From assembly GCF_900106785.1 (NCBI RefSeq), contig NZ_LT629845.1:1124466-1188465 (forward strand): a stretch of DNA of 64,000 bases, given 5' to 3'. The position numbers and the translations under genes were made by a program. This document shows, piece after piece, positions 1 to 64,000 of this stretch. Under the pieces are notes generated by a model. That model did not search any database, was not told the DNA's origin, and worked only from the letters and a program-made list of their open reading frames with translations. The stretch's first letter is position 1. Each line of letters opens with the position of its first letter. This DNA comes from Prevotellamassilia timonensis (GTDB lineage Bacteria; Bacteroidota; Bacteroidia; Bacteroidales; Bacteroidaceae).

Positions 1-72
1 GGCGCACCCGACAAACCCTGTGGAGTAGGCCGTGCAGATGCTAACCCAAAACTGTTGCTAAACGATACATGA
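1..72. repeat. Left terminal inverted repeat of the IS
   Basis: Bases 1-25 match the reverse complement of 1595-1619 perfectly; the remainder to base 72 matches with small indels. The last transposase codons (stop at 41-43) lie inside this repeat, so transposase C-terminus and IS end are encoded by the same bases. Confidence 0.85.
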
Positions 73-1129
73 AGAATGGTATGTCTATGACTCCTTTTAC
101 TTGTGCACGAAAGCATTTGATCTTTGAGTTCAACGATTCAGCTGAAGCGTTAGTCTTACGTCCGTCAAAGTAGTTCAGGATTTCATCCTCATAGAATCTG
201 ATGGTATCGCGTACGGACTTGATTTCACGCAGAGTGCAGGAAGCCACTTTCTCATACCACCCCTTGAAATTCTGTTTGGCAGTCTCCTTTGTGAGTTTCT
301 TGTTTCTGAATATGGCTCTAAGGGAGTTGATCAGATTGTATGCTTCTTCAAGTTTTGGGTAGAGTGCGAAAAGTATCTTCGCACGCTTTTTCTGCGTTGC
401 GCTCCACTTCTCTCGGCTCATGGACAATTGCTTGCGACATCGTGTCTGTGCCTCTACAAGAGTCTCGCCATTTTCAAGCCTTTTGGGTTCAAAGCGAGTG
501 TTCAGCCTCATAGGCTTTCTTCCGCGCTTGCTCTTCTTCCAGTTCTTCCCATGCCTTTTCCTCATTCGCTCGCGGTAAGCCTTTCTCTGCGCTGCCAGAT
601 TTTCGAGGTATTTGCGAAACTCTGCCTTCTGTCTGTTCGCCTCCTTTACGGCTTTTCGTTTCAGGCGCAGGCGTATCTCTTCGCAGCCCTCTCCACCGCG
701 TTTTACGACATGGAAGCAGTCACGTATGACTGTGGCTTTAGGGAATGCCTCTCGGGCTATGACACGCATGCAATCTGAGAGATCCATCGTGATATTCTCA
801 ACCATTTCACGCTTATCTGCAGGTAGTTGCATGAGAACCTTCAGTACGTCAGCAGGATTCGTTCCCTTGACTACTGCTATGATTGCACCCTTGCGACCAT
901 GGGCATCCTTGTTGTGAACGATAGTGTACAGTTCGCCCTGGAGGGAGGTCTCGTCTATGCCTTGCTCCTTACCTACGTTTTGCGGAATAAGAATCCACTT
1001 GGATGCGTGATCCTTCTGCTCCCACGTCTCGAAGTTACTCAGGGCGTCCTTGTATCTTTTGGCAAACGTGGAGCTGTTAATCATGTACGTATAACCAATC
1101 TGACGAGCGGTTATCGTCTCAGAGTCCAT
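41..1129 (-). CDS. ISAon1/ISL3-family transposase
   Basis: A 362-residue DDE-type transposase that would cut and join the IS ends. Recognisable ISL3-like blocks are DLSDCMRVIAREAFP with a following IRDCFHVVK (first acidic residue region, about residues 116-145), a basic central region of about 100 residues (KRHGKNWKKSKRGRKP) and the C-terminal block NASAESLNSKIK, where the last acidic residue is expected. Its ATG at 1129 overlaps the upstream ORF by 11 nt in the +1 frame and is preceded by the purine-rich AAAGAGGGCG, suggesting translational coupling rather than frameshifting. The frame is intact, so the copy may be active. Confidence 0.88.
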   Translation of the reverse strand: MDSETITARQIGYTYMINSSTFAKRYKDALSNFETWEQKDHASKWILIPQNVGKEQGIDETSLQGELYTIVHNKDAHGRKGAIIAVVKGTNPADVLKVLMQLPADKREMVENITMDLSDCMRVIAREAFPKATVIRDCFHVVKRGGEGCEEIRLRLKRKAVKEANRQKAEFRKYLENLAAQRKAYRERMRKRHGKNWKKSKRGRKPMRLNTRFEPKRLENGETLVEAQTRCRKQLSMSREKWSATQKKRAKILFALYPKLEEAYNLINSLRAIFRNKKLTKETAKQNFKGWYEKVASCTLREIKSVRDTIRFYEDEILNYFDGRKTNASAESLNSKIKCFRAQVKGVIDIPFFMYRLATVLG

Positions 1130-1520
1130 TCGCCCTCTTTAAAAAAAGCGCGAAGTCCTTCGCGTATCGAGTGCCCTTATGCTTCAGTTCAAACTCCTTG
1201 TCAAGGTCAACACTTCTTGTTGTGCCATCCGGCATTGTCCAACGCCTTCTTCGTATGTGAAGTACCGCCTTCTTGTCTCGGGCTGGATAGTCAAGTAAAC
1301 ATGATTCTTCCCCAAAACCATTGCTCACGGAATCCTTCATGTCTGGTGTGCGATTGTCGCGCTCATCCAGATAGATGTGAAGCTCTGTTGTGTAAAGAAC
1401 ATCCTTGTCCAGAGTACGCTGTGTTGCAAAGTCTGTCACCTCGAAATATTTAAGAACTCCTTCGGGGAGGAAATATGAGGCGAGGCCCTCATACATATTT
1501 TTATTGCCATTCTGATTCAT
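1119..1520 (-). CDS. IS accessory protein, N-terminal ORF of an ISAon1-type element
   Basis: A 133-residue protein encoded immediately before the transposase, in the place occupied by the ISAon1 N-terminal-region ORF. Ends with a basic FLKRANGL tail and contains the block RRRRWTMPDGTTRSVD. It probably supplies part of the DNA-binding or regulatory function of the transposase, but this is inferred from position only. Its start ATG (1518-1520) lies only four bases after a TACCTTTG box (1525-1532, read on the minus strand), so the message may be almost leaderless. Confidence 0.75.
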   Translation of the reverse strand: MNQNGNKNMYEGLASYFLPEGVLKYFEVTDFATQRTLDKDVLYTTELHIYLDERDNRTPDMKDSVSNGFGEESCLLDYPARDKKAVLHIRRRRWTMPDGTTRSVDLDKEFELKHKGTRYAKDFALFLKRANGL

Positions 1521-1524
1521 AGTG

Positions 1525-1532
1525 CAAAGGTA
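1525..1532 (-). promoter_or_regulatory. Candidate -7 box of the IS promoter
   Basis: TACCTTTG on the minus strand matches the Bacteroidota -7 consensus TAnnTTTG. No TTTG or TTG appears at the usual 19-21 bp upstream, so only the -7 half is supported. Confidence 0.45.
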
Positions 1533-1546
1533 CTACTTTTGGGCAA

Positions 1547-1619
1547 TCATGTATCGTTTGGCAACTCAGTTTTTGGGTTAGCATCTGCACAGCCCTCCAC
1601 AGGGTTTGTCGGGTGCGCC
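1547..1619. repeat. Right terminal inverted repeat of the IS
   Basis: Reverse complement of the window start: 25 perfect bases at the outer end (1595-1619), then an imperfect match through 1547. The junction to cydB is at 1619/1620. Confidence 0.85.
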
Positions 1620-1802
1620 GGTGAATGTCAGTTCCCACTTTCGACCGGTGATGGCTATTATTGTGCCGCGCTCGGTTTCGGTGTGCCCTATGCGGAATAT
1701 CAGCGAGTTGGCTCCCTGCACAAACATAAGGAACACCAACAAGGCACCAAGCAGCGACACCAAGAACCACCAATACTGCTGAAGGAATGTGTATGATAAC
1801 AT
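1620..1802 (-). pseudogene. cydB: cydB, 5' fragment truncated by the IS (cytochrome bd subunit II)
   Basis: Sixty-one codons starting MLSYTFLQQYWWFLVSLLG and ending RKWELTFT are the CydB N-terminus with its first transmembrane segment. The frame then runs into the IS end and would add only a short unrelated tail before a stop. CydB normally has about 340-380 residues, so most of the subunit is missing from this sequence. The gene starts 51 nt after cydA. Unless an uninterrupted allele exists elsewhere or in other cells, the bd oxidase cannot assemble. Confidence 0.88.
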
Positions 1803-1853
1803 ATTGAGAAAGTATTTGATAGTTGATTGTTTTCTGGTTAACCCGTCAATCCT

Positions 1854-3347
1854 TTATTCCGATTTTTCGCCACTTATGGCCTTGCACATAATGCGCACTT
1901 CGGCCGCAAGCAGCAAGGTGAACAGTGCGACAAACATAAAGAATGTGGACATCACATTGGTTGTGGGCAACTGCGACACGGCCACGCCAACCGGCAGGAG
2001 GTCTTGTATGGCCCAAGGCTGGCGGCCTACCTCGGCTACTATCCAACCGGCCTGTCCGGCTACGTAGACCATGGGTACTGATGTCACTCCCAGCCAAAGC
2101 AGCCACTTGTGCTGCGGCAACGTGCCACAACAAGCCAACCAACCCGCCACGAGCAATATGGCGAACAGCAATGTGCCAAAACCAACCATCAAACGGAAGG
2201 CCCAATATATAATAGGTGTAGGCGGCACAAGTTCGGACTTGTCCTTGAGGTAGCCATAGCCCATATATTGCTGATGTGCCCTAAGGGTGTCGAGTGCCAA
2301 TTTAGCAGCCTGCGGATTGTCGGCACGCAGCTGACGGTAGGCGGCAAAGGCATTGATAGCCTTTTGGCCACGTTGCATTTTTTCGTCGGCAGAAGGCTCC
2401 GATGTGCCATTGGGACGCTTGTAGCCGTTGAGCAAATCGTTGATGCCTGGCACATAACCATCTATGTTGTGCGTGGCAAGCACCGAAAGGGCTCCCGGCA
2501 CCTCGATGCCTGGCACAATGCTGAAGGGAGCACGTTGACCACCTTGTTGCAAACCCTCAGCCGCAGCAAGTTTCATGGGTTGCTCACGTGCCATGGTCAC
2601 ACCGCTTTGGTCGCCCGTGCCAAGCACAATGAGGCCGGCCACTATACCCGTAAGGCTGGCCACCTTAATGGAACGCAAAGCCATATTGCGGTTGCGCTGC
2701 TTGATGAGGAACCAGCAGCTCACACCTATTACAAACACGGCACCTGTCAGCCAACCGCTCGACACGGTGTGCAAAAACTTGACTACTGCCGTGGGCGAGA
2801 GCGCCACAGCGGCAAAATCGTTCATTTCGTTGCGCACAGTGTCGGGATTGAATGCCATGCCAACGGGGTGCTGCATCCAGGCATTGGCCACCAATATCCA
2901 CCAAGCGGAGATGGTGGCGCCCAAACCTGTCAACCATGTTGAAGCCAGATGAAATCCGCGGCTGACTTTGTCCCAACCAAAAAACATGACGGCTATGAAT
3001 GTGGCCTCCATAAAGAATGCCACGATGCCCTCGATGGCCAATGGTGCGCCAAATATGTCGCCCACAAACCACGAGTAATTGCTCCAGTTTGTACCGAACT
3101 CAAACTCGAGTATCAATCCCGTGGCCACACCTATGGCAAAGTTTATGCCAAAGAGTTTCATCCAGAATTGGGCGGTACGACGCCAATGTTCGTCACGCTT
3201 GACATAATAGAGCGTCTCCATGATGCCCATTATCAATGCCAAACCTAAAGTTAACGGCACAAACAGCCAATGATAGCATGCTGTGAGTGCAAACTGTGCC
3301 CGTGCCCAATCAATGGCACCGGGGTCTAATGCTGTGAGTAGTGTCAT
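1854..3347 (-). CDS. cydA: Cytochrome bd ubiquinol/menaquinol oxidase subunit I
   Basis: CydA, 497 residues, the haem-bearing membrane subunit that oxidises quinol and reduces oxygen at low oxygen tension. Visible landmarks are His26 in TACYHWLFVPLTLG, Glu106 and Glu114 in AIEGIVAFFMEATF (proton path/haem b595 region), His193 in KFLHTVSSGW (haem b558) and a GRQPWAIQDLLP block near the C-terminus. The periplasmic Q-loop is of the short type. It lies between DUF4492 and the truncated cydB, the usual Bacteroidota order. The subunit itself looks intact; its partner is broken, so function is doubtful. Confidence 0.96.
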   Translation of the reverse strand: MTLLTALDPGAIDWARAQFALTACYHWLFVPLTLGLALIMGIMETLYYVKRDEHWRRTAQFWMKLFGINFAIGVATGLILEFEFGTNWSNYSWFVGDIFGAPLAIEGIVAFFMEATFIAVMFFGWDKVSRGFHLASTWLTGLGATISAWWILVANAWMQHPVGMAFNPDTVRNEMNDFAAVALSPTAVVKFLHTVSSGWLTGAVFVIGVSCWFLIKQRNRNMALRSIKVASLTGIVAGLIVLGTGDQSGVTMAREQPMKLAAAEGLQQGGQRAPFSIVPGIEVPGALSVLATHNIDGYVPGINDLLNGYKRPNGTSEPSADEKMQRGQKAINAFAAYRQLRADNPQAAKLALDTLRAHQQYMGYGYLKDKSELVPPTPIIYWAFRLMVGFGTLLFAILLVAGWLACCGTLPQHKWLLWLGVTSVPMVYVAGQAGWIVAEVGRQPWAIQDLLPVGVAVSQLPTTNVMSTFFMFVALFTLLLAAEVRIMCKAISGEKSE

Positions 3348-3408
3348 GATAAATAGATGTTCGATTAATTAGGTGACGTTTCAGACACCTGATTTTGAGT
3401 TTTTAATT

Positions 3409-3545
3409 ACGGGGTGACGGGGGTAACGGGTTGACGGGTAAGTTTGCCAAGACTTTTAGATTCTTAGCATTCTTACTTTAGCATAACCAGTCGTGTATAG
3501 CGAACTTACTTGTCAACCCGTTAACCAAGAATTCCGCCAACGAGT
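3409..3545. repeat. F1 octamer-hairpin repeat, copy 1
   Basis: One arm carries octamers of the GGGTTRAC type followed by GGGTAAGTTTGCCAAG; the other arm (3504-3544) carries ACTTACTTGTCAACCCG and ends in ATTCCGCCAACG. It lies in the DUF4492-cydA gap. Confidence 0.75.
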
Positions 3546-3550
3546 TGTTG

Positions 3551-3766
3551 TCATTTCTGTTGCAACTGCTGCCCTACCCTTTCGCTTTTTTCATCATTGC
3601 TGAGTCCTTGCATAGCCGGACGGAAAAAGCAGAAGCGCAGTACCACAAATATTACAAACAATTTGAGCACAATAATCAGCCACAAGGTGCGCCCCCATGT
3701 CATCTGCTTGAAGCCATTGTAATAGAATAGCCAGATGCCACTCAATATGTCTGCTAATTTGTTCAT
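3551..3766 (-). CDS. DUF4492 small membrane protein, cyd-operon associated
   Basis: A 71-residue protein, MNKLADILSGIWLFYY..., with one strongly hydrophobic segment (about residues 22-44, LWLIIVLKLFVIFVVLRF) and a charged, Gln-rich tail. DUF4492 proteins are found ahead of cydAB in Bacteroidota, and here it is the first gene of that cluster. The role is unknown; by analogy with CydX/CydH-type small subunits it may help oxidase assembly (inference). The inner ATG at 3766 is chosen because a -7 box (3771-3778) lies just upstream of it and the longer frame would start inside that promoter. Confidence 0.85.
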   Translation of the reverse strand: MNKLADILSGIWLFYYNGFKQMTWGRTLWLIIVLKLFVIFVVLRFCFFRPAMQGLSNDEKSERVGQQLQQK

Positions 3767-3770
3767 GCGG

Positions 3771-3802
3771 CAAATATATGTATTTGGTGTAATCATTACA
3801 AA
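3771..3802 (-). promoter_or_regulatory. Promoter of the DUF4492-cydA-cydB operon
   Basis: On the minus strand: TTTG (3799-3802), 20-bp spacer, TATATTTG (3771-3778), four bases before the DUF4492 ATG. Matches the Bacteroidota -33/-7 consensus exactly. Confidence 0.75.
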
Positions 3803-3983
3803 TACGAAACTTGTTTATTTGCACAAAGTATGCTGCATAACATACCTGCAGGGGGTAAATTGACGGACGAGTACGTTGGTGTAACACAGCCACATACCAC
3901 CCGTTGTTCTGTTACCTACGGCTTGAGAATTTCTTTTCCTGACATACGTTGTTCTTTGCTATGGTGTATTTGTGGGCAAAATG

Positions 3984-4014
3984 TTGCAACATAACATAAA
4001 AGCACTTACCTTTG
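3984..4014 (+). promoter_or_regulatory. Promoter upstream of the SIMPL-domain gene
   Basis: TTG (3984-3986), 20-bp spacer, TACCTTTG (4007-4014). The transcript would have a 5' leader of about 135 nt that contains the F4 hairpin at 4091-4133. The rest of 3803-4154 holds nothing else I recognise. Confidence 0.65.
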
Positions 4015-4090
4015 CTTTGGCTAGTTGGTACACTGAATTACTTAGCGTGTGTTCAAACTCAGCCGACGCATTACTACTAACAACTTTACT

Positions 4091-4133
4091 CAACTTTCGG
4101 ATTTAGCAAGTGCGGGCTAAATTTGGAACTTTA
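4091..4133. repeat. F4 hairpin repeat, copy 1
   Basis: AACTTTCGGATTTAGC, loop AAGTGCGG, then GCTAAATTTGGAACTT: an imperfect palindrome sharing its arm and loop with copies at 9037, 62443 and 63598. Confidence 0.7.
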
Positions 4134-4154
4134 ACAACTTTACAACCATACATT

Positions 4155-4865
4155 ATGAAGAACTATCGCATTGAAGCCATCATTCTGGCTATTGGCACCC
4201 TCATGTTGGGTGTGTTTATCTATTGGGGGCTTTCGGCCTTTGCTGCAAAAGACCGCGTGGTGGACGTGCGCGGACTGGCAGAGCGCGAGGTGAAGGCTGA
4301 CAAGGTGATTTGGCCTATCACTTACAAGACCACAGGCAACGACCTGCAAACTATTTACACTGACTTGAATAACGTTAACGACCGCATTGCAATTTTCCTC
4401 ACATCAAATGGGGTGGCCAAGACCGACATCAGTGTGGGGGCTCCCCAAATTGTAGACCTGCGCGCCGAGCGCTACGGCTCTGCCGACGACATCAAAACGC
4501 GCGACCGATACAATGTGACGAGCATCATTACGGTATCGTCGTCGCAGGTTGATGTGGTACGCAGTTTGATGTCGCGCATGGGCGAACTGCTGAAACAAGG
4601 CATTGCCATTTCGGCCAACGACTACGACACAAGGGTGCAGTATGAGTTTACGAGCCTCAACAAGATCAAGCCACAAATGATTGAGGAGGCTACTAAGAAC
4701 GCACGCGAGGCTGCCGAAAAGTTTGCAAAGGATTCTGACAGCAAACTTGGCAAAATAAAGAATGCGTCACAAGGCTTGTTTACTATTGAAGACCGCGACC
4801 CAAGCACGCCTTACATCAAAAAGGTGCGCGTAGTTACATCTGTTGACTTCTTCCTGGAAAATTGA
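4155..4865 (+). CDS. SIMPL-domain (DUF541) protein, membrane anchored
   Basis: A 236-residue protein with one N-terminal hydrophobic anchor (about residues 6-30, IILAIGTLMLGVFIYWGLSA) followed by a SIMPL/DUF541 domain: DVRGLAEREVKADKVIWPI at the start and a C-terminal VRVVTSVDFFLEN strand. SIMPL domains form oligomeric periplasmic or envelope structures; no enzymatic activity is established. The ATG at 4155 is preferred over an upstream ATG at 4110 that lies in the F4 repeat. A second SIMPL gene without an anchor is at 40826. Confidence 0.8.
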   Translation: MKNYRIEAIILAIGTLMLGVFIYWGLSAFAAKDRVVDVRGLAEREVKADKVIWPITYKTTGNDLQTIYTDLNNVNDRIAIFLTSNGVAKTDISVGAPQIVDLRAERYGSADDIKTRDRYNVTSIITVSSSQVDVVRSLMSRMGELLKQGIAISANDYDTRVQYEFTSLNKIKPQMIEEATKNAREAAEKFAKDSDSKLGKIKNASQGLFTIEDRDPSTPYIKKVRVVTSVDFFLEN

Positions 4866-4872
4866 TGAAGGG

Positions 4873-5000
4873 AGGATAGGGTTAAGGGGTTAGTGGGTTA
4901 AAAGGTTAGAAGGTTAAAAAGTCGCCCTCATGAGTAGACAAATAGCGGTATTCGTTTAACCCACTAACCTTCTAACCCACCCTAACCCACTAACCCAATC
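4873..5000. repeat. F1-like octamer hairpin, diverged copy 2
   Basis: The left arm is built of GTTAAGGG, GTTAGTGG, GTTAAAAG, GTTAGAAG, GTTAAAAA; the right arm mirrors it with TTTAACCC, ACTAACCT, TCTAACCC units. Same 8-nt period as other F1 copies but a different unit sequence. In the surrounding gap 4866-5269 I see only this and the hairpin at 5100. Confidence 0.7.
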
Positions 5001-5099
5001 TCCATTATGCCTTGGCCATCTCAGCAAAAATGACGAACTTTGTATGACCAAGCAGGCGTTCAAGTTTATTTTATACTCAAGTTTCATAGAACTGCATGC

Positions 5100-5135
5100 T
5101 TAACCCGTTGACCTAATTCTTGGTTAACGGGTTAA
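5100..5135. repeat. Compact F1 hairpin, copy 3
   Basis: TTAACCCGTTGACC, 8-nt loop, GGTTAACGGGTTAA: a 14-bp stem with one mismatch, made of two F1 octamers. It lies 135 nt before menB. Confidence 0.65.
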
Positions 5136-5269
5136 CGATTTGACAGGCTATTTTGTTTTCTGCGCTATGCCACAGACTACCCTGTTGCCGAGGTGGCGCC
5201 ATTCTGAACAAAGCAACTGCATTTCGACAACACGCCTTTAATGTACACTCACCTAAACAAATATTTACT

Positions 5270-6085
5270 ATGCGAAATTGGACAACTATTAAAGAGTACA
5301 AGGAGATATTGTTTGATGCCTACAACGGCATTGCACGCATTACCATTAACCGACCGCGCTACCGCAACGCCTTTACCCCACTGACTGTGGCCGAAATGGG
5401 CGATGCCCTGCGCTATTGCCGCGAGGCACAGGACATTTGCGTGGTGGTGCTGACCGGAGCTGGCGACAAGGCATTTTGCTCGGGTGGTGACATGCACGTG
5501 AAAGGACGCGGCGGCTATGTGGGCGGCGATGGTGTGCCCCGCCTCAATGTGCTTGATGTGCAAAAGCAAATTCGCTCGCTGCCAAAACCCGTCATTGCCA
5601 TGGTTAACGGTTATGCCATTGGGGGCGGACACGTGCTGCACTTGATGTGCGACCTGACCATTGCCTCGGAAAATGCCATCTTTGGACAGACTGGCCCGAA
5701 GGTTGGCTCGTTTGATGCCGGATTTGGCGCATCGTATCTGGCACGCATCGTGGGACAGAAGAAGGCACGCGAAATATGGTTTATGTGCCGCCAATATACT
5801 GCCGCCGAAGCCGAACGCATGGGCATGGTGAACAAGGTTGTGCCTTTTGACAAACTCGAAGACGAGGTGGTGGAATGGGCTGAAACCATGATGGAACGCT
5901 CGCCATTGGCCTTGCGCATGATAAAGGCCGGACTGAATGCTGAACTTGACGGACAAGCGGGCATACAGGAGCTGGCTGGCGATGCCACTATGCTATATTA
6001 TATGCTCGACGAAGCACAAGAGGGCGGACGTGCCTTTCTGGAAAAACGCAAGCCTGACTTTAAGAAATACCCCAAACTCCCTTAA
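5270..6085 (+). CDS. menB: 1,4-dihydroxy-2-naphthoyl-CoA synthase
   Basis: MenB, 271 residues, crotonase fold; closes the second ring of the menaquinone naphthoquinone from O-succinylbenzoyl-CoA. Visible are the oxyanion-hole block [35 protein letters not shown] and [15 protein letters not shown], and the C-terminal [11 protein letters not shown] typical of MenB. Start [10 protein letters not shown] at 5270 gives the family length; a longer frame from 5153 reads through unrelated sequence. The menC-menE fusion follows after 65 nt, so the two are probably co-transcribed. Menaquinone is the quinone expected for the bd oxidase encoded nearby. Confidence 0.95.
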
Positions 6086-6150
6086 TAAGCAGGTATTCGA
6101 CCTAAACTTCAAACACAGCACCATTTCCTATCAACGTAACACCCTGACAG

Positions 6151-8202
6151 ATGCACTTCCTTCCTTTCAAACTGCGCATTGTTCCGCGCACACTGCAATT
6201 CAAGCAACCAGCCGGCACCTCACGCGGCATATATTACGACCGCAAGGTGTGGTACATCGTGCTAACCTCGACCGACCCGCAAATTCGCTTTACGGGGTTG
6301 GGCGAGTGCGCCCCACTCCATGACCTTAGTTGCGATTATGACGACAACTACGAACAACGGTTGCGCGAGGTGTGTGCCGAGGTGGAACGCACACAGAACC
6401 TGGACTCGAACAAATGGCGGCACCTGCCGTCTATGCTATTCGGACTGCAGACGGCATTCCGTTCGGCTGCGGGATCGTTGGCTGGAAACTACCTGAAACT
6501 GTACCCTTCGGACTTTACACAGGGCAAACGCGGCATACCTATCAACGGATTGGTGTGGATGGGCAGCTACGAGCAAATGTGCCAACGCATGGAGGAGAAA
6601 CTTGACAAGGGGTTCCGCTGTGTGAAGCTTAAAATTGGGGCAATAGACTTTGAGAGCGAACTGGCACTGATACGTCAGTTGCGCTCGCGTTATAGCAAGG
6701 AGGTGGTGGAGCTGCGTGTTGACGCCAACGGTGGTTTTACACCTACCGACGCCCCCAAACGGCTTGAGGCTCTGGCACAATACGACATTCACAGCATAGA
6801 GCAGCCCATACGCCAAGGGCAATGGGACGAGATGGCCAAACTCTGCGCCAACACGCCACTGCCTGTTGCACTTGACGAGGAACTGATTGGGGTGAATGAT
6901 TTTGAACAGAAGAATGCGCTGCTCGACACCATCAAGCCGCAATACATTGTGCTGAAACCTTCACTGCATGGTGCATTTACCGGTGCAGGCGAATGGATGT
7001 CGCTGGCACGCGACCGTGGCATTGGCTACTGGACGACTTCGGCCCTTGAGAGCAACGTGGGACTTAACGCTATAGCCCAATGGTGTGCAGCTATTGACGA
7101 GCATACAACCATGCCACAGGGGCTCGGCACCGGACAACTGTTTGTGGAGAACTTTGACAATGCCCCCCTGCACATTGAGGGTGACTGCATGTGGTATGGC
7201 TCTCCCCAGCAACGTGCCTTCATGAACGAGATTGAGCAGTATAAGGATATATGGAGGGAACCTGTGCCTACGGTAACGGTTCACACCTCGGGCAGCACGG
7301 GGCAACCTAAAGAGATGCAGGTGGAAAAAGTGCGCATGTGGGACAGCGCACTTACCACACTGCAAGCACTCGGCCTGCAAGAGGGCAATACGGCCCTGTT
7401 GTGCATGCCGCTACGCTACATAGCGGGACAAATGATGGTGGTACGAGCCATGGCTGGCGGATTGCAACTCATACCGGTGGCACCAACCTCGCACCCATAC
7501 GCCCACTTGCACGAAGCACCTGACTTTGCAGCACTCACCCCCATGCAGGTGTACGAAACACTAAAAGTGCCCCACGAGCGCTCACTGCTGCGACGCACAC
7601 TCTGCCTGATTATTGGCGGCGGAGCCATTTCGCCCGATATGGCCAAAGCGCTCCACAACTTTCCGCACCCCATATACAGCACATACGGCATGACCGAAAC
7701 GCTGTCGCACATTGCGTTGCGCCGCATTAACGGCCCCACAGCCGATGATGCCTATACACCGCTCGAAGGGGTGGAAGTGTCGCTTTCAGACGAGGGCACC
7801 CTTTGCATTTACGCCCCCAAGGTGAATGCCGAACGACTTGTGACAAACGATGTGGCAGACCTTTTACCAGGTGGCAGATTTCGCATCCTGGGCCGACGCG
7901 ACAATGTGGTTTGCTCGGGTGGCATAAAGCTGCAAATTGAAGATATTGAACGGAGACTGATGTCGCTCGGGGTAAACTTCCAAATTACCGCAGTGACTGA
8001 CGAACGTTTGGGCGAAGCCATCACATTACTATACGAGGCCGAAACTGACATGGCGGACACACTCGACACGCTATGCCGCACACTGCTTGGCAAATACGAG
8101 GTGCCACGCCATTATATACGCGTAGAGAAACTGCCACGCACCGAAACGGGCAAACCGGCACGCAGTGAGGCACGCCGCATGGCTGAATTGAGGTGTCACT
8201 AA
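6151..8202 (+). CDS. menC-menE: Fused o-succinylbenzoate synthase / O-succinylbenzoate-CoA ligase (MenC-MenE)
   Basis: One 683-residue frame carries two consecutive menaquinone enzymes. Residues 1 to about 350 are an enolase-superfamily MenC: Lys159/Lys161 (CVKLKIG), metal ligands Asp191 (VDANG), Glu217 (SIEQP), Asp242 (ALDEE) and Lys269 (VLKPS). Residues about 365-683 are an adenylating MenE: P-loop HTSGSTGQPK (378-387), STYGMTETLSHIA, and the C-terminal catalytic-lysine region RTETGKPAR. The MenE half (about 315 residues) is much shorter than the 450-490 of proteobacterial or Bacillus MenE, lacking most of the N-terminal subdomain. No stop, frameshift or internal start signal is apparent at the junction, so this looks like a true fusion. 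Confidence 0.92.
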   Translation: MHFLPFKLRIVPRTLQFKQPAGTSRGIYYDRKVWYIVLTSTDPQIRFTGLGECAPLHDLSCDYDDNYEQRLREVCAEVERTQNLDSNKWRHLPSMLFGLQTAFRSAAGSLAGNYLKLYPSDFTQGKRGIPINGLVWMGSYEQMCQRMEEKLDKGFRCVKLKIGAIDFESELALIRQLRSRYSKEVVELRVDANGGFTPTDAPKRLEALAQYDIHSIEQPIRQGQWDEMAKLCANTPLPVALDEELIGVNDFEQKNALLDTIKPQYIVLKPSLHGAFTGAGEWMSLARDRGIGYWTTSALESNVGLNAIAQWCAAIDEHTTMPQGLGTGQLFVENFDNAPLHIEGDCMWYGSPQQRAFMNEIEQYKDIWREPVPTVTVHTSGSTGQPKEMQVEKVRMWDSALTTLQALGLQEGNTALLCMPLRYIAGQMMVVRAMAGGLQLIPVAPTSHPYAHLHEAPDFAALTPMQVYETLKVPHERSLLRRTLCLIIGGGAISPDMAKALHNFPHPIYSTYGMTETLSHIALRRINGPTADDAYTPLEGVEVSLSDEGTLCIYAPKVNAERLVTNDVADLLPGGRFRILGRRDNVVCSGGIKLQIEDIERRLMSLGVNFQITAVTDERLGEAITLLYEAETDMADTLDTLCRTLLGKYEVPRHYIRVEKLPRTETGKPARSEARRMAELRCH

Positions 8203-8269
8203 GTAATGGTGACAAACGGCTCTGGAGACTTGTTTTTACCCTCACGCACAGGGTTTGCAGCGCTCCGGC

Positions 8270-8300
8270 TTGAATATGTCGTTTTTTTGGTGTATTTTTG
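8270..8300 (+). promoter_or_regulatory. Promoter of the Sua5/YrdC-type gene
   Basis: TTG (8270-8272), 20-bp spacer, TATTTTTG (8293-8300), 29 nt before the ATG at 8330. Confidence 0.65.
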
Positions 8301-8329
8301 GACAATTTTTCAGCAAAAGATTACATACA

Positions 8330-8932
8330 ATGTCAAAAGAAAAGCAGAATATCACGGGGCACTTGCGCGAATATCGCGATGACATTAAACAGGCCATTGA
8401 CGTGATGAACAAAGGTGGTATCATACTCTACCCTACCGACACAATATGGGGCATCGGTTGTGATGCTACAAACGAGGAGGCCGTTAAACGTGTGTTTGAA
8501 ATAAAGAAGCGCAATGACGCCAAGGCGCTCATTACATTGGTGGACTCTGAAGCGAAGATAGAGTTTTATGTGCGTGAAGTGCCCGATGTGGCCTGGCAAC
8601 TAATGGAAGTGGCTACACGACCGCTGACGATCATTTATGACGGAGCACGCAACCTGGCCCCGAACCTGCTGGCCGAAGATGGCAGTGCCGGCATACGCGT
8701 GACACATGAGGAATTCAGCCAAAACCTGTGTATGCGAATGCGACGCGCCATTGTTTCGACTTCGGCCAACATCAGCGGTGAACCTTCACCCAAATGCTTT
8801 GCCGACATTGCACCCGAAATATTAGAAGCCGTGGATTACGTATGCACCTCGCGCCGCAACGAAACGCAGAACCCACCTGCTTCAAACATCATCAAGTTAG
8901 GAGTTGGTGGCGAAGTTAAGGTTATCAGATAA
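8330..8932 (+). CDS. L-threonylcarbamoyladenylate synthase (Sua5/YciO/YrdC family)
   Basis: A 200-residue YrdC-domain protein. The family makes threonylcarbamoyl-AMP from threonine, bicarbonate and ATP for t6A37 in tRNAs. The hallmarks are GGIILYPTDTIWGIGCD (residues about 26-42), the basic KKRNDAKAL, and IVSTSANISGEPSP. It lacks the Sua5 C-terminal domain, so it is the single-domain type; a YciO-like paralogue of unknown role is the alternative. Start MSKEKQN at 8330 follows a clear promoter; a longer frame from 8255 would overlap it. Confidence 0.88.
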   Translation: MSKEKQNITGHLREYRDDIKQAIDVMNKGGIILYPTDTIWGIGCDATNEEAVKRVFEIKKRNDAKALITLVDSEAKIEFYVREVPDVAWQLMEVATRPLTIIYDGARNLAPNLLAEDGSAGIRVTHEEFSQNLCMRMRRAIVSTSANISGEPSPKCFADIAPEILEAVDYVCTSRRNETQNPPASNIIKLGVGGEVKVIR

Positions 8933-8965
8933 GGAGAAATGCGAACAGGCAAATTAACCGTTACG

Positions 8966-9122
8966 CGTTGGCAGATTTAGCAAACAGGTTAACAGGTTAA
9001 CGGGTAAGTTTGCCAAGTTATTTAAGTTTCTCACTCAATTTTCGGATTTAGCAAGGACGGGCTAAATCCGAAACTTGAATAACATAATAAGTAGTATAAA
9101 GCATACTTACCCGTCAATCCAT
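8966..9122. repeat. F1 octamer-hairpin repeat, copy 4 (with F4 inside)
   Basis: Starts CGTTGGCAGATT, then AACAGGTTAACAGGTTAACG and GGTAAGTTTGCCAAG; the opposite arm is ACTTACCCGTCAATCC (9104-9119). An F4 hairpin (9037-9076) occupies the loop. Confidence 0.7.
9037..9076. repeat. F4 hairpin repeat, copy 2
   Basis: TCAATTTTCGGATTTAGC, loop AAGGACGG, GCTAAATCCGAAACTTGA: a stem of 18 positions with 16 matches. Lies in the leader of the ClC gene. Confidence 0.75.
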
Positions 9123-9140
9123 AAATATTACACAACAAAT

Positions 9141-11006
9141 ATGCAAACAGAGTCCACAGCCTTAAGCTATCAGGACAATATAGCGCACAACAATAGCACA
9201 CGAGCTTACACCACAGTACAAGTTAACAGCAAGATGTGGCGTAAGTTGTCGGTGTGGATTGCCAAACACATGAGCCAAAAGCAGTTTATACTACTATTGG
9301 CTCTTTTAGTTGGTGTTGGAGCCGCAGTGGCCGCACAGGTGCTTAAATTTTTAATTCACGAAATTGAGCATATACTGACATCACAATTTGACGTAACACA
9401 CGCCAACTGGCTGTTTTTGGTATACCCTATTGTGGGCATCTACCTTACAGCTCTCTTTATTAAATACATTGTACGTGACGACATTGGACATGGTGTGACA
9501 AAAATACTCTATGCCCTTTCGCGCAAACAAGGAAACATCAAGGGGCACAACTGCTGGTCGAGTGTTGTGGCCTCAGCCCTCACCATTGGTTTTGGTGGTT
9601 CGGTCGGTGCCGAGTCGCCTATTGTGCTGACGGGGTCGGCCATAGGCAGCCGCTTGGGACAATTCTTCAACCTCGACCACAAAACCATGATGCTGCTCAT
9701 AGGTTGTGGCGCATCGGGCGCTGTGGCAGGTATTTTCAAAGCACCTATTGCAGGACTGATGTTTACACTGGAGGTGCTGATGGTAGACCTTACCATGGCA
9801 TCGCTGCTGCCCCTGTTGGTAAGTTGCCTTACTGCCACCTGCATCACCTATGCCTGGACGGGTATCAGCCCTATGTTCAATTTCGAACTGATGGAGCCTT
9901 TCGCAGTCAACCGCGTACCGACATCGGTTATGCTTGGCATTTTCTGTGGATTTATCTCGCTTTATTTCACGCGTGTCATGAACTCGTTTGAGCAAGTGTT
10001 TGGAAGGCTGAACAACATGTACGCCAAACTGGCACTTGGTGGCACAGTGCTGGCCATACTCATCTATTTCTTTCCGCCACTCTATGGCGAAGGTTATAGC
10101 ACCATATCAATGCTATTGGGCAATCAGACTGGCGCACAGGCCGACGGAGTGCTCAACAACTCATTGTTCTACGGTCACCCCGAATACCTGCTTGTATACC
10201 TTGGTCTGATTATTATGTTCAAGGTATTTGCCACGACGGCCACCAATGGCGGTGGCGGTTGCGGTGGTACGTTTGCGCCCAGTTTGTTCCTTGGTTGCAT
10301 AGGTGGATTTGTTTTTTCAAGACTTTGGAATGAATATGGCTTTTGGCAGGTAACTGTGCCCGAAACGAACTACGCCCTTTTGGGCATGGCGGGTGTGATG
10401 AGCGGTGTGTTTCATGCCCCACTGACAGGCGTGTTCCTCATTGCCGAGCTCACTGGCGGTTACCAACTGTTTATTCCGCTCATGATTGTGTCTGTGGCAT
10501 CGTACCTCACCATCAACGCCTTTGAAAAGCACAGCATCTATGCCATGCGTTTGGCTCGTAAGGGCGAATTGCTCACCCACCACAAGGACCGCTCGGTGCT
10601 GACGCTGATGTCGCTCGACGCCATCATTGACAAGGAGCGTCCCTTGCTGCACCCCGATATGTATTTAGGGCAAATTGTGCAGGCGGTGTCAACCAGCAAG
10701 TCGCTGCACTTTGCTGTGGTTGACATGAAGGGCGGCATGCTGGGCGTAATCAATGTAAACAAAATCAGGAAAATCATATTCCGCAGCGAACTTTACCGCA
10801 TGTACAAGGCCACACAGTTGATGCGACAGCCTGAAATGGTGCTACGCACTGACGACAATATGCAGACGGTTATGGACAAATTTGCACATTGCGATGCGGG
10901 TACTCTGCCCGTGCTCAAACCAGACGGCACCTTTGTAGGATTTGTATCGCGCACCAGACTTTATGCTTCATACCGGCAAATTATGAAAGATTTCTCTGAA
11001 GAATAA
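9141..11006 (+). CDS. ClC-family chloride channel/transporter with CBS domains
   Basis: A 621-residue inner-membrane protein: hydrophilic N-terminus, ClC core with about 10-12 membrane segments (residues about 45-460), then a pair of CBS domains (about 490-610). Selectivity-filter blocks are GFGGSVGAESPIV, carrying the gating glutamate, and GGGGCGGTFAPSLFLG. ClC proteins move Cl- as channels or as Cl-/H+ antiporters; the retained glutamate is compatible with either. Start 9141 (MQTESTA) is preferred because the upstream in-frame ATG at 9075 sits in the F4 repeat. aroE begins 17 nt after the stop. Confidence 0.9.
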   Translation: MQTESTALSYQDNIAHNNSTRAYTTVQVNSKMWRKLSVWIAKHMSQKQFILLLALLVGVGAAVAAQVLKFLIHEIEHILTSQFDVTHANWLFLVYPIVGIYLTALFIKYIVRDDIGHGVTKILYALSRKQGNIKGHNCWSSVVASALTIGFGGSVGAESPIVLTGSAIGSRLGQFFNLDHKTMMLLIGCGASGAVAGIFKAPIAGLMFTLEVLMVDLTMASLLPLLVSCLTATCITYAWTGISPMFNFELMEPFAVNRVPTSVMLGIFCGFISLYFTRVMNSFEQVFGRLNNMYAKLALGGTVLAILIYFFPPLYGEGYSTISMLLGNQTGAQADGVLNNSLFYGHPEYLLVYLGLIIMFKVFATTATNGGGGCGGTFAPSLFLGCIGGFVFSRLWNEYGFWQVTVPETNYALLGMAGVMSGVFHAPLTGVFLIAELTGGYQLFIPLMIVSVASYLTINAFEKHSIYAMRLARKGELLTHHKDRSVLTLMSLDAIIDKERPLLHPDMYLGQIVQAVSTSKSLHFAVVDMKGGMLGVINVNKIRKIIFRSELYRMYKATQLMRQPEMVLRTDDNMQTVMDKFAHCDAGTLPVLKPDGTFVGFVSRTRLYASYRQIMKDFSEE

Positions 11007-11023
11007 AACACCCCCTACTTGAC

Positions 11024-11773
11024 ATGGAACTATACGGTTTGCTTGGCTACCCGCTCGGCCATAGCTTTTCAGCACGCTATTTTGCTGACAAATTTGAGCG
11101 CGAACACATCGACGCTGTTTATCACAACTTTGAATATGCCAATGTAGACGAAGCTATGGCTTTTTTGCTACATCAGGACAATCTGAAGGGCTTTAACGTG
11201 ACAATACCCTACAAGCAGGCTGTTATGCCTTACTTGAAAGGGCTGTCGGTTGAGGCCGAAGCCATAGGTGCCGTCAATGTGGTGTGCGTAAAGCATGGGG
11301 CAAATGGCACAGAATTGTATGGCTGCAACTCAGACGTGATTGGGTTCTGCCGTTCTATTAATCCTTTGCTGCGTCCCGATGTACACAAACGGGCACTGGT
11401 GCTTGGCACAGGAGGAGCCTCGAAAGCTGTGAAGTACGGACTGGAGAAGCTCGGCATCACACCCACCTATGTCAGCCGTAAGCCAGCCGAAGGCAGGCTG
11501 ACATACAATGACCTTACGCCCGAGGTCATGCAGCAGCACACGGTTATTGTCAACTGCTCACCCGTTGGCATGTATCCTCACACGGACGAAGCACCGTCCA
11601 TTCCCTATCAGCTGCTCACTGCAGACCACCTGCTCTACGACCTTGTATACAATCCGCTCGAAACCCGCTTTATGCAACTCGGTGCCGCACAAGGAGCCAC
11701 TGTAAAGAATGGATTAGAAATGCTGCACCTGCAAGCCGATGCTGCATGGGATATGTGGCACGAATGTGATTAA
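11024..11773 (+). CDS. aroE: Shikimate dehydrogenase
   Basis: AroE, 249 residues; NADPH-dependent reduction of 3-dehydroshikimate to shikimate in the chorismate pathway that feeds the trp operon downstream. Visible are the substrate block YPLGHSFSARYF (residues 8-19), the catalytic lysine in NVTIPYKQ (about 65), the family NTD motif as NSDVIGF (Ser for Thr), the nucleotide-binding GTGGASKAVKYGL and VNCSPVGM. Translation is probably coupled to the ClC gene 17 nt upstream, although the functions are unrelated. An F2 repeat begins two bases after the stop. Confidence 0.93.
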   Translation: MELYGLLGYPLGHSFSARYFADKFEREHIDAVYHNFEYANVDEAMAFLLHQDNLKGFNVTIPYKQAVMPYLKGLSVEAEAIGAVNVVCVKHGANGTELYGCNSDVIGFCRSINPLLRPDVHKRALVLGTGGASKAVKYGLEKLGITPTYVSRKPAEGRLTYNDLTPEVMQQHTVIVNCSPVGMYPHTDEAPSIPYQLLTADHLLYDLVYNPLETRFMQLGAAQGATVKNGLEMLHLQADAAWDMWHECD

Positions 11774-11775
11774 GA

Positions 11776-11835
11776 GTGATTCTAACAATTCTGTTTTGTA
11801 GTTCTGCTATTCTGAAATGTGATTTGCACGCTCTC
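11776..11835 (+). repeat. F2 repeat, copy 1
   Basis: GTGATTCTAACAATTCTG followed by GTTCTGCTATTCTGAAATG and TGATTTGCACGCTCTC; shared with 38350 and 54815. Begins two bases after the aroE stop codon. Confidence 0.75.
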
Positions 11836-11973
11836 GAATAGGTGTTTCTGAAAGTTTGTTCGGTCACATGACCCGAACCTGACAGTTGGGTAGTTAAGTT
11901 ATCTTATATTGTCACAAAAGGTGACTTCTCGTTTGTTAGGCAACGAGAGAATTACTATTTTTACCAGCCCTAA

Positions 11974-12046
11974 AAGGCTACTCATGATGACATGTATGCT
12001 TTTGTCTTTGTTTTAATGCGTACGATGCACCATCATGAGTAGCCTT
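11974..12046. terminator. Long-stem hairpin between aroE and the Omp28-like gene
   Basis: AAGGCTACTCATGATG (11974-11989) and its perfect complement CATCATGAGTAGCCTT (12031-12046) form a 16-bp stem with a 41-nt loop. No clear U-tract follows, so it could be a 5'-UTR structure of the gene at 12089 or a terminator. With the F2 repeat it is all I recognise in 11774-12088. Confidence 0.5.
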
Positions 12047-12088
12047 AACTCTTTCATTTACTTACTTTTCTAAATACCTTTTTTACAC

Positions 12089-13894
12089 ATGAGACAGACA
12101 AGATTACTTTTATTATTCACACTTTGCCTGTTATCTATCTTCGCAGGGTGGGCCCAAAACAATGTGGCTCCGATGACCGCCGGCAAGGTGTTTGTCAAAA
12201 TTGGCGACACCGAAGCTACCGCCCCCGTAAAATTAACCAACTATGGCAAAAGCGAAGTGAAGAGCATTGAATATACGCTCTGCTATATGGACACCCAGAA
12301 CTGCGATGGGCCATTCAAAATGGACTTTGACACGCCACTTGCCGACGGTGAGACACGACTTGTAAATATTCCTATAAAAGCCGGCAGCACGTATGGCATG
12401 GTGGACGTGCTCTTTCACATAACCTCTGTCAACAACAGCTACAACGAGACATCGGTACCCTTCACCTACATTACACGTTGCACCGTGAACAAGCTTCCAC
12501 ACAAGCGCGTGCTTTTGGAGGATTATACCGCACTGTGGTGCCAATGGTGTCCCGTTGGTATGGTCGCTACCGAGGCACTTGTGCGCGAGCACCCCGATGA
12601 TGCCGTGGCCATTGCCATACACAAAGGCGACAAACTCGCCTCTGCTACAGCTTACCAAAACGGCATGCTTACGGACTACGCGCCAACTCTGCCTTCCCTA
12701 TGGTGTGCACGAAAAAACAAGATTGCGGGATACGACGGCACGAGCATGTTTGAAAATGAGAAGTCAGAAGTAACCTATATGAACATTGATGTGGAAGCCT
12801 GTTGGGACGAGACAGGCAACGACATCAACGTAACCACCAAGGTAGAACCCTGCATGACACCTGACGCAGGAAACACCTACGCAATAGGCTATGTGCTAAC
12901 AGCCAGCGGACTGAAAAATGACAAATGGTTGCAACAAGCCAACTATAGCGACTACATGAGCGACAACTACAAAGATGCGCCTCCTGAAATGGATTTCTTC
13001 CGCGACCCGTCCAACTACGTAGGAGACAATTATTACGTAAAAGGCTACACTTTCAATCATGTGGCCATCGAATCGCAAGGCATACGCTACGGCATAGCCA
13101 ACTCACTGACTGGTGATTTCGTACCAAACGAAATTAAGACGCACGCCACCACATTCAACAACATCAATCAATACAACTTAATTCAAGACCGCAACAAACT
13201 GGAGGTAGTGGCCATACTGTTCGACACAAAGAACGACAGAATTGAGAACGTGGCAAAATGCCACATCACTGTGCCCGAACAAGAGTTCACGATGAACTTT
13301 GACGTGTGCGACTGGGCTACGCTCTACACCGACCGTCCTTATATTGTGCCACAAGGCGTGGCCACCTATCAAATAAATGCACAAGGTGATGTTGAAATGG
13401 TGACCGACGGCACCGGAGCTAATGTGAGCATTGCCGCCAACACCCCCATGCTGCTGAAGGGGCAAAAAGGCAACACCTACACCTTTAAGTACACCGACAC
13501 CAGCAACACGATTGTCAACACGGCACTACGTGGCTCTATTCAAGACGAGCACACCACTACCGGCAACACCGCCCTTACTGACAACGATGTGTATTACTAC
13601 AAACTGGTATACGATGACAGCCGCGCCCAAGCAGGCTTTTATTGGGCTGAAGAAAATGGTGCGCCCTTTGACAACAAAGCTGGCAAATGCTATCTTGTAC
13701 TGCCCCGCAAAACCGTAAACGCAGCCCGCTTGCAAGGATTTGAACTTGACGATGCTACTGTTACAAGCATCAAGCAAATTGGCACTACCACCTCTGCAAC
13801 ACGCCACACATTTGAAGTGAACGGTCGCAAGGTTCAGAATGCCACAACACCAGGCTTGTACATCGTTAACGGCAAAAAGACCGCCATAAAGTAA
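12089..13894 (+). CDS. Omp28-related secreted protein with thioredoxin-like CxxC motif
   Basis: A 601-residue exported protein. A signal peptide (residues 1-22, ending SIFAGWAQ) precedes a beta-rich region, then a thioredoxin-like segment with Cys151-x-x-Cys154 in ALWCQWCPVG, as in Omp28-related outer-membrane proteins of Porphyromonas and Prevotella. The last 30 residues (HTFEVNGRKV... GLYIVNGKKTAIK) form a short C-terminal beta tail like that on many Bacteroidales exoproteins. The substrate is unknown; a redox or surface-adhesion role is possible. The neighbouring protease at 14003 ends in the same kind of tail, suggesting shared export or sorting. Confidence 0.8.
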   Translation: MRQTRLLLLFTLCLLSIFAGWAQNNVAPMTAGKVFVKIGDTEATAPVKLTNYGKSEVKSIEYTLCYMDTQNCDGPFKMDFDTPLADGETRLVNIPIKAGSTYGMVDVLFHITSVNNSYNETSVPFTYITRCTVNKLPHKRVLLEDYTALWCQWCPVGMVATEALVREHPDDAVAIAIHKGDKLASATAYQNGMLTDYAPTLPSLWCARKNKIAGYDGTSMFENEKSEVTYMNIDVEACWDETGNDINVTTKVEPCMTPDAGNTYAIGYVLTASGLKNDKWLQQANYSDYMSDNYKDAPPEMDFFRDPSNYVGDNYYVKGYTFNHVAIESQGIRYGIANSLTGDFVPNEIKTHATTFNNINQYNLIQDRNKLEVVAILFDTKNDRIENVAKCHITVPEQEFTMNFDVCDWATLYTDRPYIVPQGVATYQINAQGDVEMVTDGTGANVSIAANTPMLLKGQKGNTYTFKYTDTSNTIVNTALRGSIQDEHTTTGNTALTDNDVYYYKLVYDDSRAQAGFYWAEENGAPFDNKAGKCYLVLPRKTVNAARLQGFELDDATVTSIKQIGTTTSATRHTFEVNGRKVQNATTPGLYIVNGKKTAIK

Positions 13895-13940
13895 GACAGG
13901 CACACATAAGAACAACCATCTCACTACACACCTATATTAA

Positions 13941-13985
13941 CGCGTTGACGGAATTAGTAAACAAGTTGACAAGTTAACGGGTTAT
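13941..13985. repeat. F1 repeat, half copy 5
   Basis: CGCGTTGACGGAATTAG then AACAAGTTGACAAGTTAACG, one arm only, ending 17 bases before the protease ATG. Confidence 0.65.
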
Positions 13986-14002
13986 ATTAGAAATATCTGT
14001 TT

Positions 14003-16948
14003 ATGAAGACATACCTATACGCTCTGTTATTTGCATCCTTGGCTGCAACAAATGCCCAAGCCGGCCCAGTAGATTTGGCCACTGCTAAAAAAATGGCGCA
14101 AAAGTATATCGCATCGCCAGTTAGCGTAGACAACGCGCCAGCAGCCTCGATGGGCAAAGGCAAACAAGCCACAGCCGAGGAACCGGCGCTGTACCTTTTC
14201 AATAACGACCAAGGCAAAGGCTTTGTAATTGTGGCTGCCGATGACCGCGTGGGCGGTGTACTGGGCTACAGCGACCGCGGCCAAATTGACGCACAAAATA
14301 TGCCCGTGCCACTAAAGGAATTGCTTGACAGCTACACCCAGGCTGTGGAAGCCGTAAGGGTGGACAGCATAAGTGTGATGCCGCATTATGCCAAACCACC
14401 AAAAGCATTTGTCGAGCCGCTTGTCAGCACACAGTGGAGTCAGGAATACCCCTACAACTACTACACTCCGCGCAGTAGCCAAAGCGGAAAGCCCACCTAC
14501 ACAGGTTGTGTGATAACGGCCGCAGCCCAAATACTTTCAGCTCACAAATGGCCTAAAAAGCGCCCTGTTGGCGCACTGAAAGGCAAAGGTGCCATGAGCT
14601 ACGACTATTATGACTGGGACAATATGCTCAACAATTATAGCAACGGAGGCTATAACGACACACAAGCACAAGCTGTGGGGGCGCTGATGCGCGACTTGGG
14701 CTATTTAGCTAAAGCAACTTATGGCGTTAATGGCACTCAGTGTAACGAAAACTATCTGTGGTATGCGCTGCGCGACAATTATGACTGCACGGTGCGCCAA
14801 ATCGAAAAGGACATTCTGCCTGGAGGCCAGTTTGTTCAAGCCATCTACAACGAGTTGTCGATGGGTTGCCCCACATACATTCAGGGTGGCGACCACGCCT
14901 TTCTGTATGATGGTTATGACGAAAATGGCCTGGTACACGTCAATTGGGGGTGGAACGGTGAATTTGACGGATATTACGACATAAACACGGCGGCAACAAC
15001 TGGTGGAGGCTACGGCAGCGACGGGCAATACTACGAAAAACAAGTTGCCCTGTTCATACACCCCAATAATGGCGTGATTGAACCACTCAGCCCCAAACCT
15101 GTGGTGCTGTCTGTCAACAACAACGAGGGACTGCAGTTTAAGACAAGTGACAACATGACTACATCGTCCAACATTCCAGCACAACTGAAAGGCGTGGGGG
15201 CACGCAATTTGGCGCAAGGCGAAGACGGCGCGTACACGGGCCAAATTGGCATCGGGCTCTTTGCTCAAGACGGCACTTGCCTGCACGTGTTTGGCATTAC
15301 TAATGAACTGACATGGTCCACATATTTCACCACATACAACTATGAATACGACTCTTGGAGCATGAACCTCGGCGAGATTGAAGGTCCGTCAGACGGCACC
15401 TACTATCTGCGCCCACTCGGCCGCAGACTGCTCAACAAGGCTACTGGCGAATATGGCAACTGGACGCTCATGGTTAATGGCAACACGGTGCCAATGGTTG
15501 TGAACAACGGCAAGGTGACCCTCATACAAGCCGACAACAAGCCCCACCTGCAACTCGTTGGCCAACCCGAAGTGTTGGCACCAGCCTATGAGTATAGCGG
15601 CGAGTTGGCAGGTATCAGCCTCAACATAGCCAACCTGAGCCGCTACCAGGCACGCGGCGAGGCACAGGTCGTACTGACTGGCACAGGAAGTCTGGAGGGC
15701 GAGACTTACACCGTGCCGAAGAACGCCTACCTCACACACATGGTGGCACAACGCATGGATACAACGCAGTGGATTTTGAAATTCGCGACTGCGTACACAG
15801 GCACCAACGGCAGCCAGGCACTAAAAGCTGGCAAATACAAAATGTCGCTGAAGTTTAACCACAACATCGAGACCAAAAATCCAGCCATTTATGACATTGC
15901 CCTACCCGAAGACTTTGAACTTGAAGTACTGCCCTCAAGTTATGAGAACCGTGTAACCATCACATCGGTCAAACTACTTGACGACAATGGCGCACCCGCT
16001 GCCAGTAGCTATTTTGACCCCGAGCAAACACCGACCGTATCATTAGGCATTTCGGGATATTCAAGGTATTTGAAGCCAAACAGCTTCAACACGAGCATTC
16101 GCTATCGTTTGATAAATACTGCCACGGGCGCCACCGTTTACACAAGCAACAGCTATAATGTGAGCATACCACGCAACAATGAAACCAACCTCGCCTCATC
16201 AACACGCCACACCATAAAGCTCAGCCAATTAGGCAGCGGCACCTACGAAGTGCATGTAGACGTCAAGCGTGATGGTGAATGGCTGGACCGTTGGAATGCC
16301 AACTCACCACGCCGCAAATTTGTGGTATACACAGCGGCAGCTCCCACAAGTGTGCAAGTGAACATGTATGATGCCGAGCAAATACAAGGTGTCGAGCGAA
16401 TAGCCACCTTCAGTGCCCCATTTAACGCAGCCGTTCCGCAGGGGGTAAAAGCATGGTATGTTCAGTCTGTCGACGGCAGCAAGGCCAAAATGACAGCAGT
16501 ACCCGACGGATATGCTATCCCTGCTGGTCAGGGCGTGCTGCTTACCTCGTCAAGATTCATTGACACATTTGTTATGGAACAAGCCCCCGCCTCAACCCCC
16601 GTGGCCGATTTGACCGGCAACAGGTTACACGGAAGCGCCGACAAAACGTATGCCATATCCTCTGCCGACAACGCCTATGTGCTGAGCACATTCAATGGCG
16701 AAACGGCGTTTTACCGTGCCAAAGTAGGGTCTAACCTGCCACAATACAGAGCTTTCCTGCAATGGGACTCTACCATAGAGGCGCTCGCAATGGACTTTGC
16801 TGGCGAAGTAACTTCTATTAAAGAGGCCGGCAAGATATCTGTTAATGCTACCGATGCCATTTATGGCATTGACGGGCGGACCTACGCGCCCAACAATGCA
16901 CGCGGCCTATACATAGTAAATGGTAAAAAGACCATACGCAAACCATAA
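14003..16948 (+). CDS. C10 (streptopain/SpeB-like) cysteine protease, secreted
   Basis: A 981-residue exported protein: signal peptide (1-20, ending ATNAQA), a SpeB-type propeptide that normally inhibits the enzyme (about 22-130), then a C10 catalytic domain with the nucleophile Cys169 in YTGCVITAAAQIL and the catalytic His298 in GGDHAFLYDGYDENG followed by VHVNWGWNGEFDGYY. Residues about 360-900 are beta-rich repeats probably used for binding, and the C-terminus GLYIVNGKKTIRKP is the same type of tail as in the preceding gene. SpeB and interpain-type C10 enzymes degrade host or dietary proteins; the target here is unknown. It is longer than SpeB (about 400 residues) because of the C-terminal modules. 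Confidence 0.9.
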   Translation: MKTYLYALLFASLAATNAQAGPVDLATAKKMAQKYIASPVSVDNAPAASMGKGKQATAEEPALYLFNNDQGKGFVIVAADDRVGGVLGYSDRGQIDAQNMPVPLKELLDSYTQAVEAVRVDSISVMPHYAKPPKAFVEPLVSTQWSQEYPYNYYTPRSSQSGKPTYTGCVITAAAQILSAHKWPKKRPVGALKGKGAMSYDYYDWDNMLNNYSNGGYNDTQAQAVGALMRDLGYLAKATYGVNGTQCNENYLWYALRDNYDCTVRQIEKDILPGGQFVQAIYNELSMGCPTYIQGGDHAFLYDGYDENGLVHVNWGWNGEFDGYYDINTAATTGGGYGSDGQYYEKQVALFIHPNNGVIEPLSPKPVVLSVNNNEGLQFKTSDNMTTSSNIPAQLKGVGARNLAQGEDGAYTGQIGIGLFAQDGTCLHVFGITNELTWSTYFTTYNYEYDSWSMNLGEIEGPSDGTYYLRPLGRRLLNKATGEYGNWTLMVNGNTVPMVVNNGKVTLIQADNKPHLQLVGQPEVLAPAYEYSGELAGISLNIANLSRYQARGEAQVVLTGTGSLEGETYTVPKNAYLTHMVAQRMDTTQWILKFATAYTGTNGSQALKAGKYKMSLKFNHNIETKNPAIYDIALPEDFELEVLPSSYENRVTITSVKLLDDNGAPAASSYFDPEQTPTVSLGISGYSRYLKPNSFNTSIRYRLINTATGATVYTSNSYNVSIPRNNETNLASSTRHTIKLSQLGSGTYEVHVDVKRDGEWLDRWNANSPRRKFVVYTAAAPTSVQVNMYDAEQIQGVERIATFSAPFNAAVPQGVKAWYVQSVDGSKAKMTAVPDGYAIPAGQGVLLTSSRFIDTFVMEQAPASTPVADLTGNRLHGSADKTYAISSADNAYVLSTFNGETAFYRAKVGSNLPQYRAFLQWDSTIEALAMDFAGEVTSIKEAGKISVNATDAIYGIDGRTYAPNNARGLYIVNGKKTIRKP

Positions 16949-16956
16949 TCTGACTC

Positions 16957-17000
16957 CGTTGGCGGAATTAAGGCAATCCCTTAACTCCGCCAACGTTTTT
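16957..17000 (+). terminator. Rho-independent terminator after the C10 protease
   Basis: GTTGGCGGA (16958-16966) pairs with TCCGCCAAC (16986-16994); an inner TTAAGG/CCTTAA extends it and TTTTT follows at 16996-17000. The GTTGGCGGAAT word is also the outer end of F1 repeats, so this terminator may derive from one. Confidence 0.75.
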
Positions 17001-17096
17001 ACACCCAGTTTTGTTACCCCAAAGTAGCAAACCAGAGTATTTGAAAAGCCACACAGCCTCAAAGTCAATTATTTATTGTTTTTTCTTGCATTTTGC

Positions 17097-17127
17097 TTTG
17101 CTATTTCAGCTATTCACTTTACATTTG
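17097..17127 (+). promoter_or_regulatory. trp operon promoter
   Basis: TTTG (17097-17100), 19-bp spacer, TACATTTG (17120-17127): an exact Bacteroidota-type promoter. Transcription would start near 17133, giving a leader of about 250 nt before trpB that contains the leader peptide and attenuator. Confidence 0.75.
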
Positions 17128-17155
17128 CAAGCGTAGACAACAAGAAACGACAAAT

Positions 17156-17221
17156 ATGCTTTACAACAATCTAAATAATGAGTATTGGTGGCGCTGCTTA
17201 CAACTTTCCGTCGTAAGCTGA
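17156..17221 (+). CDS. trpL: trp operon leader peptide with tandem Trp codons
   Basis: A 21-codon ORF, ATG at 17156-17158 and TGA at 17219-17221, beginning MLYNNLNNEYWWRCLQ. Two adjacent TGG codons (17186-17191) sit just before the first arm of the leader hairpins. It lies 29 bases after the -7 box and ends inside the segment that can form either hairpin, the geometry expected of a ribosome-sensing trp leader. The peptide would act only through its translation: low charged tRNA-Trp stalls the ribosome on the TGG pair. The identification rests on the codon pair, position and RNA arms together. Confidence 0.75.
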   Translation: MLYNNLNNEYWWRCLQLSVVS

Positions 17222-17310
17222 CTTACCGTACAATCCTAACAGAATGCCATAGTTGATTATGATAATTCTTAGCGGCCCGTCAATGCTTACGACGAGGCCG
17301 CTTTAATTTT
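17196..17310 (+). promoter_or_regulatory. trp attenuator: alternative hairpins and leader terminator
   Basis: Four pairing segments are visible. Segment 1 GCTTAC (17196-17201) can pair with GTAAGC (17213-17218). Segment 2 CGTCGTAAGC (17209-17218) is perfectly complementary to segment 3 GCTTACGACG (17285-17294). Segment 3 also lies within the terminator hairpin, AGCGGCC (17271-17277) with GGCCGCT (17296-17302) plus inner CGTC/GACG, followed by TTAATTTT. Stalling at the Trp codons would mask segment 1, free segment 2 to take segment 3 and prevent termination; a ribosome reaching the stop codon covers segment 2 and lets the terminator form. This is classic attenuation logic, inferred from sequence. 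Confidence 0.75.
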
Positions 17311-17383
17311 ATAAGCGGGCATTCAACTAAAGCTATTACGAACACCTGATTACAACCAATAACCTTACAAACAACTGATATAT

Positions 17384-18613
17384 ATGAACCAATACGACGT
17401 TACAGACAATGGTTACTTTGGCCGCTACGGCGGTGCTTACATTCCCGAAATTTTACAGAAATGCGTTGAAGAGTTGCGCATTAACTACCGCCGCATAATT
17501 GACAGCGAAGACTTCAAAAACGAATTTGATGCTCTGCTGCGCGACTACGTTGGCCGCCCGTCGCCACTCTACCTGTCAAAGAACCTGAGCAAGCTCCATG
17601 GCTGCAAAGTGTATCTGAAACGCGAGGACCTCAACCATACTGGCGCACACAAAATTAACAATGCCATTGGCCAGATACTGGTTGCACGCCGCATGGGCAA
17701 AAAACGCATTGTGGCCGAAACTGGTGCCGGACAACATGGTGTGGCCACTGCCACAGTGTGCGCGCTGATGGGAATGCCTTGTGTGGTGTACATGGGCGCA
17801 CTTGATGTGCAACGCCAACGCCCCAATGTGGAGAAAATGCGTTTGCTCGGGGCTGAGGTAGTTGCTGTAAAAAGCGGCAACCAAACGCTGAAAGATGCTT
17901 GCAACGAAGCCATTCGCGACTGGTGCTGCCACCCAGAGGACACCTTCTATCTGATTGGTTCGACTATGGGGCCACACCCCTACCCCGACATGGTGGCCCG
18001 CTTGCAAAGCGTAATCAGTGCCGAAATACGCAAGCAGCTGCAGGAAAAGGAAGGCCGCCCCACACCCGACTATTTGGTGGCTTGCATTGGCGGAGGCTCG
18101 AATGCCGCCGGCACCATCTTCAACTTCCTAAACGACGACGATGTCAAAATAGTATATGCCGAGGCTGGCGGCAAAGGAGCCGAAAGCGGCATGACGGCTG
18201 CCACACTCAGCATAGGTCAGGAGGGCGTGTTACACGGTTTTCGATCACTCATCATACAAGACAATGACGGACAGATAGTAGAGCCATACTCCATATCGGC
18301 CGGACTGGATTACCCTGGCATTGGCCCGCTCCACGCCCACCTTGTAAAAACAGGCCGCGCACAGGCTTTGGCCATCAACGACGACGAGGCCCTTGCCGCA
18401 GCCTATGAGCTTAACCGCATTGACGGCATATTGCCCGCACTCGAGTCGGCACACGCCCTGGCTGCACTGCACCGGCTTACCTTCAAGCCAACCGACATTG
18501 TGGTAGTAACCCTTTCGGGACGCGGCGACAAGGACATGGAAACCTACCTGAAACATGCGCCACAGGGCGAATGCCCCACACGCTATGAGGATATCAAGAA
18601 CAACCTTCGCTAA
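17384..18613 (+). CDS. trpB: Tryptophan synthase beta chain
   Basis: TrpB, 409 residues; PLP enzyme that joins indole and serine to give tryptophan, in complex with TrpA encoded at the end of the same operon. The PLP lysine is Lys90 in HTGAHKINNAIGQ; KKRIVAETGAGQHGVA, the phosphate-binding CIGGGSNAAG and the C-terminal VTLSGRGDKDME are all present. First gene of the operon trpB-E-G-D-C-F-A, about 80 nt downstream of the attenuator. trpE follows after 17 nt. Full length and intact. Confidence 0.97.
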   Translation: MNQYDVTDNGYFGRYGGAYIPEILQKCVEELRINYRRIIDSEDFKNEFDALLRDYVGRPSPLYLSKNLSKLHGCKVYLKREDLNHTGAHKINNAIGQILVARRMGKKRIVAETGAGQHGVATATVCALMGMPCVVYMGALDVQRQRPNVEKMRLLGAEVVAVKSGNQTLKDACNEAIRDWCCHPEDTFYLIGSTMGPHPYPDMVARLQSVISAEIRKQLQEKEGRPTPDYLVACIGGGSNAAGTIFNFLNDDDVKIVYAEAGGKGAESGMTAATLSIGQEGVLHGFRSLIIQDNDGQIVEPYSISAGLDYPGIGPLHAHLVKTGRAQALAINDDEALAAAYELNRIDGILPALESAHALAALHRLTFKPTDIVVVTLSGRGDKDMETYLKHAPQGECPTRYEDIKNNLR

Positions 18614-18630
18614 AAAAGCAGTATCGACAA

Positions 18631-20043
18631 ATGTTTCATTATACCATTAAAAGCATAGCACTGCCAGGCGACCTCAGCACCCCCGTCAGCACTTACCTTA
18701 AAGTGCGCGACTTGTTTGCCCAAAGCGCCCTGATGGAGAGTTCAGACTATCATGGCAGTGAAAACAACCGTTCGTTTATCGGACTTGAGCCTCTGGCCTC
18801 GTTCAGCGTGAGCCACGGCAGGGCCATCATGCTCTACCCCGACAAGACGGAGCATCAAGTGGACATTACCGACAGTTACAGTGTGTCTGACGCCTTTGAC
18901 GACTTTATCAAGATGTTCAGCGTCGAGGGCAACGACAGTGCCTATTGTGGTCTGTATGGTTACACCTCGTTCAATGCGGTTCGCTACTTTGAACACATTG
19001 ACGTAAAGGATAGTAAAGAGGCCAAAAATGACGCGCCCGACATACATTATATTATGTACAAATACCTGTTGGTGTTTAACGACTTCAGCAGCGAACTCAA
19101 ATTGCTTGAAATGCTGGCAGACGGTGAAAGCAGTCACGCCGACGAAATTGTGCGTGCCGTAATGAGCCGCAACTACGCCACCTACACATTTCATGCCGTG
19201 GGCCCGACCACATCGCCATTAACTGACGAGGAGCACAAGGCTAACATACGCCGCGGCATAGCCCACTGCAAACGCGGCGATGTGTTTCAGATTGTACTCT
19301 CACGCCGCTTTATACAGCATTACGAGGGCGACGACTTTGAACTTTACCGTGCCTTGCGCCGCATCAACCCCTCGCCCTACTTGTTTTACTTCGACTTTGG
19401 CGGATTTCGTATATTCGGCTCTTCGCCCGAAACGCACTGCCGCATCGAGGATAATGGCATGGCCTACATCGACCCCATAGCGGGCACCACACGCCGCCAA
19501 GGCAACACCGAGGCTGATGCCAAAGCTGCAGCGGCTCTGCTGGCCGACCCCAAGGAGAATGCCGAACACACCATGCTTGTCGACCTGGCCCGCAACGACC
19601 TTAACCGCCACTGCTCAGAGGTGGAAGTTGAATTTTTGAAGGACACACAATTCTACAGCCATGTCATTCACCTTGTGAGCCGCGTCAGAGGACGTGTGCG
19701 CCCCGGCACAAATGCCATCAAACTGCTGGCGGACACTTTCCCGGCTGGCACACTGAGCGGCGCACCCAAAGTGAGGGCACTGCAACTCATCAGCCAGTAC
19801 GAGCCGCACAACCGCGGAGCCTATGGCGGCTGTATCGGATTTATAGGGCTGAACGGCACACTCAACCAAGCCATCACCATTCGTTCATTCGTCAGCCGTA
19901 ATGGCGAGCTGTGGTTTCAAGCCGGAGGCGGCATAGTGGCCGCAAGCGATGAGGAATACGAACTGCAGGAGGTTAACAACAAACTGGGCGCTTTGCGCAA
20001 AGCCATTGATATGGCCGAACACGCCTCAACACAAACCAAATAA
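18631..20043 (+). CDS. trpE: Anthranilate synthase component I
   Basis: TrpE, 470 residues; converts chorismate to anthranilate using ammonia from TrpG. Chorismate-binding features include GSSPETH, DPIAGTTRRQG and HTMLVDLARNDLNR, and the C-terminal VQAGGGIVA-like block reads FQAGGGIVAAS. The N-terminal ALMESSD resembles the LLES motif that binds tryptophan in feedback-inhibited TrpE enzymes, so end-product inhibition is likely in addition to attenuation. It is separated from trpG by only 11 nt, as expected for subunits of one complex. Confidence 0.96.
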   Translation: MFHYTIKSIALPGDLSTPVSTYLKVRDLFAQSALMESSDYHGSENNRSFIGLEPLASFSVSHGRAIMLYPDKTEHQVDITDSYSVSDAFDDFIKMFSVEGNDSAYCGLYGYTSFNAVRYFEHIDVKDSKEAKNDAPDIHYIMYKYLLVFNDFSSELKLLEMLADGESSHADEIVRAVMSRNYATYTFHAVGPTTSPLTDEEHKANIRRGIAHCKRGDVFQIVLSRRFIQHYEGDDFELYRALRRINPSPYLFYFDFGGFRIFGSSPETHCRIEDNGMAYIDPIAGTTRRQGNTEADAKAAAALLADPKENAEHTMLVDLARNDLNRHCSEVEVEFLKDTQFYSHVIHLVSRVRGRVRPGTNAIKLLADTFPAGTLSGAPKVRALQLISQYEPHNRGAYGGCIGFIGLNGTLNQAITIRSFVSRNGELWFQAGGGIVAASDEEYELQEVNNKLGALRKAIDMAEHASTQTK

Positions 20044-20054
20044 CACGCTGCGTC

Positions 20055-20627
20055 ATGAATATTCTACTTATTGACAATTACGACTCCTTTACCTACAATC
20101 TTTATCAGTATATGGAGGAGGAAGGCGGAAAGGACACACACATTTGCGTGATGCGCAACGACCAGTTTGAAATGGAGCACGTTGCAAAATTCGACAAAAT
20201 CGTTCTGTCGCCAGGGCCGGGCATTCCGTCGGAGGCGGGATTGCTCGAGGCAGTTATCAAAGAATATGCCGCCACCAAGCCCATCTTGGGCATTTGCCTT
20301 GGCGAGCAAGCCATTGGCGAGGTGTTTGGAGGCGAACTGTTTAACCTTCCAAAGGTATTTCACGGAGTGCAAACTCCAGCACACATCATTGCCGACGATT
20401 ATATATTTAATGGGTTGCCACACGACATCATGGTAGGACGTTACCACTCATGGGTGGTAAAGAACGAAGGCTTGCCCGCCTGCCTGCAAGTGACTGCCAC
20501 AAGCGACGAGGGACAGATAATGGCACTGCGACACACCCAATATGATGTGCATGGCATACAATTTCACCCCGAGTCTATTCTGACGCCTACGGGACGTCAG
20601 ATGATTGCAAATTTCGTTAACCACTGA
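20055..20627 (+). CDS. trpG: Anthranilate synthase component II, glutamine amidotransferase
   Basis: TrpG, 190 residues, a class I glutaminase that supplies ammonia to TrpE. The triad is visible: nucleophile Cys81 in ILGICLGEQAIG, His171 and Glu173 in IQFHPESILTPTG. The usual GHQ after the nucleophile is GEQ here. N-terminus LLIDNYDSFTYNL is typical. No trpD fusion: the phosphoribosyltransferase is a separate gene starting five bases after the stop codon. Confidence 0.95.
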   Translation: MNILLIDNYDSFTYNLYQYMEEEGGKDTHICVMRNDQFEMEHVAKFDKIVLSPGPGIPSEAGLLEAVIKEYAATKPILGICLGEQAIGEVFGGELFNLPKVFHGVQTPAHIIADDYIFNGLPHDIMVGRYHSWVVKNEGLPACLQVTATSDEGQIMALRHTQYDVHGIQFHPESILTPTGRQMIANFVNH

Positions 20628-20631
20628 TTAC

Positions 20632-21627
20632 ATGAAAGCTATACTTGAAAGGCTGTACCAGCATGACACCCTGTCGCGTGCCGAAGCCCACGATTTGCTG
20701 CTGGGCATTGCCGATAAAATGTATAATGACGCACAAGTGGCCTCGCTGCTTACCGTCTACCGTATGCGCGACATCAGAGTGGACGAACTGCTCGGATTTC
20801 GCGATGCACTGATCGAACGCGCCTTGCCCATTGACCTGAGCGAATTTGCAGCACTCGACATTGTAGGTACGGGGGGCGATGGCAAGAACACATTCAACAT
20901 ATCAACCTGTGCCTGCTTTGTAGTGGCTGCAGCCGGCTACAAAGTGGCAAAGCACGGCAACTACGGTGCATCATCGGTGAGCGGCGCGAGCACAGTGCTC
21001 GAGCATCATGGCATTAAATTCACTAACGACACCGACAAACTGAAACGCAGCATCGACCAATGCGGCATGGTATATCTGCACGCCCCACTGTTTCACCCCG
21101 CATTAGCGGCCGTTGGTCCCATCAGGCGGGCAATGAAGGTGAAAACCATCTTCAACCTGCTCGGCCCGTTGGTCAACCCCTCACACACTGCATATCAACT
21201 GCTCGGTGTGGCCAATCTGCAGCAAATGCGGCTCTACACTAACGTACTGCAAAAGATAGGCATTGGTTTTACGGTAGTGACCAGTCTTGACGGGTACGAC
21301 GAGATTTCGCTTACAGACAATTTCAAAGTCATGTCAAACCACTCTGAAAGCATTTATCGCCCGTCGCAGTTAGGACTTGTCATGGCTCCCCCACAAGCCT
21401 TGCATGGAGGCAACACGCCTGAAGCTGCCGCACAAATATTCGACAACGTGCTGCGCGGAAAGGCCACAGACTTTCAACGCGACTGCGTGCTGACCAACGC
21501 GGCTTTCGGCATTCACACCATTTGCCAGGACAAGGACATTGACACTTGCCTTGAAGAGGCACGTGCCGCACTGCTTAGCGGCAAGGCGCTGAAGACTTTT
21601 GAGCATTTTGTGGCACTCAACTCCTGA
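20632..21627 (+). CDS. trpD: Anthranilate phosphoribosyltransferase
   Basis: TrpD, 331 residues; transfers phosphoribose from PRPP to anthranilate. The PRPP-binding loop DIVGTGGDGKNTFNIST (about 78-94) and the KHGNYGASSVSGAS anthranilate-site block are present, with GNY where many bacteria have GNR. The start MKAILERLY at 20632, five bases after the trpG stop, gives the family length; a longer frame from 20605 would overlap trpG and adds no conserved sequence. Confidence 0.95.
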   Translation: MKAILERLYQHDTLSRAEAHDLLLGIADKMYNDAQVASLLTVYRMRDIRVDELLGFRDALIERALPIDLSEFAALDIVGTGGDGKNTFNISTCACFVVAAAGYKVAKHGNYGASSVSGASTVLEHHGIKFTNDTDKLKRSIDQCGMVYLHAPLFHPALAAVGPIRRAMKVKTIFNLLGPLVNPSHTAYQLLGVANLQQMRLYTNVLQKIGIGFTVVTSLDGYDEISLTDNFKVMSNHSESIYRPSQLGLVMAPPQALHGGNTPEAAAQIFDNVLRGKATDFQRDCVLTNAAFGIHTICQDKDIDTCLEEARAALLSGKALKTFEHFVALNS

Positions 21628-21660
21628 CCCCTCCCCCGTGCCATCATAAAAAACAACGCT

Positions 21661-22449
21661 ATGCAAAACATACTTGAAGAAATAGTTGCAAACAAGCGCA
21701 TCGAAGTGGAGCAGGCCAAACTATTGGTTTCGCTCGACGAACTGAAAAAAGCAGCCGACAGCGCCCCACCCGTGCGCAGTTTGCGAAAGTCGATAGAGAG
21801 CCACCACGAAGGGGGCATCATTGCCGAGTTCAAGCGGCGTTCGCCATCAAAAGACTGGATTAACCGCCACGCCAAAGTAGAGGATATCATACCCTCATAC
21901 GAAAAAGCCGGGGCGGCAGGGCTGTCGATACTGACGGACCACAACTATTTTGGCGGCACGCTACAAGATGTGGTCAGGGCAAGAAGCCTGACCCACCTGC
22001 CCATATTGCGCAAGGAGTTTGTGGTTGATGCCTACCAACTGTACGAGGCACGTGCGGCAGGCGCAGATGCCTGTTTACTGATAGCTGCCGCCATTGGCGC
22101 CGAACGCTGTCACGAACTGGCTATGGTGGCACACAACATAGGGCTTGAAGTGATACTTGAAATTCACCAAGCCGAAGAGTTGGAGGCGTTTAGCCACAAC
22201 GTTGACATTGTTGGCGTGAACAACCGCAACCTGAAAGTGTTCAAGACGGACCCTTCACAATCCGTAGCACTTTTCGACATGCTGCCCAAGGGGGCGCTGC
22301 CAATTTCGGAGAGCGGACTACTCGATGCCAACATTGCCCGCAGGCTGCATGGCACTGGCTACAAGGGTTTTCTCGTGGGCGAAGCGTTCATGAAAACGGC
22401 CGACCCCGGACTCGCACTTAACAATTACATCAAATGCCTTGCCCAATGA
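21661..22449 (+). CDS. trpC: Indole-3-glycerol phosphate synthase
   Basis: TrpC, 262 residues, (beta/alpha)8 barrel; cyclises CdRP to indole-3-glycerol phosphate. Key blocks are IIAEFKRRSPSKDWI with the catalytic lysine, LSILTDHNYFGG, LRKEFVVDAYQLYEARAAGAD, and VGVNNRNLKVF. The enzyme is not fused to TrpF as it is in enterobacteria; instead its TGA overlaps the trpF ATG (ATGA at 22446-22449), implying translational coupling. Confidence 0.95.
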   Translation: MQNILEEIVANKRIEVEQAKLLVSLDELKKAADSAPPVRSLRKSIESHHEGGIIAEFKRRSPSKDWINRHAKVEDIIPSYEKAGAAGLSILTDHNYFGGTLQDVVRARSLTHLPILRKEFVVDAYQLYEARAAGADACLLIAAAIGAERCHELAMVAHNIGLEVILEIHQAEELEAFSHNVDIVGVNNRNLKVFKTDPSQSVALFDMLPKGALPISESGLLDANIARRLHGTGYKGFLVGEAFMKTADPGLALNNYIKCLAQ

Positions 22450-23063
22450 AACTCATAAAGGTATGCGGCATGCGTAATGCCGAAAACATTCGGGCGGTTG
22501 AACAAGCCGGGCCCGACTGGATGGGATTTATATTTTACGAACCCTCGCCACGCTATGTGGCCGAAATTCCGGCCTACATGCCACAGCAGTGCAAACGCGT
22601 TGGGGTGTTTGTTCACCCACAATTTCGCGATGTAGTTGAAAAGGTTAAGGCGTTCGGACTACAAGTTGTGCAATTTCATGGCACGGCTTCACCCGATATG
22701 TGCGACACGTTCAAGCAGCGCGGCCTTACCGTTATACGCGCCCTGCCCGTAACCGAATCTTTTGTGGCCGACACGGCTGAATATACTGGCAAGATTGACT
22801 ACTTCTTGTTTGATACCCCTACGCTCAAGTTTGGCGGTAGCGGACGGCGCTACAACTGGAACTTGCTGCAACGCTATACTGGCCCGACGCCCTTTTTGCT
22901 GAGTGGCGGCCTGTCACCACAATCTATCAACGACATCAAAACATTCAAACACAAATATTTGGCTGGCTACGATCTTAACAGCGGATTTGAAACGGCACCT
23001 GCCATGAAGGACGCTGCTGCCATAGCTAACTTTATTAACATCATACACAACGGCAATGAATAG
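22446..23063 (+). CDS. trpF: Phosphoribosylanthranilate isomerase
   Basis: TrpF, 205 residues; Amadori rearrangement of PRA to CdRP, the step before TrpC. The catalytic cysteine sits in IKVCGMRNAENI (residues 3-14) and the catalytic aspartate in DYFLFDTPTLKFGGSGRRYNW; LLSGGLSPQSIND is the phosphate-binding loop. The start at 22446 makes a four-base overlap with trpC and restores the standard N-terminus MKLIKVCGM; an in-frame ATG four codons earlier is less likely. The 3' end overlaps trpA by 8 nt. Confidence 0.95.
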   Translation: MKLIKVCGMRNAENIRAVEQAGPDWMGFIFYEPSPRYVAEIPAYMPQQCKRVGVFVHPQFRDVVEKVKAFGLQVVQFHGTASPDMCDTFKQRGLTVIRALPVTESFVADTAEYTGKIDYFLFDTPTLKFGGSGRRYNWNLLQRYTGPTPFLLSGGLSPQSINDIKTFKHKYLAGYDLNSGFETAPAMKDAAAIANFINIIHNGNE

Positions 23064-23829
23064 AATTAAAGATTTGTTTGAACATAAAAGCAAAGGCATT
23101 CTCTCCGTATACTTCTGTGCAGGCCACCCCACACTTGACGGTACTGCCGACACGCTCAAAGCACTGCAAAACGGCAAGGTGGACATGGTTGAAATTGGCA
23201 TACCCTTCAGCGACCCCCTGGCCGACGGCCCCACCATTCAGCAAGCATCAGCCACTGCGCTCAAGAATGGCATGACGCTGCACAAACTATTTGACCAACT
23301 GAGCAACATACGCCACGACATTCACATACCACTCATATTGATGGGCTATCTTAACCCCATTTTACACTATGGTTTTGAAGCATTTTGCAAACGTTGTCAA
23401 GAGGTTGGCATAGACGGGCTGATTATTCCTGATTTGCCTTTCGACCAATTCAAGGCTGAATACTTAAAAACGACTGAGCAATACGGGCTCGAAGTCATAT
23501 TCCTTGTCACGCCCGAAACGCCCGAAGCACGCATTCGCGAAATTGACGCCTATTCGCACGCATTTATCTATGCCGTAAGTTCGGCATCTGTCACGGGTGC
23601 CCAACAATCATTCTCCGACGCCAAACAGGCATACTTCAACCGACTTGAACAAATGCACCTCAACAACCCCCAACTGGTGGGATTTGGCATTTCAAACCGT
23701 GCCACGCGCGAAGCCGCAGATGCGCACACGGCCGGGGTGATTGTGGGCTCGAAGTTTGTCACGCTCCTGGCCGAAAAACATAACGCACAAGAGGCGGTTA
23801 CGGCTCTTGTCGAGGCGTTGCAGCAATAA
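23056..23829 (+). CDS. trpA: Tryptophan synthase alpha chain
   Basis: TrpA, 257 residues; retro-aldol cleavage of indole-3-glycerol phosphate, passing indole to TrpB. Catalytic residues are visible in MVEIGIPFSDPLADGPTIQ (glutamate) and GLIIPDLPFDQ (aspartate); YAVSSASVTGAQ and VGFGISNR follow. Last gene of the operon; the hairpin at 23866 closes it. Confidence 0.96.
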   Translation: MNRIKDLFEHKSKGILSVYFCAGHPTLDGTADTLKALQNGKVDMVEIGIPFSDPLADGPTIQQASATALKNGMTLHKLFDQLSNIRHDIHIPLILMGYLNPILHYGFEAFCKRCQEVGIDGLIIPDLPFDQFKAEYLKTTEQYGLEVIFLVTPETPEARIREIDAYSHAFIYAVSSASVTGAQQSFSDAKQAYFNRLEQMHLNNPQLVGFGISNRATREAADAHTAGVIVGSKFVTLLAEKHNAQEAVTALVEALQQ

Positions 23830-23865
23830 TGGTTACGTGACGTACTTTTCACGCTATAATTTTAT

Positions 23866-23901
23866 AAAGGGCTGACACTTTTAACGAGGAGTCAGCCCTT
23901 T
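23866..23901 (+). terminator. Terminator of the trp operon
   Basis: AAAGGGCTGAC (23866-23876) and GTCAGCCCTTT (23891-23901) form a perfect 11-bp stem with a 14-nt loop. Only three U residues end the stem, so it is a moderate intrinsic terminator. Confidence 0.7.
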
Positions 23902-23981
23902 GAAGTAGGGTGTTCAGAATTGCCATTAAAAATGAGATCGTTTTAGGAAATTCTATTCGTTCTTATGGCTGCTCGGTGAAA

Positions 23982-24170
23982 AGCAAACATGCGAACAAAC
24001 TCAAGCACCAAACACAAGCACTAATGGGGGCGACGCGTCCCGCGGGGCATTTTTCAGCAGTCTCATCTCGCGTTATCGGGAAAAAGTTTCACCTATTATT
24101 AAGTATCGTTTGTATCTTTCCTTTTAATTATCCCGACGCGAGACGCGTCGCCATTAGTGCTTGCGTTTTT
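23982..24170. repeat. F3 iterated hairpin, copy A
   Basis: The GC-rich arms TGGGGGCGACGCGTCCCGCG (from 24024) and CGACGCGAGACGCGTCGCC (24133-24151) are flanked by 13-nt units: two to the left (including ACTCAAGCACCAA-type) and one TTAGTGCTTGCGT to the right. The left flank GCAAACATGCGAACAAACTC matches copy B's GTAAACATGCGAACGGACTC. Confidence 0.75.
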
Positions 24171-24248
24171 TTCCAGCGCGTTTCAAGCAACTTAAAATGC
24201 AACAAATACGAATGCCTTCACTCCCCTCACAGCACTTTTTGTGCGAAT

Positions 24249-24653
24249 TGTCTGCACTCTGCACTTTTGTCTACATTCTTATTGATTTTCAAGTCATTAC
24301 GCAGTGTAGACAAACTTGTCATTTATATGCACTACTGTCTGCACTCTGCACTTTTATCTGCACTTGTCTGCACTGTCTGCACGCTTGTATACACTATCTG
24401 CACAACCTCATAACGCAGTAGGCACACACACTGTGCGGGCAAGGTTTAACGGCATAGGGAGGGCGTAAGAATAATCGGAGCAACCAAAAATCCGCCCTCC
24501 CGTGTCCGACAGGCCCTCTCCCCCATGCAGTGAAAGTACACTGCCACCTGCAACGAGTGCAGACGGCAGTGCATACAAATTTCAGACTTGTCTACACGCT
24601 TTTATTCGTTGATTATCAAGTCATAAGCATACAATAGTGCAGAGTGCAGACAA
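24249..24653. repeat. F5 element X1: inverted end modules around a hairpin
   Basis: Left module 24249-24313 (TGCACTCTGCACTTTT, ATTGATTTTCAAGTCATTACG, AGTGTAGACAA) reappears inverted at 24585-24652. Inside are extra TCTGCACTTG-type iterons (24334-24403) and a hairpin GGGAGGGCG (24457-24465)/CGCCCTCCC (24493-24501) whose loop holds TCGGAGCAAC (24475-24484). Related to 47831-48245 and 63119-63468. Confidence 0.65.
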
Positions 24654-24850
24654 AATTAAAAAAAGTATTGTCAGATAGTCATCATTCATTTTTTTGAGGC
24701 GATAAAAAGAGCTTGAGCAAAAATAACGAAACGACCAAGGCCACATTTCTGAGTCAAATTGGTTTGGCAATCGTTTTACTTTTAGAGATAAAAAAATCCG
24801 AAGCCCCCACACGAAAGGGTTCCGGCCATATAGAATGCGAACTTTTGTAG

Positions 24851-24982
24851 TTTATCAAAACGAACACCCTAGCCAATAATCCCATTGCAACTAAGCAGTT
24901 TGATTTTTGTTACGAGGACATCAACGAAGATGACCTCTTAAGCTACTTGTCCCGAGGGATAAAGAGTAAGGTGTTTATGTAG
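24851..24982 (+). pseudogene. Possible remnant of an unrecognised protein gene
   Basis: A 44-codon open stretch (FIKTNTLANN... then QFDFCYEDINEDD... up to KSKVFM and TAG at 24980-24982) has protein-like composition but no start codon; a short MRTFVVYQNE frame begins just upstream at 24835 in another phase. It may be the 3' end of a frameshifted gene. I do not recognise it. Otherwise 24654-25012 shows nothing I can identify. Confidence 0.25.
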
Positions 24983-25012
24983 TATTTTGGTTACCAAATA
25001 TAGTTAAAATGG

Positions 25013-25042
25013 TTGCCTATATAAAATTAATCCCTACCTTTG
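25013..25042 (+). promoter_or_regulatory. Promoter of the toxin-antitoxin pair
   Basis: TTG (25013-25015), 19-bp spacer, TACCTTTG (25035-25042), 24 nt before the antitoxin ATG. Confidence 0.7.
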
Positions 25043-25066
25043 CCATTGAACAAATGATAAACAATT

Positions 25067-25321
25067 ATGGTTGTAGTTAGCACAAGAGACTTTAGAACCA
25101 ATCAGACTAAATATCTGAATTTGGCAAAAGCAGGTGAGCACGTCGTCCTAAAATCACGTGCAGGTAGTTTCCGCATCTTTCCTGAAGATGAAGACGGAGA
25201 TACAATAAAGACTCCTCGTGAATTGATGATGGAATTGAAAGGTGCACTGCAAGAAGTAAAGGAGGCTATTGCGGGCAAACGAGTTCTTCAATCAGCAGAT
25301 AGCTTGTTCGATGAGTTATAG
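25067..25321 (+). CDS. Phd/YefM-like antitoxin
   Basis: An 84-residue protein with an N-terminal Phd/YefM-like DNA-binding fold (VVVSTRDFRTNQTKYLNLA, then GEHVVLKSRAG, residues 2-35) and an acidic C-terminal half (about 45-84) that would wrap the toxin. Antitoxins of this kind repress their own promoter. Its stop codon overlaps the toxin gene by 11 nt. The region is more AT-rich than the trp operon before it, compatible with horizontal acquisition. Confidence 0.75.
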   Translation: MVVVSTRDFRTNQTKYLNLAKAGEHVVLKSRAGSFRIFPEDEDGDTIKTPRELMMELKGALQEVKEAIAGKRVLQSADSLFDEL

Positions 25322-25658
25322 TATTAAGGTTACCAGTAACTTTGCAAAGGAAGCCAAGCGTCTTGCGAAAAAGTATCCGAGTTTCAAGAAAGATTATGAG
25401 GAGTTCAAAAATAGTCTTCAAGAGAACCCTTTGCAAGGTGATGAACTAACACCAGGCATTCGCAAAATCCGATTGGCTATCAGATCAAAAGGGAAAGGCA
25501 AATCTGGCGGTGCAAGGGTAATCACATTCAACGTTCTTGCGGAACAACAAAACGGAATGGTCGTACTTGTACTCATTTATGACAAGAGCGATTTCTCTAC
25601 AGTAGATGTCAATACTGTAAAAGAACTGATTCGTGACGAAGGATATAAAACTGAATAA
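25311..25658 (+). CDS. RelE/ParE-superfamily toxin
   Basis: A 115-residue basic protein with the RelE/ParE toxin layout: IKVTSNFAKEAKRLAKKYPS, then PGIRKIRLAIRSKGKGKSGGARVI and a C-terminal YDKSDFSTVD. RelE-type members cut ribosome-bound mRNA; ParE-type poison gyrase. The sequence does not settle which; the KGKSGGARVI segment resembles HigB/RelE-like enzymes. Start 25311 (MSYSIKV) overlaps the antitoxin end, the normal arrangement; a longer frame from 25269 is unlikely. Confidence 0.75.
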   Translation: MSYSIKVTSNFAKEAKRLAKKYPSFKKDYEEFKNSLQENPLQGDELTPGIRKIRLAIRSKGKGKSGGARVITFNVLAEQQNGMVVLVLIYDKSDFSTVDVNTVKELIRDEGYKTE

Positions 25659-25756
25659 GCAAATTAGACATTAATTATATGACTTTGGGGCTATCAAAGA
25701 ATCATATGTAGATTCGCACAAGATTATATTTTACTTAACAAATGATTATCAATGAT

Positions 25757-25810
25757 TTTGATGGTTACTACATTGTTTTTGATACCAAAAACAATGTAGT
25801 AACCATCAAA
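25757..25810. terminator. Perfect 24-bp hairpin between convergent genes
   Basis: TTTGATGGTTACTACATTG plus TTTTT (25757-25780), loop GATACC, and the exact complement (25787-25810). It lies between the toxin gene and the convergent crp-like gene and can act as a bidirectional terminator. The stem is unusually long and flawless, so it may also be a small mobile palindrome. Confidence 0.55.
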
Positions 25811-25839
25811 CTATACACCGTACCTACTTATATATCATC

Positions 25840-26544
25840 TTACCCATTATTTGATATGCTCTGCAATGCCTCCACATCAATCAATTTAATAAAGCGGCCG
25901 TGCACCTCGACAAGCCCTTCATCGGCAAAGGCCGACAAGGTGCGTATGGCATTGCTTGTGGTCATGTTTGAAAGATTGGCCATATCCTCACGCGTGATGT
26001 GCAAGTCGAGTGTTTCGCCATCATTGCCATAACCATAAACATCAAGCAAATCGAGCAAAGTTTCAGCCAAACGCCCTCTCACGTGCTTTTGAGTGATGCT
26101 TACAACGCGTTGGTCGGCCTTGCCAAGGTCTGCCGCCAGAGCGTGCATAAAAAAGTGACACAGGCGTGTGTTGCTATCCATCAGATGATACAAGGCAAGC
26201 ATTGGCACGATGACAATTACACTCTCCTCGAATGCGGCAGCGGAGGTGATGTATGCCTCTCCTGCCATTGAGGCCCGATAGCCAAAATATTGTACGGCAC
26301 GCAACACACGGTTTATCAGAATCCGACCCCCCAAGCCCTCACGATATATTTTTACTTTGCCCGAAAGCAAGCAAAGCAAATTGGTTGGCTGATCACCCTC
26401 CTTATATATAATTTCGTTTTTCTTGAAACGCTCAACTCTCAAATTGTTTATCAAGAACTGCCGTTCATCAGCGTCCAACAGTTCCCACAAACCTTTCAGC
26501 GAGCGCGCAGCCCGCTGCTTGTCAAAATTGTCTAACCTTGTCAT
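25840..26544 (-). CDS. Crp/Fnr-family transcriptional regulator
   Basis: A 234-residue regulator: N-terminal cyclic-nucleotide-binding-like beta barrel (about 30-120, including YKEGDQPTNLLCLLSGKVKIY), dimer helix (about 125-150) and C-terminal winged helix (about 165-225) with recognition helix MTTSNAIRTLSAFADEGLV. It has no N-terminal cysteine cluster, so it is not an Fnr-type Fe-S oxygen sensor. The effector is unknown. The glycogen operon starts about 320 nt away, divergently. A short palindrome AAAGCAC-TT-GTGCTTT (26551-26564) just upstream of its start could be an autoregulatory site. Confidence 0.85.
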   Translation of the reverse strand: MTRLDNFDKQRAARSLKGLWELLDADERQFLINNLRVERFKKNEIIYKEGDQPTNLLCLLSGKVKIYREGLGGRILINRVLRAVQYFGYRASMAGEAYITSAAAFEESVIVIVPMLALYHLMDSNTRLCHFFMHALAADLGKADQRVVSITQKHVRGRLAETLLDLLDVYGYGNDGETLDLHITREDMANLSNMTTSNAIRTLSAFADEGLVEVHGRFIKLIDVEALQSISNNG

Positions 26545-26550
26545 GTGTCC

Positions 26551-26564
26551 AAAGCACTTGTGCT
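26551..26564. promoter_or_regulatory. Palindrome upstream of the crp-like gene
   Basis: AAAGCAC/GTGCTTT with a 2-nt centre, about 10 nt upstream of the regulator's ATG. Candidate operator; no second copy was found at the glycogen promoter. The rest of 26565-26778 shows nothing recognisable. Confidence 0.3.
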
Positions 26565-26778
26565 TTTTATTAGAATATAAGTGTCAGTTTCGTGTATTTA
26601 TATTGTGCGGCATTGTGCCTGTTGCATCATTTTAACAGACTGCCACCAAGAGCCTTTCTTAAAAGCCCCTATACATGGCAAAAGTAGTGATAACATTAAA
26701 ATTAGCCAAACTTTTCATACCATTTTGTATAACGGAGTTACAAAAACGCGAAGAAAAGCATTTTTCGTGCAAAAACCT

Positions 26779-26808
26779 TTTGGCTGTACTTTTTTTTTCC
26801 TACTTTTG
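26779..26808 (+). promoter_or_regulatory. Promoter of the glycogen operon
   Basis: TTTG (26779-26782), 18-bp spacer, TACTTTTG (26801-26808), 52 nt before the debranching-enzyme ATG. Confidence 0.6.
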
Positions 26809-26860
26809 AGAACCAAAAGAAAATCCGTACTGATTACGAACCTTAAAATCATATATCGCC

Positions 26861-28819
26861 ATGTGCTATCTTAGATTTGACAAGGCGCAAATGACCAACT
26901 TACAGGAGTCGCTCTACAAGGAGATGCTCATCACAAACCGGTCGGGGGCTTACTGCTCTACGACTTTGGTCGGTTGCAACATTCGAAAATATCATGGTCT
27001 GCTCGTCATGCCCGTTCCCGAGCTTGACGACGAAAACCATGTGCTGCTTTCATCACTTGATGAAACCATTATTCAGCATGGTGCTGAATTTAACCTTGGC
27101 CTGCACAAATACCAAGGTGAGAACTACAGCCCCAAGGGACACAAATACATTGTCAGTTTTGAATGGGAGCAAGTGCCCACATGGACTTATCGTGTGGGAG
27201 GCGTACTACTTAAGAAACAAATTGTGTTTGACACATCTATTTACCGAATTTACGTACGCTACACATTGCTTGACGCCCACTCCGAAACGACTTTGCGCTT
27301 GCGCCCGTTCTTGGCTTTCCGCAGCGTAAGACAATGGACACATGAGAACAATGTGGCCAACCGGAGTTACGACGAAGTGGAAAATGGCATTCGCATGTGT
27401 CTGTATCAGGGTTATCCCGACTTGTACATGCAAACAAGTACCAAAGCCGAATGGAAATATTGCCCCGACTGGTACAGGGGACTTGATTACCCCAAAGAGC
27501 GCGAACGCGGCTATAATGCCTCGGAAGATTTGTTCGTGCCAGGATATTTTGAAATGCCTATCAAGAAAGGCGAGAGCATTACATTCAGCGCTGGCGTTGC
27601 ACCCATTGAGCCAGAACAGATTGATGTTCTCCGCCAAAACGAGGTGGACAATATCGACCACCGCGACAGCTTTTACCACTGCCTTGTTAATGCCGCACAC
27701 CAATTCCGTGTCAATAAAGACGATGAGTCGTACATTCTGGCTGGTTACCCCTGGTTCAAGCCACGTGCCCGCGACACATTTATATCTATGCCGGGCCTGA
27801 CTTTGGCCATTGGCGAAAAGGACCGTTTCGAAGCTTATATGGAAACGGCCTCGAAAGCCATCTACAACTTTATCAACAAAGAGCCCATGTCGATTGGCAT
27901 CTACGAAATGGAGCAACCTGACACCTTGCTCTGGGCTACGTGGACCATACAGCAATATAGCAAATATACATCGCGCAAGGATTGCTACGAAAAGTACGGC
28001 AAGTTGTTCAAACACATCATGGACTTTATTAGCAATGGGCAGCACCCCAACCTCTTTGTTCATGATAACGGACTGCTCTATGCTAATGGACGCGACCGTG
28101 CCATTACGTGGATGAACTCTCAGTCTGACGGACGCCCCATCGTGCCACGCTCAGGCTATATAGTAGAGTTTAACGCACTTTGGTACAATGCGCTCAAGTT
28201 CTTTGAGCAACTGATTGAGGAGAACGGACAGGAAGAGTATGCCGGACTGAAAGACGAAGTGGGCAAATTGGCCGAGAAAGTGGCACGCTCATTCAAAGAG
28301 GTGTTCCTTAACGAATACGGCTACCTGCTTGACTATGTTGACGGACAGATGATGGATTGGAGCGTACGCCCCAACCAGCTCTTTGCCATTGCCTTTGACT
28401 ATTCGCCACTCGACATGAAAGAGCGCAAGTCGGTGCTCGACATCTGTACCAAGGAGCTTGTCACCCCCAAGGGCATTCGTTCACTCTCACCACAGAGCGG
28501 CGGCTACAACCCCATGTACGTTGGACCGCAAACGCAACGCGACCTGGCCTATCACCAAGGCACAGCATGGCCTTGGCTCACTGGTTTCTACCTCGAAGCG
28601 TATCTGCGCGTTTACCGCATGAGCGGTGTCAACTATATTGAACGCAAACTGATTGGATTTGAGGAGGAACTCTTCTATCATTGCATTGGCACAATCCCCG
28701 AACTCTTTGACGGCAATCCACCCTTCCACGGACGTGGGGCTATTTCCTTTGCCATGAATGTGAGCGGCATATTGCGCGCACTGCGATTACTTGAAAAATA
28801 TAATAATGCCATGGAATAA
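26861..28819 (+). CDS. Glycogen debranching enzyme (amylo-alpha-1,6-glucosidase type)
   Basis: A 652-residue cytoplasmic enzyme of the GDE/amylo-1,6-glucosidase family (GH133-like). The N-terminal GDE_N domain has NRSGAYCSTTLVGCNIRKYHGLL and LSSLDETIIQHG; the C-terminal (alpha/alpha)6 catalytic domain has GYPWFKPRARDTFISMPGL, RSGYIVEFNALWYNALKFFE and YHQGTAWPWLTGFYLEA. It would hydrolyse alpha-1,6 branch points of storage glycogen. The glycosyltransferase starts 74 nt after the stop and GH57 follows, a glycogen-metabolism cluster that I know from Bacteroides and Prevotella. Confidence 0.92.
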   Translation: MCYLRFDKAQMTNLQESLYKEMLITNRSGAYCSTTLVGCNIRKYHGLLVMPVPELDDENHVLLSSLDETIIQHGAEFNLGLHKYQGENYSPKGHKYIVSFEWEQVPTWTYRVGGVLLKKQIVFDTSIYRIYVRYTLLDAHSETTLRLRPFLAFRSVRQWTHENNVANRSYDEVENGIRMCLYQGYPDLYMQTSTKAEWKYCPDWYRGLDYPKERERGYNASEDLFVPGYFEMPIKKGESITFSAGVAPIEPEQIDVLRQNEVDNIDHRDSFYHCLVNAAHQFRVNKDDESYILAGYPWFKPRARDTFISMPGLTLAIGEKDRFEAYMETASKAIYNFINKEPMSIGIYEMEQPDTLLWATWTIQQYSKYTSRKDCYEKYGKLFKHIMDFISNGQHPNLFVHDNGLLYANGRDRAITWMNSQSDGRPIVPRSGYIVEFNALWYNALKFFEQLIEENGQEEYAGLKDEVGKLAEKVARSFKEVFLNEYGYLLDYVDGQMMDWSVRPNQLFAIAFDYSPLDMKERKSVLDICTKELVTPKGIRSLSPQSGGYNPMYVGPQTQRDLAYHQGTAWPWLTGFYLEAYLRVYRMSGVNYIERKLIGFEEELFYHCIGTIPELFDGNPPFHGRGAISFAMNVSGILRALRLLEKYNNAME

Positions 28820-28893
28820 GGTGAATGCTCAAGCCAATGAACCTTACCTGTAACGGAGTTCACAGCTTGTCACCTTCCACAAAACGAAACGTT

Positions 28894-30168
28894 ATGAAAG
28901 TTCTTATGTTTGGCTGGGAATTTCCCCCGCATATTCTTGGTGGGTTGGGTACAGCCAGCTACGGCATCACTAAAGGGCTGTCGCTGCAGCCGGACGTTCA
29001 TATCACTTTTTGTCTGCCTAAACCCTGGGGCGACGAGGACAAGAGCTTTATGAACATCATCGGCATGAGCGAAACGCCTGTCGTATGGCGCGACGTGGAC
29101 TACGACTACGTAAAGCAGCGTTTGGGTGACCGTATGTCGCCTGAGCTTTACTATCAACTGCGCGACAATATTTATGCCGACTTTAATTACCGCTTGACCG
29201 ATGACTTGGGCTGCATTGAGTTTTCTGGACGCTATCCCGATAACCTGCAGGACGAAATCAACAACTACTCTATTGTGGCTGGTGTCATTGCACGCCAGCA
29301 AGAGTACGACATCATTCACGCACACGACTGGCTCACCTACCCTGCCGGCATTCATGCAAAGAATGTGAGTGGCAAACCTTTGGTCATTCATGTGCACGCT
29401 ACCGACTTTGACCGCTCACGCGGACACGTTAACCCCACTGTGTATGGAATTGAGAAAGACGGCATGGACCACGCCGACTGCATCATGTGTGTGTCTGAAC
29501 TTACACGGCAAACCGTTATCAACCACTACCATCAGGACCCTGCCAAGGTGGTGACCATGCACAATGCCGTATATCCGCTCTCGAGCGACATTCTGAACAT
29601 GGTGGAGGAGAAACGCAAGGCACACGAGCACCGCAAAGAGAAGGTGGTAACCTTCCTGGGGCGCATCACTATGCAAAAGGGACCTGAATACTTTGTTGAG
29701 GCGGCATCGCTTGTGCTGCAGCGCACACATAACATCAGGTTTTGCATGGCCGGTTCGGGCGACATGATGAACGACATGATTAACATGGTAGCAGCCCGCG
29801 GCATTGCCGACAGATTTCACTTTCCGGGATTTATGCGTGGCAAACAAGTGTACGAGGCCTTTGCCGACTCCGATGTGTATGTAATGCCTTCGGTGAGTGA
29901 GCCTTTTGGCATATCTCCGCTTGAGGCTATGCAATGTGGCGTTCCGTCTATTATTTCGAAGCAAAGTGGTTGCGCCGAAATCCTTGACAAGTGCATCAAA
30001 ACCGATTATTGGGACATCAATGCCATGGCCGATGCCATGTACTCTATATGTACCAATGAGTCGCTGCACGAATACCTTAAAGTGGAAGGCAAAAAGGAGG
30101 TTGACCAAATCACTTGGGAGAAAGTTGGAAAACGCATCTACGATGTTTACTGCAACCTTATAAAATGA
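28894..30168 (+). CDS. GT4/GT5-like glycosyltransferase of the glycogen operon
   Basis: A 424-residue GT-B glycosyltransferase. The N-terminal MFGWEFPPHILGGLGTA resembles the glucan synthase catalytic start (the GGLG donor-site turn), and the C-terminal domain has FLGRITMQKGPEYFVEA and EPFGISPLEAMQCGVP, the E-x7-E motif of retaining GTs. Probable role: extending alpha-1,4-glucan or a related oligosaccharide, inferred from the operon. Start 28894 (MKVLMFGWEF) is chosen over an ATG 23 codons upstream because it removes an unrelated leader. GH57 follows 58 nt after the stop. Confidence 0.85.
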   Translation: MKVLMFGWEFPPHILGGLGTASYGITKGLSLQPDVHITFCLPKPWGDEDKSFMNIIGMSETPVVWRDVDYDYVKQRLGDRMSPELYYQLRDNIYADFNYRLTDDLGCIEFSGRYPDNLQDEINNYSIVAGVIARQQEYDIIHAHDWLTYPAGIHAKNVSGKPLVIHVHATDFDRSRGHVNPTVYGIEKDGMDHADCIMCVSELTRQTVINHYHQDPAKVVTMHNAVYPLSSDILNMVEEKRKAHEHRKEKVVTFLGRITMQKGPEYFVEAASLVLQRTHNIRFCMAGSGDMMNDMINMVAARGIADRFHFPGFMRGKQVYEAFADSDVYVMPSVSEPFGISPLEAMQCGVPSIISKQSGCAEILDKCIKTDYWDINAMADAMYSICTNESLHEYLKVEGKKEVDQITWEKVGKRIYDVYCNLIK

Positions 30169-30226
30169 TAACTAAGTGTCACTGCCTGCAAACATGGGCA
30201 GCACACACCATCAACATACCGACATC

Positions 30227-31657
30227 ATGAAAACAGTTTGTCTATATTTTGAAATACACCAGAATATCCACCTGAAGCGCTACCGCTTTTTCGATATCGG
30301 CACGGATCATTACTATTATGATGACTACGAGAATGCGCGTTCTATTTCAGAAACTGCAGAACGCTCATACGTACCTGCCCTTCAAACGCTCATCGAAATG
30401 GCTGAAGCTAACCCAGGTGAGTTCAAATGTGCCATTTCGCTGTCGGGCTGCGCCATCGAACAGCTTGAAAATCACGCCCCACAATGTATTGAATTGCTAC
30501 AAAAGCTCAACGACACTGGGTGTGTAGAGTTTTTGGCCGAACCTTACTCACACGGTTTCTCTTCACTTATCAACGAAGATACTTTCCGCGACGAGGTGCA
30601 GCGCCTTTGCAAGAAGGTAAAATCGCTCTTCGGACAAGAGCCCAAGATTTTCCGCAACTCATGTCTTATTTATTCTGACGACATTGGCGAACTTGTGGCT
30701 TCAATGGGTTTCAAGGGCATGTTGGCCGAAGGCGCCAAGCATGTGTTAGGTTGGAAAAGCCCGCACTTTGTGTATAACTGCTGCCGCGACCCACGCCTTA
30801 AATTGCTGTTGCGCGACTACTCACTCTCCGAGGACATTTCTTTCCGCTTCAACGACTCGTCGTGGAGTGAATATCCACTCTTTGCCGATACTTACGCTGA
30901 CTGGATTGCCCAGTTGCCCGAGGAGGAACAAGTTATCAACATCTTTATGGAGCTCTGCGCACTCGGCATCTTCCAGCCATTGTCATCAAACATTCTCGAA
31001 TTTATGAAGGCTCTGCCCGCCCAATTCAAGCAGCGCGGCATTACCTTCAGCACGCCGTCTGAGATATGTGGCCGCGTGAAGTCGGCCGGAGACTTGACCG
31101 TAACCTACCCCACCTCGTGGGTTGACGAAGAACGCGACATGTCACCATGGTTGGGCAACGTGATGCAACGCGAAGCATTCAACAAGCTTTACTCAATTGC
31201 CGACCGCGTACGCATTTGCCGTGACCGCCGACTGATGCAGGACTTTGACTATCTGCAAGCATCGAACAATCTGCGTTTTATGAGCACCAAACCCAACAGC
31301 TATGGTGGCTACCGCGGCATCTACGATTCGCCCTACGATGCGTTTACCAATTATATGAATATTTTGGGCGACTTCATTACACGCGTAAACGAACGCTATC
31401 CGCTTGACATTGATAACGAGGAACTAAACTCTTTGCTTACTACCATCAAGAACCAAGGTGATGAGTTGGCTTTGAAGGACAAGGAAATTTCCAAACTTCA
31501 GAACATGCTCGCACGTTTTGAAAAGGAGGAGGCCCCAAAATCTGAGGTTTCGCCTGTTGAAGCAGAAGAAGCATCAAAGCCACAAGCTACCCCTGCCGCC
31601 AAGCGCAAAGCGCCAGCCCGCAAAACAACAGTTAAGAAGAATGCCACAACGAAGTAA
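30227..31657 (+). CDS. GH57-family protein lacking expected catalytic residues (probable pseudoenzyme)
   Basis: A 476-residue GH57-fold protein starting MKTVCLYFEIHQ. The fold markers remain: CVEFLAEPYSHG, MLAEGAKHVLGWKSPHF, ISFRFNDSSWSEYPL and SWVDEERDMSPWLGN. Relatives that I know read FRNTE (nucleophile Glu) and MDYETFGEHQ (acid Asp); here those are FRNSC with Cys146 (codon 30662-30664) and MELCALGIFQ (241-250). Hydrolysis is therefore unlikely and a glucan-binding or regulatory role is possible. After residue about 400 come a coiled coil and a Lys/Ala/Pro-rich, histone-H1-like tail (PAAKRKAPARKTTVKK), also unusual for GH57. The reading frame is undamaged. Confidence 0.85.
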   Translation: MKTVCLYFEIHQNIHLKRYRFFDIGTDHYYYDDYENARSISETAERSYVPALQTLIEMAEANPGEFKCAISLSGCAIEQLENHAPQCIELLQKLNDTGCVEFLAEPYSHGFSSLINEDTFRDEVQRLCKKVKSLFGQEPKIFRNSCLIYSDDIGELVASMGFKGMLAEGAKHVLGWKSPHFVYNCCRDPRLKLLLRDYSLSEDISFRFNDSSWSEYPLFADTYADWIAQLPEEEQVINIFMELCALGIFQPLSSNILEFMKALPAQFKQRGITFSTPSEICGRVKSAGDLTVTYPTSWVDEERDMSPWLGNVMQREAFNKLYSIADRVRICRDRRLMQDFDYLQASNNLRFMSTKPNSYGGYRGIYDSPYDAFTNYMNILGDFITRVNERYPLDIDNEELNSLLTTIKNQGDELALKDKEISKLQNMLARFEKEEAPKSEVSPVEAEEASKPQATPAAKRKAPARKTTVKKNATTK

Positions 31658-31689
31658 ATCGTTAGCATTGACAATTACATAATACACAC

Positions 31690-31732
31690 AAAGTCCGCTT
31701 TATTTCACAACACATGAAATAAAGCGGACTTT
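31690..31732. terminator. Bidirectional terminator after the glycogen operon
   Basis: AAAGTCCGCTTTATTTCA (31690-31707), 7-nt loop, perfect 18-bp complement (31715-31732), with A- and T-rich ends. Lies between the glycogen operon and the convergent hydrolase gene. Confidence 0.85.
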
Positions 31733-31815
31733 GCCTTTAGAGCGCGTTGTAGCAGAAAGCATATTACAACGTGTTACGCGCGCATTATTACTACAACTTC
31801 AAACGGGCATCATCA

Positions 31816-32781
31816 TCATATTCCCGCACGCTTAACAAACTGTTGTACGCGCTGTGTGTATTCGTCGGGATAAAGCCAGTAACTTCTTGCATGTTCCGCA
31901 CGGGGTGCTAACCAAAGTTCTTTGTAACCTGGCTTAGCCTGGTACAACGGATAGACCATGCGTGTAGGCACGAACTTGTCGGCCGTGCCATGAATAAACA
32001 ACATGGGTTTGGTGCAATGGCGCACTTGATTGAGGGCTGAGGCTTCGTAAAAATTCCAACCATAACGCCATTGGCACAGCTGCGAAGCTACAGGTATTAA
32101 CGGCCAGACTGGCAAACCGAAGCGTTCCTTTAATTCCTTGCCAAACTGCTCATCTACCGAAGTGTAGCCGCAGTCTTCAACAAAGGCCTTGATGGAAACC
32201 GGCAAATCGCTGTCGCCTGAGAGCATCATGGTGGTGGCTGCTCCCATCGACACGCCATGCACTACCAAACGCACTGAGTCGCCGAACAACGCCGGTGCCG
32301 CCTCTGCCCACTGCCGCACATCATAGCGGTCAAACCACCCCATCTGGAAGTGGTCGCCATCAGTACGCCCCGCATTGCGCAAATCGGGAACGATGATGTT
32401 CATCTGCAAATTGCGATTATACATTCGTCCTAATGGCATCATGCGTATGCTGCAATCGGTGTAACCATGCACAAGCAAAGCCGTGGCTGCCGTTTGACGC
32501 GGAGCCCTCACATACCACGCATGCACACGCGCCCCGTCCTTGGCTATTATAAAAGTGTCACGCAACGCATGGACCGCTTGCAGGGAGTCACGCCATGCGG
32601 CCATGCCTGGATAAAGGCTGTCCATTTCAGCCCAAGCCAACTGTTCGTTGCGCGAACGGTCGCCTGGCTTCAAAGCATAATCTATCAAATACCAAGCCCC
32701 ACCCAATATGGCACTTAACACAATGATGACAAGCACCAGTAAGGCCGTCAATATATGTGTGTGTTGTAATCTGTTTCTCAT
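31816..32781 (-). CDS. Membrane-anchored alpha/beta hydrolase
   Basis: About 321 residues. An N-terminal hydrophobic segment (residues about 8-32, ILTALLVLVIIVLSAILGGAW) anchors or exports an alpha/beta-hydrolase domain. The triad is visible: nucleophile Ser in HGVSMGAAT, acid in FIHGTADKFVP and His in PRAEHARSY; TALLVHGYTDC forms the oxyanion-hole region. It resembles BAAT/YqkD-type serine hydrolases; the substrate is unknown. I prefer the ATG at 32781 (MRNRLQ) because a TATCGTTG -7-like box lies just upstream; an in-frame ATG at 32814 would add 11 residues. Confidence 0.8.
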   Translation of the reverse strand: MRNRLQHTHILTALLVLVIIVLSAILGGAWYLIDYALKPGDRSRNEQLAWAEMDSLYPGMAAWRDSLQAVHALRDTFIIAKDGARVHAWYVRAPRQTAATALLVHGYTDCSIRMMPLGRMYNRNLQMNIIVPDLRNAGRTDGDHFQMGWFDRYDVRQWAEAAPALFGDSVRLVVHGVSMGAATTMMLSGDSDLPVSIKAFVEDCGYTSVDEQFGKELKERFGLPVWPLIPVASQLCQWRYGWNFYEASALNQVRHCTKPMLFIHGTADKFVPTRMVYPLYQAKPGYKELWLAPRAEHARSYWLYPDEYTQRVQQFVKRAGI

Positions 32782-32834
32782 AAAACTACTGAATTTGGGC
32801 AACGATACTGCCACTATATTCTACAAAAAACATT

Positions 32835-32886
32835 AATGGGCTGACACGCATATACAATATCAAGTCATTATGCTTGCCAGCCCATT
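32835..32886 (-). terminator. Hairpin downstream of the RlmI-like gene
   Basis: AATGGGCTG (32835-32843) and CAGCCCATT (32878-32886) form a 9-bp stem; T-rich sequence follows on the minus strand (AATGTTTTTTG). It would terminate the DUF5063-exonuclease-RlmI operon. Confidence 0.6.
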
Positions 32887-32958
32887 ATAAGCAGGTATTC
32901 TCTTTCAATGTAAAACAAATCCTGAGCTCCTACCTACTTACTCTGTTTTACTAACTCA

Positions 32959-34209
32959 TTATTCCACTTCAAGCACCAAGCCTTTCAAATATTCGCCCTC
33001 GGGATGATATATGTTGATGGGGTGGTCTGCCGGTTGATGCAGCTGATGCAATATGCGCACGTGTCGTCCGCTCTGCGCCGCTGCCGTAAATACTGCCAAA
33101 CGGAATTGATCCTTGTTCACAGCCTGCGAGCAACTGAATGTAAACACAATGCCGCCCGGCTTAATCTTGCGAAAGGCGATGGCATTAAGACGCGTATACC
33201 CCTTCAGCGCACGTGGCAAAGCGTCCTTGTGCTTGGCAAAGGCAGGGGGGTCAAGCACAATGAGGTCGTAGTTGCTACCAGCTTGCTCCAAGAATTTGAA
33301 GGCGTCTTCGGCAAAAGCCTCATGACGTGCATCACCCGGAAAGTTCATCTCGGCATTGGCACGGGTAAGGTCTATGGCCTTTGCCGATGAGTCAACCGAG
33401 TGCACCAAGTTAGCCCCACCGCGCATGGCATACACACTGAAGCCACCTGTGTAGCAGAACATGTTCAGCACATTGCGTCCCTTGGCATAGTGTTCGAGCA
33501 ATGAGCGATTTTCGCGTTGGTCTACAAAGAAGCCCGTTTTCTGTCCACGCAACCAGTCAATGTGAAACTTCAAGCCGTTTTCAACAGCCACGTTTCCCTC
33601 ATCGTGTCCGCGTAAAAAACCATTTTCTTGGTGTAAATCGGCCTTAAAGGGCAAGGTGGTTTCTGACTTGTAATATACGTTTTCTATCAAGCCTTCCGAG
33701 GCTTCGATCAAGGCATCGGCTATTTGCTCACGGCTCATGTGCATACCCACTGAGTGTGCTTGCATCACTGCCGTTTTGCCGTATACATCTATTACAAGCC
33801 CTGGCAAGCGATCGCCTTCGCCATGCACCAAACGATAAATGTTGTTGTCGGCACGCCCCGTAAGTTGCAAAGCTTTGCGCAAACGTAAGGCCTCTGACAA
33901 GCGTGTCACCCAAAATGCGTGGTCAATCTTTTCTTCCCTGAAGGTAAGCATACGCACAGCTATCGAACCTATTTGGTAATGGCCATAGCCCATCAACTCG
34001 TTTTCGTTCGACACAATGCGCACAACATCACCCTCGTTCAATTTGCCATTGGCACCTGCTATGGCACCTGAGAACACCCATGGGTGAAAACGTTTGAGGC
34101 TCTCACTCTTTCCGCGACGCAGGAATAACGTCGTTATGGAACCATCATAATCATCGGTCATGACCGGCATATCGGCCACCGGCATACTATTATGCTTCTT
34201 TTGCTTCAT
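32959..34209 (-). CDS. Class I SAM-dependent rRNA methyltransferase, RlmI-like
   Basis: A 416-residue protein with an N-terminal PUA domain (about 25-105; LFLRRGKSESLKRFHPWVFSG) and a C-terminal Rossmann methyltransferase: NMFCYTGGFSVYAMRGG binds SAM, LIVLDPPAFAKHKDA is the DPPxF catalytic block, and FSCSQAV carries a cysteine. This matches RlmI (23S rRNA m5C1962); the exact target base cannot be read from sequence. Its start overlaps the exonuclease gene by 20 nt, so the two are coupled. Confidence 0.9.
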   Translation of the reverse strand: MKQKKHNSMPVADMPVMTDDYDGSITTLFLRRGKSESLKRFHPWVFSGAIAGANGKLNEGDVVRIVSNENELMGYGHYQIGSIAVRMLTFREEKIDHAFWVTRLSEALRLRKALQLTGRADNNIYRLVHGEGDRLPGLVIDVYGKTAVMQAHSVGMHMSREQIADALIEASEGLIENVYYKSETTLPFKADLHQENGFLRGHDEGNVAVENGLKFHIDWLRGQKTGFFVDQRENRSLLEHYAKGRNVLNMFCYTGGFSVYAMRGGANLVHSVDSSAKAIDLTRANAEMNFPGDARHEAFAEDAFKFLEQAGSNYDLIVLDPPAFAKHKDALPRALKGYTRLNAIAFRKIKPGGIVFTFSCSQAVNKDQFRLAVFTAAAQSGRHVRILHQLHQPADHPINIYHPEGEYLKGLVLEVE

Positions 34210-34861
34210 TGCTGTTATTAGTGTTTGAGGCTTCGGGGCCTACCAGTTCATAATCATTTGTGGCTTTCAGTTGCTTTAATTCCTTGTACAGTTGAATGCA
34301 AGTGTAAGCATCTGTTGCAGCATATACCTTTTGCGATTCCGTCAACACGTCTGCCTCCCAATTTGAGAGTTGGGCACTTTTAGATATGCGCTTGTGAAAA
34401 ACATTGGCATACAACTTTTGCAGACTCATATCCTGTATGCCCATTTGCTTGACATAATCCTGCAGGTCAATATAGCCACCTGGTTTGAAATCGCTGTTGC
34501 GACGGCGCAGCATTAAAAAGTCGTCCTTAAGCGAGAGGCCGACTTTTAGCACGTCGGGACTTGCCAGGAGGTTAGCCATACATGGCAAAAAGCCTATTTC
34601 GTTCATTCTGAACAAAAAGCACATTTGCTCATTGGCCACCTGTAGCAAGGCTACCTTATGACTTTCTCCCTTGCGAAAGGTAGGGCGTGTTTCGGTGTCT
34701 ATACCCAATATCGGCGATTTCTTCAATACCTCGACCGCGCGTTCTGCCTCATTTTCGCTTTGCACAACATATATTTTGCCATCAAAAGCGTAGCGTGGCA
34801 ATGACGGGATAAATTTCTTGTCTGTTCTAACAAATAACTGACGCACGTTGGTTGTATACAT
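34190..34861 (-). CDS. 3'-5' exonuclease, RNase D/WRN-like
   Basis: A 223-residue DnaQ-superfamily exonuclease. The first motif is ILGIDTETRP (Asp55, Glu57); GLSLKDDFLML is the second, and the third is AATDAYTCIQLY with the tyrosine-type (DEDDy) spacing. No HRDC domain is present, so it resembles the single-domain WRN-exonuclease proteins of Bacteroidota rather than full RNase D. Substrate (RNA or DNA) unknown. The gene lies between DUF5063 (2-nt gap) and RlmI (overlap), suggesting an RNA-processing link. Confidence 0.87.
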   Translation of the reverse strand: MYTTNVRQLFVRTDKKFIPSLPRYAFDGKIYVVQSENEAERAVEVLKKSPILGIDTETRPTFRKGESHKVALLQVANEQMCFLFRMNEIGFLPCMANLLASPDVLKVGLSLKDDFLMLRRRNSDFKPGGYIDLQDYVKQMGIQDMSLQKLYANVFHKRISKSAQLSNWEADVLTESQKVYAATDAYTCIQLYKELKQLKATNDYELVGPEASNTNNSNEAKEA

Positions 34862-34863
34862 CT

Positions 34864-35379
34864 TTAGTTATTCAAGTTTACACTCACATCGTGTATGGCA
34901 CGCAATGCATTGAGCAGCTTCTGTCCCCATTGCATCTTAAACTCGTCCATCACATCATACAAGGCCACTTGCATGGACTCCTCATAGCCTTCGCGGAAAG
35001 CCTCAACAAGTTCGCGCAGCTGCTGATACACATCAGCCAAATTTTCGCTGACCGTACACAGCACGGGGTGCTCCGAATATCTGAAATCCTCAACAAACAC
35101 GTCGAGAAAATCATCTTTTTCGCCCATTATCTGCGCCACTGCGCCGCGTACGAAATCATAATCTGCCTCAGTTAGTTTCTTTTCATTCCAACCTGCAGCA
35201 TCAGGCACATCACCTAACAATGTGGCCTTCAAGTATATCATCGGCAGCAAGCCACGCATCACACGCAGCAAGTCGTCCAATTCCTTACCCTCGCATTGCT
35301 CAAGGTATTTGCAATATTCTGTACTGACCGTCACAAAGTCGAGCACAGGTTGTGAGTATAAATAATTATCTTCGTTCAT
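34864..35379 (-). CDS. DUF5063-domain protein
   Basis: A 171-residue acidic, all-helical protein beginning MNEDNYLYSQPVLDFVTV; segments such as LDDLLRVMRGLLPMIYLKATLLG match DUF5063, a Bacteroidota family of unknown function. No catalytic motif or membrane segment is visible. First gene of the DUF5063-exonuclease-RlmI operon. Start 35379 is placed just after a -7 box; an ATG seven codons earlier lies inside that box region. Confidence 0.75.
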   Translation of the reverse strand: MNEDNYLYSQPVLDFVTVSTEYCKYLEQCEGKELDDLLRVMRGLLPMIYLKATLLGDVPDAAGWNEKKLTEADYDFVRGAVAQIMGEKDDFLDVFVEDFRYSEHPVLCTVSENLADVYQQLRELVEAFREGYEESMQVALYDVMDEFKMQWGQKLLNALRAIHDVSVNLNN

Positions 35380-35387
35380 ATTGGGTG

Positions 35388-35395
35388 CAAAGTTA
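35388..35395 (-). promoter_or_regulatory. -7 box upstream of the DUF5063 operon
   Basis: TAACTTTG on the minus strand, 8 nt before the ATG. No clear -33 element at the expected distance. Confidence 0.5.
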
Positions 35396-35538
35396 GTCAT
35401 TTAGTCACGTTGTAGTGCGCTTTCTGAGCGTGTTTTTACACACTTTTCACGGCCAGCACTATTCGCCACTTTCGTCGATGCGCAAAAACAGCTTATGATC
35501 ATTGGCATGACAAACCGCTTAAAACGTACCGCTTAATC

Positions 35539-35570
35539 TTTGTCATATTAAACGTTTTACATTACCTTTG
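35539..35570 (+). promoter_or_regulatory. Promoter of rlmH
   Basis: TTTG (35539-35542), 20-bp spacer, TACCTTTG (35563-35570); the ATG is at 35578, so the leader is very short. Confidence 0.75.
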
Positions 35571-35577
35571 CAACATT

Positions 35578-36051
35578 ATGAAAGTACTATTCCTTGTTAT
35601 TGGCAAAACGGTAGACAAGCATCTTACAGCCCTAATCAATGACTACGCCAACCGCGTGAAGCATTACATACCCTTTGACATGGAGGTTATTCCCGAACTC
35701 AAAAACACCAAAGCACTCACGCCCGAACAGCAAAAGGAGCGTGAAGGCGACTTATTGCAAAAGCAGTTACGCGAAGGCGACTACGTTGTACTGCTTGACG
35801 AGGGCGGCAAAGAATTCCGATCTGTAGAGTTTGCTGCTTATATCGAAAAGAAGCAGAGCCAGGTTGCCCGCCGTCTTGTATTTGTAGTTGGCGGCCCCTA
35901 TGGTTTCTCGCCTACCATCTACAAGTTGGCACGCGAAAAGGTGTCACTCTCCAAAATGACCTTCTCACACCAAATGGTTCGCTTGTTCTTTGTCGAACAA
36001 ATTTACCGCGCCATGACCATATTGCGCGGTGAACCCTACCACCATGAATAA
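35578..36051 (+). CDS. rlmH: 23S rRNA (pseudouridine1915-N3)-methyltransferase
   Basis: RlmH, 157 residues, a minimal SPOUT (knotted) methyltransferase that modifies pseudouridine 1915 in helix 69 of 23S rRNA. Full family length with VVLLDEGGKEFRS, the knot glycine loop FVVGGPYGF and the C-terminal SKMTFSHQMVRLFFVEQIYRA, RGEPYHHE. The last codons overlap the start of the following nuclease gene by 8 nt. Confidence 0.95.
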   Translation: MKVLFLVIGKTVDKHLTALINDYANRVKHYIPFDMEVIPELKNTKALTPEQQKEREGDLLQKQLREGDYVVLLDEGGKEFRSVEFAAYIEKKQSQVARRLVFVVGGPYGFSPTIYKLAREKVSLSKMTFSHQMVRLFFVEQIYRAMTILRGEPYHHE

Positions 36052-37093
36052 AGTCCCCGTCATCATATTCTTGCTACTTTTCCTCGGCATAAACTCCATA
36101 CAGGCACAATCACGCGACAGGTTGCGCATCATGACCTACAATGTCGAAAATCTGTTCGACACGCTACATGCCGTGGGCAAGTCTGACACAGATTTTACAC
36201 CACAAGGCGAACACCATTGGAATGCACATCATTACTGGCGCAAGTTAGTACGCATTGGCAGCGTCATAGCAGCTGCTGGTGGTAGCAGTCCGGTAGACAT
36301 TGTAGCTTTGGCTGAGGTTGAGAATGACAGTGTGCTGTACGACCTTACCAAACGCACGAAGCTTCATAAGATTGGCTATGAATTTATTATCACACACGCC
36401 AACGATGCCCGCGGCATAAACGTGGCTTTGATGTATCTGCCCTACCGGTTCCGGCCATTTGTCAAGGACACACTGCGCATTGCACCGCCCGCAGGCCACA
36501 AGCCGCGTCAAACACGCGATGTGCTGCACGTGGCCGGACAAGTAACAAGCGGCGACACACTCGACGTGATAGTCTGCCACCTGCCCAGCCAACGCGGAGG
36601 CAGGCCTGCCCAACACTACCGATTGAGCGTGGCCAAAGCCATGCGCCATTTGGTTGACAGTTTGGCTGCAATGCGGCAGCACCCACAAATAGTCATTACA
36701 GGCGACTTCAACACAAGCTACCCCAGTGCAGTGTTTGACGAGGGCCTTCATGTATGCTTGCCGCACACCGCCTCCGCACACGTTGCAAACACTAACCAAT
36801 TATACCTGCTGACGCATAACATGAAAGGACGCAACGACGTGGCCGGCACCTACAAGTATCAAGGTGAGTGGTCGCAACTCGACCATTTTATAGTCAACGC
36901 CCCTCTGTTGCACGCCACACGTCCCGATGCGCTACACATCGAACAAAGCTCGTGCAAGTTGGCAGACTTTCCCTTTCTGCTCAAACCCGACAAGAAAGGA
37001 AACGGCACGCACCCCTTCCGCACCTATCTCGGCAACTTTCATCAGGGCGGATTTAGCGACCACCTGCCCGTACTACTCGATTTATATTACTAA
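36044..37093 (+). CDS. Secreted endonuclease/exonuclease/phosphatase-family protein
   Basis: A 349-residue EEP-fold protein with a signal peptide (1-22, ending NSIQAQ). Metal and catalytic motifs: MTYNVENLFDT (Asn), ALAEVEND (Glu), VCHLPSQRGG (His), ITGDFNTSYPS (Asp/Asn), and the final GGFSDHLPVLLDL (Asp-His). The family includes nucleases and phosphodiesterases; the SQRGG block resembles Bacteroidota exonuclease-III-like exported nucleases. Its ATG lies within the end of rlmH, so expression is coupled despite unrelated roles. Confidence 0.85.
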   Translation: MNKVPVIIFLLLFLGINSIQAQSRDRLRIMTYNVENLFDTLHAVGKSDTDFTPQGEHHWNAHHYWRKLVRIGSVIAAAGGSSPVDIVALAEVENDSVLYDLTKRTKLHKIGYEFIITHANDARGINVALMYLPYRFRPFVKDTLRIAPPAGHKPRQTRDVLHVAGQVTSGDTLDVIVCHLPSQRGGRPAQHYRLSVAKAMRHLVDSLAAMRQHPQIVITGDFNTSYPSAVFDEGLHVCLPHTASAHVANTNQLYLLTHNMKGRNDVAGTYKYQGEWSQLDHFIVNAPLLHATRPDALHIEQSSCKLADFPFLLKPDKKGNGTHPFRTYLGNFHQGGFSDHLPVLLDLYY

Positions 37094-37132
37094 TAAAATA
37101 GTGTTCAAGTTACACACCATATCCCAACATTC

Positions 37133-38347
37133 ATGACACACAAAGTTTTACTCTCATTATTACTTTCGGCCGCTGGCCTCAGCGCCAATGCACAGAGTGC
37201 CACAAGCCGCAGCCAACTATGCCCCACCCCACCAATGGGCTGGATGACATGGAACTTGTTCAAAGGCGACATCAACGAACAACTCATTCGCGAGACAGCC
37301 GACGCCATGGTGAGCGAAGGCTTAGCCGCTGCCGGTTACAAATACATCTTTATCGATGATCTTTGGCAAGGCGGACGCGACATACACAACAACATCATTC
37401 CCGACCCACAAAAGTTTCCTTCAGGCATCAAGGCCCTTGCCGACTACGTGCACAGCAAAGGTTTGAAACTTGGCATTTACTCTGATGCCGCACAACTCAC
37501 CTGCGCTGGCGCCACAGCCAGTCTGGGTTTTGAAGAACAAGATGCACGCACATTTGCCTCATGGGGCATCGACTACCTCAAATACGACTACTGCAATGCC
37601 CCCGAAGACAGCGCCACCGCACGCCAACGCTACCACGCCATGGCCACCGCACTGCAAAAGTCGGGACGCGACATCGCACTCGGTGTGTGCGAGTGGGGAC
37701 AGCGACAAGCCGAAGAGTGGTGCGCACAAGTAGGCGGACAGCTATGGCGCACAAGCTACGATGTGCGCGACATGTGGAAAGATGTGGTCAAACAGGGCGG
37801 AATGGGCATACTCGACATCATCAACGTCACAGCCCCGTTGGCGTCCTACGTCAACCACACACAGTGGCCCGACATGGACATGCTCGTGGTCGGACTACGA
37901 GGCAAGGGCGGCCCATCGAGCGACTTAGGTGGCACAGGTTGCAGCGATACCGAATATCAAACACAAATGAGCATGTGGTGCATGATGTCATCGCCTTTGG
38001 CCATGACCAACGACCTGCGCAAGCTCACGCCTGCCGACCGCCGCATTTTGCTCAATCCCGAAATCATTGCTATCAATCAAGACAGCCTCGGCCTGGCGGC
38101 TCAGCGCAAAGTGTTCAACAACGACTATCAAATCTATGTGCGCAAGCTCACTGGCGGACGCCATGCCATAGCCCTGCTCAACACAGCAGACAAACCACTC
38201 ACCCTCACAGCCGACTTCGCAGCCTTGGGCATCGAAGGCAAACACCAGGTGCGCGATGTGTGGCAGCACAAGCAAATAGCAAGTAACGCCAAACGATGGA
38301 AGGGCCGTGTCAAGCCACACGAAACCATCGTTTTGGTAATAGAGTAA
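37133..38347 (+). CDS. Alpha-galactosidase, GH27
   Basis: A 404-residue exported glycoside hydrolase: signal peptide (1-20, ending LSANA), then a (beta/alpha)8 barrel of clan GH-D with CPTPPMGWMTWN at the start, nucleophile Asp152 in LKYDYCNAP and acid/base Asp249 in WPDMDMLVVG; a C-terminal beta domain starts at about 315. It removes alpha-1,6-linked galactose from raffinose-type sugars or galactomannan in the periplasm or outside. No susCD-like transport pair lies next to it, so it is not part of a typical polysaccharide utilisation locus here. Confidence 0.92.
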   Translation: MTHKVLLSLLLSAAGLSANAQSATSRSQLCPTPPMGWMTWNLFKGDINEQLIRETADAMVSEGLAAAGYKYIFIDDLWQGGRDIHNNIIPDPQKFPSGIKALADYVHSKGLKLGIYSDAAQLTCAGATASLGFEEQDARTFASWGIDYLKYDYCNAPEDSATARQRYHAMATALQKSGRDIALGVCEWGQRQAEEWCAQVGGQLWRTSYDVRDMWKDVVKQGGMGILDIINVTAPLASYVNHTQWPDMDMLVVGLRGKGGPSSDLGGTGCSDTEYQTQMSMWCMMSSPLAMTNDLRKLTPADRRILLNPEIIAINQDSLGLAAQRKVFNNDYQIYVRKLTGGRHAIALLNTADKPLTLTADFAALGIEGKHQVRDVWQHKQIASNAKRWKGRVKPHETIVLVIE

Positions 38348-38349
38348 GG

Positions 38350-38450
38350 GTGGTTCTAAAAATTCTGTTTTTAGAGTTCTGGCATTCTGAAATGTGATTT
38401 GCACTTCCGATAGCGCACAAATCCCTATTTCAGAATTATTAGAACCACCC
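38350..38450. repeat. F2 repeat, copy 2, with inverted end
   Basis: GGTGGTTCTAAAAATTCTG and the shared body through TGATTTGCAC (38404); then ATTTCAGAATTATTAGAACC (38428-38447) mirrors its beginning. It starts two bases after the GH27 stop codon. Confidence 0.75.
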
Positions 38451-38472
38451 GTAACAGAAAAGCAAGGCTTTA

Positions 38473-38504
38473 TTTGCTCATTTTGCACAAAAGCAGTAAT
38501 TTTG
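38473..38504 (+). promoter_or_regulatory. Promoter of fabI
   Basis: TTTG (38473-38476), 20-bp spacer, TAATTTTG (38497-38504), about 70 nt before the ATG. Confidence 0.75.
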
Positions 38505-38575
38505 CGCACGAAATTTGAAAGATACGCTACCATGTGTTAACAAGCAGCTATCTTCACAAAGCTACTTAACGTATT

Positions 38576-39433
38576 ATGACTCACAACTTACTGAAAGGCA
38601 AGCGCGGCATCATCTTCGGCGCGCTCAACGAAGACTCTATCGCCTGGAAGGTGGCCAAGAAGGCTGCCGAAGAAGGCGCACAAATCACGCTTAGCAACAC
38701 CCCCATGGCACTGCGCATGGGCACGCTCGATAAACTGGCCGAGGAAATTGGTGCCACCATCATTCCCGCCGATGCTACAAATGTTGACGACCTTACCAAC
38801 GTGTTTCAAAAGAGCATGGAGGTTCTTGGCGGTAAAATCGACTTTGTGCTCCACTCTATCGGCATGAGCCCCAACGTGCGCAAGCACCGCACATACGACG
38901 ACCTCGACTATGGTTATCTGCAAAAGACACTCGACATCTCTGCCATCTCATTCCACAAGATGCTTCAGAGCGCCAAAAAACTTGACGCCATTGCCGAGTA
39001 TGGCTCAGTGATTGCCCTCACCTACGTAGCCTCGCAGCGCACATTCTACGGCTACAGCGACATGGCCGATGCCAAGAGCATGCTCGAAAGCATTGCACGC
39101 TCATTTGGCTACATCTATGGCCGCGAAAAGCACGTGCGTATCAACACCATCTCACAAAGCCCCACCGCCACAACCGCTGGCAAGGGCATCAAGGAGATTG
39201 ACAACATGATGGACTTTGCCGACAAAATGTCGCCTCTGGGCAATGCCAGTGCCGAGGACTGCGCCGACTACTGCGTGATGATGTTCTCCGACTTTACCCG
39301 CAAAGTAACCATGCAGAACCTCTTCCACGATGGTGGCTTCTCATCAATGGGCATGAGCCTTCGCGCCATGAACCAATATGCAAAGGACATGAAGCCCTAC
39401 GAAGACGAACACGGCAAGGTTATCTACGGATAA
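38576..39433 (+). CDS. fabI: Enoyl-[acyl-carrier-protein] reductase (NADH)
   Basis: FabI, 285 residues, short-chain dehydrogenase that performs the last reduction of type II fatty-acid elongation. The glycine-rich region GKRGIIFGALNEDSIAWKVA, the catalytic Tyr-x6-Lys in YSDMADAK, and INTISQSPTATTAGKGI (substrate loop) are visible. About 25 residues longer than E. coli FabI, with an extended C-terminus (AKDMKPYEDEHGKVIYG). It stands alone, with its own promoter and terminator. Confidence 0.95.
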   Translation: MTHNLLKGKRGIIFGALNEDSIAWKVAKKAAEEGAQITLSNTPMALRMGTLDKLAEEIGATIIPADATNVDDLTNVFQKSMEVLGGKIDFVLHSIGMSPNVRKHRTYDDLDYGYLQKTLDISAISFHKMLQSAKKLDAIAEYGSVIALTYVASQRTFYGYSDMADAKSMLESIARSFGYIYGREKHVRINTISQSPTATTAGKGIKEIDNMMDFADKMSPLGNASAEDCADYCVMMFSDFTRKVTMQNLFHDGGFSSMGMSLRAMNQYAKDMKPYEDEHGKVIYG

Positions 39434-39474
39434 TCCCCTGCACGACACATTCTTATACATACTTACACATAACT

Positions 39475-39521
39475 ACTGCAACACTTCTGCGCCACGTGCA
39501 CCGAGATGTTGCAGTTTTTTT
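39475..39521 (+). terminator. Terminator of fabI
   Basis: ACTGCAACA (39475-39483) pairs with TGTTGCAGT (39507-39515), followed by a run of T (39515-39521). Nothing else recognised between here and the F1 repeat at 39659. Confidence 0.8.
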
Positions 39522-39658
39522 GTAAGTTTGCATAGAACAAGCAACTGCAAGCTGGCTATCGGCACCTAATTCACATTGAAGTGCCGGTGCCCCAACAGCA
39601 CATTGTCAATGCCACAAAGCCCGCTTGCTGACTATATTAAAATAATTAGAAACACTTA

Positions 39659-39813
39659 CGCGTTGGCTGAATAAGTAAACAAGTTGACAAGTTAACGGGG
39701 AAACAGGTAAGTTTGCCAAGTTTTTTTTTAAGCTTCTTGCCACTCTGACCTTAAGTAGTTGTATAACAACTTACTTACTTGTCAACCCGCCAACCAACAA
39801 TTCCACCAACGGG
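39659..39813. repeat. F1 octamer-hairpin repeat, copy 6
   Basis: CGCGTTGGCTGAATAAG, AACAAGTTGACAAGTTAACG, AGGTAAGTTTGCCAAG; opposite arm ACTTACTTGTCAACCCG and TTCCACCAACGGG. Lies directly before the TPR gene. Confidence 0.75.
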
Positions 39814-39832
39814 TAAACACTTACTTTTCAAT

Positions 39833-40783
39833 ATGGGCATATTATCATCAATATTTGGCAACAGCAAGCCAACCCCCGAAAGCCAATACGAAACATTGCG
39901 CGACGACGGTGTACGCGCCATGCAAATGGGCGAAGCCGCATACGCCGAAAAATGTTTGAAAGCCGCACTCGACATCAAGCGCGAATTGCGCACTGTCAGT
40001 TTCCTGGCCGAAGTGTATCTGCGCATGCAGAATTATGAACAAGCACTGCCCTTGTTGCAGGAGATTTCAACCTCTGACGAGGATACACTCGAAGTTGACC
40101 TGCTACTGGCTCAAACACAAGGCAAACTTGGCCAATATGCCAACGAGCGCGAAACCTGTCAGCGTATCACCCAGCAACATGCCGATGAGCCACGCGCCCT
40201 TTACCTGATGGCCGAGGCCGACCACGGGCTGCACGATGACTTTATGGCCATTGCCCACCTCACACAATGCCTCACCTTGCGCAGCGACTACGAACAAGCA
40301 CTTTTTTTGCGAGCCAACGTGCTCAAAGGCATGTCGCAATGGAACGAGGTGCTGACCGATGCCGAAAGTTTGGTCAAAGCCGACGCCGAAAACACCGACT
40401 ACCTGTTGTTGCGCGCCGAGGCTTACGCTGCATTGAGCAAAACCGACGAGGCCATTGCCGACCTCAAGCAAGTGCAGGTTCTCAACCCATTCTGCGACGA
40501 TGCCATTCTGAAGTTAGGCAGCATCTACCAGCAAACGGCACAATGGGACAAGGCTCTCGCACTCTACAACGAGGCCATTGAGCAACGCCCCGACTTTGCC
40601 GCAGCCTACAAAGCACGTGGTGCCGTCAAAAATCATTTGAAGGACGTAGCAGGTGCTGCCGAGGACCTCAAGCGCTCTCTCGAACTTGACCCCGACAAGG
40701 GCAAAAGCCTTGATGGCGAATACACCAACATCGAAAACGAAATGAACGACCGCTACAAGCGCATGAATCCCTACGGCTTCTAA
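39833..40783 (+). CDS. Tetratricopeptide-repeat protein
   Basis: A 316-residue cytoplasmic protein made of about seven to eight TPR units, for example AEKCLKAALDIKRELRTVS, DEAIADLKQVQVLNPFCDD, WDKALALYNEAIEQRPDFA and GAAEDLKRSLELDPDKG. It begins MGILSSIFGNSKP, a short motif seen on peripheral or lipid-proximal proteins, without a signal peptide. TPR arrays bind partner proteins; the following SIMPL and WG-macrodomain genes (42 and 12 nt gaps) are the obvious candidates. Function unknown. Confidence 0.8.
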   Translation: MGILSSIFGNSKPTPESQYETLRDDGVRAMQMGEAAYAEKCLKAALDIKRELRTVSFLAEVYLRMQNYEQALPLLQEISTSDEDTLEVDLLLAQTQGKLGQYANERETCQRITQQHADEPRALYLMAEADHGLHDDFMAIAHLTQCLTLRSDYEQALFLRANVLKGMSQWNEVLTDAESLVKADAENTDYLLLRAEAYAALSKTDEAIADLKQVQVLNPFCDDAILKLGSIYQQTAQWDKALALYNEAIEQRPDFAAAYKARGAVKNHLKDVAGAAEDLKRSLELDPDKGKSLDGEYTNIENEMNDRYKRMNPYGF

Positions 40784-40825
40784 CACCATCACCCATATAT
40801 TTCACCACATAAAACCCATTCTGCC

Positions 40826-41509
40826 ATGGACGAAAGACTAATTACCGTCACCGGATACGGAACCATTCATGTAGTACCTGATATCACACGAATAGAATTG
40901 TCGCTCGTCAGCTTGCACGACACCTACGATGCGGCCTACGCACAAGCCAAAGCCGATGTTGACAGACTGCAAAACATCATGAAGACCGTCGAACTCAGCA
41001 CAGACATTCCAAAGACAATGAATCTTGACATCGAAAAGAAGACGCGTTCTGAATACGACAAGAATGACCACTACAAGGGGAAAATATTCCTTGGCTTTGA
41101 ACTCAATCACAAAATAAAGATTGATTTGGGCATGGACACAGTGCTACTCAACAATGTGATAAAACTCATTGGCAAAAAAATCAAACAGGCTGAAATCAAG
41201 ATCGGTTACACGGTCAAGAACCCCCGAGCCTCGCAACTCATTTTGCTCGAACGTGCCGTCAAAGACGCCATGGACAAAGCCACCATCATGGCCCAAGCTT
41301 GTGGTTGCGCCTTAGGCCCTGTCAAGAAAATCAACAGTTCTTTTAGTGAGCTGCATGAACTGCGTGAAGTACACGTCCGCGACATTCACGACGCCGACGA
41401 GGCCATGAGTTGCAGCCCCACGTCGCTTGACATCAAGCCCGACGATTTGACACTTTCCGACGATGTCGAAGTGGTGTGGTATTTGGCTGATGCCCCAAGC
41501 AAAGACTAA
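40826..41509 (+). CDS. SIMPL-domain (DUF541) protein without signal peptide
   Basis: A 227-residue SIMPL-domain protein starting MDERLITVTGYGTIHVVPD, a typical SIMPL first strand. In contrast to the copy at 4155 it has no hydrophobic leader, so it should be cytoplasmic, which is unusual for this mainly envelope-located family. The last about 40 residues are acidic (HDADEAMSC... LSDDVEVVWYL). Operon partner of the TPR and WG-macrodomain genes; function unknown. Confidence 0.75.
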   Translation: MDERLITVTGYGTIHVVPDITRIELSLVSLHDTYDAAYAQAKADVDRLQNIMKTVELSTDIPKTMNLDIEKKTRSEYDKNDHYKGKIFLGFELNHKIKIDLGMDTVLLNNVIKLIGKKIKQAEIKIGYTVKNPRASQLILLERAVKDAMDKATIMAQACGCALGPVKKINSSFSELHELREVHVRDIHDADEAMSCSPTSLDIKPDDLTLSDDVEVVWYLADAPSKD

Positions 41510-41521
41510 CAGCCACGTGCC

Positions 41522-43810
41522 ATGAACAAATCTGACTTCGAAATCATTTCAAACGACAATGGTTTGTATGGCCTAAGCAACCATGCGGGCAATATTGTGG
41601 TGCCATGCACATACGACAAAATTCTCGACTACGATGACGATGGATACATCAGGTTGATAAAAGGCGGTGTGTATGGCACCATCAATTTGCAAGGCGATGT
41701 AGCCATCAGCCACAGCAAGGGGCTAACGCATCTTGGTGTGTTCTACAACGGCACCGCCCGTGCCAGCAAAGGCGACAAGTGGGGGCTGGTCAACGAACAA
41801 GGCGATGCTGTTACCCCATTCGACTTCAAACAAATCAATACCCATCGCAAAAACGGCTACTATGCCATCAAAGCCGACGGCACACGCGGTTGGCTCAAAG
41901 ATGATGGCTCGTTCTCAGCATTCGAAGACCAAACCTACCACGAGCCCAAACGCAAATACAAGGCTGTCAAGGTGTTTCACAACGACATTGCCCCGGCCTA
42001 TACCTGGAGCAATGAATGGGTCTTCGTCAACAGACAAATGGAACAAGTCAACAGTTACACCTATCACTCCATGGACCCCGTGCTGCGTGATGGACTGTAC
42101 TCTGTGTCTAAACGCGATGGACTCAATTACCAATACAATGCTGCCACCTACGATGGCAAACCCATTATCAACAAATGGTTTGATTCGCCGCTGCATTTTG
42201 AGAATGGCACCGCTGTTTGCTGCATAAAGTGCGTTGACTCCCATGGAACCACCATCATCGAGCCGCTCACCAGACAGCCTCTCTACACCTATGGCATCAT
42301 CAGATTTGATGGCACATGGCTATTCCCCATGAAATACCACAAACTGCATTGGAATGACTACAAAAAGAAAGATTGCTGGTATGCCGAGGACGACAAAGCC
42401 AGCTATCTGCTCTACCCCGATGGCAGCCGCAAGGTGTACGACAAACAAAGTGCTAAACGCGACTGGGCACGTCTGCCTTTCATACCACAATCAGAAATAA
42501 ACAACGACATTCCCGAAACGTTCGTTTCCAACACCTACACGCCCCAAAGCATTGTCAAGCACCATTTCGACTTTTTCGACAAAGACTATTTTGGATTTGC
42601 TCTGCGCCAATATCTCTGGCAGAATGCGGCGGGACTACAAATATATTACCGCGACACCGACGCCTCATTCAACATAAAGAAATACTACAAATTAGGGCGT
42701 CTCATCAGAGCTGGCGAATTTATGGAGGCTACCACCAAACTGCTGCGCCCCACCACCAAAGTGCGTTTCATGATTGCCGCCCCCAGCCTGTTCTCTATCG
42801 ACCAATATCTCAAATTCTGCCACAAGGTTATCAATCCCTTCCCATTCAAGGAGCATATCATTCACCGCAACGATTGTTTTGTGGTGTCAGATGTATATAA
42901 CTACGCGGGCAAAACACAGATTTTGCTGCTCAACATACCCTATGCTGCATATACTCTTGGCATCAAACATGGCATTAAGTTCCGATATTTCAACTTCGAC
43001 GGCAAGTTCTCTGATTTCAAGTTGAAAGATTTTGCACGCTGCGATTTCTGCAACAAAATGTCCAAAAAAGTTCACGGCTACTCATTGAGTGAAGAATGGA
43101 GCACAGCCATGTACCACCCCATCGGGCTCGACAATAAAATGAAGCCCGTCTGTACGGAGCGCGACTACGATTCGCCCCCCATTCAAGCCGACTACAAAGG
43201 ACTTGACTACCAATACACCTTCGAAGAATTTTACAACATCATGTCCAACAATCGCGACAACGATTGGTTAGAATACCGTTTTATGAAGTACACAACCCAC
43301 AGCCTTAATATCGTAATTGGCGACATCACACGTCTGCGCATTGATGCCATTGTCAATGCCGCCAACACCTCATTGCTTGGAGGCGGCGGCGTCGATGGTG
43401 CCATACACCGCGCTGCCGGCAAGGAGCTTTTAGCTGAATGCCGCACCTTGGGCGGTTGCCTCACAGGGCAGAGCAAAATAACGGAAGGCTACAACCTGCC
43501 GTGCAAAAAAATCATACACACCGTTGGTCCGGTATGGCATGGTGGCAATCAGGGCGAGGACGAGCTGCTTGCCTCCTGCTACCGCACCTCTCTCGACATT
43601 GCGGCACAGCATGGGCTAAAAAGCATCGCCTTCCCTTGCATCAGCACGGGCGTTTACCATTTCCCCAAACAAAGGGCTGCGCAAATTGCTATCAACGTGA
43701 TTAAAGAATACATCACCCAAAACAAGTTCGAGGGCGATGTCACAATATGCTGTTTCTGTACCGAAGACGCCGACATCTACAAGGCTCTGCTTGCCGACAA
43801 TCAGTTTTGA
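41522..43810 (+). CDS. WG-repeat / macrodomain fusion protein
   Basis: A 762-residue three-part protein. Residues about 10-300 contain WG-type repeats ([22 protein letters not shown]-like; [26 protein letters not shown]). Residues about 330-590 are an unrecognised domain with a CDFC pair. Residues 595-762 are a macrodomain: [43 protein letters not shown] and [11 protein letters not shown], all expected for ADP-ribose binding and typical of MacroD/YmdB-type hydrolases that remove ADP-ribose or O-acetyl groups. The WG part probably recognises a protein. No ADP-ribosyltransferase is seen nearby. Last gene of the TPR-SIMPL-WG operon. Confidence 0.85.
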
Positions 43811-43873
43811 ATTCATTATTGATCAGCAACGGTTCAACAGCATATTCCGCCACCTCCCCAAAGCACCCAAAAA

Positions 43874-43913
43874 CCGCCTTGCGCACACGGCAAAGAGTCT
43901 GTGCGTAAGGCGG
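43874..43913. terminator. Bidirectional terminator between macrodomain and Lrp genes
   Basis: CCGCCTTGCGCACA (43874-43887) pairs with TGTGCGTAAGGCGG (43900-43913) with one G-T mismatch; A-rich on the left side gives a U-run for the minus strand. Confidence 0.75.
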
Positions 43914-43948
43914 CTGTCGTATCGTATATTGTTGTTTGTGAGTCAAGG

Positions 43949-44416
43949 TCATTCCTTTATAGGAACTTCCGTTGTGGATTTCACGTTTCCGATAACAAAC
44001 ACACTATTCAAACTTCCCAGGCAATGCATCTTGCCCAAAGTGTTCAACATAAAGTCTTGATATGCCTCCATGTCGCGCGTATGCACCTTTATAAGAAAAT
44101 CAAAATCGCCACTTGTATTGTAGCAATCCGTTATTTCCTCAATATTCTGCACAGCATCCATAAATTCCTTGATATAGTCATGCGTATGTTGCTTCAAACG
44201 AATATTGCACCAAATAACGATGTTATTCCCAACCTTGCGGGAGTCCACTAAAGCCACATACTTTTTAATATACCCCTCACGTTCCAAACGCTTTTGACGG
44301 TCGAATGTGGGGGAGGAAGATAAATGCACCTTGTCTGCCAGTTCTTTGGTCGTAAGTTTTGCATTGACCTGCAAAGCGCGCAAGATTGCCTTATCGGTCT
44401 TGTCTAAATTCTCCAT
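43949..44416 (-). CDS. Lrp/AsnC-family transcriptional regulator
   Basis: A 155-residue regulator: N-terminal winged helix (about 5-60; LDKTDKAILRALQVNAKLTTKE, recognition helix SSPTFDRQKRLEREGYI) and a C-terminal RAM ligand-binding domain (about 65-150; GDFDFLIKVHTRDMEAYQDF). Lrp-type proteins sense amino acids. It is divergent from the MetE-like gene, so methionine or a related compound is a reasonable ligand guess (inference). A 13-bp direct repeat overlaps its start codon, consistent with autoregulation. Confidence 0.9.
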   Translation of the reverse strand: MENLDKTDKAILRALQVNAKLTTKELADKVHLSSSPTFDRQKRLEREGYIKKYVALVDSRKVGNNIVIWCNIRLKQHTHDYIKEFMDAVQNIEEITDCYNTSGDFDFLIKVHTRDMEAYQDFMLNTLGKMHCLGSLNSVFVIGNVKSTTEVPIKE

Positions 44417-44457
44417 TCTGCAATAATAACACTCTAAAGGACTACATTCTGCAATAA
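44414..44457. promoter_or_regulatory. Candidate Lrp operator: two 13-bp direct repeats
   Basis: CATTCTGCAATAA occurs at 44414-44426 and 44445-44457, centres 31 bp apart (about three helical turns). The first overlaps the lrp start codon; both lie downstream of the lrp promoter. Confidence 0.5.
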
Positions 44458-44471
44458 AGCAGTTTGATATG

Positions 44472-44502
44472 CAAATATAGTATATTTTCCTGTATTAAGC
44501 AA
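44472..44502 (-). promoter_or_regulatory. Promoter of the lrp-like gene
   Basis: On the minus strand TTG, 20-bp spacer, TATATTTG (44472-44479). Transcription would run through both 13-bp repeats. Confidence 0.6.
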
Positions 44503-44530
44503 CACTATTTTCTGATAGAAGAGAAAACTA

Positions 44531-44538
44531 TAACTTTG
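44531..44538 (+). promoter_or_regulatory. -7 box of the MetE-like gene
   Basis: TAACTTTG, 27 nt before the ATG; the -33 region is only T-rich (TTTT at 44508-44511). Confidence 0.5.
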
Positions 44539-44565
44539 CAACCGCAAACTAAAAAATTGAGAACA

Positions 44566-45690
44566 ATGACATATCAAACAAGCAACGCCCCCTTTAGGGC
44601 AGACATCGTGGGAAGTTTCCTACGTCCACAAGAGATTAAAGTAGCAAGAGCCGCTTTTGAAAACGGAGAGATCGATTCAGAAGAACTCAAGACTATCGAA
44701 GACAAATGTATTGCGGCCCTGATCAGCAAACAAAAAGAAGCGGGATTAAAAGTCATCACTGACGGAGAATACAGACGCAGCTACTGGCACCTCGACTTCA
44801 TGTGGGGACTGAATGGTGTGGAACACATCGAACTCGACCACGGTTACCAGTTTCATGGAGAAGAAACCACAAAGGGGTCGTGTATCGTTACAGGAAAGAT
44901 AAGTGGAGAGAATCACCCGTTTGTAGAACACTTCAAATACGTCAAGCAATTTGAGAGCAATGGTGTAGTCGCTCGCCAAACAATTCCTTCTCCGTCACAA
45001 TTCTACGCCGAATTATTCCGCGGAGAGGAGAACACCAAGAACACACTCCGATTTTATCCCGACCACGAAGTACTCATCAACGACATTGCAGCCGCTTACC
45101 GCACAGTAATCGAGGAACTTTATGCTGCGGGGTGCCGCAACATACAATTTGACGACTGCACTTGGGGCATGGTATGCGACACCGATTTCTGGAAAACAAT
45201 GACCGGGTGCGGTTATGATGTGGAAGAATTGATGCACATCTACCTTGAAGTCAACAACAAGTCGCTTGAAAATCTGCCTTCCGACTTAGTTGTCAACACC
45301 CACGTCTGCCGAGGGAATTACCATTCTACATGGGCTGCAAAAGGCCCTTACGACAGGGTTGCGCCAATCCTTTTTGCCCAAGAGAAAGTCAATGCGTTCT
45401 ATTTGGAATATGATGATGAACGCTCAGGTGGCTTTGAACCATTAAAATATGTGCCGGCAAGCAAGAAAGTTGTGTTGGGCCTTATTACTACCAAAAACCC
45501 CAAACTCGAAGACCGTCAAACCATCATCGACCGCATTCACCAGGCCGCCAAATATATTCCCTTAGAACGTTTATGCCTCAGCCCGCAATGTGGATTTGCC
45601 TCATGCGAGATAGGCAACAAACTTACCGAAGAAGAGCAATGGGCTAAAATTGCACTGGTACAAAGCATTGCCAACGAAGTTTGGGGGTAA
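44566..45690 (+). CDS. MetE C-terminal-like methyltransferase (YxjG/YxjH type)
   Basis: A 374-residue protein of the cobalamin-independent methionine synthase superfamily, corresponding to the MetE C-terminal barrel only. Candidate zinc ligands are His246 and Cys248 (NTHVCRGN), Glu281 (FYLEYDDE) and Cys342 (LSPQCGFAS). Start MTYQTSNAPFRADIVGSFLRP is the standard N-terminus of the single-domain relatives. These proteins methylate a thiol (homocysteine or related) from a methyl donor that may not be folate; the donor here is unknown. The divergent Lrp regulator probably controls it. Confidence 0.88.
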   Translation: MTYQTSNAPFRADIVGSFLRPQEIKVARAAFENGEIDSEELKTIEDKCIAALISKQKEAGLKVITDGEYRRSYWHLDFMWGLNGVEHIELDHGYQFHGEETTKGSCIVTGKISGENHPFVEHFKYVKQFESNGVVARQTIPSPSQFYAELFRGEENTKNTLRFYPDHEVLINDIAAAYRTVIEELYAAGCRNIQFDDCTWGMVCDTDFWKTMTGCGYDVEELMHIYLEVNNKSLENLPSDLVVNTHVCRGNYHSTWAAKGPYDRVAPILFAQEKVNAFYLEYDDERSGGFEPLKYVPASKKVVLGLITTKNPKLEDRQTIIDRIHQAAKYIPLERLCLSPQCGFASCEIGNKLTEEEQWAKIALVQSIANEVWG

Positions 45691-45719
45691 CAATCAACCG
45701 ATTGGTCAAAACAGAAAGA

Positions 45720-45754
45720 AACGTGAGGCAGCACCTTAGGCGTTGTCTCACGTT
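45720..45754. terminator. Bidirectional terminator between MetE-like and Nudix genes
   Basis: AACGTGAGGCAGC (45720-45732) pairs with GTTGTCTCACGTT (45742-45754), with G-U pairs; T-rich sequence follows. Confidence 0.7.
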
Positions 45755-45798
45755 CTTTATGCTGTCCAGCGAAACATCAAAACACACGTTCTAATGCT

Positions 45799-46308
45799 TT
45801 ATTCATCACCAAACACACGTTTCCACTCCGCCTCAAAATTGGGCGTAAAAAAGCCATGCCCCATGTGCTGCCAAAGCTCGTCAGGCGTCATGAAACGTCC
45901 ACCGTCCAACTCATCAGACGGAGCCAAAGGCGCATCAGTTGTTGTGCGATAAACATAAACCAACTCGCGCTCCACAGCAGATTGGTGCACATACCGGCAC
46001 ATAAACTCTGGCGTAAATTGCGACAATCCTATTTCCTCGCGTGCTTCGCGTGCCAAAGCCGCCTCCACCGTCTCGCCACAATCAACATGCCCGCCCACGG
46101 CGGTATCCCATTTGCCGGGCTGCACCGTTTTCCATTCTGGCCGGTGCTGCACATACACCTCGCCACGCTCATTAAACACATGCAAATGCACCACCGGGTG
46201 CAACAACAAGCTCATGCCGTCATGACACTCGCCACGTGTGGCCGAACCCACCACGTGCCCTTCTTCGTCAACCAGCGGCAACAGTTCTTTATTATTATCG
46301 TGCTTCAT
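45799..46308 (-). CDS. Nudix hydrolase
   Basis: A 169-residue Nudix protein. The complete box G-x5-E-x7-REUXEEXGU runs from Gly73 to Leu95 (GGHVDCGETVEAALAR, EAREEIGL). The N-terminal ELLPLVDEEGHVVGSATRGECH resembles the IPP-isomerase-like/YfcD Nudix subgroup. It would hydrolyse a nucleoside diphosphate derivative; the substrate is not predictable. Separated from queA by an F1 repeat. Confidence 0.88.
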   Translation of the reverse strand: MKHDNNKELLPLVDEEGHVVGSATRGECHDGMSLLLHPVVHLHVFNERGEVYVQHRPEWKTVQPGKWDTAVGGHVDCGETVEAALAREAREEIGLSQFTPEFMCRYVHQSAVERELVYVYRTTTDAPLAPSDELDGGRFMTPDELWQHMGHGFFTPNFEAEWKRVFGDE

Positions 46309-46332
46309 GTCAAATAGGTTGTAATCAGAATC

Positions 46333-46450
46333 AGTTAACGGGTTGACGGGGTAACGGGTAAGTTTGCCAAGTCTTTTAACAATGGCTTTAAGTAGTGTAA
46401 AACTTACTTACCCGTTAACCCGTCTACTTGTTACCCCCTTTACCAACAAT
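46333..46450. repeat. F1 octamer-hairpin repeat, copy 7
   Basis: AGTTAACGGGTTGACGGG, GTAACGGGTAAGTTTGCCAAG-type arm; opposite arm ACTTACTTACCCGTTAACCC and ACTTGTTACCCC. Lies between queA and the Nudix gene. Confidence 0.75.
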
Positions 46451-47679
46451 TACGGAATTAACAGCGAACTGTCGCCATAACTCAAGAAACGGAAATCGTG
46501 CGACAAGGCATAATCGTACACGCGGTGCCAGTTGTCACCAATCAAGGCCGAAACCAACAGCAACAGTGTCGACTTGGGCTGATGAAAGTTCGTCACCATA
46601 GCCTTCACTACGTGATACTCATATCCCGGTGCTATAATTATTTGTGTTGATGTGTGCAGCACGGGCAACTTGTTGCGGTCGAGCCAGTCAACTATAGCCC
46701 GCAAAGCCTCAACCGTTGTCAACTTTAACTCTGGCGATGCAGCATACTCATAAGGCATCCACTGCGGCACATGCAAGTCATCTTGATGCGCATCGGGGTT
46801 GCGGTGCAGCATCACACCAATGTAGTACAGACTTTCGAGCGTGCGCACCGATGTGGTGCCCACCGCCACACAGTGTCCGCCATGTGCCAAAAGGCGTTCT
46901 ATGCTCTCACGTTTTACAGCAATCCACTCCGAGTGCATGGGGTGTCCGCCAATTTCCTCACTCTTTACAGGTTTGAACGTGCCAGCCCCCACATGCAGGG
47001 TTATCTCATTGCGTTCAATACCATTATTGTCAAGTGCGGCAAGCACACGTTCAGTAAAGTGCAGACCGGCTGTCGGTGCTGCCACCGAACCTTTTACCTT
47101 GCTGTACACCGTCTGATAGGTTTTCAAATCGCTTGCCTCTGTCTCGCGGTTAAGATATGGCGGTATGGGCAGTTCGCCAATAGCCTCCAGCACCTCAGAG
47201 AAGGCAACGGTGTCGTCTCCCCAGTCAAACACCACCTCGTAGCCGGTGCCGCTCACCCCTACTCTTTCGGCTGTCAGCAACACCTCTTTGCCACCAACAT
47301 TTATAGTGCGTTCAAGCTTTCCTTCCTTCCATTTTTTCAAATTGCCTATCAAGCACGTCCAAGCCACACGGCGAGTGGTGGCAAAGTTCACCTGATAATC
47401 GTGCGGCGTGTGCGGCTCGAGGCAAAACACCTCTATCAACGCACCCGTCGACTTATGGAAGTGCAAACGTGCTTGAATTACCTTTGTATTATTAAACACC
47501 AGCAACTCGCCCTTAGGCAAGTAGTTGGGCAAATTGTAGAATACGTCCTCGCTGATTTGGCCGCCACGATAGAGCAGCAATTTCGATTCGTCGCGCACGG
47601 CTTTCGGGTACTTTGCAATGCGCTCATCTGGCAGGTCATAGTTATAATCTGCTATGTGTATGTGTTTTGGGTCTTGCAT
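46450..47679 (-). CDS. queA: S-adenosylmethionine:tRNA ribosyltransferase-isomerase
   Basis: QueA, 409 residues; transfers and isomerises the ribosyl group of SAM to preQ1-tRNA, giving epoxyqueuosine. Landmarks are YDLPDERIAKYPKAVRDESK, LLVFNNTKVIQARL, GSVAAPTAGLHFTERVL, HVGAGTFKPVKSEE and NFHQPKSTLLLLVSALIG. It is longer than the 340-360 residues of proteobacterial QueA because of insertions in the middle. Start 47679 (MQDPKHIH) gives the normal N-terminus; the frame continues upstream only into the promoter repeat F6. Confidence 0.93.
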   Translation of the reverse strand: MQDPKHIHIADYNYDLPDERIAKYPKAVRDESKLLLYRGGQISEDVFYNLPNYLPKGELLVFNNTKVIQARLHFHKSTGALIEVFCLEPHTPHDYQVNFATTRRVAWTCLIGNLKKWKEGKLERTINVGGKEVLLTAERVGVSGTGYEVVFDWGDDTVAFSEVLEAIGELPIPPYLNRETEASDLKTYQTVYSKVKGSVAAPTAGLHFTERVLAALDNNGIERNEITLHVGAGTFKPVKSEEIGGHPMHSEWIAVKRESIERLLAHGGHCVAVGTTSVRTLESLYYIGVMLHRNPDAHQDDLHVPQWMPYEYAASPELKLTTVEALRAIVDWLDRNKLPVLHTSTQIIIAPGYEYHVVKAMVTNFHQPKSTLLLLVSALIGDNWHRVYDYALSHDFRFLSYGDSSLLIP

Positions 47680-47698
47680 GTTCAATATTGTTTTATGC

Positions 47699-47773
47699 TG
47701 CAAAGTTAGTGCAAACCGAGCGCAAAATATCAAGCAGACTTGGATATTTTACTAAAGTGCAGCCTGACATTGT
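47699..47773 (-). repeat. F6 promoter-bearing repeat, copy 1
   Basis: Shares TGCAAACCGAGCGCA, a CAAGC core and GTGCAGCCT with 62752-62829. It carries the minus-strand -7 box TAACTTTG (47701-47708) of queA with a TTG 22 bp upstream. Confidence 0.7.
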
Positions 47774-47830
47774 CAAAAAAGTCCCCGTCACCCCATCAGC
47801 CACATACCTTATAATCAAATTTTGCAATTT

Positions 47831-48245
47831 TGCCTGCACTCTACACTTTCGCTCGTAAGTTACTGATTTTCATCGCTAAAAGTAGTGTAGACACATATAC
47901 ACTTTGTCTACACCAGTGTCTGCACTACACCGTTATCACAACACAAAAATACGGTCATACCCCACGGGCTTTTCTGTCACGGGCGGCAGGAAATGCTATC
48001 GGAGCAAAAGAAAATCCGCCCGCACGTGACAGATTTTACTGTCTGCCGCCACCTGTTTACCGCACGCCACGCCACACGGTGCTTGCCTCACAACCGAATA
48101 TCACGCCTCATTGCCGCGCACACCTGCTTGTTAGATTTTGCGATTGAAGTGCAGACAACAGTGCAGACAAAGTGCATATATACCTACACTGCTTTTACCA
48201 TTGAATATCAACGCGTTACGAGTAAAAGTGCAGAATGCAAGCAAA
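47831..48245. repeat. F5 element X2: inverted end modules around a hairpin
   Basis: Left module 47832-47894 (TGCACTCTACACTTTCGC, TACTGATTTTCATCG, AGTGTAGACA) is mirrored at about 48173-48244 (CTACACTGCTTTTACC, TTGAATATCAACGCGTTACG, AAAAGTGCAGAATG). A central hairpin TCTGTCAC/GTGACAGA (47973-47980 with 48026-48033), extended by GGGCGG/CCGCCC, holds TCGGAGCAA (47999-48007). I see no gene in 47680-48422; after the element only AT-rich sequence remains. Confidence 0.65.
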
Positions 48246-48422
48246 AACACAAATATTAGCAGACGCGTGTGCGCGCGAGGAAACGGCACGTGCACACAAC
48301 GCAAAGGCGTATGCACAAGTCTGCTTTCAACGTCATAAAAACGCGAGTTATGAAAGAAAATGTGTAACTTCGCCAAAAATAAATAGGTGTTCAACTTATC
48401 ACCCACGAAGAACAACAAAACC

Positions 48423-50285
48423 ATGCCCACCCACAACAGACTGCATAAAATAGAATTACTCGCACCTGCCCGCGATGCCGACACCGGCATTGAGGCCATC
48501 AAACACGGCGCTGACGCGGTGTATATTGGCGGACCAAATTTTGGAGCGCGCTCTGCTGCGGGCAATTCGGTAGACGACATTGCACGGCTGTGCAATTTTG
48601 CTCACCTGTATGGCGCCCGCATTTATGTAACGCTGAACACCATATTGTGGGACAGCGAACTCAAAGCCGCCGAGGAACTGGTATGGCAACTCTACCATGC
48701 GGGAGTTGACGCCCTTATTGTGCAGGACACGGCATTGCTACAAATGCAACTGCCCCCCATAGCCCTGCATGCCTCCACACAAATGGACAACTGTACGCCC
48801 GAAAAGGCACAATGGCTCGAAGCTGCAGGCTACAAGCAAATCGTGCTGGCTCGCGAAACATCACTCGAACAAACCCGGCGCATAGCCCAAGCCGTGCGTG
48901 TGCCACTTGAAGCTTTTGTGCATGGTGCTTTGTGTGTGAGCTACAGCGGACGTTGCTATGCCTCGCAGTACTGTTTTGACAGGTCTGCCAACAGGGGGTG
49001 CTGCGCGCAATTTTGCCGTTTGGCCTTCGACCTCGTTGACGACCGAGGCAATGTGCTGGTACACGACAAGCATTTGCTGTCGCTCAAGGACATGAACCGT
49101 ACCGCCGACCTCGAAGCCATGATGGACGCTGGCGTGCGCTCTTTCAAAATTGAAGGCCGGTTGAAGGACACCAACTATGTGAAAAATGTGACGGCATGGT
49201 ATCGCCAACAAATTGACAAGATACTTGCACAGCGCGCCGACACCTACGTGCGCGCCTCATACGGCACCTCGCATCTGACCTTCGAGCCAGATGCCAAGCG
49301 CTCCTTCAACCGTGGTTTTACCAACTATTTTCTGTACGGACGCACCGACGCCCCCATTCACTCGTTTGCCACTCCCAAGGCCATAGGCCCCGTGGTGGGC
49401 AAAGTGGGACGCATCGAGCGCCGCAGTTTTGTGTTTGAACCCGACGCCAACCTTGCCTCGCCACTCACAGCGGGCGATGGGCTGTGCTTTGTTGACGCCG
49501 ACGGCAAGTTGCAAGGCTTCCGCGTGAACAAAGTTGAGGGCAACATGGCATTTCCCGCCACCATGCCACCGCTGAAGCGTGGCACCCGCCTGCACCGCAA
49601 CCTCGACTTTGCCATGGACAAGGCTCTGAGCAAGGAAACGGCCAAACGCACCCTGGCCGCCGACATTTCACTGCGCGAGGTTGAAGGCGGCTATGCCATC
49701 GACATGGCCGACGAGAGCGGTTGCCACGTTACACTGCGTTTTGACTACCCTCACGACGAGGCACGCTCGCCACAGCACGACGCCATGGTGCGCCAGCTGT
49801 CAAAATTGGGCGACACGCCTTTTACTGCCCACCATATCAGCATTCAAACCAACGGCGAACGTTTCATACCGGCCTCGGTGCTGACCGAGTGGCGCCGCGC
49901 CGTCTGCAGCAAGTTGTTGGCCGACCACCAAACGAGCTACGAGCGCGACCGTGCAGCACGCCCCGACGAGGCGCGCCTGAAACAGATGTTGCCACACGAA
50001 CTGCCTTTTACGGCCAATGTGTCCAACCACCTGGCCGAGGCGTTTTACAAGCGTCACGGTGTGTCGAACATTGAACCGGCATTTGAACTGGAACAACCGG
50101 CAGGCACCGAGGTGCCCTTGATGACCTGCCGCCACTGCATACGCCACGCCTTGGGGTGGTGTGTCAAAAAGAATCCAGCTCATGCAGCCGACAAGCTGGC
50201 CTTGCGTCTGCCAGACGGGCGCACCTTTCCGCTCAAGTTTGACTGTAAACATTGCGAAATGCAGGTGCTGCGCCCCAGAAAATAA
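48423..50285 (+). CDS. U32-family peptidase-like protein (RlhA/TrhP/UbiU group)
   Basis: A 620-residue U32 protein with an N-terminal barrel (IELLAPARDADTGIEAIKHGADAVYIGG) and the U32 signature cysteines in ALCVSYSGRCYASQYC and RGCCAQFCRLAF, which in characterised members bind an Fe-S cluster. The C-terminal part (about 400-620) matches the DUF3656-type extension and ends with a second cysteine cluster (MTCRHCIRHALGWC, DCKHCEMQ). Related enzymes hydroxylate rRNA or tRNA bases and are not proteases; this is the likelier role. Start MPTHNRLHKIELLAPA at 48423 is chosen for the normal N-terminus. Confidence 0.88.
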   Translation: MPTHNRLHKIELLAPARDADTGIEAIKHGADAVYIGGPNFGARSAAGNSVDDIARLCNFAHLYGARIYVTLNTILWDSELKAAEELVWQLYHAGVDALIVQDTALLQMQLPPIALHASTQMDNCTPEKAQWLEAAGYKQIVLARETSLEQTRRIAQAVRVPLEAFVHGALCVSYSGRCYASQYCFDRSANRGCCAQFCRLAFDLVDDRGNVLVHDKHLLSLKDMNRTADLEAMMDAGVRSFKIEGRLKDTNYVKNVTAWYRQQIDKILAQRADTYVRASYGTSHLTFEPDAKRSFNRGFTNYFLYGRTDAPIHSFATPKAIGPVVGKVGRIERRSFVFEPDANLASPLTAGDGLCFVDADGKLQGFRVNKVEGNMAFPATMPPLKRGTRLHRNLDFAMDKALSKETAKRTLAADISLREVEGGYAIDMADESGCHVTLRFDYPHDEARSPQHDAMVRQLSKLGDTPFTAHHISIQTNGERFIPASVLTEWRRAVCSKLLADHQTSYERDRAARPDEARLKQMLPHELPFTANVSNHLAEAFYKRHGVSNIEPAFELEQPAGTEVPLMTCRHCIRHALGWCVKKNPAHAADKLALRLPDGRTFPLKFDCKHCEMQVLRPRK

Positions 50286-50343
50286 CATCTTGCACCAAGT
50301 CGGCCAGTAGTTTTTTTTGAACATCAACAAGAGTTTGCCCAAC

Positions 50344-51348
50344 ATGCACAAACGCCTTTACATATTGCTTTGTCTGTGTTTCAGCCTGATACTTTCGGGC
50401 TGCTACTACTCGCACCCCAACAAAATGGACCATTGGGCGGCAAACGGCGAGGGCGCTGTTGACTCCGTAAACTTTTACATCAACCACCACTATTGGACAG
50501 GATACAATTTCAGATCGACAGACACACTGTCGCTGCAAACTGCCCCACCCCTTGCCGGACTGCCCGACTATGGTGCCATTGTGAACGACACCATAGCCAT
50601 CAACAGCCACGACCAACTGGTGGTGGCACGCGTGATGTATGTGCCGGCCGACAGCACCGACTCGGTGTGGGTAAAGGTGGCGCGCGACCAACTGACACAA
50701 GGGTGGATACACGAAAGCACACTGCTTGAACACGTGGTGCCCGACGACCCGATTTCGAAATTCATCTATTACTTCTCCGACAGCCGCTCTGTTTACGTGT
50801 TGTCGGTATTCGGGCTGGTAGTGCTCTTTTGGCTCATACAAAGCGTGCGCCACAAACGATTCCGCATTGTCCACTTCAACGACATACCGAGTTTCTACCC
50901 CACACTGCTGTGCATCTGCGTCAGCGGTTCGGCAGCATTATATGGCAGCATTCAGCGGTTCATACCCGCCACTTGGGTGGAGTTTTACTTCAGGCCCACG
51001 CTCAACCCCTTCAACACCGAGCTACCACTCATCATGGCCTTGTTCATTGCCTCAGTGTGGTGCATGCTCATTGTGGCAGTGGCGGTGATTGACGAGATAC
51101 GCCGGCAGCCCGACATTGGCGACAATCTGTCGTATCTGGCTTCGTTGGGCGGTGTGTGCGTAGTGTTGTATCTCACCTTTACGCTCACCACGCCAATCTA
51201 CATTGGCTACCCCCTGCTGTTGGTCTACTGGGCCTTTGCCGTCCGGCAGTACATCAAGCACCAACCGTCGCACTTGCTATGCGGCGTGTGCGACAAGCCT
51301 ATCCCACACAAGGGGCGGTGTCCGCACTGCGGTGCCATGAACGAATAA
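50344..51348 (+). CDS. Lipoprotein-type membrane protein with C-terminal zinc ribbon
   Basis: A 334-residue protein with a lipoprotein signal (LCLCFSLILSGC, lipobox LSGC at about residues 22-25), an extracytoplasmic SH3-like region (about 60-130; ARVMYVPADSTDSVWVKVA, QGWIHESTL), four or five membrane segments (about 150-320) and a cytoplasmic or terminal zinc ribbon (LLCGVCDKPIPHKGRCPHCGA). I do not recognise a named family. It starts 58 nt after the U32 gene and may be co-transcribed. Confidence 0.65.
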   Translation: MHKRLYILLCLCFSLILSGCYYSHPNKMDHWAANGEGAVDSVNFYINHHYWTGYNFRSTDTLSLQTAPPLAGLPDYGAIVNDTIAINSHDQLVVARVMYVPADSTDSVWVKVARDQLTQGWIHESTLLEHVVPDDPISKFIYYFSDSRSVYVLSVFGLVVLFWLIQSVRHKRFRIVHFNDIPSFYPTLLCICVSGSAALYGSIQRFIPATWVEFYFRPTLNPFNTELPLIMALFIASVWCMLIVAVAVIDEIRRQPDIGDNLSYLASLGGVCVVLYLTFTLTTPIYIGYPLLLVYWAFAVRQYIKHQPSHLLCGVCDKPIPHKGRCPHCGAMNE

Positions 51349-51425
51349 CTTGATTTTCAAGAGTTGCACACACTTTACATTCAACCATTGCTTTAATTAC
51401 AGACATTATTAAAAACACGCATACA

Positions 51426-52367
51426 ATGTCACAGAAGTTATTCATCACAACACTACTATGCAGCTTGTTTTGCTACATAAGCAGCATGGCTGCCCCCATA
51501 GAGCGTGACATCGTTATCAATCACGATGGGGTGTCGCTGCCTGGCACGCTCACTCTGCCCGACAACGTTGAGGGACACGTACCCGTAGTGGTGATGGTGC
51601 AAGGCAGCGGACCTGCCGACCGCAATGAAACCATAGGGCCGAACAAGCCCTTTGCCGAGCTGGCTCAGCGGCTTGCCAACATGGGCATTGCCACCATTCG
51701 CTACGATAAGCGCACCAAAGTGTATGGTGCCCGAACAGCCGAGGTGAGCGGGGGGCGCATTGATTATGACACCGAGGTAACCGACGATGCCGTGCAAGCA
51801 CTCAAACAGGCTGCCGCACTGCCCGAGGCCGACACCACACGCATATTTGTGTTGGGGCACAGTCTGGGTGCCACACTGGCGCCACGTATTGCCACAAAGG
51901 CGCAATCGCCAGTAGCCGGCATTATCTGCCTGGCTGCCCTTGCACGCCCCTTTTGGGACACCGTACGCGACCAAATACGCTACATTGCCACCACACAAGG
52001 ACTGGCTGCCGCCGAGGCCGAGAAGTTGGCCGAAGCGCAAGCGCAACAACTTAAAGCCACTCTGCCGGCAGAATATCTGAAAATGCAGGACGAGTATGAC
52101 GCACTTGCCACTGCCCGCCAAGCGAGCAAGCAGTTGCGCATGCTGTTTGTGCAAGGCGGACACGACTACCAAGTGACCAAAGAAGACTTTGACCTGTGGA
52201 GGACGGCTTTAGAACAATCGCACCAAAAGGCTGAGTTTCACTACTTTGACACACTCGACCACCTGATGCGTCCTTTGCCACGCATGGCGGTGCCGGCCAA
52301 CTATTACGAACCGGGAATTATGAGCCATGACGTAACGACACTGATTGGCAACTTTGTTAAGAACTAA
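51426..52367 (+). CDS. Secreted alpha/beta hydrolase
   Basis: A 313-residue exported hydrolase with a signal peptide (1-22, ending ISSMAA). The alpha/beta-hydrolase core shows VVVMVQGSGPADRNETIG (oxyanion region with the QGSG turn of this subgroup), nucleophile Ser in VLGHSLGATLAPRIA and His in DTLDHLMRPLP. A helical cap with Ala/Glu-rich sequence (AAEAEKLAEAQAQQLKA) follows the nucleophile. It resembles periplasmic esterases/dienelactone-hydrolase-like proteins; substrate unknown. Confidence 0.85.
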   Translation: MSQKLFITTLLCSLFCYISSMAAPIERDIVINHDGVSLPGTLTLPDNVEGHVPVVVMVQGSGPADRNETIGPNKPFAELAQRLANMGIATIRYDKRTKVYGARTAEVSGGRIDYDTEVTDDAVQALKQAAALPEADTTRIFVLGHSLGATLAPRIATKAQSPVAGIICLAALARPFWDTVRDQIRYIATTQGLAAAEAEKLAEAQAQQLKATLPAEYLKMQDEYDALATARQASKQLRMLFVQGGHDYQVTKEDFDLWRTALEQSHQKAEFHYFDTLDHLMRPLPRMAVPANYYEPGIMSHDVTTLIGNFVKN

Positions 52368-52371
52368 GGGG

Positions 52372-52472
52372 GTACGGGGTGACCGGTTAACGGGTTAACG
52401 GGTAAGGAGCCTGAGAATATGGCTGACTTATCTATCAATCTGTTGCCCTGTCAACCAAGTTCCCCAACGCAT
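52372..52472. repeat. F1 octamer-hairpin repeat, copy 8
   Basis: GGTTAACGGGTTAACGGGTAAG on one side (two octamers) and CTGTCAACCAAGTTCCCCAACGC on the other; the centre is shorter and diverged. Confidence 0.6.
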
Positions 52473-52504
52473 TATATAACGAACCATAATATCACAACAA
52501 GATC

Positions 52505-52804
52505 ATGACCAAGCATATTGTAATGTTCAAATTTCGCGACGACGTGACAGCCGATGTACGTTCCGCCGCACGCGAGGCTTTCAAAACGGGCATCGAAGCA
52601 TTGCCTTCAACCATCAGTTTCATACGCAGCGTGCATGTAGGTTTCAACATCAATCCGGCCGAGAAGTGGGATATCTGCCTCGACTCTACTTTCGACAACC
52701 TTGACGACGTAAAGGCTTACAGCGTACACCCTGCCCACAAGGCTGTGGCGGGCGAACTGATGAAACACATCGGTGAGCGCGCCTGCGTGGACTTTGAACT
52801 GTAA
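52505..52804 (+). CDS. Dabb-domain (stress-responsive A/B barrel) protein
   Basis: A 99-residue dimeric ferredoxin-like barrel. TKHIVMFKFRDD at the start, IRSVHVGFNINP in the middle and the C-terminal VHPAHKAVAGELMKHIGERACVDFEL are typical of the Dabb family. Some members are cyclases or stress proteins; for most, including this one, the role is unknown. Confidence 0.85.
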   Translation: MTKHIVMFKFRDDVTADVRSAAREAFKTGIEALPSTISFIRSVHVGFNINPAEKWDICLDSTFDNLDDVKAYSVHPAHKAVAGELMKHIGERACVDFEL

Positions 52805-52894
52805 CGCTGACGGGTAATTTAACAGATTAACGGGGGTGCCAGGTAGTTTTTGACTGTTTTTTGGCACTCCCTTATAAGTTTATGCGGCATACAC

Positions 52895-52925
52895 TTTGTG
52901 TTATAAATGCTTTGCATTACCTTTG
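52895..52925 (+). promoter_or_regulatory. Promoter of kdsA
   Basis: TTTG (52895-52898), 19-bp spacer, TACCTTTG (52918-52925), 30 nt before the ATG. Confidence 0.75.
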
Positions 52926-52955
52926 TATACGGCTCATTTTAACACGAAACAATAC

Positions 52956-53714
52956 ATGAAACCTATATTCATAGCGGGTCCTTGTGTGATAGAGTCGGCC
53001 GAGTTGCTCGACTGCGTGGCAGCTGAAGTGGCCAGACTGCAAAAGAAGACGGGACTGACATTTTACTTCAAGGCTTCGTTTGACAAGGCGAACCGCACCT
53101 CCATACACTCCTATCGTGGTCCAGGACTTGAAAAGGGACTGCAAATGCTTGCCGATGTGAAGAGCAAATATGCACTGCCCTTGCTCACCGACATACACGA
53201 GAGTTACCAGGCAAAGGCCGCCGGCGAGGTGGTTGATGTACTGCAAATTCCAGCTTTTTTGTGTCGCCAAACCGACTTGTTGGTTGAGGCCGCACACACG
53301 GGGTGTATTGTCAACATCAAGAAGGCGCAGTTCCTTTCGGGCGAAGACATGCGCTTTCCGGTAGAAAAATGCCGTGAGGCTGGCGCACAAGAGGTGTGGC
53401 TGACCGAACGCGGCAACATGTTTGGCTATAACAACCTGATTGTAGACTTCAGAAATCTGCCCATCATGGCACAATATGCCGACCGCGTGATTATGGATTG
53501 CACACACTCGGTGCAACGACCGGGCGGTGCTGGTGGCAAAACTGGCGGCGACCGCGAGTTTGTGCCTCAAATGGCTATGGCAGCAAAGGCTTTCGGCGCG
53601 CAAGGGTATTTTTTTGAAACGCACCCTGACCCCGACAAGGCTCCGAGCGATGGACCCAACATGTTGTACCTTGACCAACTTGAAGGACTTGTTGACAAAC
53701 TGGTGACCGACTAA
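52956..53714 (+). CDS. kdsA: 3-deoxy-8-phosphooctulonate synthase (KDO-8-P synthase)
   Basis: KdsA, 252 residues; condenses PEP with arabinose 5-phosphate to make KDO-8-phosphate for lipopolysaccharide inner core. FIAGPCVIES, TFYFKASFDKANRTS, LTDIHESYQA, LQIPAFLCRQTDLLVEAA and DCTHSVQRPGG match the family. Somewhat shorter than E. coli KdsA (284). Start MKPIFIAGPCV at 52956 fits the promoter; a longer frame would include the promoter itself. The next gene makes its substrate. Confidence 0.94.
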   Translation: MKPIFIAGPCVIESAELLDCVAAEVARLQKKTGLTFYFKASFDKANRTSIHSYRGPGLEKGLQMLADVKSKYALPLLTDIHESYQAKAAGEVVDVLQIPAFLCRQTDLLVEAAHTGCIVNIKKAQFLSGEDMRFPVEKCREAGAQEVWLTERGNMFGYNNLIVDFRNLPIMAQYADRVIMDCTHSVQRPGGAGGKTGGDREFVPQMAMAAKAFGAQGYFFETHPDPDKAPSDGPNMLYLDQLEGLVDKLVTD

Positions 53715-53737
53715 GGAGCGGTTCTAATCATATTTCA

Positions 53738-53786
53738 GTCAACCCGTTAACTGGTCAACTTGTTTACTAATTCCGCCAACGCGTTA
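53738..53786. repeat. F1 repeat, half copy 9
   Basis: GTCAACCCGTTAACTGGTC, AACTTGTTTACTAATTCCGCCAACGCG-type arm, the reverse complement of half copy 5 (13941). Between kdsA and the KdsD-like gene. Confidence 0.6.
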
Positions 53787-53863
53787 CCTAAAGTTTACTG
53801 AACAATATAATGGCTGAAGAGAAAGGGGAGTCCCCTCTCTCTGCCAAATTCTAAAACCATATC

Positions 53864-54814
53864 ATGAGCAAATGGACTGATACTGCCATTAAGTGTATAG
53901 AAGACGAGGCCAAAGCTCTGCTCGACCTCATACCACTGATTGATGGCGATTTTGATAAAACTGTAGAAATTATACTGAACTGCAAGGGCAAACTGATTGT
54001 TACCGGTGTGGGCAAGAGCGGCCACATTGGTGCCAAGATTGCCGCCACACTGTCATCGACCGGCACACCGAGTTTCTTTATCAATCCGTTGGACGTGTTC
54101 CACGGCGACTTAGGTGTTATTCAGCATGACGATGTGGTGCTTGCCATCTCCAACTCAGGACAGACTGATGAACTGTTACGTTTCCTGCCCTATCTGCTTG
54201 AGAACCACATTCCCGTAATTGGCATGAGCGGTAACCCCAAATCGCTGCTTGCACAGTATGCCACAGCGCACCTCAATGCCGCTGTCAGCCACGAAGCCTG
54301 TCCATTAGGATTGGCTCCTACATCGTCTACCACGGCCGCACTGGCTTTGGGCGATGCCCTGGCTTGCGCCTTGATGGAGGCACGCCACTTCAAGGCTTCA
54401 GACTTTGCACAGTATCACCCGGGTGGCACATTGGGCAAACGCTTGCTAACCAAAGCGCATGATGTAATGCACACCGACGACTTGCCCGTCATACCGCCAA
54501 CAATGAAACTTGGTGAAGCTGTTATTCACATGAGTAACGGCAGATTGGGACTTTGTGTCGCCACCGAGGACAACAAGGTGGTGGGCATCATAACCGATGG
54601 CGACATACGCCGAGCTATGGAAAACTCGCAAGACAGCTTTTTCAAACTCACCGTGGCCGACATCATGACACGTACGCCCAAAGAGGTTAGCCCCGACACC
54701 AAAATCACACAAATTGAAAAGATACTGCACCAGCACAAAATACACTCGGTGTTGGTCGTTGACAAAGAAAAGCATTTGCTTGGAGTGGTTGATTCGTTCA
54801 GCACAATGATTTAA
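53864..54814 (+). CDS. D-arabinose 5-phosphate isomerase (KpsF/GutQ/KdsD family)
   Basis: A 316-residue sugar-phosphate isomerase: SIS domain (about 30-180; VTGVGKSGHIGAKIAATLSSTG, LAISNSGQTDELL, ALGDALACALMEAR) and two CBS domains (about 200-316). It interconverts ribulose 5-phosphate and arabinose 5-phosphate, the KdsA substrate; adjacency to kdsA supports the KDO role. The F2 repeat begins right at its stop codon. Confidence 0.92.
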   Translation: MSKWTDTAIKCIEDEAKALLDLIPLIDGDFDKTVEIILNCKGKLIVTGVGKSGHIGAKIAATLSSTGTPSFFINPLDVFHGDLGVIQHDDVVLAISNSGQTDELLRFLPYLLENHIPVIGMSGNPKSLLAQYATAHLNAAVSHEACPLGLAPTSSTTAALALGDALACALMEARHFKASDFAQYHPGGTLGKRLLTKAHDVMHTDDLPVIPPTMKLGEAVIHMSNGRLGLCVATEDNKVVGIITDGDIRRAMENSQDSFFKLTVADIMTRTPKEVSPDTKITQIEKILHQHKIHSVLVVDKEKHLLGVVDSFSTMI

Positions 54815-54877
54815 TGGTGGTTCTAAAAATTCTGTTTTTAGAGTTCTGCTATTCTGAAATGTGATTTGCACGCTCTC
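54815..54877 (+). repeat. F2 repeat, copy 3
   Basis: GGTGGTTCTAAAAATTCTG body with TCTAAAAA/TTTTTAGA stem and GCTATTCTGAAATG; ends GCACGCTCTC like copy 1. It starts at the base after the isomerase stop codon. Confidence 0.75.
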
Positions 54878-54911
54878 TACGACAATGTGCTCCAGCCATT
54901 TAGTACGAACA

Positions 54912-56324
54912 ATGTACGCTAACTTTACAAACAAACACGCATTTGCCAACACGCACTTTTGCATTATCATAATTACCTGCCTATTGAGCCATTTAATTTA
55001 CTTGCCAGCACTGGCCCAACGCTGCCGGCCTACACGACATAGCGACCTTGACATTGTAAACTATTTGCAATCCGACTTCGGAGTGAAGTTTACCGACAAT
55101 AACCGTCTTGTGGTGTTCAAAACCGGAAAGGAGAAGTTCGCAGACCTTCTCCCGGCCTTGCGTGCGGCCAAACATAGCATACACCTTGAATATTTCAACT
55201 TCAGAAACGATTCCATATCGAAGGAGCTATTTGCCATCTTAGTAAAGAAAGCGGCAGAGGGCGTCAAGGTGCGTGCGTTGTTTGATGGCTTTGGCAACAG
55301 CTCAAACAACAGGCCACTGCGTGCCCGCCACCTTGACAGTTTGCGGGCACGTGGTGTTGAAATTTATGAGTTCGACCCACTGCGTTTTCCGTGGGTTAAC
55401 CACGTGCTGCACCGCGACCACCGCAAGATAGTGGTGATTGATGGTGTGGTGGCCTATACTGGCGGCATGAATGTGGCCGACTACTATATAACGGGCAAAC
55501 CCGAATTTGGCGAGTGGCGCGACATTCACACACGCGTCGAAGGAGATGCCGTGGGACAGTTGCAAAAGGTGTTTCTCGACTTTTGGAACAAGGTGACGCA
55601 CCAAAACATACATGGCGCCGAGTACTATCCAGGTGAACGTGATGCACGCGACACCTTTGGCATGCTCAAACAAGACGACACGCCTACTGCCGGCAGCAAG
55701 ATTGTGGGCGTGGTGAACCGCGACCCTTATGCCACACCGCGCATCATTCACGACACTTTTGTACATGCCATTAGCCATGCGCAAAAGCAGATACTCATTA
55801 TCAACCCCTACTTCACTCTGTGCCGGCACATCAAGCGTGCACTGAAAAAAGCAGTCAAACGGGGGGTGGACGTGCAGGTGATGGTGTCGCAAAAGAGCGA
55901 CATTCCCATTACGCCGCGTGTGGTTGAATATAACGCGCATCGGCTGATGAAGGCTGGGGCGAATATATATTTCTTTACAGGCGGTTTTCATCACAGCAAA
56001 ATAATGATGGTTGACAGCCTTTACACGTTTGTAGGCTCTGCCAACCTTAACAGCCGGAGTCTGTCATTTGACTACGAATGTAATTTGCTCGTGGCCGATC
56101 GCTACACAACGCAACAACTGCAAGAGATATTTGTACACGACCGCGACACGCGCTGCTTTAAGTTGACCCCCGAGGTGTGGAAGCACTGGGGTAGATGGAA
56201 GAAGACCAAATGCTGGATTTTTCACTTCCTGACTCCCTTCGTAAAATGTGACAAGAAAGAGGGCGACAACAGCGGATTAGGAGACTATGTGATGAACGAG
56301 ATGCAAAACGAGAACTCTAAGTAG
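54912..56324 (+). CDS. Cardiolipin synthase-like phospholipase D protein
   Basis: A 470-residue phospholipase-D-superfamily protein. A hydrophobic leader (about residues 16-36, FCIIIITCLLSHLIYLPALA) anchors or exports it; two HKD motifs follow: HRDHRKIVVIDG and HHSKIMMVDS, with GSANLNSRSLSFDYECNLL typical of bacterial cardiolipin synthases. It would join two phosphatidylglycerols to cardiolipin or transfer phosphatidyl groups. Unlike most Cls proteins it appears to have one leader-like segment rather than two membrane helices. Start 54912 is chosen because the frame upstream runs through the F2 repeat. Its stop codon lies in the F7 palindrome. Confidence 0.87.
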   Translation: MYANFTNKHAFANTHFCIIIITCLLSHLIYLPALAQRCRPTRHSDLDIVNYLQSDFGVKFTDNNRLVVFKTGKEKFADLLPALRAAKHSIHLEYFNFRNDSISKELFAILVKKAAEGVKVRALFDGFGNSSNNRPLRARHLDSLRARGVEIYEFDPLRFPWVNHVLHRDHRKIVVIDGVVAYTGGMNVADYYITGKPEFGEWRDIHTRVEGDAVGQLQKVFLDFWNKVTHQNIHGAEYYPGERDARDTFGMLKQDDTPTAGSKIVGVVNRDPYATPRIIHDTFVHAISHAQKQILIINPYFTLCRHIKRALKKAVKRGVDVQVMVSQKSDIPITPRVVEYNAHRLMKAGANIYFFTGGFHHSKIMMVDSLYTFVGSANLNSRSLSFDYECNLLVADRYTTQQLQEIFVHDRDTRCFKLTPEVWKHWGRWKKTKCWIFHFLTPFVKCDKKEGDNSGLGDYVMNEMQNENSK

Positions 56325-56504
56325 GTGTTCAAAATTATTTTTACATTGAAAGTGCATTATCGGGGTGCAGATGTTCCCTTCGGGTGAGGGAGCATAGCGG
56401 GCTATGTGACCGAGGCCGAAGGGGACAGATGCGTCTCGAGAATGTGCTTTCAATGTGAAAATGGCACCTACTGATTGTATAAAATAATTTTGAACACCTG
56501 CTTA
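56319..56504. repeat. F7 186-bp palindromic element
   Basis: GTAGGTGTTCAAAATTATTT (56321-56340) reappears inverted as AAAATAATTTTGAACACCTG (56481-56500); inner ACATTGAAAG (56342-56351) mirrors CTTTCAATGT (56447-56456). The core contains CCCTTCGGGTGAGGG. It begins over the stop codon of the preceding gene. Single copy in this window. Confidence 0.7.
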
Positions 56505-56515
56505 AATATAAAGTC

Positions 56516-57919
56516 ATGAATAACGACTTAACTAACAACGACGTAAATACCGGGGCACAACAAGAGCCGGAGGAGATTGAAACGGCTGTGAGCCCCAACA
56601 CATCAGATACTACCGAGGGTGACGCTGCAAGTACACCACGCCCCCTGACAGCAGACGCACAAACTGCAGGCAGGTCAACCCAATTTACCATAGTCAAGGC
56701 CATAGCCATTATATGTGTGGTGCTGTCGCATGCTGGCATCAGTGGTTGGCTGTCGCACTTTGTTTACATATTTCATGTGCCCATATTCTTTTTGTGCGCC
56801 GGCTACTTTTTCCACACAAAATATCTTGACGACGACCGCACCTTTATAGTTCACCGCATCAAGGGCTTGTATTGGCCATTCCTGCGGTGGAGCGTGTTTT
56901 TCTTGATCATTCACAACCTGCTGTTCACTTGCGGCATACTCAGCGAGCAGTATGGCAACATCAGCGGTGGTGTGCTCCACCCTTACAACTGGCATCAGTG
57001 GTGCCAGCATTTGTGGAGCATCGTGTTCAACATGTCGGGTTACAACGACTTTTTGTGTGGCACGTTCTGGTTTTTCCGCGCCCTGCTGCTATCAAGCATC
57101 GCGTTCTTGATATTGTTCAAACTGCTGCGACGCAGTGAGCACTTCAAGAATTACGTCCAAATTGGTTGGGGTATGCTTATCATCGGTCTGGCACTCACCT
57201 TTTGGAAGGTGGCTGAAGGCATCAATGTGAGTGGCGTGGCACAAGGTGGCTATCGCGAACTGATGGGCCTTTCGTTCATGGCTGCCGGTTTCCTGATACG
57301 ACAGTACAAACTGACGGAGCTGGTTACATGGAAAACGGCCTTACCTTGCTTCGGCTTGTTGATATTGGCCTCTTTCCTGTTTCCATCGAGTATGACTTTT
57401 GCCCCGTCGTTGACTGAGTTTTTGTCACTCCCCGTGCCAGCCACGGCAGCTTTTATTGCTCTTGTTTATGCCTGTGGATTTATTGACCGCCACGACAATG
57501 TGGCCAAACGCTCTTTGGTGTATATTGGCGACCGCACGCTTTATATATTTGCCTTTCATCTGGTTGCATTCAAACTGGTGAGCGCATTAAAGGTTGCTTT
57601 CTACGGCTTGCCATGGCAAGCTGTGGGCGGACACCCCACTGTGCTGCAACCCGAAAGTAATGTGCTGTGGATATTGCTCTATCTCATAGCTGGTGTAGGA
57701 CTGCCGCTGTTGTGGCTGTATGGCTACCAACACATTGCATCGAGGGTTAGCATTACGGAAAAGCAAGCAGTTGGATTGGCTATCACTGCCGGTCAGAAGT
57801 TGTTTAAGATATTGACGCTGATAGGCAAAGGGCTTTACTTGATTGTGCTGAACTCGTGTCGCAACATCGCACAAGGCGTAAAGGATGTTATTGACGCATC
57901 AAGCACAAAAGATGAATAA
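56516..57919 (+). CDS. Acyltransferase-3 family membrane protein
   Basis: A 467-residue protein: low-complexity acidic N-terminus (1-60, many Thr/Glu/Asn), then about 10 membrane segments of the acyltransferase-3 (OafA/NodX) family. FTIVKAIAIICVVLSHAG carries the conserved histidine near the first helix, and VYIFHVPIFFLCAGYFFH and RIKGLYWPFLRW follow. Such enzymes O-acetylate cell-surface sugars; the acceptor is unknown. No polysaccharide cluster is adjacent. Confidence 0.83.
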   Translation: MNNDLTNNDVNTGAQQEPEEIETAVSPNTSDTTEGDAASTPRPLTADAQTAGRSTQFTIVKAIAIICVVLSHAGISGWLSHFVYIFHVPIFFLCAGYFFHTKYLDDDRTFIVHRIKGLYWPFLRWSVFFLIIHNLLFTCGILSEQYGNISGGVLHPYNWHQWCQHLWSIVFNMSGYNDFLCGTFWFFRALLLSSIAFLILFKLLRRSEHFKNYVQIGWGMLIIGLALTFWKVAEGINVSGVAQGGYRELMGLSFMAAGFLIRQYKLTELVTWKTALPCFGLLILASFLFPSSMTFAPSLTEFLSLPVPATAAFIALVYACGFIDRHDNVAKRSLVYIGDRTLYIFAFHLVAFKLVSALKVAFYGLPWQAVGGHPTVLQPESNVLWILLYLIAGVGLPLLWLYGYQHIASRVSITEKQAVGLAITAGQKLFKILTLIGKGLYLIVLNSCRNIAQGVKDVIDASSTKDE

Positions 57920-57962
57920 GCTGACACAACCGTCTTAACACTATATCGAATAAATATCAACC

Positions 57963-58121
57963 AGTTGGCGGAATGCTTGGTTGACAGGTTAACAAGTTGA
58001 CAGGTTAACAAGTAAGTTTGCGAGACACTACTAATGTCAGAATGCGAAGAAACTAAGGAACCTGGCAAACTTACCTGTTAACCCGTTAACCTGTCAACCC
58101 GTTAACCAATTCCGCCAACGC
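57963..58121. repeat. F1 octamer-hairpin repeat, copy 10 (best example)
   Basis: AGTTGGCGGAAT, octamers GGTTGACA GGTTAACA AGTTGACA GGTTAACA, AGTAAGTTTG; then CAAACTTACCTG with TTAACCCG, TTAACCTG, TCAACCCG, TTAACC and AATTCCGCCAACG. The whole is a long inverted repeat 20 bases before the permease ATG. Confidence 0.85.
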
Positions 58122-58141
58122 ACAAATATCAATACCTTTTA

Positions 58142-59437
58142 ATGTTACTCAAAAAACTCTTAGGCTTTGATGCGTCAAGCATGAAAGTAAAAACCGAGAT
58201 TGTGGCAGGCGTGACCACATTCCTCACCATGTGTTATATTTTGGCTGTCAACCCTCCCCTGCTCGCCACCACGGGTATGGACAAAGGAGCACTCTTTACA
58301 AGCACGGCCTTAGCTTCGGCCATTGCCACCCTGTTGTTAGCCTTTATGGCCAAACTGCCTTTTGCCCAAGCGCCAAGCATGGGGCTTAATGCGTTTTTTG
58401 CTTTCACACTATGCCAGGCTATGGGCCTTACATGGCAACAAGCATTGGCCGTGATGCTGATCGAAGGTGTCATCTTTATAGTGATAACCTTTCTCAACAT
58501 TCGCGACATGATACTGAAGTGCATTCCTGTCAATTTGCGCTTTGCCATATCGGCCGGCATAGGTATGTTTATTGCATTTATCGGACTAAAGAATGCACAC
58601 ATCATTGTAGCAAACCCCGACACGTTTGTAAAGCTCGGCAATTTCACCCCCGAATGTTTGTTGGGCATATTCTCCATACTGATTAGTGGCATGCTGATGG
58701 TGCGCGGTGTGAAGGGAGCCTTGTTCTATGGCATCATACTTACCACGTTGGTTGGCATTCCGTTACATGTAACACAAATTCCCGAAGGTTGGCTGCCCGT
58801 TGCCACACCGCATAGCATAGCACCAGTATTCTGCAAGTTTGACTTCAGCCAAATATTTTCGCTGAAGATGTTTATGGTGATATTCTCATTGCTGTTGATC
58901 AACATCTTTGACACGCTCGGTACGCTGATAGGATTGGCGCAAAAGGCTGGAAGCTCTATCAACGGCGACATGACAAATATCAAGAATGCCATGTTAAGCG
59001 ATGCTGTCGGCACCACAGCCAGTGCTTTTTTGGGTAGCAGTACAATCACTACTTACGTCGAAAGTGCTTCGGGCATTGCCGAGGGTGGCCGCTCAGGTCT
59101 CACCTCATTCTGTGTGGGAATGCTATTTATCATATCCATCTTCTTCTCACCCATATTCCTGCTTATTCCCGCTGCTGCCACAAGTGGCGCATTGGTCATG
59201 GTGGGCGTGCTGATGGTTGACACGGTCAAGCGCATCAACCTTGAGGATATATCCGAAGCTTTCCCTGCCTTTATTACCATGATTACTATGGTATTATGCT
59301 ACTCTATTGCCGACGGCATCTGCTTGGGCATACTGAGCTATGTTATAATCAAACTGTGTGCTGGCAAGTGGCGTGACCTTAATGTAACACTTATCATACT
59401 CGCCCTGCTCTTTATACTCAACTATGCCTGTGGATAG
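58142..59437 (+). CDS. NCS2-family purine permease (AzgA/GhxP-like)
   Basis: A 431-residue inner-membrane permease with about 12-14 segments. TFLTMCYILAVNPPLL, FAQAPSMGLNAFFAF, ISAGIGMFIAFIGLKNA, NIFDTLGTLIGLAQKAG and GSSTITTYVESASGIAEGGRSG are typical of the AzgA-like branch of the NCS2 family, which imports adenine, guanine or hypoxanthine with protons. The DUF5020 gene 48 nt downstream probably supplies the outer-membrane step. Confidence 0.93.
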   Translation: MLLKKLLGFDASSMKVKTEIVAGVTTFLTMCYILAVNPPLLATTGMDKGALFTSTALASAIATLLLAFMAKLPFAQAPSMGLNAFFAFTLCQAMGLTWQQALAVMLIEGVIFIVITFLNIRDMILKCIPVNLRFAISAGIGMFIAFIGLKNAHIIVANPDTFVKLGNFTPECLLGIFSILISGMLMVRGVKGALFYGIILTTLVGIPLHVTQIPEGWLPVATPHSIAPVFCKFDFSQIFSLKMFMVIFSLLLINIFDTLGTLIGLAQKAGSSINGDMTNIKNAMLSDAVGTTASAFLGSSTITTYVESASGIAEGGRSGLTSFCVGMLFIISIFFSPIFLLIPAAATSGALVMVGVLMVDTVKRINLEDISEAFPAFITMITMVLCYSIADGICLGILSYVIIKLCAGKWRDLNVTLIILALLFILNYACG

Positions 59438-59485
59438 GGCTATATTATACTTCACTCTCTTACATCTCACATCTCACTCTATCAC

Positions 59486-60217
59486 ATGAAACGTAAATCA
59501 ATTCTTTTGGTACTTTTGTGCCTGCTCTCCGTTCGGACAGTCTTGGCACAAGTTAACATGCAAGTGTTCTACGACTTTGGTTCTGACCGCAAATATGTAA
59601 CCATGACGCTTGAAATGTTCAAGGCGGACAAATGGGGTAACACCTATTTCTTCATCGACCACGACTTTAACTACAAGCAGCACGAAAGCAATGCCGACAA
59701 TGGTGTGGCCCCCGGCGGCACCTATCTCGAAATATCGCGTTGCCTGAACTTTTGGCAAAACACCAAACTGGCCCCACTGAGTCTTCAGGTGGAATACGAC
59801 GGTGGTATCACCCGCAGCTACCCCATCAACACGGCATGGCTGGCTGGTGTAGACTATTTTGTGCACGACCAAACATATCGCAACACGCTTAACCTGAAAG
59901 CGCTCTACAAACACATACGCAAGACGGACAGCAAAGTGCCCATGCAGTTTACTGCAGTATGGACCTGCAAAGACTTTCTCGGATTGAAGCGTCTCACCTT
60001 TGACGGTTTTGCCGACTTTTGGTGGGAAGACAAAACTATTGACGACAAAGAGAAGCACACTATATTCATTTCAGAGCCCCAACTTTGGTACAACGTGGGC
60101 GACTTGTTTGGCTGCGAAAACCTTAACGTGGGCACAGAGATTGAATTGAGCAACAACTTCGGCTCAAAACTTGGCTTTAAGTGCCGCCCCTGCTTGGGCG
60201 TGAAATGGGTGTTCTAA
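59486..60217 (+). CDS. DUF5020, Tsx-like outer-membrane channel protein
   Basis: A 243-residue exported protein with a signal peptide (1-21, ending RTVLAQ) and alternating beta-strand pattern, ending in an aromatic terminal residue (GVKWVF) as beta-barrel proteins do. NMQVFYDFGSDRKYVTMTLEMF and FNYKQHES match DUF5020, a Bacteroidota relative of nucleoside-specific Tsx channels. The neighbouring purine permease supports a nucleobase or nucleoside uptake pair (inference). The F3 repeat starts at its stop codon. Confidence 0.8.
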   Translation: MKRKSILLVLLCLLSVRTVLAQVNMQVFYDFGSDRKYVTMTLEMFKADKWGNTYFFIDHDFNYKQHESNADNGVAPGGTYLEISRCLNFWQNTKLAPLSLQVEYDGGITRSYPINTAWLAGVDYFVHDQTYRNTLNLKALYKHIRKTDSKVPMQFTAVWTCKDFLGLKRLTFDGFADFWWEDKTIDDKEKHTIFISEPQLWYNVGDLFGCENLNVGTEIELSNNFGSKLGFKCRPCLGVKWVF

Positions 60218-60609
60218 ATATTGCTGGTCCGGCAAGACGTAAACATGCGAACGGACTCAAGCGCCAAACGCTATCACTAAAAGCCACCTCTAAACGCCAC
60301 CTCTAAGCACTATCACTAAACGCTATCACTAAACGCTACCTCTAATGGGGGCGACGCGTCCCGCGTCGGGCATTTAGGCAAAGGCTCATACAATAAACAA
60401 AGGCTCTCAGACAGCACTAATTACACGCTTGTCTGTGAGCCTTTGCCTTATAAATACCGACGCGGGACGCGTCGCCCCCATTAGAGGTAGCGTTTAGAGG
60501 TAGCGTTTAGTGGAAGCGTTTAATGGCAGAGTTTAGTGCTCGCGTTTAGAGGCTACGTTTGGCGCTTGAGTCCGTTCGCATGTTTACGTCTTGCCGGACA
60601 GCAATATTC
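60217..60609. repeat. F3 iterated hairpin, copy B (largest)
   Basis: Outer arms of about 53 bp (60228-60270 is the perfect complement of 60556-60598) enclose 13-nt units, seven to the left (60255-60345) and seven to the right (60481-60571), then the GC-rich arms TGGGGGCGACGCGTCCCGCG (from 60346) and CGCGGGACGCGTCGCCCCCA (to 60480). The loop has AGGCAAAGGCTCA/TGAGCCTTTGCCT. Fills the gap between DUF5020 and the YolD-like gene. Confidence 0.85.
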
Positions 60610-60646
60610 TGTTTTCTCCCCGTCAACCTATCTCTCCGTATACCCG

Positions 60647-60880
60647 TCAATCCCATTCATCATCATATACGGTTTCGGCATTCAGTTCAGCCTGTAGCTC
60701 GCTCTGCTTCACAGCATCGTCATGACCAGCCACCGCCGCAAAAGCGCCAAACTGCATGGCACGGTCAGCCAACGGCATCGGGCGGTGGCGGGCTGACTGA
60801 TGATGGGGCATATTGAGCATATCGCCATACTTGCCCTTTACTATTATCTCCTCGGTGTAAAATATATCGTCGTACATCAT
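60647..60880 (-). CDS. YolD-like small protein
   Basis: A 77-residue protein with PMPLADRAMQFGAFAAVAGHDDA (residues about 34-56), the same pattern as the RAAQFAPFAAL block of YolD-like proteins that accompany Y-family polymerases in Firmicutes and Bacteroidota. Lies 23 nt downstream of the polymerase stop, same strand. Probably a partner or regulator of translesion synthesis; no activity is known. The start is 60880 or the next ATG at 60877. Confidence 0.7.
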   Translation of the reverse strand: MMYDDIFYTEEIIVKGKYGDMLNMPHHQSARHRPMPLADRAMQFGAFAAVAGHDDAVKQSELQAELNAETVYDDEWD

Positions 60881-60903
60881 GCCCTTTATTTAATTTGTAT
60901 GCG

Positions 60904-62421
60904 TCAAGCTTTGTGGCCACCTATTTGCGAATTACGCTCTATCGTAGTGGCACCATCGGCAAAGTTCAACCCCTTGAGTATGGCATTCTTGCCAAATGTC
61001 TTTTTAATGTTCAACATGGTTTGCTGCACACGCCTTTCACGTTCAAGGCGTTCACGCTCTGCAGCACGCTCACGCTCCAACTGCTCATAATCGGTAAACA
61101 AGTCGAGCTGCACTACCCTACTCCGAGCCTTGCTGCTGGCATATTGCTCAGTCACAACATGATTGGCAGTCAAATTCATGCGCCTTACAAGCAAATGCGG
61201 ATTGACCACCTCGTCAAAAGCCCGCATTACAGCTTCAGCCATCAAATGGGCAGACGAGGTGTTGTCTGCCAAATTGGCGGTGGCACGAGCAGGTCTTGGC
61301 ACACTGCGGCCATAATGGTCGGCCACGATTTCGCCATGGTACACCTGCCAAAAGTCCGGCAAATTGATGCTCTCGCGGTCATAGCCTACATCTATTACAA
61401 GCTGATTGGTGAGCAGTTGCTTGTCGAGCAGCGTCAGAGCCATTTCGTCAACCATCTCACGCATCACGACACGGGCCTGTGTCACATTATAGGCCTGGTG
61501 CAACACCTGTCCACGACTGAGACTTTTTGACGTTGGTCTGTAAGCTTTAATGTGTGCCATTGTGCAGGGTTCCCACCCCCAGGCATGGTCTATCAACAAC
61601 TCGGCATTAACGCCAAACAATTTGTACAACAGCTCGTCATTGCGCAGCGACTGCCGCGCCACATCGCCCATCGTATACATGCCATGAGTTGCAAGTTTGC
61701 GCGCTATGCCTTTGCCTATCCTCCAGAATTTGGTTATCGGCTGGTAGTTCCACAATTGGCGGCGATAGCTCATCTCATCTAATTCGGCTATTCGCACACC
61801 GTCAGCATCAGCCTCAACGTGTTTAGCCACCACGTCCATAGCCACCTTGGCCAAATACAGATTAGTGCCTATGCCTGCGGTGGCCGTTATGCCAGTTTCG
61901 GCCAGCACCTCGCGTATTAACTTTACCGCCAATTGGTGCGGTGTGAGTTTATAGGTGTCAAGATATGGCGTGGCGTCAATAAACACCTCGTCGATGGAGT
62001 AAGCATAAATATCTTCGGGCGCAATATAACGCAAATACACGCCATAGATGCGTGCGCTATACGACACATAGCGCGACATGTGTGGCGGCGCCACTACGTA
62101 GTCAACCGCCAACTCGGGCCGTGCCTTCAGCTCTGCATCAAAATGCGATTTGCCAACCAACCGTCCGCCGAGTGCGTGCCGCGCCCGTTCACGGTTAATA
62201 TCTCGCACACGCTGCACCACTTCAAACAATCTGGCGCGCCCTGCTATGCCATACGCCTTGAGCGAGGGCGAAACAGCCAGGCAGATAGTCTTTTCGGTAC
62301 GACTGGCATCAGCCACCACCAAATTGGCAGAGAGGGGGTCAAGCCCCCGCTCCACACACTCTACCGAAGCGAAAAAAGATTTCAAATCGATAGCCAAGTA
62401 TATGTGTTGCGCATCTGGCAT
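60904..62421 (-). CDS. Y-family DNA polymerase (DinB/UmuC-like)
   Basis: A 505-residue translesion polymerase. Catalytic acids: Asp12 in YLAIDLKSFFASVE, Asp144-Glu145 in YSIDEVFID; ATAGIGTNLYLAKVAMD and the helix-hairpin-helix region WRIGKGIARKLATHGMYTM follow. The C-terminus has a beta-clamp-binding motif QLDLF, a charged coiled coil and the conserved KTFGKNAILKGLN, ATTIERNSQIGGHKA tail of the UvrX/YqjW-like branch. The start MPDAQHIYLAIDLKSFF at 62421 gives a normal N-terminus; upstream the frame enters an F4 repeat. No LexA box was recognised upstream. Confidence 0.92.
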   Translation of the reverse strand: MPDAQHIYLAIDLKSFFASVECVERGLDPLSANLVVADASRTEKTICLAVSPSLKAYGIAGRARLFEVVQRVRDINRERARHALGGRLVGKSHFDAELKARPELAVDYVVAPPHMSRYVSYSARIYGVYLRYIAPEDIYAYSIDEVFIDATPYLDTYKLTPHQLAVKLIREVLAETGITATAGIGTNLYLAKVAMDVVAKHVEADADGVRIAELDEMSYRRQLWNYQPITKFWRIGKGIARKLATHGMYTMGDVARQSLRNDELLYKLFGVNAELLIDHAWGWEPCTMAHIKAYRPTSKSLSRGQVLHQAYNVTQARVVMREMVDEMALTLLDKQLLTNQLVIDVGYDRESINLPDFWQVYHGEIVADHYGRSVPRPARATANLADNTSSAHLMAEAVMRAFDEVVNPHLLVRRMNLTANHVVTEQYASSKARSRVVQLDLFTDYEQLERERAAERERLERERRVQQTMLNIKKTFGKNAILKGLNFADGATTIERNSQIGGHKA

Positions 62422-62442
62422 TGCTGTTGTTTTCCTTTCTAA

Positions 62443-62736
62443 AGTTTCGGATTTAGCAAGTGCGGACTGAAAGGCGCTATGAAAAAACGCAAGCACTAAT
62501 GGGGGCGACGCGTCCCGCGTCGGGATAGAGATAGGAGTTAAATACGAACGCTACTACTGCTAATAATAGCTGCATATTTTCCCGACGCGAGACGCGTCGC
62601 CCCCATTAGAGGTAGCGTTCGGTGCTTTTGGCCTTTTATTGATATCATCGGCTGCGACTCAGCAATTCAAGCAAGCTTGATTGCATTCGCCTTGCACGGT
62701 GATTCAAACCGTACCCGTCTAAATCCGAAACTTGAG
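62443..62736. repeat. F4 element, copy 3, with F3 copy C inside
   Basis: AAGTTTCGGATTTAGCAAG (62443-62461) and CTAAATCCGAAACTTGAG (62719-62736) form the arms; the 257-bp interior includes F3 copy C and a segment with CAAGCAAGCTTG. Confidence 0.65.
62487..62631. repeat. F3 iterated hairpin, copy C (smallest)
   Basis: One unit to the left (ACGCAAGCACTAA, 62487-62499), GC-rich arms from 62500 and to 62605, then TTAGAGGTAGCGT (62606-62618) and a degenerate TCGGTGCTTTTGG. The loop is unrelated to that of B and D. Confidence 0.8.
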
Positions 62737-62751
62737 AAGTTGAGCTTCTTA

Positions 62752-62829
62752 TGCAAAGATAGTGCAAACCGAGCGCATAAAGTCAAGCTTGCTTGAACTT
62801 TATGCCAAGGTGCAGCCTATCTTATTAGA
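62752..62829 (-). repeat. F6 promoter-bearing repeat, copy 2
   Basis: Matches 47699-47773: TGCAAACCGAGCGCA and GTGCAGCCT with a CAAGCTTGCTTG core. Minus-strand TATCTTTG (62754-62761) with TTG 22 bp upstream would drive leftward transcription toward the Y-family polymerase, leaving a leader of about 330 nt full of hairpins. Confidence 0.65.
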
Positions 62830-62830
62830 A

Positions 62831-63082
62831 GAGCAAGCTCTAAATGCTACCTCTAAACGCAAGCTCTAAACGCGACCTCTAATGGGGGCGACGCGTCCCG
62901 CGTCGGGATTTTTAAGGCAAAGGCTCACTAACAAGCGTGTAATTAGCGCTGTCTGTGAGCTTTTATTTGGTGTATGAGCCTTTGCCTTAATGCCCGACGC
63001 GGGACGCGTCGCCCCCATTAGTGCTTGCGTTTGGTGGTAGCGTTTGGTGCTTGCGTTTAGTGCTTGCGTTTAGTAGTAATGA
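62831..63082. repeat. F3 iterated hairpin, copy D
   Basis: Four 13-nt units to the left (62831-62882) and five to the right (63018-63082) of the GC-rich arms. Its loop (AAGGCAAAGGCTCA ... ACAAGCGTGTAATTAG) is the copy B loop in the opposite orientation. Confidence 0.85.
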
Positions 63083-63118
63083 GGCTTTTACCATACTACA
63101 AAAACTTTACTTGCCGAG

Positions 63119-63468
63119 TATCTTACATCTTACACCAACACGTTACAACTCATTGGTTATCAATACTTTAATCAGTGTAAGATACTGCAAATTCCACCTA
63201 CACACAACCTACACACCCCACATGCTGCCACACGGTACAAGCACAGGAGGGCGATATCACAGCATAGGGGAACAGAAAAGTCTGTTACTCCGACAGATTT
63301 CTCTACGTCCCTTTGGCGTATGACCCACCGCATACGACAAAACCGACTGCGAGGCAGCGAGGTGCGATGTGTAAGATGTATGCAAGGGAGTGTAAGATGC
63401 TTTGAACTTATCTTACACTCTTGAAACATCTGTATATCAACTTGTTACGCACAAAAAGTGTAAGATGG
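63119..63468. repeat. F5 element X3: inverted end modules around a hairpin
   Basis: Left module 63119-63185 (TATCTTACATCTTACACC, CGTTACAACTCATTGGTTATC, AGTGTAAGATAC) is mirrored at 63408-63468 (TATCTTACACTC, CTGTATATCAACTTGTTACG, AAAGTGTAAGATGGCA). GTTACTCCGAC (63284-63294) is the reverse complement of the TCGGAGYAAC motif. Terminal words are TGTAAGAT instead of GTGCAGA. Confidence 0.65.
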
Positions 63469-63597
63469 CAGTAAAAGCACACACTCTCTTTTACATGAGG
63501 GATGACGGCGATGGGGCAAATATTTGTGTACAAATTGTACACTTTTTTTGTTGGGTGCAATGCCTTGGTGTTACCTTTGCAGCACTTTACTTTTACT

Positions 63598-63945
63598 CAA
63601 GTTTCGGATTTAGCAAGTGCGGGCTGAAAGCCCAATGTAGCCCATAGCCCAGGGCAAGCGAAGCGACACCCTGGGTATCGCGTGTTGGAGCAGTCGCGCC
63701 CTGAAAGGGCAAAAGCTTTAAGACATGGCGCAGGTATTGAACAAAATATACATACGATGTTCCACTTTAAGACCGCTAAATCAGCTATCAAGTAAGAATA
63801 ATAACATAAAGGGTTAAAGCTTTTGCCCTTATAGGGCGCGGAGACTCTACTATGCGGAAGCCCCAGGGTGTCGCTTCGCTTGCCCTGGGCTGGGTACTAC
63901 ATTGGGCTTTCAGCCCGCGCTTGCTAAATCCGGAACTTGAGCACT
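63598..63945. repeat. F4 element, copy 4, long palindrome
   Basis: CAAGTTTCGGATTTAGCAAG, then GGGCTGAAAGCCCAATGTAG; the mirror arm runs CTACATTGGGCTTTCAGCCC, GCTTGCTAAATCC, GAACTTGAG. Interior pairs CCCAGGGCAAGCGAAGCGAC with its complement near 63865-63890 and AAAGCTTTTGCCC with GGGCAAAAGCTTT. The 55 bases after it to the window end show nothing recognisable. Confidence 0.8.
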
Positions 63946-64000
63946 TTTATATCAAACCAAATTGTAGTAACTACCATGAAACGAATGCTTAACAGAATAC

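Follow-up and report, generated by a model that had tools for sequence, protein, structure and literature searches.

The DNA upstream of trpB in Prevotellamassilia timonensis very probably carries an element for ribosome-mediated attenuation of trp operon transcription (probability roughly 0.86), as judged from its sequence and from folding models. The element lies in the window, the whole stretch of 64,000 nucleotides that was analyzed, and computation gave its parts, their conservation and covariation in relatives, and three folding states of the window's own RNA.

Parts and folding states of the trp leader

All of the parts are located on the plus strand. The leader ORF (17156-17221; MLYNNLNNEYWWRCLQLSVVS) contains 21 codons followed by a TGA stop at 17219-17221, and Trp leaders are also found in relatives. 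Codons 11-12 are tandem in-frame Trp codons, TGG TGG (17186-17191), which would be the sensing codons and correspond to WW, WWW or WRW in relatives. This short ORF, in which the codon for the amino acid under regulation is repeated, is a feature by which ribosome-mediated attenuators are recognized. Segment 1 (GCTTAC, 17196-17201) is the partner of segment 2 in ribosome-free RNA according to the MFE folds and the covariation of hairpin 1:2, and this hairpin contains 6 bp, formed by GCTTAC at 17196-17201 and GTAAGC at 17213-17218. Segment 2 (CGTCGTAAGC, 17209-17218), with the leader stop codon adjoining its 3' side, is common to hairpin 1:2 and the antiterminator, as supported by sequence, folds and covariation. 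It is the exact reverse complement, over 10 bp, of the antiterminator target GCTTACGACG (17285-17294), which comprises the terminator loop and the inner 3' arm and is supported by both complementarity and covariation.

The terminator, identified from sequence and folds and from its covariation in relatives, has a 5' arm AGCGGCC-CGTC (17271-17281) and a 3' arm GACG-(A)-GGCCGCT (17291-17302). The stem is formed by AGCGGCC (17271-17277) with GGCCGCT (17296-17302) and, further in, by CGTC (17278-17281) with GACG (17291-17294), with a bulged A at 17295 and a 9-nt loop. It is followed by an interrupted T-rich tract, TTAATTTT (17303-17310), where the premature 3' end is expected. A generic terminator scan (loop 3-8) listed no terminator at the window's leader, because the hairpin is bulged and its loop has 9 nt. 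The terminators of relatives also have T-rich tails, although the hairpin finder used for them demanded at least 4 T in 8.

A Bacteroidota-type promoter, TTTG-N20-TACATTTG (17097-17128), precedes the leader. Its boxes, TTTG at 17097-17100 and TACATTTG at 17121-17128, are 20 nt apart and match what we take to be the Bacteroidota promoter consensus (-33/-7). Of 108 relatives, 97 have TANNTTTG at most 90 nt 5' of the leader start, compared with 45 of 1380 control windows. Downstream, 81 nt separate the hairpin from the start of trpB (17384), the first gene of the operon trpB-E-G-D-C-F-A (17384-23829), which was delineated from ORFs and NCBIfam names. The products of trpB, trpG (with a subfamily model), trpD, trpC, and trpA passed the NCBIfam curated cut-offs, and the best NCBIfam matches of trpE and trpF, anthranilate synthase I and phosphoribosylanthranilate isomerase, were both below cut-off. 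The leader ORF, the TGG TGG codons, the 10-bp and 6-bp pairings, the terminator, and the promoter before trpB had all been named in the original prediction, and each was recovered base for base at the coordinates given there.

Folding energies gave z = -2.0 for the whole leader of the window and z = -3.1 for its post-Trp part, values taken as more than chance. With nothing masked, the window's RNA folded into hairpin 1:2 plus the terminator (-31.3 kcal/mol). With segment 1 masked, it formed the antiterminator without the terminator (-27.1 kcal/mol), and the antiterminator helix was lengthened by 4 pairs that involve 17280-17283, at the top of the 5' arm. With segment 2 masked, the terminator formed (-23.5 kcal/mol). 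ATGCCATAGTTGATTATGATA (17244-17264 in the window) is part of the spacer that separates segment 2 from the terminator; it lies within a small predicted hairpin and is the same at locus L084, despite a trpB that is only 80% identical.

In the mechanism proposed from these parts, RNA polymerase would start near 17135, a position estimated from the -7 box, with a ribosome translating the 21-codon leader behind it. When Trp-tRNA is scarce, the ribosome would stall on UGG UGG and cover segment 1, leaving segment 2 free to capture the terminator loop and inner 3' arm as they emerge (10 bp, with 4 bp more at the top of the 5' arm); the terminator could then not close, and trpBEGDCFA would be transcribed. 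When Trp is plentiful, the ribosome would continue to the leader's stop codon, which adjoins segment 2, and cover that segment, the terminator would form, and transcription would end at approximately 17303-17310. A leader that is not translated would form both hairpin 1:2 and the terminator. We infer leader translation, stalling, termination at the hairpin, and a kinetic switch in relatives from sequence. Translation in Bacteroidota is not known to depend on Shine-Dalgarno starts.

Conservation, covariation, and relation to RF01692

The comparison comprised 138 trpB loci: the window's, the best 80 of 570 from relatives, 29 added from the genus, and 28 added from the family. The added loci were the best-scoring ones, 29 of them new from 42 matching genus genomes and 28 new from 142 matching family genomes. 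Among the 129 distinct trpB upstream regions of these best-scoring loci, 110 have a WW or WRW leader, 2 of which start with GTG. The other 19 comprise 5 upstream of trpB2-like genes and 14 upstream of canonical trpB, and two of the 14 (L041, L044) have less than 310 nt of upstream sequence. An ATG-started ORF with WW or WRW was present in 109 of 126 full trpB upstream regions, compared with 5 of 126 when the opposite strand was read and 52 of 1728 other 500-nt windows. By eye, the leader peptide consensus is approximately M..VNTYWWWRxLQLxxS.

Several individual loci deserve mention. Two of the 14, L004 and L005, belong to the window's genus and have a leader with one Trp codon between Arg codons, MITLHQNIRRWRRLLHIVVS (L004 2705, L005 2693). 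L004 retains GTCGTAAG and a hairpin with CTTACGAC, with no T tract directly behind the hairpin. These leaders are possibly decaying or re-tuned. Two other genomes of the window's genus, G020 and G039, in which only the trpB2-like form of trpB was matched, have a trp-type leader before the trpB2-like gene (L140, SANWWWRNSRLRQS; L143, NAFSWWRRLQQHTS). Upstream of the trp leader in L084, positions 544-653 gave a sub-threshold match to the Bacteroides sRNA BTnc049 (63.8 bits; cut-off 81.9).

Covariation was analyzed in an alignment of 96 leaders. From the 110, we dropped 9 in which the terminator or register looked wrong (L029, L047, L066, L075, L098, L102, L104, L105, and L119) and 4 near-duplicates, leaving 97, and then L090 because of its register. 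The window's terminator was placed by hand, as the automatic finder had picked another hairpin. In the antiterminator, 713 of 761 cells were standard pairs (93.7%, compared with a shuffled mean of 90.4%), and there were 36 two-sided changes compared with 12.6 in the shuffled alignments (maximum 19; 200 shuffles). The other two helices were also well supported in the 96 leaders: hairpin 1:2 had 711 standard pairs in 764 cells and 53 two-sided changes (shuffle maximum 19), and the terminator had 1030 standard pairs in 1076 cells and 154 two-sided changes (shuffle maximum 50).

The signal persisted in a set of 38 sequences that excluded the window and its genus. In these, the antiterminator had 96.0% standard pairs compared with 92.9% after shuffling, a level reached in 0 of 500 shuffles, and 14 two-sided cells compared with 4.4 (0 of 500 shuffles); only 3 pairs showed a two-sided change, a number that 35 of 500 shuffles also reached. 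Slid controls for the antiterminator dropped to 21-57%. Hairpin 1:2 and the terminator together had 96.4% standard pairs and 76 two-sided cells compared with 22.1 (0 of 500 shuffles). Across the 96 leaders, the sixth base of segment 2 and its partner base in the terminator loop were A:T in 63, G:C in 27, G:T in 3, and other combinations in 3, and the terminator stem alone does not account for this covariation. On the TrpB tree, the fewest changes at the two positions are 6 and 4, and supported branches gave 3 independent pairs, about 2 concordant and 0 discordant; this is not significant, and the sign test cannot reach significance because the events are few. The Trp-dependent attenuation proposed in the original prediction is supported by these results: loss of the Trp codons or of the two alternative pairings in relatives had been named as counting against it, and both are conserved and covary.

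The leader resembles a catalogued RNA, RF01692 (Bacteroid-trp, 'Bacteroidete tryptophan peptide leader RNA'; Weinberg et al., 2010, PMC2864571), which is named once in the main text of that paper, in a table. In a passage of another paper, Bacteroid-trp is likened to the E. coli leader and is placed before the trp operon of F. psychrophilum (PMC6414381). Like RF01692, the window's element stands before trp genes in a member of the Bacteroidota, has a leader with UGG codons, and has the 1:2 core CAACU...GUCGUAAG; a short ORF with Trp codons before the trp biosynthesis genes of a Bacteroidota genome is present. The RF01692 model itself gave no match in the window at the gathering cut-off (49 bits) and none in 16950-17450 at E<=10. 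RF01692 has an outer stem in which leader codons around the Trp codons pair with bases 3' of segment 2; the MFE fold of the window's whole leader contains a short outer stem, and the model score is not reached. The cut-off was passed in 0 of 58 genus genomes, with 6 at E<=1, and in 29 of 151 family genomes, with 75 at E<=1, in both cases under strict filters that lose weak matches. Canonical trpB was matched in 25 of these 58 genus genomes. The RF01692 model (131 positions) ends within the terminator 5' arm in aligned loci, and the antiterminator target is absent from it because the model stops inside this arm.

A covariance model, R1, was built from 38 relatives judged to be outside the window's genus, including the RF01692-passing loci L112, L117, L120, and L125. 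It matched the window at 17183-17310 on the plus strand (51.4 bits; E 4.8e-7 over 173,935 bases), and no other site in the 3.48-Mb genome matched at E<=1. At E<=0.1, R1 matched 29 of 58 genus genomes, and the strongest matches of the genus search were L140 and L143 (76.5 and 82.1 bits, respectively); 55 of 198 phylum genomes matched at the same threshold. At E<=0.01, it recovered 19 of the 24 trpB loci given to it, the exceptions being L083 (E 0.83), L092, L093, L098, and L101. Among 29 loci read from the 55 R1-matching phylum genomes, 18 have a Trp leader and trpE and 11 do not, and all 18 are in the window's class. On this evidence from sequence, the window's leader is homologous to the RF01692-passing loci and presumably works like them, although it is not an RF01692 match by the Rfam criterion.

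Wiring of the antiterminator and alternative readings

In the textbook attenuator of the E. coli type, segment 2 pairs with the 5' arm of the terminator. This is not the arrangement of the window's leader, nor of most of its relatives. The loop plus 3' arm was the better partner of segment 2 in 91 of 97 trpB-type leaders, the window included, with 5 preferring the 5' arm (L002, L021, L074, L083, and L084, of which L002, L083, and L084 are in the window's genus) and 1 tie. Among the 13 leaders left out of the alignment, the corresponding numbers were 9, 3, and 1, and totals were unchanged when the count was redone with the window's hand-set terminator. In the trpE-first leaders from other families of the window's class, the loop plus 3' arm was preferred in 16 of 18, the remaining two counting 1 each for the other outcomes. 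One trpE-type leader, L183 (MLTQNKYTNRWWLLTK), seems to use the 5' arm (GTCGGG/CCCGAC) in textbook fashion, unlike most relatives. No description of the loop and 3' arm wiring was found in the literature searched; Lopatovskaya et al. (2010) is a likely source of earlier predictions.

A leader of the textbook kind was found elsewhere in the same genome. At L146 (G000:C14), approximately positions 1329-1490 contain a Phe/Tyr-rich leader (MLTNAFYFYGFYFYFAGQAERDVACQHQ, FYFYGFYFYF) and a strong terminator before pheA (1492-2322), and Rfam matches at this locus were sub-threshold only (e.g., Thr_leader, 23.6 of 55 bits). A comparable leader was present in 25 of 30 family pheA loci read. Like the trp leader, these have a leader peptide rich in the sensed residues, a terminator before the gene, and a competing segment. 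This segment is commonly AGCGGGA, and in all 25 pheA leaders its best complement is the 5' arm of the terminator, with 0 of 25 favoring the loop and 3' arm. By its sequence features, the L146 leader looks like a pheA attenuator. A pattern search for his- and aspartate-type attenuators at the hisG locus (L145) and at four amino-acid-kinase loci (L147-L150) gave no convincing run-type leader and a few hits that were intragenic, lacked a T-run or fell on the opposite strand. Little weight attaches to this negative, because the identical patterns missed the L146 leader, which was spotted by eye.

The two competing structures are conserved and mutually exclusive according to folds and covariation, yet at full length the leaders rarely switch at equilibrium. 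With segment 1 masked, the terminator was kept in 95 of 96 leaders, and only the window's switched. Simple equilibrium switching is therefore borne out by the window's sequence and is rejected as the general mechanism (1 of 96), which would need a kinetic step. RNAs truncated by 8 nt were folded to represent a transcript whose last bases may still lie in the exit channel of the polymerase. With the final 8 nt of the stem missing and segment 1 masked, the antiterminator was favored in 92 of 96 leaders; it was preferred in 34 of 96 with nothing masked, in 0 of 96 with segment 2 masked, and in 27 (compared with 92) of 96 when segment 2 was shuffled and segment 1 masked. With segment 1 masked, the number fell to 47 of 96 at 4 nt short and to 6 of 96 at 0 nt short. 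These models suggest a switch that is kinetic in the family and at equilibrium in this genome. We incline slightly to the view that the trp wiring is class-wide, covering trpB-first loci of the family and its relatives and trpE-first loci of other families, and that it differs from the textbook: segment 2, which resembles the 5' arm, would capture the loop and 3' arm on their emergence from the polymerase, making the switch kinetic and dependent on tight timing between ribosome and polymerase.

The same folds bear on the reading that the attenuator is real and that segment 2 meets the loop in a pseudoknot or kissing contact, tuning pausing or terminator strength and not acting as an exclusive antiterminator. 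Retention of the terminator in 95 of the 96 full-length equilibrium folds with segment 1 masked would fit such a contact, as would the loop base that takes part in the covariation. On geometric grounds, coexistence is hardly possible in the window, where the 10-bp helix ends only 1 nt from the basal 3' arm; moreover, 92 of 96 leaders form the nested antiterminator when the 3' arm is 8 nt short, and the window switches at equilibrium, so that we regard this reading as unlikely. It is very unlikely that the element is a decayed copy of an ancestral attenuator with no regulatory role in this strain. Its bulged terminator and interrupted T tract, together with the two same-genus loci that have a single Trp codon, could point that way, but every segment is intact and still has its complement, the window's own sequence switches between the folds, and the R1 score is 51.4 bits.

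Action in trans by the leader peptide or by the leader RNA left after termination, with cis attenuation secondary, appears highly improbable. The trp leader peptide of S. meliloti is reported to act in trans (PMC7298713), and the peptide studied here is conserved beyond Trp; such conservation is expected anyway, because the codons for the conserved post-Trp residues lie in segments 1 and 2, where pairing restricts the choice of bases, and the element remains adjacent to trp genes, including at trpE-first and trpB2-type loci. Another form of Trp control (T-box, TRAP, or riboswitch) with an incidental short ORF seems extremely improbable. T-box and TRAP are known trp regulators elsewhere, but the Trp codons are conserved and no Rfam family reached its gathering score in the window; the T-box in particular gave no match in the window at the gathering cut-off, nor in 16950-17450 at E<=10. 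Within the leader, known Rfam families gave two chance-level matches (E approximately 4) and none over cut-off. The ribosome-mediated attenuator remains our preferred reading.

Comparison with other systems and biological meaning

The window's leader shares with the E. coli-type trp attenuator the tandem Trp codons, the stop codon at segment 2, the terminator, and the logic of stall-dependent antitermination. It differs in its segment 2, which takes the loop and 3' arm instead of the 5' arm, and in its Bacteroidota-type promoter. The term "classic" in the original prediction is thus apt for the logic and does not fit the pairing, which is not mainly with the 5' arm. Actinobacterial trp attenuators, termed classical in their description, also have 2-3 UGG codons, a terminator, and an antiterminator, and they belong to another phylum and differ in sequence (PMC1262725). 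In Flavobacterium psychrophilum, transcriptome data revealed structured 5' elements before pheA, hisG, and other genes with 'strong clues' for leader-peptide attenuation (PMC9723704), so that this kind of pheA attenuator is already known in the phylum; the description of these elements there gives no pairing architecture, and Trp and tryptophan are absent from the main text of that paper. In Bacteroides thetaiotaomicron, short ORFs in long 5' UTRs, such as that of BT_4401, are described as reminiscent of attenuating leader peptides, in a main text that does not mention Trp or tryptophan (PMC7366714).

Taken together, the kind of leader is known (RF01692), and the window's is a member that the Rfam model does not see, with a wiring for which no description was found in the literature searched. 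The catalogued RNA RF01692 gains named segments, and a whole genus can be missed by an Rfam model. The trp and phe leaders form a natural pair with opposite antiterminator wiring, and since the pheA leader of the family has the textbook wiring, both wirings can be compared within one cell. To our knowledge, transcription-translation coupling has been little studied in Bacteroidota. Attenuation requires that a ribosome closely follow the polymerase, and a working attenuator would therefore be indirect evidence on this coupling in the phylum.
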